Origin: an uncultured Eubacteriales bacterium
GTDB lineage: Bacteria > Bacillota > Clostridia > Lachnospirales > Lachnospiraceae
Assembly: GCA_900321915.1 (NCBI GenBank)
Contig: ONXW01000201.1
Coordinates: forward strand, 1 to 18,521
DNA: 18,521 nucleotides
Direction of reading: 5' to 3'
Shown here: piece by piece, positions 1 through 18,521 of the stretch
Layout of the letters: each line of letters opens with the position of its first letter
How positions within the stretch are numbered: position 1 is the stretch's first letter
Notes under the pieces: generated by a model
Told to the model about the DNA's origin: nothing
Databases searched by the model: none
The model's input: only the letters and a program-made list of their open reading frames with translations
Position numbers and translations under genes: made by a program

Positions 1-2574
1 CTCCGTAAGAATCTGCTCTCCCCGCTCCAGCCCGATGGAACGGCTGATGGGGATATCAATGATCACGGCCGATTTCTCACGGCTCTGGTTGACAAGATTC
101 GAAATAGAGTTGTTGTTGACAATCTTGATGTCGCGCGTATTGTCATCCATGAGCTTTGTGGTGCGTATGCCGATATCCGTCACGATTCCGCGGAAATCAT
201 CTATCACAACCACATCTCCCACCGTGAAGTCTCCCTCAAATATGATGAACACGCCTGACACGACGTCCGCAAGGAGACTGTTGGCCCCGAAGGTAAACAG
301 GAGGGCTGTCAGGCCGACACCGCCGATAAGGGTTGCAGTATTGACGCCGAACATGGACAGGGCGTAGATAATCATCACGATAGCGCCCCCATAGGTCAGC
401 AGGCTGTCCACCAGCCGGCAGATGGTCATCCCCTTCGGGCTCAGGTACTTCCCGAGTTTCAGAAGGAACATGTCCATCAGGCGCTGTATGGCGAATACCA
501 CGCTGACCAGCATGATGCAGGTGGTAATGGTTGCCGCGTTGACTCCCCGTATCCAGGTGCCGCGGACGATGTTGTAGGTCAGTCCGGCCGGGTCCCCCTT
601 CGTGATAAAGTACAGCGCAGCCGACAGGAGAAATACCGCGACCATGAAATCCCTCAGGAACTCTCCCAGCGGCGGGTATTCACTTCTGGCAGTGTATGCT
701 CCTGTCCCGGCATCTGCGGATAATTCCTTTTTCTGGTATGCGCAGAACAGTCGTACCGCAGGCCGGTAGACAAGCAGGAACAGGGCCAGGAACAGGAGGA
801 CAAAGAGAATCATGACCCCGCCGGCAAATACCAGCAGCGATACATCTTCACTGCCGACAATCACATAGTTGCCGTCATAGCTGAAGACCGTGGAATAGCA
901 TTTATTGCCTTCAAAATTGACGATGCCTTCATAGCCGTCATAGAGAAGTTCTGACCTGATACCGTGCTCCGCCGCGCTGTCTCCCACCCAGTTGTCCCAG
1001 GTTCCGGCAACGATCCGGCCGTCTTCATTCCCCTTGACAACCACGATATGGAGGGTATCGAGGGTGTGCAGGTCTCTCACCACTTCCCGGAGAATGGTAT
1101 CCTTCAGCAGTTCATCCAGTGCCGCCTGCTCCACGCAGAGTTCGACCCATCCGGATGTCTTTCCGTCTTCATTCTGCAGGGCGGCGCGGTAATACCGGGT
1201 CGGGAGTTCTTCCTCGGTTCCGTTACCGGGGATGATAACCGACCTGGTCCCCAGTCCCGCCATACTCTCATCCACTGCCTGATGCATCACTTCATCAGAG
1301 GCGAGAAGATTCCCGTCGGTGTCAAACACCCTGAGGCCCATTCCGTCCAGTGCCCTGTCCAGGCTGTTCAGGGAATCCACCTCAATGAGATTCGGGTTTT
1401 CCGAAAGGACGGACGCGGCGGTCGCAGCCCTTGTGGAATACATGGTATCAAATTCCTTGATGATAGTAGCGGCCCGCTCGGACTCCTGCCCGAGAACCTG
1501 CTTCAGGAAAACGGTCTGGTCCGTGGCTCCCTGCTGGCTCAGGTTGACGCCGCTCAGCATCTGGATGACGATGACGCTTACAAGCACCAGGAGACCCGTC
1601 AGGAACATGGCGGAAATACTGTTCTTTACAGCATTTACTCTCTCTTCCGCGGGATCCGTGCCCGGCTGGTACAGCTTCGTGTTCCAGAGGCATTTGACAA
1701 GCAGGACCATGACAGCGCAGCAGAGAAACCAGAGGCTCCAGCTTCTCTTCCGCCCGAAACGGACCAGTGTGTCAACCCTGGACACGCTGACCACAAGGTC
1801 GCTGGTATCCGCATAGGCTGCGCTGTAAAGAAAATATTCCGCCCCTGGGAGCAGTTCTGTCCTGGAGGACAGCGTCGTCTTCAGGGCGGTTTTTGTCCCT
1901 GTGCTCTGCGCTACCTGACGGAGCGCCTCCGGATTCATCTTCCCGCTGTCCAGCATGCCCCGGATCATCTGCAGGATGGCATCCTTGTTGTTATCCCGGG
2001 GATAGATAGAGTATTCTCCTTCGTGCAGGACCACGACATATCCGGGAAGGCCGGCCTGCAGCTGGCTCAGGAAATAATCCTCATCCTCCACAAAAGCCAT
2101 GCGGTTTTCCCGCTTGTTGCTGTGAAAGGAGAGGACGAGCCTGCGTCCGGGGTCAATCTGCGCAAAGCATGTGCTCCAGCCTTTGGCAGTATTCTCCTCC
2201 AGGAAGGAATCGTATTTATCCGTTGTAACCACCCTGGCCTCGTCCGCGCCGAGAATCTCGGCAATATGAGCCAGTTTCTGCGCATCGGAGGAGTGGGTTT
2301 CATCCGAATTATAGATAAACAGCGCCTGCTCTGCCCGCTTCCCGTAATCCTCGGTCATCCACCAGTTCCACCAGTCCTCCGTTTCCTGGATGTAATTGGC
2401 ATACATCCGGGGGTAATCATCCAGACGCTGGGCAATAAAATCAAAGCGGCTGACTGCATTCATTATGCCCCTCAGGGGCAGGATCAGCATAAGAAGCAGG
2501 GCTGCGCCGATGGCAAGGATTATGCAAAGCCGTACAGTCAGTGTTCTTTTAGTCGGGTCCTTTATTTTTAACAT
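1..2574 (-). CDS. MscS-type channel protein with two sensor-like extracytoplasmic regions (partial, C-terminus beyond the left edge)
   Basis: A reading frame is open from ATG at 2574-2572 to base 1 (858 codons, no stop), with AGGAGG six bases before the start. Membrane segments lie near residues 12-38, 279-297, 319-338, 579-604, 639-659, 679-697 and 720-779. The last one contains the MscS pore helix (IGGVGLTALLFTFGANSLL), followed by the beta domain (FEGDFTVGDVVVIDDFRGIV, then IGIRTTKL). Residues about 43-275 and 339-575 form two large, probably extracytoplasmic regions. The second contains VFDTDGNLLASDEV (416-429), which resembles a Cache/PAS-type sensor strand pair. MscS channels open on membrane tension or, in some subfamilies, ligand binding. 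Sensor control of this one is inference. It is divergent from the export cassette with 133 bases between start codons. The MscS core call is firm; the sensor assignment is tentative. Confidence 0.88.
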   Translation of the reverse strand, partial: MLKIKDPTKRTLTVRLCIILAIGAALLLMLILPLRGIMNAVSRFDFIAQRLDDYPRMYANYIQETEDWWNWWMTEDYGKRAEQALFIYNSDETHSSDAQKLAHIAEILGADEARVVTTDKYDSFLEENTAKGWSTCFAQIDPGRRLVLSFHSNKRENRMAFVEDEDYFLSQLQAGLPGYVVVLHEGEYSIYPRDNNKDAILQMIRGMLDSGKMNPEALRQVAQSTGTKTALKTTLSSRTELLPGAEYFLYSAAYADTSDLVVSVSRVDTLVRFGRKRSWSLWFLCCAVMVLLVKCLWNTKLYQPGTDPAEERVNAVKNSISAMFLTGLLVLVSVIVIQMLSGVNLSQQGATDQTVFLKQVLGQESERAATIIKEFDTMYSTRAATAASVLSENPNLIEVDSLNSLDRALDGMGLRVFDTDGNLLASDEVMHQAVDESMAGLGTRSVIIPGNGTEEELPTRYYRAALQNEDGKTSGWVELCVEQAALDELLKDTILREVVRDLHTLDTLHIVVVKGNEDGRIVAGTWDNWVGDSAAEHGIRSELLYDGYEGIVNFEGNKCYSTVFSYDGNYVIVGSEDVSLLVFAGGVMILFVLLFLALFLLVYRPAVRLFCAYQKKELSADAGTGAYTARSEYPPLGEFLRDFMVAVFLLSAALYFITKGDPAGLTYNIVRGTWIRGVNAATITTCIMLVSVVFAIQRLMDMFLLKLGKYLSPKGMTICRLVDSLLTYGGAIVMIIYALSMFGVNTATLIGGVGLTALLFTFGANSLLADVVSGVFIIFEGDFTVGDVVVIDDFRGIVTDIGIRTTKLMDDNTRDIKIVNNNSISNLVNQSREKSAVIIDIPISRSIGLERGEQILTE

Positions 2575-2599
2575 AAGATACCTCCTGCGCTCTTCTATC

Positions 2600-2628
2600 A
2601 GATTACCATCAGGAAAGCAGAAAATCAA
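2600..2628 (-). promoter_or_regulatory. Possible promoter of the MscS-type gene
   Basis: On the minus strand TTGATT (2628-2623) stands 17 bases before TAATCT (2605-2600), which is preceded by TGG, giving a TGn-extended -10. The -10 itself matches consensus at only three positions, so the call is weak. The site fits between the ribosome site (2582-2587) and the divergent export promoter. Confidence 0.35.
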
Positions 2629-2658
2629 CAATTCACGCACACTTCGGGGTTTTGTATG

Positions 2659-2667
2659 TGCTATAAT
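2659..2667 (+). promoter_or_regulatory. Extended -10 promoter of the export cassette
   Basis: TGCTATAAT (2659-2667) is a consensus -10 hexamer with the TGn extension. No good -35 is seen 16-18 bases upstream, as often holds for extended -10 promoters. Transcription would begin near 2674, leaving a leader of about 34 bases before the ATG at 2708. Confidence 0.55.
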
Positions 2668-2707
2668 AGATTCGGTACGGTGTAATTCTGTCTGCAGAGG
2701 AACTGTT

Positions 2708-3124
2708 ATGGATAATTTTATCTTCAGGAAGAAAAGTCTGGAACGAATCTCATCCCCGGAGGCCATGAATGATTATCTCCGGGTCACCGGCCCCGCCGTA
2801 TGGCTTGTCCTTGCGGCCGTTGTCATCCTGCTGGCCGGGATACTCGCCTGGAGCACCGCCGTGAGCATTGACAGCTTTGCAGCGGGCCGGGGCAGCGTAA
2901 AAAACGGAACGATGTATATCCGCTTTGACGATGATCAGGTTGCCCGCAATGTGGAAAGCGGGATGACCGTCACCGCCGGGAAAGCCGAGAGCAGGATCAC
3001 CAGCGTCGGCACCGATGATGACGGCGATCTTTTCGCCCTGGCGCCGACAGACCTGTCGGACGGCAATTACACGGTCGAAGTTCATTTCCGGCAGACGCAG
3101 GTGATTCGTCTGCTGTTCAACTGA
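2708..3124 (+). CDS. Miniature HlyD-like adaptor of an NHLP-type export system
   Basis: The protein has 138 residues. Its N-terminus (FRKKSLERISSPEAMNDYLR, 6-25) followed by a single membrane helix at 30-48 resembles the start of NHLM/NHLP bacteriocin secretion proteins, which are HlyD-type membrane-fusion adaptors. Only about 90 residues follow the helix. They look like the beta-rich part (ESGMTVTAG, SRITSVG, YTVEVHFRQ). The long coiled-coil hairpin and a clear lipoyl half-motif are missing, whereas full-length adaptors usually exceed 250 residues. The frame extends upstream to an ATG at 2465, but the start at 2708 has AGAGGA seven bases before it and gives the family-like N-terminus. The stop is followed after 10 bases by the peptidase-exporter gene, whose ribosome site overlaps this stop region, suggesting translational coupling. 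Likely role: a membrane-anchored accessory of the two ABC proteins. Confidence 0.72.
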   Translation: MDNFIFRKKSLERISSPEAMNDYLRVTGPAVWLVLAAVVILLAGILAWSTAVSIDSFAAGRGSVKNGTMYIRFDDDQVARNVESGMTVTAGKAESRITSVGTDDDGDLFALAPTDLSDGNYTVEVHFRQTQVIRLLFN

Positions 3125-3134
3125 GGAAACAGCC

Positions 3135-5315
3135 ATGTCGGATAATAAAGGAAAGACCGCGGCAGGGAAAAAGCGGACCCGCGTACCTGTCATCATGCAG
3201 ATGGAGGCACTGGAATGCGGCGCCGCCGCCCTTGCCATGGTCATGGCCTATTACGGAAAATGGGTGCCGCTGGAGCAGGTCCGCCTCGACTGCGGCGTCT
3301 CGCGCAACGGCTCCAACGCGAAAAACATGCTCAGGGCTGCCAGGAGTTACGGCTTTGAAGCCCAGGGGTTCCGCTGCGAGCCGGACGCCCTGTACGACAG
3401 CATTGTCCTGCCCTGCATCATCCACTGGAATTTCAACCACTTTGTGGTTCTCACCGGTCTCAGCGGCAAATATGCCTGGATAAATGATCCCGCCCGCGGA
3501 GATCTCAGGATCCCCGTTGAGGAGCTGGATTCATCTTTTACTGGAATCTGTCTCCAGATCACGCCCGGGGAAGGTTTCTGTCCCTCCGGGAAACCGAAAA
3601 GCATCCTGGAATTTGCGAAAAAGAAGCTTTCGGGAACCGGTCCGGCTGTCACTTTTGTCCTGCTCTCCTCGGTGATCGGTTATCTCTTTGCCATCATCAA
3701 CCCGGCTTTTTCACGGTTCTTTATGGACCGGCTGCTCACCGGCGAAAACAGGAACCTGCTGTATCACTTCCTGGGACTGATGATCCTTTTGGGCACGGCC
3801 CAGGTGGCAGCGCTCTGGATACAGACAGTCTACGCCCTGAAACTGGACGGCAAGATGTCGGCCGTAGGAAACAGCGAATACATGTGGAAGGTTCTCCGCC
3901 TTCCCATGGAGTTTTTCTCCCAGCGCCTGTCCGGGGACATCATGCAGAGACAGGGTACGAACGCCACCATCTCCGCGACCCTGGTGAATACCATGGCGCC
4001 CCTTGCGCTGAATGTCCTGATGATGGGGGTCTACCTCATTGTCATGCTCCGGTACAGCGTGATCCTCACGCTGGTCGGCGTCGTGACCATTGTCCTGAAC
4101 CTCTTAGTGACCCAGATTATTTCCGCAAAGCGCGTAAATATCACCCGTGTCCGGATGCGTGACGCGGGAAAGCTGGCGGCGGCCTCCCTCTCCGGCTTCC
4201 GGATGATCGAGAGCATCAAGGCCTCCGGCGCGGAAAACGGCTACTTCCAGAAATGGGCCGGCTACCAGGCCTCCGTCAACCGTCAGGATGTCCGATACGC
4301 CCGGCTGAACCGGTACCTGGGCCTGATCCCCGGCGCCCTCTCTTCCGTGGCGGGCGCCGTGGTCCTGATCCTCGGTGTATTTCTTGCTATGCAGGGGAAA
4401 TTTACCCTCGGCATGATCCTGTTTTTCCAGGGACTGCTCAGATCCTTCATGACACCCGCGGAGACGATCCTCCAGGCCGGGCAGCGCCTGCAGGAGATGC
4501 GCACAGACATGGAGCGGGTCGAGGATGTCATGAAATATCCGGATGACCCCGTATTTTCCGGACCTAAATACGTGGAGGAACAGGATTACTCCAAGCTCTC
4601 CGGCGAGGTGGAGCTGAAAAATGTCACCTTCGGGTATTCCCGCCTGGAGGAGCCCCTTATCCGGGATTTCTCCATGCATGTGAAACCCGGCAGCCGGGGC
4701 GCCCTGGTGGGCCCCTCCGGTTGCGGAAAGTCCACCGTTTCCAAACTTGTCTCCGGCATCTGCCAGCCCTGGAGCGGGGAAATCCTGTTTGACGGCAAAC
4801 CCATTTCCCAGATTGAGCGCAGTGTGTTTACCGGCTCTGTTGCCGTCGTGGACCAGGAAATCCTGCTGTTTGAGGATACTGTGGCGGATAATATCAAGAT
4901 GTGGGACGAGTCCATCGAAGATTTCGAGATGATCCTGGCCGCGCGGGACGCGCAGATATACGACGATATCATGGCAAGGGAAGGCGGCTTCCGCGGAAAA
5001 CTCACGGAGAACGGAAAGGATCTCTCCGGCGGCCAGAGGCAGCGCCTTGAGATTGCCAGGGCGCTGGCCCAGGATCCCTCCATAATTATCATGGATGAAG
5101 CTACCTCCGCCCTGGACGCCAGGACGGAATATGAACTGGTAAAGGACGTGAATGACCGCGGGATCACCTGCATCGTCATCGCCCACCGCCTGTCCACGAT
5201 ACGGGACTGCGATGAGATCATCGTTTTTGACCGAGGGCTGGTCGTGGAGCGGGGCACCCATGAAGAACTGATGGCGAAGGGCGGCGCTTACGCGAAGCTC
5301 ATCGCCAGTGACTGA
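3135..5315 (+). CDS. C39-peptidase ABC exporter (NHLP family peptidase/permease/ATPase)
   Basis: The 726-residue protein combines a leader peptidase, a membrane domain and an ATPase. The N-terminal C39 cysteine protease has Q22, C28 (in LECGAAAL), H102 (in NFNHFVVL) and D118 (in INDPARG). This is the spacing known for ComA-type peptidases, so the catalytic set looks intact. The membrane domain spans roughly residues 167-445. The ATPase has Walker A GPSGCGKST (526-534), signature LSGGQRQR (630-637), Walker B IIIMDEATSALD around D654 and the H-loop H684. The family cuts double-glycine leaders in the cytoplasm and exports the mature peptide using ATP. Here the only nearby double-glycine substrate is the PepSY protein at 7616. 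The next ABC gene begins 14 bases downstream, so the two probably act together, perhaps as a heterodimer (inference). Confidence 0.93.
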   Translation: MSDNKGKTAAGKKRTRVPVIMQMEALECGAAALAMVMAYYGKWVPLEQVRLDCGVSRNGSNAKNMLRAARSYGFEAQGFRCEPDALYDSIVLPCIIHWNFNHFVVLTGLSGKYAWINDPARGDLRIPVEELDSSFTGICLQITPGEGFCPSGKPKSILEFAKKKLSGTGPAVTFVLLSSVIGYLFAIINPAFSRFFMDRLLTGENRNLLYHFLGLMILLGTAQVAALWIQTVYALKLDGKMSAVGNSEYMWKVLRLPMEFFSQRLSGDIMQRQGTNATISATLVNTMAPLALNVLMMGVYLIVMLRYSVILTLVGVVTIVLNLLVTQIISAKRVNITRVRMRDAGKLAAASLSGFRMIESIKASGAENGYFQKWAGYQASVNRQDVRYARLNRYLGLIPGALSSVAGAVVLILGVFLAMQGKFTLGMILFFQGLLRSFMTPAETILQAGQRLQEMRTDMERVEDVMKYPDDPVFSGPKYVEEQDYSKLSGEVELKNVTFGYSRLEEPLIRDFSMHVKPGSRGALVGPSGCGKSTVSKLVSGICQPWSGEILFDGKPISQIERSVFTGSVAVVDQEILLFEDTVADNIKMWDESIEDFEMILAARDAQIYDDIMAREGGFRGKLTENGKDLSGGQRQRLEIARALAQDPSIIIMDEATSALDARTEYELVKDVNDRGITCIVIAHRLSTIRDCDEIIVFDRGLVVERGTHEELMAKGGAYAKLIASD

Positions 5316-5329
5316 AAAGGAGGCGGAAT

Positions 5330-7513
5330 ATGGGTTGGTTTGACGAACAGATATCCCGTCGAAGACAGAAAGACCAGGAAAGCATGGAAGACGCTCTCTT
5401 CCATATCGCCTCGGCCGTTGTGGGAGCACAGCAGGCCGGATACATGAACGATAAGCGCATCCCCGCCAAGACCGCTGTCGATGATATCCTGAAGTACTAT
5501 CACAGAAAGCCTGCCGCGGTTCCGGAGAATATTACGGAGCTTGACGACTATTTGGAATACTGCATGCGCCCCCTGGGCATCATGTGGCGAAGGGTCACCC
5601 TGGAGGAAGGCTGGTATAAAAATGCCATGGGGCCCATGCTGGGATTTAACGGCGAGGGCGGGGCAGCCTGCGCCCTCATTCCCGGAAAGCTCTCCGGATA
5701 CCGCTACCGCGACCCAGAAACCGGCGCCATGGTCAGGGTGGACAAAAAGACAGCCTCACGCCTGGATGACGACGCGCTGTGTTTCTACTGTCCCCTGCCC
5801 CTCCGGAAAATCGGGGTCCGGGACCTGATCCTCTATCTCACGGACTGCCTGGATATGGGAGATTTTATGCTCTTCTTCCTGCTCTCCCTGGGGGTCACAC
5901 TGCTCGGTATGGTGATGACGAGCATTACCCGTTCCCTCACAGGGTTTGTGCTGGAGAGCGGGGACCTTTCCCTGCTGGCAGGGACGGCCGCTTTCATGAT
6001 CGCCGTCATCCTCTCCTCCCAGCTCATCAGCGCGTCGGGACAGCTGATGATGAGCCGGATCGGGACCAAGGCCTCCGTGGCCATGGAGGCCGCCGTGATG
6101 ATGCGCATCATGGACCTGCCCCCCGGATTCTTCCGGAAACACTCCTCCGGTGAACTGTCCGGCCGTTTCCAGGCCCTGGCGCAGATCTGCAGCGTGCTGC
6201 TGAACAATGTTTTTTCCGTCGGTATCAGCGCGCTGCTGTCCCTGCTGTACATCACGCAGATTTTCCACTACGCGCGCCCCCTGGCATTTACGGCCTTCCT
6301 GATTATCTTCGCGGGACTCATCCTGAGTGTTCTGGCCGGCCTTGCCCAGATGCAGGTCAGCCGGTATGTCCTGGAGAAGGGTACGGAGGAAAACGGCATA
6401 AGCTTTGCGCTGATCTCAGGGGTGCAGAAGATCCGGCTCACCGGGGCGGAAAAACGGGCCTTCGCGAAATGGGGTCACGCCTACGCCGAGACTTCTGAGC
6501 TCCGCTATAATCCGCCCATGATTATACGCGCGAACACGGCTCTGTCCGCGGCGCTCTCCCTGGCCGGCACCGTCCTGCTCTTCTGGATTGCGGTGAATCA
6601 TCGGATCACACCGTCGGAATATATCGCTTTCAATACCGCCTTCGGCGCGGTGACCGCCTCTTTCGGGGCCCTGGCGGGCGTGGCGCTCTCCTTCGCGGAA
6701 ATAAAGCCGATGCTGGAGACGGCGGAACCCATCCTCTCCGCAGTCCCCGAAGGTTCCGAAAAAAGAACCCTGGTCACGGAGCTGTCAGGAGATATCGAGG
6801 TCTCAAACCTGTACTTCCGCTACCAGCCGAACATGCCGTGGGTGGTAAACGGACTGAACCTGAAAATCCGTCCGGGAGAATACATCGCCATCGTCGGCAC
6901 CACAGGCTGCGGCAAAAGCACGCTGATCCGCCTTCTTCTGGGGTTTGAGACGCCGGAGGTCGGCGCCGTCTATTATGACGGAAGGGATCTCTCAGGGCTG
7001 GATCTCCACTCCCTGCGCAGGCAGATAGGAACGGTCATGCAGAACGGAAGCCTTTTCCAGGGTGACATTTTCTCCAACATCGCCGTCTCCGCCCCGCAGA
7101 TGACCCTGAAGGACGCATGGGAAGCCGCGGAGCTTGCAGGTATCGCGGATGACATCCGGCGGATGCCGATGGGGATGCAGACACAGCTCTCCGAGGGACA
7201 GGGCGGAATCTCCGGCGGCCAGAAGCAGCGCCTGATGATCGCCCGGGCCCTGGCGCCGAAGCCCCGGATCCTGATCTTCGACGAAGCCACATCCGCCCTG
7301 GACAACAGGGTCCAGAAGCAGATCTCCGAAGCCCTTGACGGGCTGAACTGTACAAGAATCGTCATCGCCCACCGGCTGTCCACCATCCGCAACTGCAGCC
7401 GTATCCTGGTGCTGGACCAGGGAAAAATCATCGAGGACGGCAGCTATGAAGAGCTGGTGGAAAAGAACGGCCTCTTCGCGGAACTCATCGCAAGACAGCG
7501 GCTGGACAGTTAA
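5330..7513 (+). CDS. Second ABC exporter subunit (NHLP bacteriocin export permease/ATPase type)
   Basis: The 727-residue protein starts at an ATG with AGGAGG six bases upstream. It opens with GWFDEQISRRRQKDQESMED, a stretch I associate with the NHLP export permease/ATPase subunits. Residues about 1-165 form a cytosolic domain without the C39 Cys/His/Asp arrangement, so it is not an active leader peptidase and may dock cargo or partner. Membrane helices fill about 176-450. The ATPase has Walker A GTTGCGKST (about 522-530), signature ISGGQKQR (about 627-634), Walker B ILIFDEATSALD near D651 and H-loop H681. All ATPase motifs look intact, so both subunits could hydrolyse ATP. Gene order adaptor, peptidase-ABC, ABC matches NHLM-type bacteriocin loci. 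The family is firm; its function here depends on the cargo call. Confidence 0.88.
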   Translation: MGWFDEQISRRRQKDQESMEDALFHIASAVVGAQQAGYMNDKRIPAKTAVDDILKYYHRKPAAVPENITELDDYLEYCMRPLGIMWRRVTLEEGWYKNAMGPMLGFNGEGGAACALIPGKLSGYRYRDPETGAMVRVDKKTASRLDDDALCFYCPLPLRKIGVRDLILYLTDCLDMGDFMLFFLLSLGVTLLGMVMTSITRSLTGFVLESGDLSLLAGTAAFMIAVILSSQLISASGQLMMSRIGTKASVAMEAAVMMRIMDLPPGFFRKHSSGELSGRFQALAQICSVLLNNVFSVGISALLSLLYITQIFHYARPLAFTAFLIIFAGLILSVLAGLAQMQVSRYVLEKGTEENGISFALISGVQKIRLTGAEKRAFAKWGHAYAETSELRYNPPMIIRANTALSAALSLAGTVLLFWIAVNHRITPSEYIAFNTAFGAVTASFGALAGVALSFAEIKPMLETAEPILSAVPEGSEKRTLVTELSGDIEVSNLYFRYQPNMPWVVNGLNLKIRPGEYIAIVGTTGCGKSTLIRLLLGFETPEVGAVYYDGRDLSGLDLHSLRRQIGTVMQNGSLFQGDIFSNIAVSAPQMTLKDAWEAAELAGIADDIRRMPMGMQTQLSEGQGGISGGQKQRLMIARALAPKPRILIFDEATSALDNRVQKQISEALDGLNCTRIVIAHRLSTIRNCSRILVLDQGKIIEDGSYEELVEKNGLFAELIARQRLDS

Positions 7514-7533
7514 CCGAAAATTCATCATTAAAA

Positions 7534-7567
7534 CACAGATTTTTCACCCCTGCCGGTGTATTCTGTG
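7534..7567. repeat. Two-tier dyad upstream of the PepSY cargo gene
   Basis: Outer arms CACAGA (7534-7539) and TCTGTG (7562-7567) enclose inner arms CACC (7545-7548) and GGTG (7555-7558). The dyad ends on the TGn of the putative extended -10 and covers the -35 region. It has no T-run after it, so it is not an obvious terminator. An operator or leader structure is possible, but the arms are short and could be chance. Confidence 0.35.
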
Positions 7568-7574
7568 GTAAAAT
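7566..7574 (+). promoter_or_regulatory. Possible own promoter of the PepSY cargo gene
   Basis: TGGTAAAAT (7566-7574) is a TGn-extended -10 with five of six hexamer matches and no clear -35. Transcription would start near 7581, about 35 bases before the ATG. It would let the cargo be made in excess over the exporter, as precursor peptides often are. Confidence 0.42.
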
Positions 7575-7615
7575 ACCTTATATGAAAAAAACACATTATT
7601 GCAGGAGGAAACACT

Positions 7616-7879
7616 ATGGGAAATATCGAGAAGCTTAACGATGATACAATGGAACAGGTATCCGGAGGTACTCTCTCCCAGGATCAGGCTCTGGCAAAGG
7701 CATTCGAGCATGCGGGCATTCCCGGTGGCCAGGTGGATTTCCTGAAGAAGGTGGAAATGGACTATGAGCACGGCAGACCCGTGTATGAGATCAAGTTCTA
7801 CAAGGGCGGCTATGAATATGAGTATGATATCGATGCTGAAACCGGCGCTGTCCTGAAATTTGAGAAAGATTTTGACTGA
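7616..7879 (+). CDS. Double-glycine-leader PepSY domain protein, probable exporter cargo
   Basis: The 87-residue protein has AGGAGG (7603-7608) seven bases before its ATG. The leader MGNIEKLNDDTMEQVSGG (1-18) fits the double-glycine class: L at -12, M at -7, V at -4 and GG at -2/-1. Cleavage after G18 by the C39 exporter would release 69 residues. These read as one PepSY domain: a helix (SQDQALAKAFEHAG), then strands VEMDYEHGRPVYEIKFYKGG and YEYEYDIDAETGAVLKFEKD, with the typical YEI...YDIDAETG pattern. The mature part has 15 acidic and 8 basic residues and no Cys or Trp, so disulfide or lanthionine chemistry is not expected. PepSY domains are known from propeptides of M4 proteases, where they restrain the protease, and from other extracytoplasmic proteins. 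Export as an intact domain is inferred from the leader and from the position 102 bases behind the exporter genes. Confidence 0.85.
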   Translation: MGNIEKLNDDTMEQVSGGTLSQDQALAKAFEHAGIPGGQVDFLKKVEMDYEHGRPVYEIKFYKGGYEYEYDIDAETGAVLKFEKDFD

Positions 7880-7900
7880 TTCGGCAGCAGACCGACATAG

Positions 7901-7950
7901 AAAAGAAGACCGGCGGGACACATCTCTGTGCCTCGCCGGTCTTCTTTTTT
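7901..7950. terminator. Bidirectional terminator between the PepSY gene and rbsB
   Basis: Arms GAAGACCGGCG (7905-7915) and CGCCGGTCTTC (7934-7944) pair over 11 bases. Six T follow on the plus strand (7945-7950), and AAAA precedes the first arm (7901-7904), giving a T-run on the minus strand. It serves two convergent transcription units: the export cassette and the rbs operon. Confidence 0.9.
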
Positions 7951-7977
7951 ATGCAGTTTTCCCGCCCTGTGCAGGGA

Positions 7978-8934
7978 TTACTGTACGTTGTCCTTTGTGA
8001 TAAGGCTTACTTCGACCGGAAGGGTCTTCTCTACGGACTCGCCTGCCATCAGCTTTGCTGCGGTCTCAACAGCGGTAGCGCCCATAAGGTCCGGCTGCTG
8101 TGCAACGGTTGCAGCCATGGTGCCTTCCTTAACTGCCTCGATAGCGTCGTCAGTTGCGTCAAAGCCTGCTACGATGATGTCCTTGCCGCTGATTGCCTCG
8201 ATAGCGCCGAGTGCCATCTCATCGTTGTGAGCGAATACGCACTTGATGTCGGGATTGGCCTGGAGCATGTTCTCCATAACGGTCATACCCTCTGCACGGT
8301 TGAAGTTTGCGGTCTGGCTTGCAACCACATCCAGCTTCTCATCTGCCACAGAGTGGAAGCCCTCGCCGCGGTCGATGGTTGCGCTTGCGCCGTTAACGCC
8401 TTCCAGCTCGGCTGTCTTAGCCTTCTCTCCTGCCAGCTCAACCAGGTACTCAGCTGCCATCTTCGCGCCGGCTACGTTGTCGGAAGCGATGGAGCAGTCA
8501 ACTTCTACACCGTTTACCACACGGTCTACCGCGATAACCTTGATGCCCTTCTCGATGGCATCCTCTACCGCCGGGGCAACAGCGTCAGAATCTACCGGGT
8601 TTACGATAAGAACCTTGATGTCCTTGGAGATCAGGTCTTCGATATCGCTGGTCTGCTTTGCGGAGTCATCACCTGCATCAACTACGATCAAGTCAACACC
8701 CAGCTCTTTTGCCTTTGCCTCAGCTCCGTCGGAAAGTGTGACGAAGAAGGGGTTGTTCAGGGTGGAAAGGGACAGGCCGACGCTTCCGGCCTCTGCTGCC
8801 GCTTCTCCGCCTTCTGCTGCCGCTTCGGTTGCTGCCGCTTCAGTTTCTGCCGGCTTGTTTCCGCTTCCGCATGCCGCCATGGAAAGAACCATGAGAGATG
8901 CTGTCAATAATGCTGCAATTTTCTTCAGTTTCAT
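7978..8934 (-). CDS. rbsB: Ribose ABC transporter substrate-binding lipoprotein
   Basis: The 318-residue protein is the sugar-binding component for the RbsA/RbsC transporter. A signal peptide with lipobox MAAC places the lipidated cysteine at residue 22. An Ala/Glu-rich linker (about 29-50) tethers the domain to the membrane. The periplasmic-binding-protein type I fold starts at SVGLSLSTLNNPFF and includes the ribose-type stretches VVDAGDDSAKQ, NPVDSDAV, CVFAHNDEMALGAIEA and VAGFDATDDA. The ribosome site GGAGG (8944-8948) is nine bases before the ATG. It is the last gene of the operon, preceded by a 117-base gap that carries a strong hairpin, and ends 28 bases before the shared terminator. 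A related galactose or allose specificity cannot be excluded by eye, but rbsD and rbsK next to it favour ribose. Confidence 0.93.
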   Translation of the reverse strand: MKLKKIAALLTASLMVLSMAACGSGNKPAETEAAATEAAAEGGEAAAEAGSVGLSLSTLNNPFFVTLSDGAEAKAKELGVDLIVVDAGDDSAKQTSDIEDLISKDIKVLIVNPVDSDAVAPAVEDAIEKGIKVIAVDRVVNGVEVDCSIASDNVAGAKMAAEYLVELAGEKAKTAELEGVNGASATIDRGEGFHSVADEKLDVVASQTANFNRAEGMTVMENMLQANPDIKCVFAHNDEMALGAIEAISGKDIIVAGFDATDDAIEAVKEGTMAATVAQQPDLMGATAVETAAKLMAGESVEKTLPVEVSLITKDNVQ

Positions 8935-8978
8935 ACCTTTTTTCCTCCATTTTTAAAAAAATAGGTTTCTATGCGCAA

Positions 8979-9023
8979 CACCTGTCCCCGGACCGCCGTT
9001 TTCCGGCGGACCGGTTCCGGGTG
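8979..9023 (-). other. RNA hairpin between rbsC and rbsB
   Basis: On the minus strand CCGGTCCGCCG, loop GAAAA and CGGCGGTCCGG form a stem with one T-T mismatch (plus-strand arms 8988-8998 and 9004-9014). CACC/GGTG pairing at the base adds to it. There is no T-run directly after it, so it is probably not a simple terminator. A stability or processing element that raises rbsB relative to rbsC is the likely role (inference). Confidence 0.6.
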
Positions 9024-9051
9024 ACTGTGCCGTTCTTTCTCTTTCCGCCGC

Positions 9052-9987
9052 TTACCTCTTCCGGTCGGAAAGTACCGCGATCAGGATGACGACCGCCTTG
9101 ACGACGGACTGATAGTAGGAAGATACGCCGAGGATATTCAGTCCGTTATTCAGTACCGCGATGATCAGGACACCGACGAAGGTTCCCCAGATCCGGCCGC
9201 GGCCGCCGTTCATGCTGGTGCCGCCCAGAGCTACGGAAGCGATGGCGTCCAGCTCGTATCCGTCGCCCAGTGTGGGCTGTGCGGAATTCAGACGGGACAG
9301 AAGAATCAGTCCGGACAGGGCAGCCATGCATCCGGAGATGGCATAGGCTGCGAGTTTTGTGCGGTCAATGTTGACACCGGCCAGCTTTGCGGAGACGGCA
9401 TTGCTTCCCGTCGCGTAAATCCGGCGGCCGAAGGTCGTCTTTTCCAGCACAAACATAAAGATGGCAAATACCGCCACGAAAAGGATAACCGGGAAAGGAA
9501 TTCCGAGAACGCTTCCTTTACCCACAAACTTCAGCAGGGCGCTGCTGCCGAGTCCGGAGATCGGCTTGCCGTTCATGAATATCATGGTGATGCCGCGGAA
9601 AGCCGTCATCGTGATCAGCGTCGCGATGAAGGGCTGCAGGCGTCCCTTGGTAACCAGGGTTCCGCTGACGCAGCCGAAAGCTGTACCGATGACAAGAGCA
9701 AGCAGCATGGCGATACCGGCGGGCATGCCGCCCTTGATAAATGACGCGCAGAACGCTGTGGTCAGGGCCAGGACCGAACCGACCGACAGGTCGATTCCGC
9801 CGGTAAGGATGACGCAGGTCATGCCGAAGGCGATAAATCCGTTAATTGAAGACTGCCTGACCAGTGACATGAAGTTATCGATCGTCCTGAACTGAGGACT
9901 TATCACACTGATAACTATAACCAGCAGGACCAGCGCGATAAGCGCTCCCAGGTCCTGAATCTTAGACATAAAATCTTTCTTATCCAT
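9052..9987 (-). CDS. rbsC: Ribose ABC transporter permease
   Basis: The 311-residue hydrophobic protein forms the membrane channel for sugar import. It has about ten predicted helices and the family stretches [31 protein letters not shown] and [18 protein letters not shown] sequence near the end. I place the start at 9987 ([10 protein letters not shown]) because AGGAGG lies eight bases upstream of it. An in-frame ATG at 10008 lies before that ribosome site and would add seven residues. With the 9987 start, the gene overlaps the end of rbsA by eight bases (ATGGATAA), implying translational coupling. It works with RbsA (ATPase) and RbsB (binding protein). Confidence 0.93.
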
Positions 9988-11470
9988 CGAGCTGCCCTCC
10001 TGTGGCAAGAGTCATGATATTTTCCTGATTTGCTTTTTCCCTGTCGATAAAGCCGGCGATATGTCCCTCGTGTACTACCATGACACGGTCAGACATTCCG
10101 AGAACCTCCGGCAGCTCGGATGAAACCATGATGATGGCAACGCCCCTTGCGGCCAGGTCATTGATAATGGAATAAATTTCCTTCTTCGCGCCGATATCGA
10201 CTCCTCTGGTAGGCTCATCCAGAATCAGCACTGTGGGATCCGTAAAAATCCACTTCGCAAAAACAACCTTCTGCTGGTTGCCTCCGCTCAGCTCCCCGCA
10301 GGCGTGCTTCGGTCCGGTGCAGCGGATGTGCAGATCCTCGATACCCTTTTTCACCATATCGAGCTCCGCCTTCGCGTTCAGCACGCCGCCGGAAGATATC
10401 TTGTCAAGGTTCGCCACGGAGATATTCTTCATGATGCTCTCTTCCAGCATCAGGCCCTCGACCTTGCGGTCCTCGGTGATGAAGCCGATTCCGTTTTTCA
10501 TGGCATCGCCCGGTGTCTTATTATGGACTTCTTTGCCGTTTACCAGGATGGTACCCGTCACATCAGGCATATTGCCGAAGATCGACTGCATGATCTCCGT
10601 GCGCCCCGCGCCCATCAGGCCGGCGACGCCCAGGACCTCGCCCTTGCGGACGCTGAAATTCACGTCCTCAAAGATGCCCGGACAGGTCAGGTTCTTTACC
10701 TCAAACTCTGTGTCTCCCAGGGTGACATTCCGCTCCGGATAACGCTCGCCGATCTCGCGGCCGATCATCATGCGGACCACTTCGGTCATGTCCGTCTCGG
10801 GGATATTCCTTGTGCCGACATACTCGCCGTCCCGCAGGATGGTAATCCTGTCGCACAGCTCAAAGATCTCCTCCATTCTGTGGGAAATGTAGACGATCGA
10901 CACGCCCTTCTCGCGAAGCGAGCGAACCACCTGGAACAGGACCTCTGTCTCACTCTGCGTGAGCGCCGCCGTGGGCTCGTCCATGATAATGACCTTAGCG
11001 TCCACCATCAGCGCCTTCGCAATCTCAATCATCTGCTGCTGTCCGATGGAAAGGGTGTTCATCTTCCTTCCCGGATCAATCTTTACCCCGAGCAGGTCCA
11101 GGATCCTCTTTACTTCCTTCCGCATCGCCTTTGAGTCGCAGATGCCGAACTTTCCGTGGATCTCCTTCCCGAGGAACATGTTCTCTTCCACCGTCAGGTC
11201 GAACAGGACATTCAGCTCCTGGTGGATAAACACAATTCCCGCTTTTTCCGCTTCCTGGGGATTTTTATATACAACCTCCTGGCCATCCACAATGACTGTT
11301 CCGGCGTCGCGGGTATAGACACCGGTCAGGATTTTCATCAGCGTGGATTTTCCGGCGCCGTTCTCTCCCATCAGCGCGTGGATCTCGCCATCGGCGAGCT
11401 CAAATCCCGCATTGCGGAGCACCGGGTTGCCGCCAAATGCTTTATTGATTCCCCGCATTTCAATCTGCAT
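9980..11470 (-). CDS. rbsA: Ribose ABC transporter ATPase with two nucleotide-binding domains
   Basis: The 496-residue protein powers ribose import. The first ATPase domain has Walker [10 protein letters not shown] (about 35-43), signature LSIGQQQ and Walker [13 protein letters not shown]. The second has a degenerate Walker [11 protein letters not shown], with Arg in place of the usual Lys, then signature LSGGNQQK and Walker [13 protein letters not shown]. An inactive-looking second P-loop is normal in RbsA/MglA-type proteins. Length matches the family (about 490-500). GGGAGGG lies five bases before the ATG. The gene starts 13 bases after rbsD ends and overlaps rbsC, so it sits inside one operon. 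Confidence 0.95.
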
Positions 11471-11483
11471 AAGAACCCTCCCG

Positions 11484-11897
11484 TCAGAAAATACAGCCGG
11501 ACTGAAGGATGATGTTGGAGTACGGCGTTGTCTCTCCTGTGCGGATCACCGCCTTACAGTCCTTCGTCATCTTTTTCAGTTCCGCATGGCTCACAAACGC
11601 AACCTCAGGCGCACCGGCTTCCCCGGACTCTTTGAAAAACTGAAGAACCGCCTGAAGCATCTCCGCGTTCTTTTCCCGGATCTCCTCCGCCAGGAAGATC
11701 TTCTCAATCTTCATATCTCCTGCCACAACCTTCAGCACATCCAGGAATGACGGCTGTCCGAACTGAACCGCCAGGTCAATCCGTTCCGTCTCATCCGGGA
11801 CCGGCAGGCCGCAGTCGCCGATGCAGATCTGATCCGTGTGTCCCATATAGGAGAGGACGCGGGAAATATCACTGTTTAAAACTCCGTTTTTCTTCAT
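11484..11897 (-). CDS. rbsD: D-ribose pyranase
   Basis: The 137-residue protein interconverts the pyranose and furanose forms of ribose, so that the imported sugar suits ribokinase. The N-terminus [22 protein letters not shown] and the downstream IGDCGLPVP are typical. H20 and D28 occupy the positions of the known active-site His and Asp. The family is usually 130-140 residues. AGGAGA lies seven bases before the ATG. The gene follows rbsK by 22 bases and precedes rbsA by 13, so co-transcription is very likely. Confidence 0.93.
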
Positions 11898-11919
11898 GTT
11901 TTTTTCTCCTGATCCTCAC

Positions 11920-12804
11920 TTATCCCAGCGCTTTCTCAACTTCCTCCGCGGTCGGCATGCCGCCCTGGGCGCCGAACTTCTCCGTGGAGAGGCTTGCCGC
12001 GGTATTCGCGTACCTGAGGGCTTCCTCCGGGGAATCCCCCAGCGCAATCCTGACGCAGAATGCCCCGTTCATCGTGTCGCCTGCACCGGTAGTATCCGCC
12101 ACCTTCGCCGGACGCACGGGTACATTCAGTACTTTGCCGTTTTTCAGTCCCACGGAAACGCCGCGGGAGCCCTGGGTGATGACCAGCTTCTCCGGATAGC
12201 TCAGAAGAAGCTCCTCCGCAGTCTTGTCTTCACCGAAGATAAGCCCCGCTTCGTGCTCGTTCGGGGTAAGCCAGGTCACCTTTTCGATGATCTCCGGCGG
12301 GACATCCGCAGCGGGCGCCGGGTTGAGAACCACAGGAATCCCCTTCTCGCTGCACAGTCCGACAATATAATGTACGGTATCCAGCGGGATCTCATGCTGA
12401 AGAACTACCATGCTGTAACCCAGGAGCTCATCTTTGATGCTGTCCACATAAGCCCGGTCAACCTTCCCGTTGGCGCCCGCCACTACTATGATGGTATTGT
12501 CATTATCTCCAACGGTGATGATGGCAATTCCTGTCGGAACTCCCTCAACAACGCGGATATAGTCCGTATTCACACCATTGGCCCGGAGATTCTCAACCAT
12601 CTTCTTTCCGTTCTCGTCGTCGCCCACACATCCGAACATGGCCGTCTCCGCCCCGAGCCTTGCCATCGCAACCGCCTGGTTCGCGCCTTTCCCTCCGGGG
12701 ATATAGCGCAGGTCATGTCCGTGAAGCGTCTCTCCTTTGTTCGGAATCCGGTCCGCTATTACGGTCTGGTCAATATTGATACTTCCGACAACCGCAATTT
12801 TCAT
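11920..12804 (-). CDS. rbsK: Ribokinase
   Basis: The 294-residue PfkB-family kinase converts ribose to ribose 5-phosphate using ATP in the cytoplasm. The first PfkB signature is GGKGANQAVAMARLG; the second is DTTGAGDTMNGAF, with the catalytic Asp at residue 243. NPAPAADVP and LTPNEHEA are also typical of ribokinase. I choose the ATG at 12804 (MKIAVVGSINID) because AGGAGG sits eight bases before it and the protein then begins like other ribokinases; an ATG at 12828 would add eight residues in front of that site. It is the first gene of the rbs operon. No rbsR regulator gene is linked here. Confidence 0.94.
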   Translation of the reverse strand: MKIAVVGSINIDQTVIADRIPNKGETLHGHDLRYIPGGKGANQAVAMARLGAETAMFGCVGDDENGKKMVENLRANGVNTDYIRVVEGVPTGIAIITVGDNDNTIIVVAGANGKVDRAYVDSIKDELLGYSMVVLQHEIPLDTVHYIVGLCSEKGIPVVLNPAPAADVPPEIIEKVTWLTPNEHEAGLIFGEDKTAEELLLSYPEKLVITQGSRGVSVGLKNGKVLNVPVRPAKVADTTGAGDTMNGAFCVRIALGDSPEEALRYANTAASLSTEKFGAQGGMPTAEEVEKALG

Positions 12805-12852
12805 GTACCTTACCTCCTTCCCGTTCATGGAATAAAACCCATATTAATTATT

Positions 12853-12861
12853 ATTTTAGCA
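12853..12861 (-). promoter_or_regulatory. Probable rbs operon promoter (extended -10)
   Basis: On the minus strand TGCTAAAAT (12861-12853) gives a TGn-extended -10; only a weak TTTTAA lies 17 bases upstream. Transcription would start near 12846, about 42 bases before rbsK. The surrounding 12829-12997 is very AT-rich and otherwise gene-free. I see no consensus cre site there, but TATGATCATA (12920-12929) and TTTTAAAA (12874-12881) are short palindromes. Confidence 0.45.
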
Positions 12862-12997
12862 CTTCTGTCCGGATTTTAAAACCGTGAGCAATGCAATAAT
12901 TCAACGATCTTGATATATTTATGATCATATGTGTTATTACTATATCTTATATTAACTATAAATACATTAAACCAATCCGAAATATAATTATATCGTC

Positions 12998-13026
12998 AAA
13001 AAAAGAGACCGGCATTTGCCGGTCTC
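12998..13026 (-). terminator. Terminator of the 451-residue lipoprotein gene
   Basis: On the minus strand GAGACCGGC, loop AAAT and GCCGGTCTC form a perfect nine-base stem (plus-strand arms 13005-13013 and 13018-13026), followed by seven T. It lies 22 bases past the stop codon at 13049. Confidence 0.93.
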
Positions 13027-13048
13027 CAGTAAGCCGGGATGCAGCGCG

Positions 13049-14404
13049 CTACGCCCCGAATTCCATATCCAGAACCATCTGTGTTTTTAGTGACTCTGTC
13101 TGCAGGAGGATATCCAGCTCCGTGAGGGTATCCTTTATCCCTTCCCTGCACCGGACAGCCTCCCCCGCGTCTCTGCATTCAGCGGAAAGCTCCGCGATAT
13201 ACCGGGCCTCTGCGCCGTCCGCTTCCGGGAATTCCCATATCTCTATCTCTATCTTCGTTTCCGCGCAGGTGCCCGTATAGCGTTTAAAGAATACCGGGCC
13301 TGCCTCTTTTGCAGCTTTGAGTGCCTGCGTACCCCAGCCCTCAGACTTCCAGTCCCGCTCCGCGGAAGGCATCTGCGTTTCGCAGAATTCCCCCGCTTCC
13401 TCCGCGGACAGGTCCGCGATGCCGGATTTGCCGTCCGAAGGATATTCCGCCTCGGCGGAAAGACTCAGGGTCATGCCGGAAATGCCCCACTCGATCTGGC
13501 TCTCCCATTCTCCCCCCGTCAGGTCAAAGCCTTCCGCCTCGGCGAGCTGCATGGCGGCACTGATATCATCTCCCTGCACCGGGTATCGTTTTTTAAATGT
13601 GAATTTATAGCCCTTCTCAGGCTTGTCCTCCCGTATCCGCACACGGTTGAACCACCCCTCGCCGCTGAATGTCCTGTCCGGGGTCTCCAGGAAGAAGAGG
13701 CCGTAGCGCTTTACCTTCTTTTCCCCTGCCGAAAAGGCGTCGATAAACTCCTGTTTCAGCTGATTGTCCTCATCCAGCACCTTGTCCGCGTCCAGGAGGA
13801 AGCGGACCTCATAGGAGTCCGGCTCCCGGAAATCCTGTCCGCCCTCCGCCTGCGCTTCCGGGGCAGGGATGGACCTTGCGGCCAGCGATTCACAGAATGC
13901 CTTAAACTCGCCTCCCATGCTGCCGGAGGAGAAGGAGTACTCCTGGTAAATGGATTCGTCCCCGGTCCAGTACAGGTAAGTCCAGGGACCGCTGTCCCCG
14001 GTCGTGACATCCTCACTCCTCGGTTTTACCGTGCCGTCCTTCAGGTATCCGAGAAACTGTTTCCACTCTGCCTCCTGCAGGTCAAAACACCCGGTAAGCG
14101 TGGTATCCTCCTCCGTCGCAGGCCCGTACTCATCCGGCCTCTCCCTGGTTTCGTGGAAAAACATGTACTTTCCGTCTTCGGTGTAAAAGCGGTATCTCTG
14201 ATAGAAAGCGTTATAATTGATATTTTCATAAGTATAGTAAAAATCCGTAATGTCTTCCGCCCGGATATCCTTTCCGACAACCAGCTCACTCTTATTTTCC
14301 GAAGCGCCGGTCGACGGCTCGGCCTGCGCGATGTCCGGGGCGCATCCGGCGGCCGCTGCCAGGGCCAGGAGCCCGCAGACTGCATACAGAAGTAATTTTT
14401 TCAT
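13049..14404 (-). CDS. Large lipoprotein of unknown function
   Basis: I do not recognise a family. The 451-residue protein begins with a lipoprotein signal peptide; lipobox AAGC puts the lipidated cysteine at residue 21. A short Ser/Glu-rich linker follows. The rest is acidic and rich in aromatic residues, with repeated beta-strand-like stretches such as DFYYTYENINYNAFYQRYRF and WTYLYWTGDESIYQEYSF. This suggests a surface-exposed beta-rich domain, but no catalytic motif stands out. AGGAGG lies seven bases before the ATG. It has its own promoter and terminator, so it is a single-gene unit. Its residues do not resemble the other lipoprotein at 14850, apart from the similar secretion signal. Confidence 0.85.
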   Translation of the reverse strand: MKKLLLYAVCGLLALAAAAGCAPDIAQAEPSTGASENKSELVVGKDIRAEDITDFYYTYENINYNAFYQRYRFYTEDGKYMFFHETRERPDEYGPATEEDTTLTGCFDLQEAEWKQFLGYLKDGTVKPRSEDVTTGDSGPWTYLYWTGDESIYQEYSFSSGSMGGEFKAFCESLAARSIPAPEAQAEGGQDFREPDSYEVRFLLDADKVLDEDNQLKQEFIDAFSAGEKKVKRYGLFFLETPDRTFSGEGWFNRVRIREDKPEKGYKFTFKKRYPVQGDDISAAMQLAEAEGFDLTGGEWESQIEWGISGMTLSLSAEAEYPSDGKSGIADLSAEEAGEFCETQMPSAERDWKSEGWGTQALKAAKEAGPVFFKRYTGTCAETKIEIEIWEFPEADGAEARYIAELSAECRDAGEAVRCREGIKDTLTELDILLQTESLKTQMVLDMEFGA

Positions 14405-14448
14405 GGTATCTCCTCCTGTTTTCCTGTAGGATGGTCTCTCTCCAGATT

Positions 14449-14477
14449 ATTTTATGCCATTTTCACGGAATACTCAA
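14449..14477 (-). promoter_or_regulatory. Promoter of the 451-residue lipoprotein gene
   Basis: On the minus strand TTGAGT (14477-14472), a 17-base spacer and TAAAAT (14454-14449) form a good sigma-A-type promoter. Transcription would begin near 14442, giving a leader of about 38 bases. It begins about 20 bases past the terminator of the upstream small gene. Confidence 0.65.
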
Positions 14478-14496
14478 GAATGTGCCATAAAAGCAG

Positions 14497-14518
14497 AAAA
14501 ACCGGCCAAAATGGCCGG
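14497..14518 (-). terminator. Terminator of the 60-residue protein gene
   Basis: On the minus strand CCGGCC, loop ATTTT and GGCCGG are followed by five T (plus-strand arms 14502-14507 and 14513-14518, A-run 14497-14501). It lies about 33 bases past the stop codon of the small gene. Confidence 0.8.
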
Positions 14519-14551
14519 CTTTCCCGCATCAGGTCAATAAGCTGTAAATCA

Positions 14552-14734
14552 TCAGCATCGGATACCCAGTTCCATCATCCAGTCAACAAAGCTGTCGGCT
14601 TCATCCGGACTGAAGTACTTTTTGTGAAGAGTTATCCCGGCAGGCGGCATCCCGTGATTCCGTTCCGCGGGGACGCCGTAGCTTTCCTGCCTTACCTGCA
14701 GTGTTTCATACTCATTGACATCTGTTTTTAACAT
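14552..14734 (-). CDS. Small protein of 60 residues, unknown function
   Basis: I do not recognise it. The protein begins MLKTDVNEYETLQVRQESYG, contains AGITLHKKYFSPDEADSFVD, and ends WMMELGIRC. It is soluble-looking, with no signal peptide, membrane helix or double-glycine leader. The C-terminal part could be an amphipathic helix. Support for a real gene comes from context: an extended -10 promoter at 14771-14779, a purine-rich ribosome site (GAGGGG, about nine bases before the ATG), and a GC-rich hairpin with T-run after the stop. It stands alone between two lipoprotein genes, in the same direction. Confidence 0.68.
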   Translation of the reverse strand: MLKTDVNEYETLQVRQESYGVPAERNHGMPPAGITLHKKYFSPDEADSFVDWMMELGIRC

Positions 14735-14770
14735 CCTACTTTCCCCTCTTTCGAATGTTCTCCTGTCCTG

Positions 14771-14779
14771 ATTATACCA
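14771..14779 (-). promoter_or_regulatory. Extended -10 promoter of the 60-residue protein gene
   Basis: On the minus strand TGGTATAAT (14779-14771) is a consensus -10 with TGn extension. The -35 is weak. Transcription would start near 14764, about 30 bases before the ATG at 14734. Confidence 0.6.
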
Positions 14780-14823
14780 GATATAGAGGAAAGGATCATT
14801 TTACAATCTATACATAGTACTTA

Positions 14824-14872
14824 CGGAATTCTTAAGGGAACACCGTTCCTTACTCGGGAACGGAGAATTCCG
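14824..14872. repeat. Nested inverted repeat spanning the lipoprotein stop codon
   Basis: Outer arms CGGAATTCT (14824-14832) and AGAATTCCG (14864-14872) pair perfectly over nine bases. Inner arms CCGTTCC (14843-14849) and GGAACGG (14857-14863) pair over seven. The right-hand arms are contiguous; the left side has a ten-base bulge. The loop holds the stop codon of the 205-residue lipoprotein gene. There is no T-run, so it is not a standard terminator. Confidence 0.7.
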
Positions 14873-15467
14873 CTTTGTCGAGAGCCCCGTCCAGGGCGCC
14901 GCGGAGCTTCAGGTACTCTTCCGCGTACTTGTCTTCCAGGCCGTCGGTGTAGTCCTCATTCGGCTCCATGTAATCATAGAATGTCACATCACCCGCTTTC
15001 CCTATCTCCGAAGCATACTTCTCATCGAACTCTGTCCCGGATTCGGCAAACAGCTCCCGGACCGCCGCAAAGTCGCGTCCGCCGTCCACGGAGAAGATCA
15101 TGGCCAGGGTGCCGGCGGTGCTCCGCACATGTTCCACCTCGTCCTCCGTGAGTTCCCTCTGCCGGGAAGTCTCAACAATCCCGTCGAACTCCTCCTTCGG
15201 GAGCGCCAGGTAGAAGAAACCCATCTGCCGGATTCCGCTGCCCTCTTTCACTTCACCGATCACATGGGGATAGAAAGCCCCTGTGGTATTCCGGAATTCC
15301 TCAGGCATGGCAACGGTAATGCCGATACTCTTGTAGGAAACCGTCTCCGCAGCCGTCTCCGCAGTTTCCGCGGCTGTCGTCTCCGCAGGCTGCTTCGGCG
15401 CGCAGCCGCTGATGAATGCTGCCGTCATGCAGCACAGAATCCCTCTTATTATCCATTTCCTGAACAT
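14850..15467 (-). CDS. Small lipoprotein of unknown function
   Basis: The 205-residue protein starts at the ATG at 15467, with AGGAGG seven bases upstream. The frame stays open upstream through the terminator and the tRNA gene, but those codons are not coding. The signal peptide ends in lipobox ISGC, with the lipidated cysteine at residue 22. A Thr/Glu/Ala-rich linker (ETTAAETAETAAETV) follows, then a domain starting SYKSIGITVAMPEEFRN. The SIGITVAMPEEF pattern is reminiscent of lipoproteins whose domain handles short secreted or surface proteins, but I cannot name a family. The start codon lies only 20 bases past the tRNA-Gly terminator, so the gene seems to rely on read-through or on a promoter inside that region. 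Confidence 0.85.
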   Translation of the reverse strand: MFRKWIIRGILCCMTAAFISGCAPKQPAETTAAETAETAAETVSYKSIGITVAMPEEFRNTTGAFYPHVIGEVKEGSGIRQMGFFYLALPKEEFDGIVETSRQRELTEDEVEHVRSTAGTLAMIFSVDGGRDFAAVRELFAESGTEFDEKYASEIGKAGDVTFYDYMEPNEDYTDGLEDKYAEEYLKLRGALDGALDKAEFSVPE

Positions 15468-15487
15468 AATGATTCCTCCTTTTTTAT

Positions 15488-15523
15488 AAAAAACCCAAAA
15501 TCCCGGATAAACAGGATTTTGGG
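15488..15523 (-). terminator. Terminator behind tRNA-Gly
   Basis: On the minus strand CCCAAAATCC and GGATTTTGGG pair over ten bases (plus-strand arms 15494-15503 and 15514-15523), followed by six T (15493-15488). It lies ten bases past the tRNA end and directly ahead of the lipoprotein ribosome site. Confidence 0.85.
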
Positions 15524-15533
15524 CATAAGAAAG

Positions 15534-15604
15534 AGCAGGATACGGGAATCGAACCCGCCTCTCCAGCTTGGGAAGCTGGCATACTACCGATGTACTAATC
15601 CTGC
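15534..15604 (-). tRNA. tRNA-Gly (anticodon CCC)
   Basis: The 71-base sequence folds as a cloverleaf: acceptor GCAGGAT/ATCCTGC (7 bp), D stem GTAC/GTAT with GG in the loop, anticodon stem CCAGC/GCTGG with loop TTCCCAA, and T arm GCGGG-TTCGATT-CCCGT. The discriminator base is T. The anticodon CCC reads GGG codons for glycine. The 3' CCA is not encoded and must be added after transcription. Confidence 0.95.
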
Positions 15605-15615
15605 GCACATCAGAT

Positions 15616-15643
15616 AGTATACCACAAATCGTTCAAATGTCAA
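15616..15643 (-). promoter_or_regulatory. Strong promoter of tRNA-Gly
   Basis: On the minus strand a perfect -35 TTGACA (15643-15638) stands 16 bases before TATACT (15621-15616), which also has the TGn extension. The -35 includes the TGA stop codon (15642-15640) of the ROK kinase gene, so the promoter is nested in the end of that gene. Confidence 0.85.
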
Positions 15644-16557
15644 TCAGTGCAATCCATTCTGCGGCAGCTCAGCAGGTAAGCCCCCACCAGGTTGGCGTCG
15701 CTGCCGAACCTGCAGGGCAAAACCTCCGGGGCCGTAAAGCCGGACATCCAGATGTTTGCCCCGGTATCATAGAGCCCGGCGACGTTTCGGGCGATAAGCT
15801 CCGTCACCGCAGGATCCCGGCTTATACCGCCGCCGACGGCGATCTTCTCACAGTCGAGAAGGACCGATATGTTCGCGATCATCTTCGCCGTCTCCAGACA
15901 GAACTCTTCCACACTCCGGACGGCGGCCGCTTCCCCCTCGTGATACCGGGCAAAGATTAGCTTCCCGTCCACCGGCGTATCTTCCGGAAGGCCCGCATAA
16001 TGCAGGTACTTCCGGAACAGGCCGAAGATGCCGAGCCTTCCGCCGGCGGAACCTTCAGATTCCTCCCAGCGGTCGGAATTGTACCGCATCTGGCTGAACT
16101 CGCCGGCGGAAAAATGCGGCCCGTTCACAAGGCTGCCGTTTATGATGATTCCCCCGCCGACGCCGCTTCCGATAATATAGACCGCCGCATTGCGCACCCC
16201 CCGGAGGACTCCCCGGGAAAGCTCCGCATAGGCGGCGCATTTGGCATCGTTCGCCATGAACACCGGACAGCCGCAGTACTCAGCCAGGGCAGGGCCGACC
16301 GCGCTGCCCCAGTTATAGCGGAGATACCCGTTCCCCAGGCATATGCCTTTTTCGCTGTCGATGATGCCGGGAAGGCTCAGGGCGATCCCGCAGGTTTTAT
16401 GCGCAAACGGAAGATAGAGCTTCCGCAGGACTTCGAAGAAATGCTCCTGCGTATCGCGGGGCGTGGCAACGGAACCGTAATGCCTGCGCTCCAGGGAATC
16501 ATCCATCACGCAGTATTTTATCTCCGAACCTCCCACGTCAAACACCATTGTGTCCAT
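15640..16557 (-). CDS. ROK-family sugar kinase without the canonical zinc motif
   Basis: The 305-residue protein has the ROK/ASKHA kinase layout: phosphate loop FDVGGSEIK (6-14), LSLPGIID, catalytic ANDAKCAAYAE with D104, GSGVGGGIIING (130-141) and the adenosine-side AVGGGISRDP. ROK sugar kinases usually carry GExGH followed by a CxCGxxGCxE zinc motif. Here that region reads SAGEFSQMRYNSD and the cysteines are absent, so zinc is probably not bound. There is no N-terminal DNA-binding domain, so it is an enzyme, not a NagC-type repressor. The sugar substrate cannot be told from sequence by eye. AGGAG stands five or six bases before the ATG. It follows topB by 11 bases, suggesting one transcript. 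Confidence 0.87.
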   Translation of the reverse strand: MDTMVFDVGGSEIKYCVMDDSLERRHYGSVATPRDTQEHFFEVLRKLYLPFAHKTCGIALSLPGIIDSEKGICLGNGYLRYNWGSAVGPALAEYCGCPVFMANDAKCAAYAELSRGVLRGVRNAAVYIIGSGVGGGIIINGSLVNGPHFSAGEFSQMRYNSDRWEESEGSAGGRLGIFGLFRKYLHYAGLPEDTPVDGKLIFARYHEGEAAAVRSVEEFCLETAKMIANISVLLDCEKIAVGGGISRDPAVTELIARNVAGLYDTGANIWMSGFTAPEVLPCRFGSDANLVGAYLLSCRRMDCTD

Positions 16558-16568
16558 CCTGTCTCCTT

Positions 16569-18521
16569 TTACTCTCCCTCCCGGAGTTCACTCTTTTTAT
16601 AATACACTGCCACCCGGTCAAAAGCCCGGATCAGATCCCCCCTGGTGACGCCGCCGCGGACGGCGGCCATGGTCCTGGCGGATACGAATTTCTCCAGCTT
16701 TTCCATGTACTCTTTATCGGTGATGGTCCCCTCAGACACGTAGGTCAGGCCCTTCTCCCAGCTGGCGGTCAGATCCGGGTTCAGCATCTGCCGCATGGAA
16801 GCGAACACCACCTCATAGACCATTTCCCCAAGGAAGGAGGGCGTGATCACCTGCGTTTTCTTATTGAGCAGGAGGTATTTGATGTTTACCAGCTTCTTCA
16901 GGATATCCGCGCGGGTTGCGCTGGTGCCGATACCGCTCCCCCGGATCTGGGCGCGCAGCTCCTCGTCCTCGATGAGCTGTCCGGCGTTCTCCATGGCGAG
17001 AATCATAGATCCGGAGGTGTACCGCTTGGGCGGGGCAGTCTCCCCCTCCCGGATGCGGAGCTCCCGGAGCGCAATCCTGCTGCCCCTGCGCAGCTTTTCC
17101 AGGGCCCTGAGAAGCTCCGGATCCGCGCTGTCCTTTCCGGCATCATTTCCTGTCCCGTCGCTCTCTGCCCCTTCGTTTCCGCCGCTGTCCTGCGCGCTTT
17201 CTTCTTTTCCGCTTCCTGCAGGCTTCTCCTTCCCCTTCCGGGCCACGGCCAGGTATCCCGGATCCTCCAGCACGCGGAACGAGGCAAAGAAGTGTTCTCC
17301 CCGCAGGACCGCTTCCACCGAATACTTCCGGTAGACGGCCGGCGGATAGAAGATGCTCAGGAACCTGCGGCAGATCATCTCATAGACAGCCCGGTACTGC
17401 GGTGAGAGGCTGTTGACGGCGCCCAGGCCGTAGCCTGTCGGGATAATGGCGTAATGGTCCGTGATCTGTCTGTCGTTGACGTAGCGCGTTTTCGCGATGG
17501 TCTTCCAGCGGCCCATCTCCATGGCCTCCTTCGCATAGGATGCCATGGGGCCGTAGCCGGCGATGCCTCCCAGGTTCTTGTGAATCTCCTTTGCCACCGC
17601 GGTCGAGAGTACGCGGGCATCCGTCCTCGGGTAGGTGACGAGCTTTTTCTCATACAGCTCCTGGGCTGCCTGCAGCGTCTGGTCCGGGCTCATGCGGAAA
17701 AACCTGGAGCAGTCATTCTGCAGCTCCGCCAGGTTGTACAGGAGGGGCGGATTCTTAACCTCTTTTTTCCGCTCCGCCTTCTCTACCGCCGCCGGCTCCT
17801 CCGGGGGCGCCGTGAGAATCCGGATGAGTTCTTCCGCATCCTCCCTCTTCCGGAACCCGTTTTCCTTATACAGGGCGGGATGATTATAATACCGGGAGCC
17901 TTCCACGGCTTTCCACTCCGCGTCGAAGGTCTTTTGCTCCGGGTTCTCCCCGGCGGCAAATGTCCCCACTACCCGGAAAAACGGCGTTTTGACAAAGTCC
18001 CGGATCTCCCGCTCCCTCCGTACCACCATCCCGAGGACGCAGGTCATGACGCGCCCCACGGAAATGACGGTAAACCTGGTCCTGCGGTAATTCGTGATGG
18101 CCGGGCCGTATTTCAGGGTCAGGGCCCTGGAGAAATTGATGCCCATCAGGTAATCTTCCTTGGCCCGCAGGTAGGCGGCGGAGGCCAGGCTGTCGTATTC
18201 CGCCTCGTCCTTCGCCTCCCGGATGCCGCGGCGGATCTCCTCCTCCGTCTGGGAATCAATCCACACCCGCTTCTGGTTCCTGTTCTTTACGCCGGCCATC
18301 TGCGCCACCAGGCGGTAGATGTATTCCCCCTCCCGCCCGGAGTCCGTGCAGACGTAGATCGTGTCCACATCCGGACGGTTCAGCAGCCCGCTCACGATGT
18401 CAAACTGTTTTTTTACATCCTTTATGACCTCGTAGCGGTACTCCTCCGGCAAAAACGGCAGTGTCTCCAGGCTCCATTTTTTATACTTTTCGTCGTAAGC
18501 CTCCGGATAGCTCATGCTGAC
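16569..18521 (-). CDS. topB: DNA topoisomerase III (partial, N-terminus beyond the right edge)
   Basis: The type IA topoisomerase relaxes and decatenates DNA through a covalent tyrosine link. The frame is open to the window edge; its first residues here (VSMSYPEAYDEKYKKW) match a TopB segment that normally lies about 70-80 residues in, so the true start is outside. The Toprim motif TDSGREGE is present (about 18328-18350). The active-site tyrosine lies in VTYPRTDAR (codon at 17631-17633). SVGRVMTCVLGMVVRRE is the usual strand-passage helix region. A charged, low-complexity segment (Gly/Ser/Glu/Asp-rich, about 17130-17225) interrupts the core; no C-terminal zinc-finger cysteines are seen. It is followed after 11 bases by the ROK kinase. 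Confidence 0.93.
   Translation of the reverse strand, partial: VSMSYPEAYDEKYKKWSLETLPFLPEEYRYEVIKDVKKQFDIVSGLLNRPDVDTIYVCTDSGREGEYIYRLVAQMAGVKNRNQKRVWIDSQTEEEIRRGIREAKDEAEYDSLASAAYLRAKEDYLMGINFSRALTLKYGPAITNYRRTRFTVISVGRVMTCVLGMVVRREREIRDFVKTPFFRVVGTFAAGENPEQKTFDAEWKAVEGSRYYNHPALYKENGFRKREDAEELIRILTAPPEEPAAVEKAERKKEVKNPPLLYNLAELQNDCSRFFRMSPDQTLQAAQELYEKKLVTYPRTDARVLSTAVAKEIHKNLGGIAGYGPMASYAKEAMEMGRWKTIAKTRYVNDRQITDHYAIIPTGYGLGAVNSLSPQYRAVYEMICRRFLSIFYPPAVYRKYSVEAVLRGEHFFASFRVLEDPGYLAVARKGKEKPAGSGKEESAQDSGGNEGAESDGTGNDAGKDSADPELLRALEKLRRGSRIALRELRIREGETAPPKRYTSGSMILAMENAGQLIEDEELRAQIRGSGIGTSATRADILKKLVNIKYLLLNKKTQVITPSFLGEMVYEVVFASMRQMLNPDLTASWEKGLTYVSEGTITDKEYMEKLEKFVSARTMAAVRGGVTRGDLIRAFDRVAVYYKKSELREGE

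Follow-up and report, generated by a model that had tools for sequence, protein, structure and literature searches.

The small gene that lies directly behind a set of exporter genes in the window (the whole stretch of 18,521 nucleotides that was analysed) encodes a single PepSY domain preceded by a double-glycine (GG) leader, and the explanation that best fits the evidence, held here with somewhat more than even confidence, is that its product is a free PepSY module which is exported by a C39 exporter into the cell-wall space and restrains a wall enzyme there. The parts of this explanation differ in strength: judged from the sequence, export of the GG-PepSY protein by the C39 exporter is very likely, its action in the wall space is likely, and the restraint of a wall enzyme in particular is a tentative proposal, with a chance somewhat below one half. 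The gene and its surroundings are as follows.

7603-7608, forward strand: Shine-Dalgarno sequence AGGAGG, read from the sequence, 7 nucleotides 5' of the ATG.
7616-7879, forward strand: GG-PepSY open reading frame, 87 amino acids, an 18-residue leader and then 69 residues from T19.
7616-7669, forward strand: double-glycine leader of 18 residues, MGNIEKLNDDTMEQVSGG, with L-12, M-7, V-4, G-2 and G-1.
7670-7879 (stop included), forward strand: single PepSY domain of 69 residues, the predicted mature product (PF03413, AlphaFold2).
7896-7953, forward strand: likely terminator, in which a long hairpin carries a run of T residues at the 3' side (folding energy).
7978-8934, reverse strand: convergent gene for a sugar-binding protein (profile match).

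The earlier note had described an 18-residue leader joined to a single PepSY domain of 69 residues and had proposed a profile search as a check, and both the reading of the open reading frame and the search bear this description out: PF03413 matches residues 20-82 with 52.4 bits (cut-off 24; E 6.6e-14), and the draft genome (2.28 Mb in 426 contigs, 83.6% complete) contains no other PepSY match at E 0.001. AlphaFold2 gives the leader low confidence (pLDDT under 50 at residues 1-3 and 5-17) and predicts the remainder confidently as a single domain made of one helix and four strands, with ten-residue blocks at 85-93 from residue 21. In this model a single helix packs on a four-stranded antiparallel sheet, which is the arrangement that defines the PepSY fold, and the best fold matches of the model include CD1622, YpmB/TseB and YpeB; in the Foldseek search itself no PDB entry reached E 0.001, the best match being CD1622 at 1.5e-3. 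The mature product has a predicted pI of 4.63, and the protein contains no hydrophobic stretch. A role as an M4 propeptide acting in cis was rejected, since the open reading frame holds no peptidase and ends 5 residues past the PepSY match.

The hairpin that separates the GG-PepSY gene from the convergent gene has a folding energy of -41.3 kcal/mol (z -12.1 against 200 shuffles); it is likely to be a terminator and is probably shared with the reverse-strand gene, and a pattern scan did not list it. The sigma-70 scan placed no forward-strand promoter 5' of the GG-PepSY gene, and a candidate extended -10-like element, TGGTAAAAT, was picked out by eye at 7566-7574. The convergent gene heads a set of ribose-type transport and kinase genes.

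If the window leader is evaluated alone with TIGR01847, the general bacteriocin leader model, then it scores 13.4 bits against a cut-off of 15.7, so that by itself it is not a database-grade match. Its assignment to the C39 double-glycine type, as had been claimed, is upheld by the residues at particular positions (L-12, M-7, V-4 and the GG), these being the positions named for leader recognition in the accessible text of work on PCAT1, LahT, MAM and the rtg exporter. The spaced pattern occurs in 85 of 100 database relatives of the protein, and in 81 of the 100 the leader counts 18 residues or more to the end of the GG; among those 81, position -12 is L, I, M or V, position -7 is M or L, position -4 is V or I, and T stands at +1 in 69. 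Inspection by eye of the 19 relatives that fail the 18-residue rule found a GG leader of 15-17 residues in four, a start at an internal codon just 5' of the motif in ten (one of these ten reads SG), and no GG in five. All six genomic copies, including those described below, have L, then L or M, then V or I, then GG at -12, -7, -4 and -2/-1. A position-specific scoring matrix was built only from the leaders of LysM and CW_7 proteins, which are also described below, and on this matrix, with the glycines excluded, one of 4775 control 17-mers (internal GG sites in the loci examined, which may contain true leaders) scores as high as the window leader. The recurrence of the pattern among relatives, at either length, together with this control frequency, places the leader far from chance. 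The converse matrix, built from PepSY leaders, puts 22 of 33 LysM leaders and 26 of 51 CW_7 leaders beyond the 99.9th percentile of controls; leaders of the three kinds are thus alike in pattern and not identical. The related leader models TIGR03793 and TIGR03798 (NHLP/Nif11 leaders) do not match the window protein at E 1, and TIGR03798 reaches E 0.1 or better in 4 of the 47 members of the alignment (best 0.0065).

These data also bear on the possibility of a cytosolic protein with an incidental GG leader. The sub-threshold leader score is what such a reading would predict, as are the 5 of 100 relatives in which no GG motif is seen by eye, but the positions -12, -7 and -4 are almost fixed where the pattern occurs, the same kind of leader is common to the LysM and CW_7 proteins, and the window gene lies directly behind a C39 exporter, so that a cytosolic protein is highly improbable.

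The exporter genes upstream, all on the forward strand, are as follows.

2708-3124 (ATG at 2708), forward strand: mini-HlyD, a short membrane protein of 138 amino acids (TIGR03794).
3135-5315, forward strand: ABC1, with C39 peptidase, permease and ATPase, of the type NHLM_micro_ABC1, a PCAT.
5330-7513, forward strand: ABC2, with permease and ATPase and without peptidase, NHLM_micro_ABC2-like.

The presence of a C39 exporter directly upstream of the GG-PepSY gene is confirmed by profile, identity and motif. ABC1 scores 901.7 bits on TIGR03796 (cut-off 853.3), 95 of 136 aligned residues of its C39 domain are identical to those of LahT (6mpz), and its motifs are intact (Q22, C28, H102, D118, Walker A at 526 and LSGGQ at 630). 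ABC2 matches TIGR03797 over nearly its full length at 697.0 bits, just below the cut-off of 709.4, and carries Walker A at 523 and ISGGQ at 627. The mini-HlyD protein, for which the profile scan began at codon 2705 and the start was placed at the ATG at 2708, scores 27.4 bits on TIGR03794 (NHLM HlyD family; cut-off 156.2) over the first 53 of 421 positions only. Its interpretation as a broken gene was rejected because the counterpart is short (69-167 residues) in 12 of 12 extended relative loci. A second NHLM ABC1 of the same genome, 58% identical to the first, lies on a contig of 3.5 kb (locus L049, contig G000:C250); it falls outside the exporter clade defined below, and it might serve in place of ABC1. 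A GG leader on a gene right behind a leader-cleaving pump leads to the prediction that the product is exported by that pump.

PCAT exporters have mostly been studied with bacteriocins and pheromones. The exporter genes carry the NCBIfam label 'NHLP family bacteriocin export', and TIGR01847 matches 17 of the 47 alignment members at E 0.1 or better, if weakly, both of which would be in keeping with a bacteriocin or signalling peptide, that is, with a correct NHLM label and a PepSY protein that kills or signals to neighbours. Set against this, the product is an acidic domain of 69 residues that is modelled confidently as folded, Bacteriocin_IIc gives 12.1 against a cut-off of 27.1, and the convergent downstream gene encodes a sugar-binding protein; the reading is given very little credence. 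A bacteriocin was rejected, given that Bacteriocin_IIc and TIGR01847 both score under their cut-offs and that the product is acidic and folded.

The N-terminus of the window protein departs from that of other PepSY proteins. Among the 33 best-matching PepSY loci in other genomes of the family and order, which are not a random draw, 30 of 32 complete open reading frames (with starts taken at the first possible codon) have a hydrophobic stretch within the first 70 residues and two do not, and none of the 32 is shorter than 110 residues. PepSY domains here normally follow an N-terminus of Sec or membrane type, therefore, and the window protein has a C39-type leader instead. The leader form is rare in the sampled species. 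In the family sample (397 genomes) the sorted match list shows no other genome at E 1e-20, and the class sample (391 genomes) contains none at E 1e-21; the order sample (392 genomes) contains four further genomes at E 1e-21, in which the matched frames have 255-485 residues and the alignments start between query positions 9 and 16. A scan of genome contigs added two leader forms, in RUG674 (L002) and RUG13498 (L003), and a family sample of 300 genomes around RUG674 added three more (G1380, G1197 and G1262); 10 of those 300 genomes pass 1e-20, and only four have a match that starts at position 1 or 2 and so takes in the leader; among the others, that of G1359 lies 40 bases away from the end of its contig. 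In the family samples around the window's genome and RUG674, no genome showed more than a single leader-form match.

The interpretation in the earlier note is supported in part. Homologues away from C39 transporters were to count against it, and the outcome goes partly that way: the fusion lies beside a C39 exporter in the window, and in the five other genomes the flanks examined contain no NHLM exporter (in L003, 838 bases of contig precede the GG-PepSY gene). An ABC1 that exceeds the cut-off is encoded once in each of those five genomes, at another place, and all six GG-PepSY genomes carry an exporter of one clade. A strict pairing of PepSY gene and exporter was accordingly rejected: the gene lies away from the exporter in five of six genomes, and adjacency is seen in one, which is a draft. 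The leader form is absent from two genomes of the same genus, G293 and G709. The window ABC1 is 71-74% identical to clade members sampled around RUG674 and 50-64% identical to the loci sampled from its own family. The window may reflect horizontal transfer or a misbinned contig; its G+C of 0.562 is indecisive on origin, four further pieces of the same genome having 0.516-0.577. A plasmid or phage origin was rejected: matches occur in two plasmid records, where they begin at query residue 15 or 16 and so exclude the leader, and in no phage record, and viral contigs yielded no confirmed relative of the GG-PepSY protein.

The same kind of leader is found on LysM and CW_7 modules in two of the GG-PepSY genomes and beside the same exporter clade. 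The genes read are the following, where the LysM and CW_7 reading left out L108, L115, L117 and L124, which have short flanks, and where L116 was resolved and L114 only listed.

L002 12353-12550 and L003 3154-3354: GG-leader LysM.
L112, L116, L118, L119, L121, L122, L123, L125, L127 and L129: GG-leader LysM.
L188, L189, L191 and L204: GG-leader LysM.
L043 156-479, L105 1444-1686 and L107 1297-1626: GG-leader CW_7.
L188 12454-12771, L189 11768-12094, L191 12361-12690 and L204 5159-5491: GG-leader CW_7.

The listed LysM proteins have 65-91 amino acids where they were read from the start codon. The listed CW_7 genes lie beside exporters of the clade or elsewhere in the genome. Both kinds of protein form families of their own, with the leader pattern in 76 of 76 database relatives of the LysM proteins and in 79 of 82 relatives of the CW_7 proteins (three fail). 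In L002 and L003 a GG-leader LysM protein is encoded 2.1 kb beyond the PepSY gene, and beside the RUG674 exporter there is a GG-leader protein with two CW_7 repeats. GG-leader LysM proteins number several per genome in RUG674 and RUG13498; of ten LysM matches in RUG674, seven are of this kind, two have no GG leader and one was read only in part, and both of its open reading frames with CW_7 matches have GG leaders. Against a simple picture, CW_7 matches are absent from the window's genome, and no GG leader was seen on its three LysM matches, two of which have short flanks. Between the PepSY and LysM genes lies a gene for a protein of 618-630 amino acids with a signal-like N-terminus (L002 10354-12246; L003 1191-3047), the L002 form of which has a zinc-ribbon-like end that scores under Pfam cut-offs. 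Another GG protein (L127 67-363) was considered as an SH3 domain and dropped, as Pfam gave only DUF2963 below its cut-off.

The association of these cargoes with one kind of exporter was evaluated on 59 ABC1 loci (two from the window's genome, one each from RUG674 and RUG13498, 27 from 246 genomes of the order and 28 from the RUG674 family sample). In a tree of the 59 proteins, built by a quick method with SH-aLRT support only and including one row (L197) with an internal stop, the window falls in a clade of 10 rows (SH-aLRT 97), and its nearest relative is G1172 (SH-aLRT 88), the locus of which holds both a GG-leader LysM and a GG-leader CW_7 gene. Domain models for PepSY, LysM and CW_7, which were built from the leader-bearing families with the leader removed and may favour their kin, were run on 64 loci (the 59 exporter loci and five GG-PepSY loci) and found 19 frames, all 19 with a GG leader and 12 of them in exporter loci. 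A GG-leader PepSY, LysM or CW_7 gene lies within about 10 kb in 6 of the 10 loci inside the clade against 0 of the 49 outside (p 5e-6, or 3e-5 without the window; Fisher test, kinship ignored). The clade loci G1088, G1262, G1278 and G1337 contain no such cargo in the stretch examined, and several exporter stretches end at contig ends. Exporters outside the clade are accompanied by other GG-leader proteins (short peptides and Cys-rich proteins), and several by none that was seen. Six NHLM loci outside the clade (L180, L187, L192, L194, L196 and L200) encode short GG- or GA-leader peptides ending in PIDDDLRKDG or variants, and L089 4810-7823 (G434) has nine tandem GG-leader open reading frames 5' of an NHLM ABC1, most with a Cys-rich C-terminal part. 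A GG-leader protein with an RDSWFV motif lies directly behind ABC2 in three loci (L047 14947-15198, L048 5289-5531 and L189 5449-5727), the position that the GG-PepSY gene has in the window; the one such protein that was scanned, whose gene is also L045 3187-3438, scores above no Pfam cut-off.

CW_7 repeats bind a muropeptide (PMC5705596), and LysM is termed a peptidoglycan-binding domain (PMC10100652, PMC9159523). A leader common to the PepSY protein and these modules shifts its likely place of action to the cell wall. In the proposed mechanism, the C39 domain would bind the leader through L-12, M-7 and V-4 and would cut after G18; ABC1, with ABC2 and mini-HlyD, would move the unfolded 69-residue chain out; and the PepSY domain would fold outside, stay in the wall space and, as a free module, bind and restrain a wall enzyme or protease, the target being the weakest step. 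The route would be Sec-independent and leader-cleaving, with the GG-PepSY protein as one cargo among single modules. A peptidoglycan hydrolase or synthase is favoured as the target on account of the fold, which resembles that of YpeB and YpmB/TseB, and of the company of peptidoglycan binders. Alternatively, the protein could be exported in the same way and act, as the earlier note had suggested, as an extracellular protease inhibitor, its PepSY domain working in trans like an M4 propeptide to block a secreted protease of the cell itself or of others; this is considered unlikely, about one chance in every four or five. A further reading makes the protein an envelope building block, that is, a structural or shielding surface component with no enzyme target, as has been proposed for MAM. 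LysM and CW_7 cargo would indeed stick to peptidoglycan, but no genome in the two family samples has more than one leader-form match, and the main text of the MAM paper does not contain the word PepSY and presents a helical model (PMC12184118); a building block is less likely still than an inhibitor.

The restraint of a wall enzyme by the exported PepSY module, which is the favoured reading, has precedents that point both ways. Inhibition of SleB by YpeB is reported at second hand in PMC4282423, and a pull-down of TseB with PBP2A at second hand in PMC10653890. According to the latter, the PepSY domains of YpeB seemingly do not mediate SleB binding and binding of the PepSY part of CopD to PBP transpeptidase domains was not found; the same paper states that binding does not always run through the PepSY part (PMC10653890). 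Gene context names no target, because no gene family recurs among the 10 neighbours that were profile-searched at three orphan PepSY loci (open reading frames were listed for four). These neighbours are an amidohydrolase, an alpha-amylase, DUF218, a nitroreductase, a P5C reductase, a weak S33 hydrolase, a GDSL lipase, a sortase (G1262), an exo/endonuclease-phosphatase and SHMT.

The exporter family and the leader type are known, and the cargo class appears to be new. Among the closest known systems is PCAT1 of Clostridium thermocellum, a C39-ABC exporter with a small protein substrate, CtA, whose 24-residue GG leader and 66-residue cargo are about the size of those in the window; the accessible text describes the CtA cargo as lacking structure within the transporter and names no role for it, whereas the window cargo is a recognisable domain, and the window exporter, unlike PCAT1, belongs to the NHLM pair type and has a mini-HlyD (PMC6959990). 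MAM of Faecalibacterium is likewise a GG-leader protein encoded beside a PCAT gene, and it was found in the envelope; it differs in being abundant and lattice-like, with a helical model that lacks PepSY (PMC12184118). Non-bacteriocin proteins with GG leaders are already known in CtA and MAM (PMC6959990, PMC12184118). The NHLM/NHLP systems (Haft 2010, PMC2887384) share the peptidase-bearing ABC1, the ABC2 and the HlyD-like gene, but the HlyD-like protein of the window is cut to 138 amino acids and its cargo has no leader of nitrile hydratase or Nif11 type. LahT of Lachnospiraceae C6A11, whose C39 domain is 70% identical to that of the window (PDB 6mpz), sits instead in a cluster that encodes nine precursor peptides, LahA1-9, whose leaders are of Nif11 type; its free protease domain strips leaders from very different precursors and cuts a peptide bearing the last 13 leader residues (PMC6363468). 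Finally, YpmB/TseB, CopD, YpeB and SspA have an extracytoplasmic PepSY fold linked to peptidoglycan enzymes; they contain two or three PepSY domains where the window protein has one, and TseB and CopD are membrane-anchored and SspA has a lipoprotein signal where the window protein has a GG leader (PMC10653890, PMC4282423). Among the matches listed in the open-access literature, which leaves subscription papers mostly uncovered, no PepSY, LysM or CW_7 module is described as GG-leader cargo. The sole open-access match that joins PepSY with double-glycine, bacteriocin or C39 peptidase speaks of PepSY and of GG for different genes, to judge from its accessible text (PMC6393860); the accessible text of the papers that join LysM with double-glycine (PMC3482391, PMC10100652, PMC9159523) describes no GG-leader LysM cargo, and the main text of a bacteriocin survey of rumen isolates (PMC13289728) contains neither the word PepSY nor the word LysM.

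A broader proposal, which is put forward as a conjecture with rather less than an even chance, is that this one clade of C39 exporters, catalogued under bacteriocin export, serves clostridial bacteria as a general, Sec-independent system of protein secretion. It would strip GG leaders from small folded PepSY, LysM and CW_7 modules, whether their genes lie beside the exporter or scattered through the genome, and would stock the wall with binders and regulators that stand free, the window PepSY protein being a regulator of a wall enzyme. If it is true that the clade ships these modules, then some 'bacteriocin' loci would be loci for the secretion of wall proteins, and single-domain wall proteins would have a way out of the cell other than Sec. 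Orphan GG-leader genes would then become readable, with the leader indicating the route and the domain the place.
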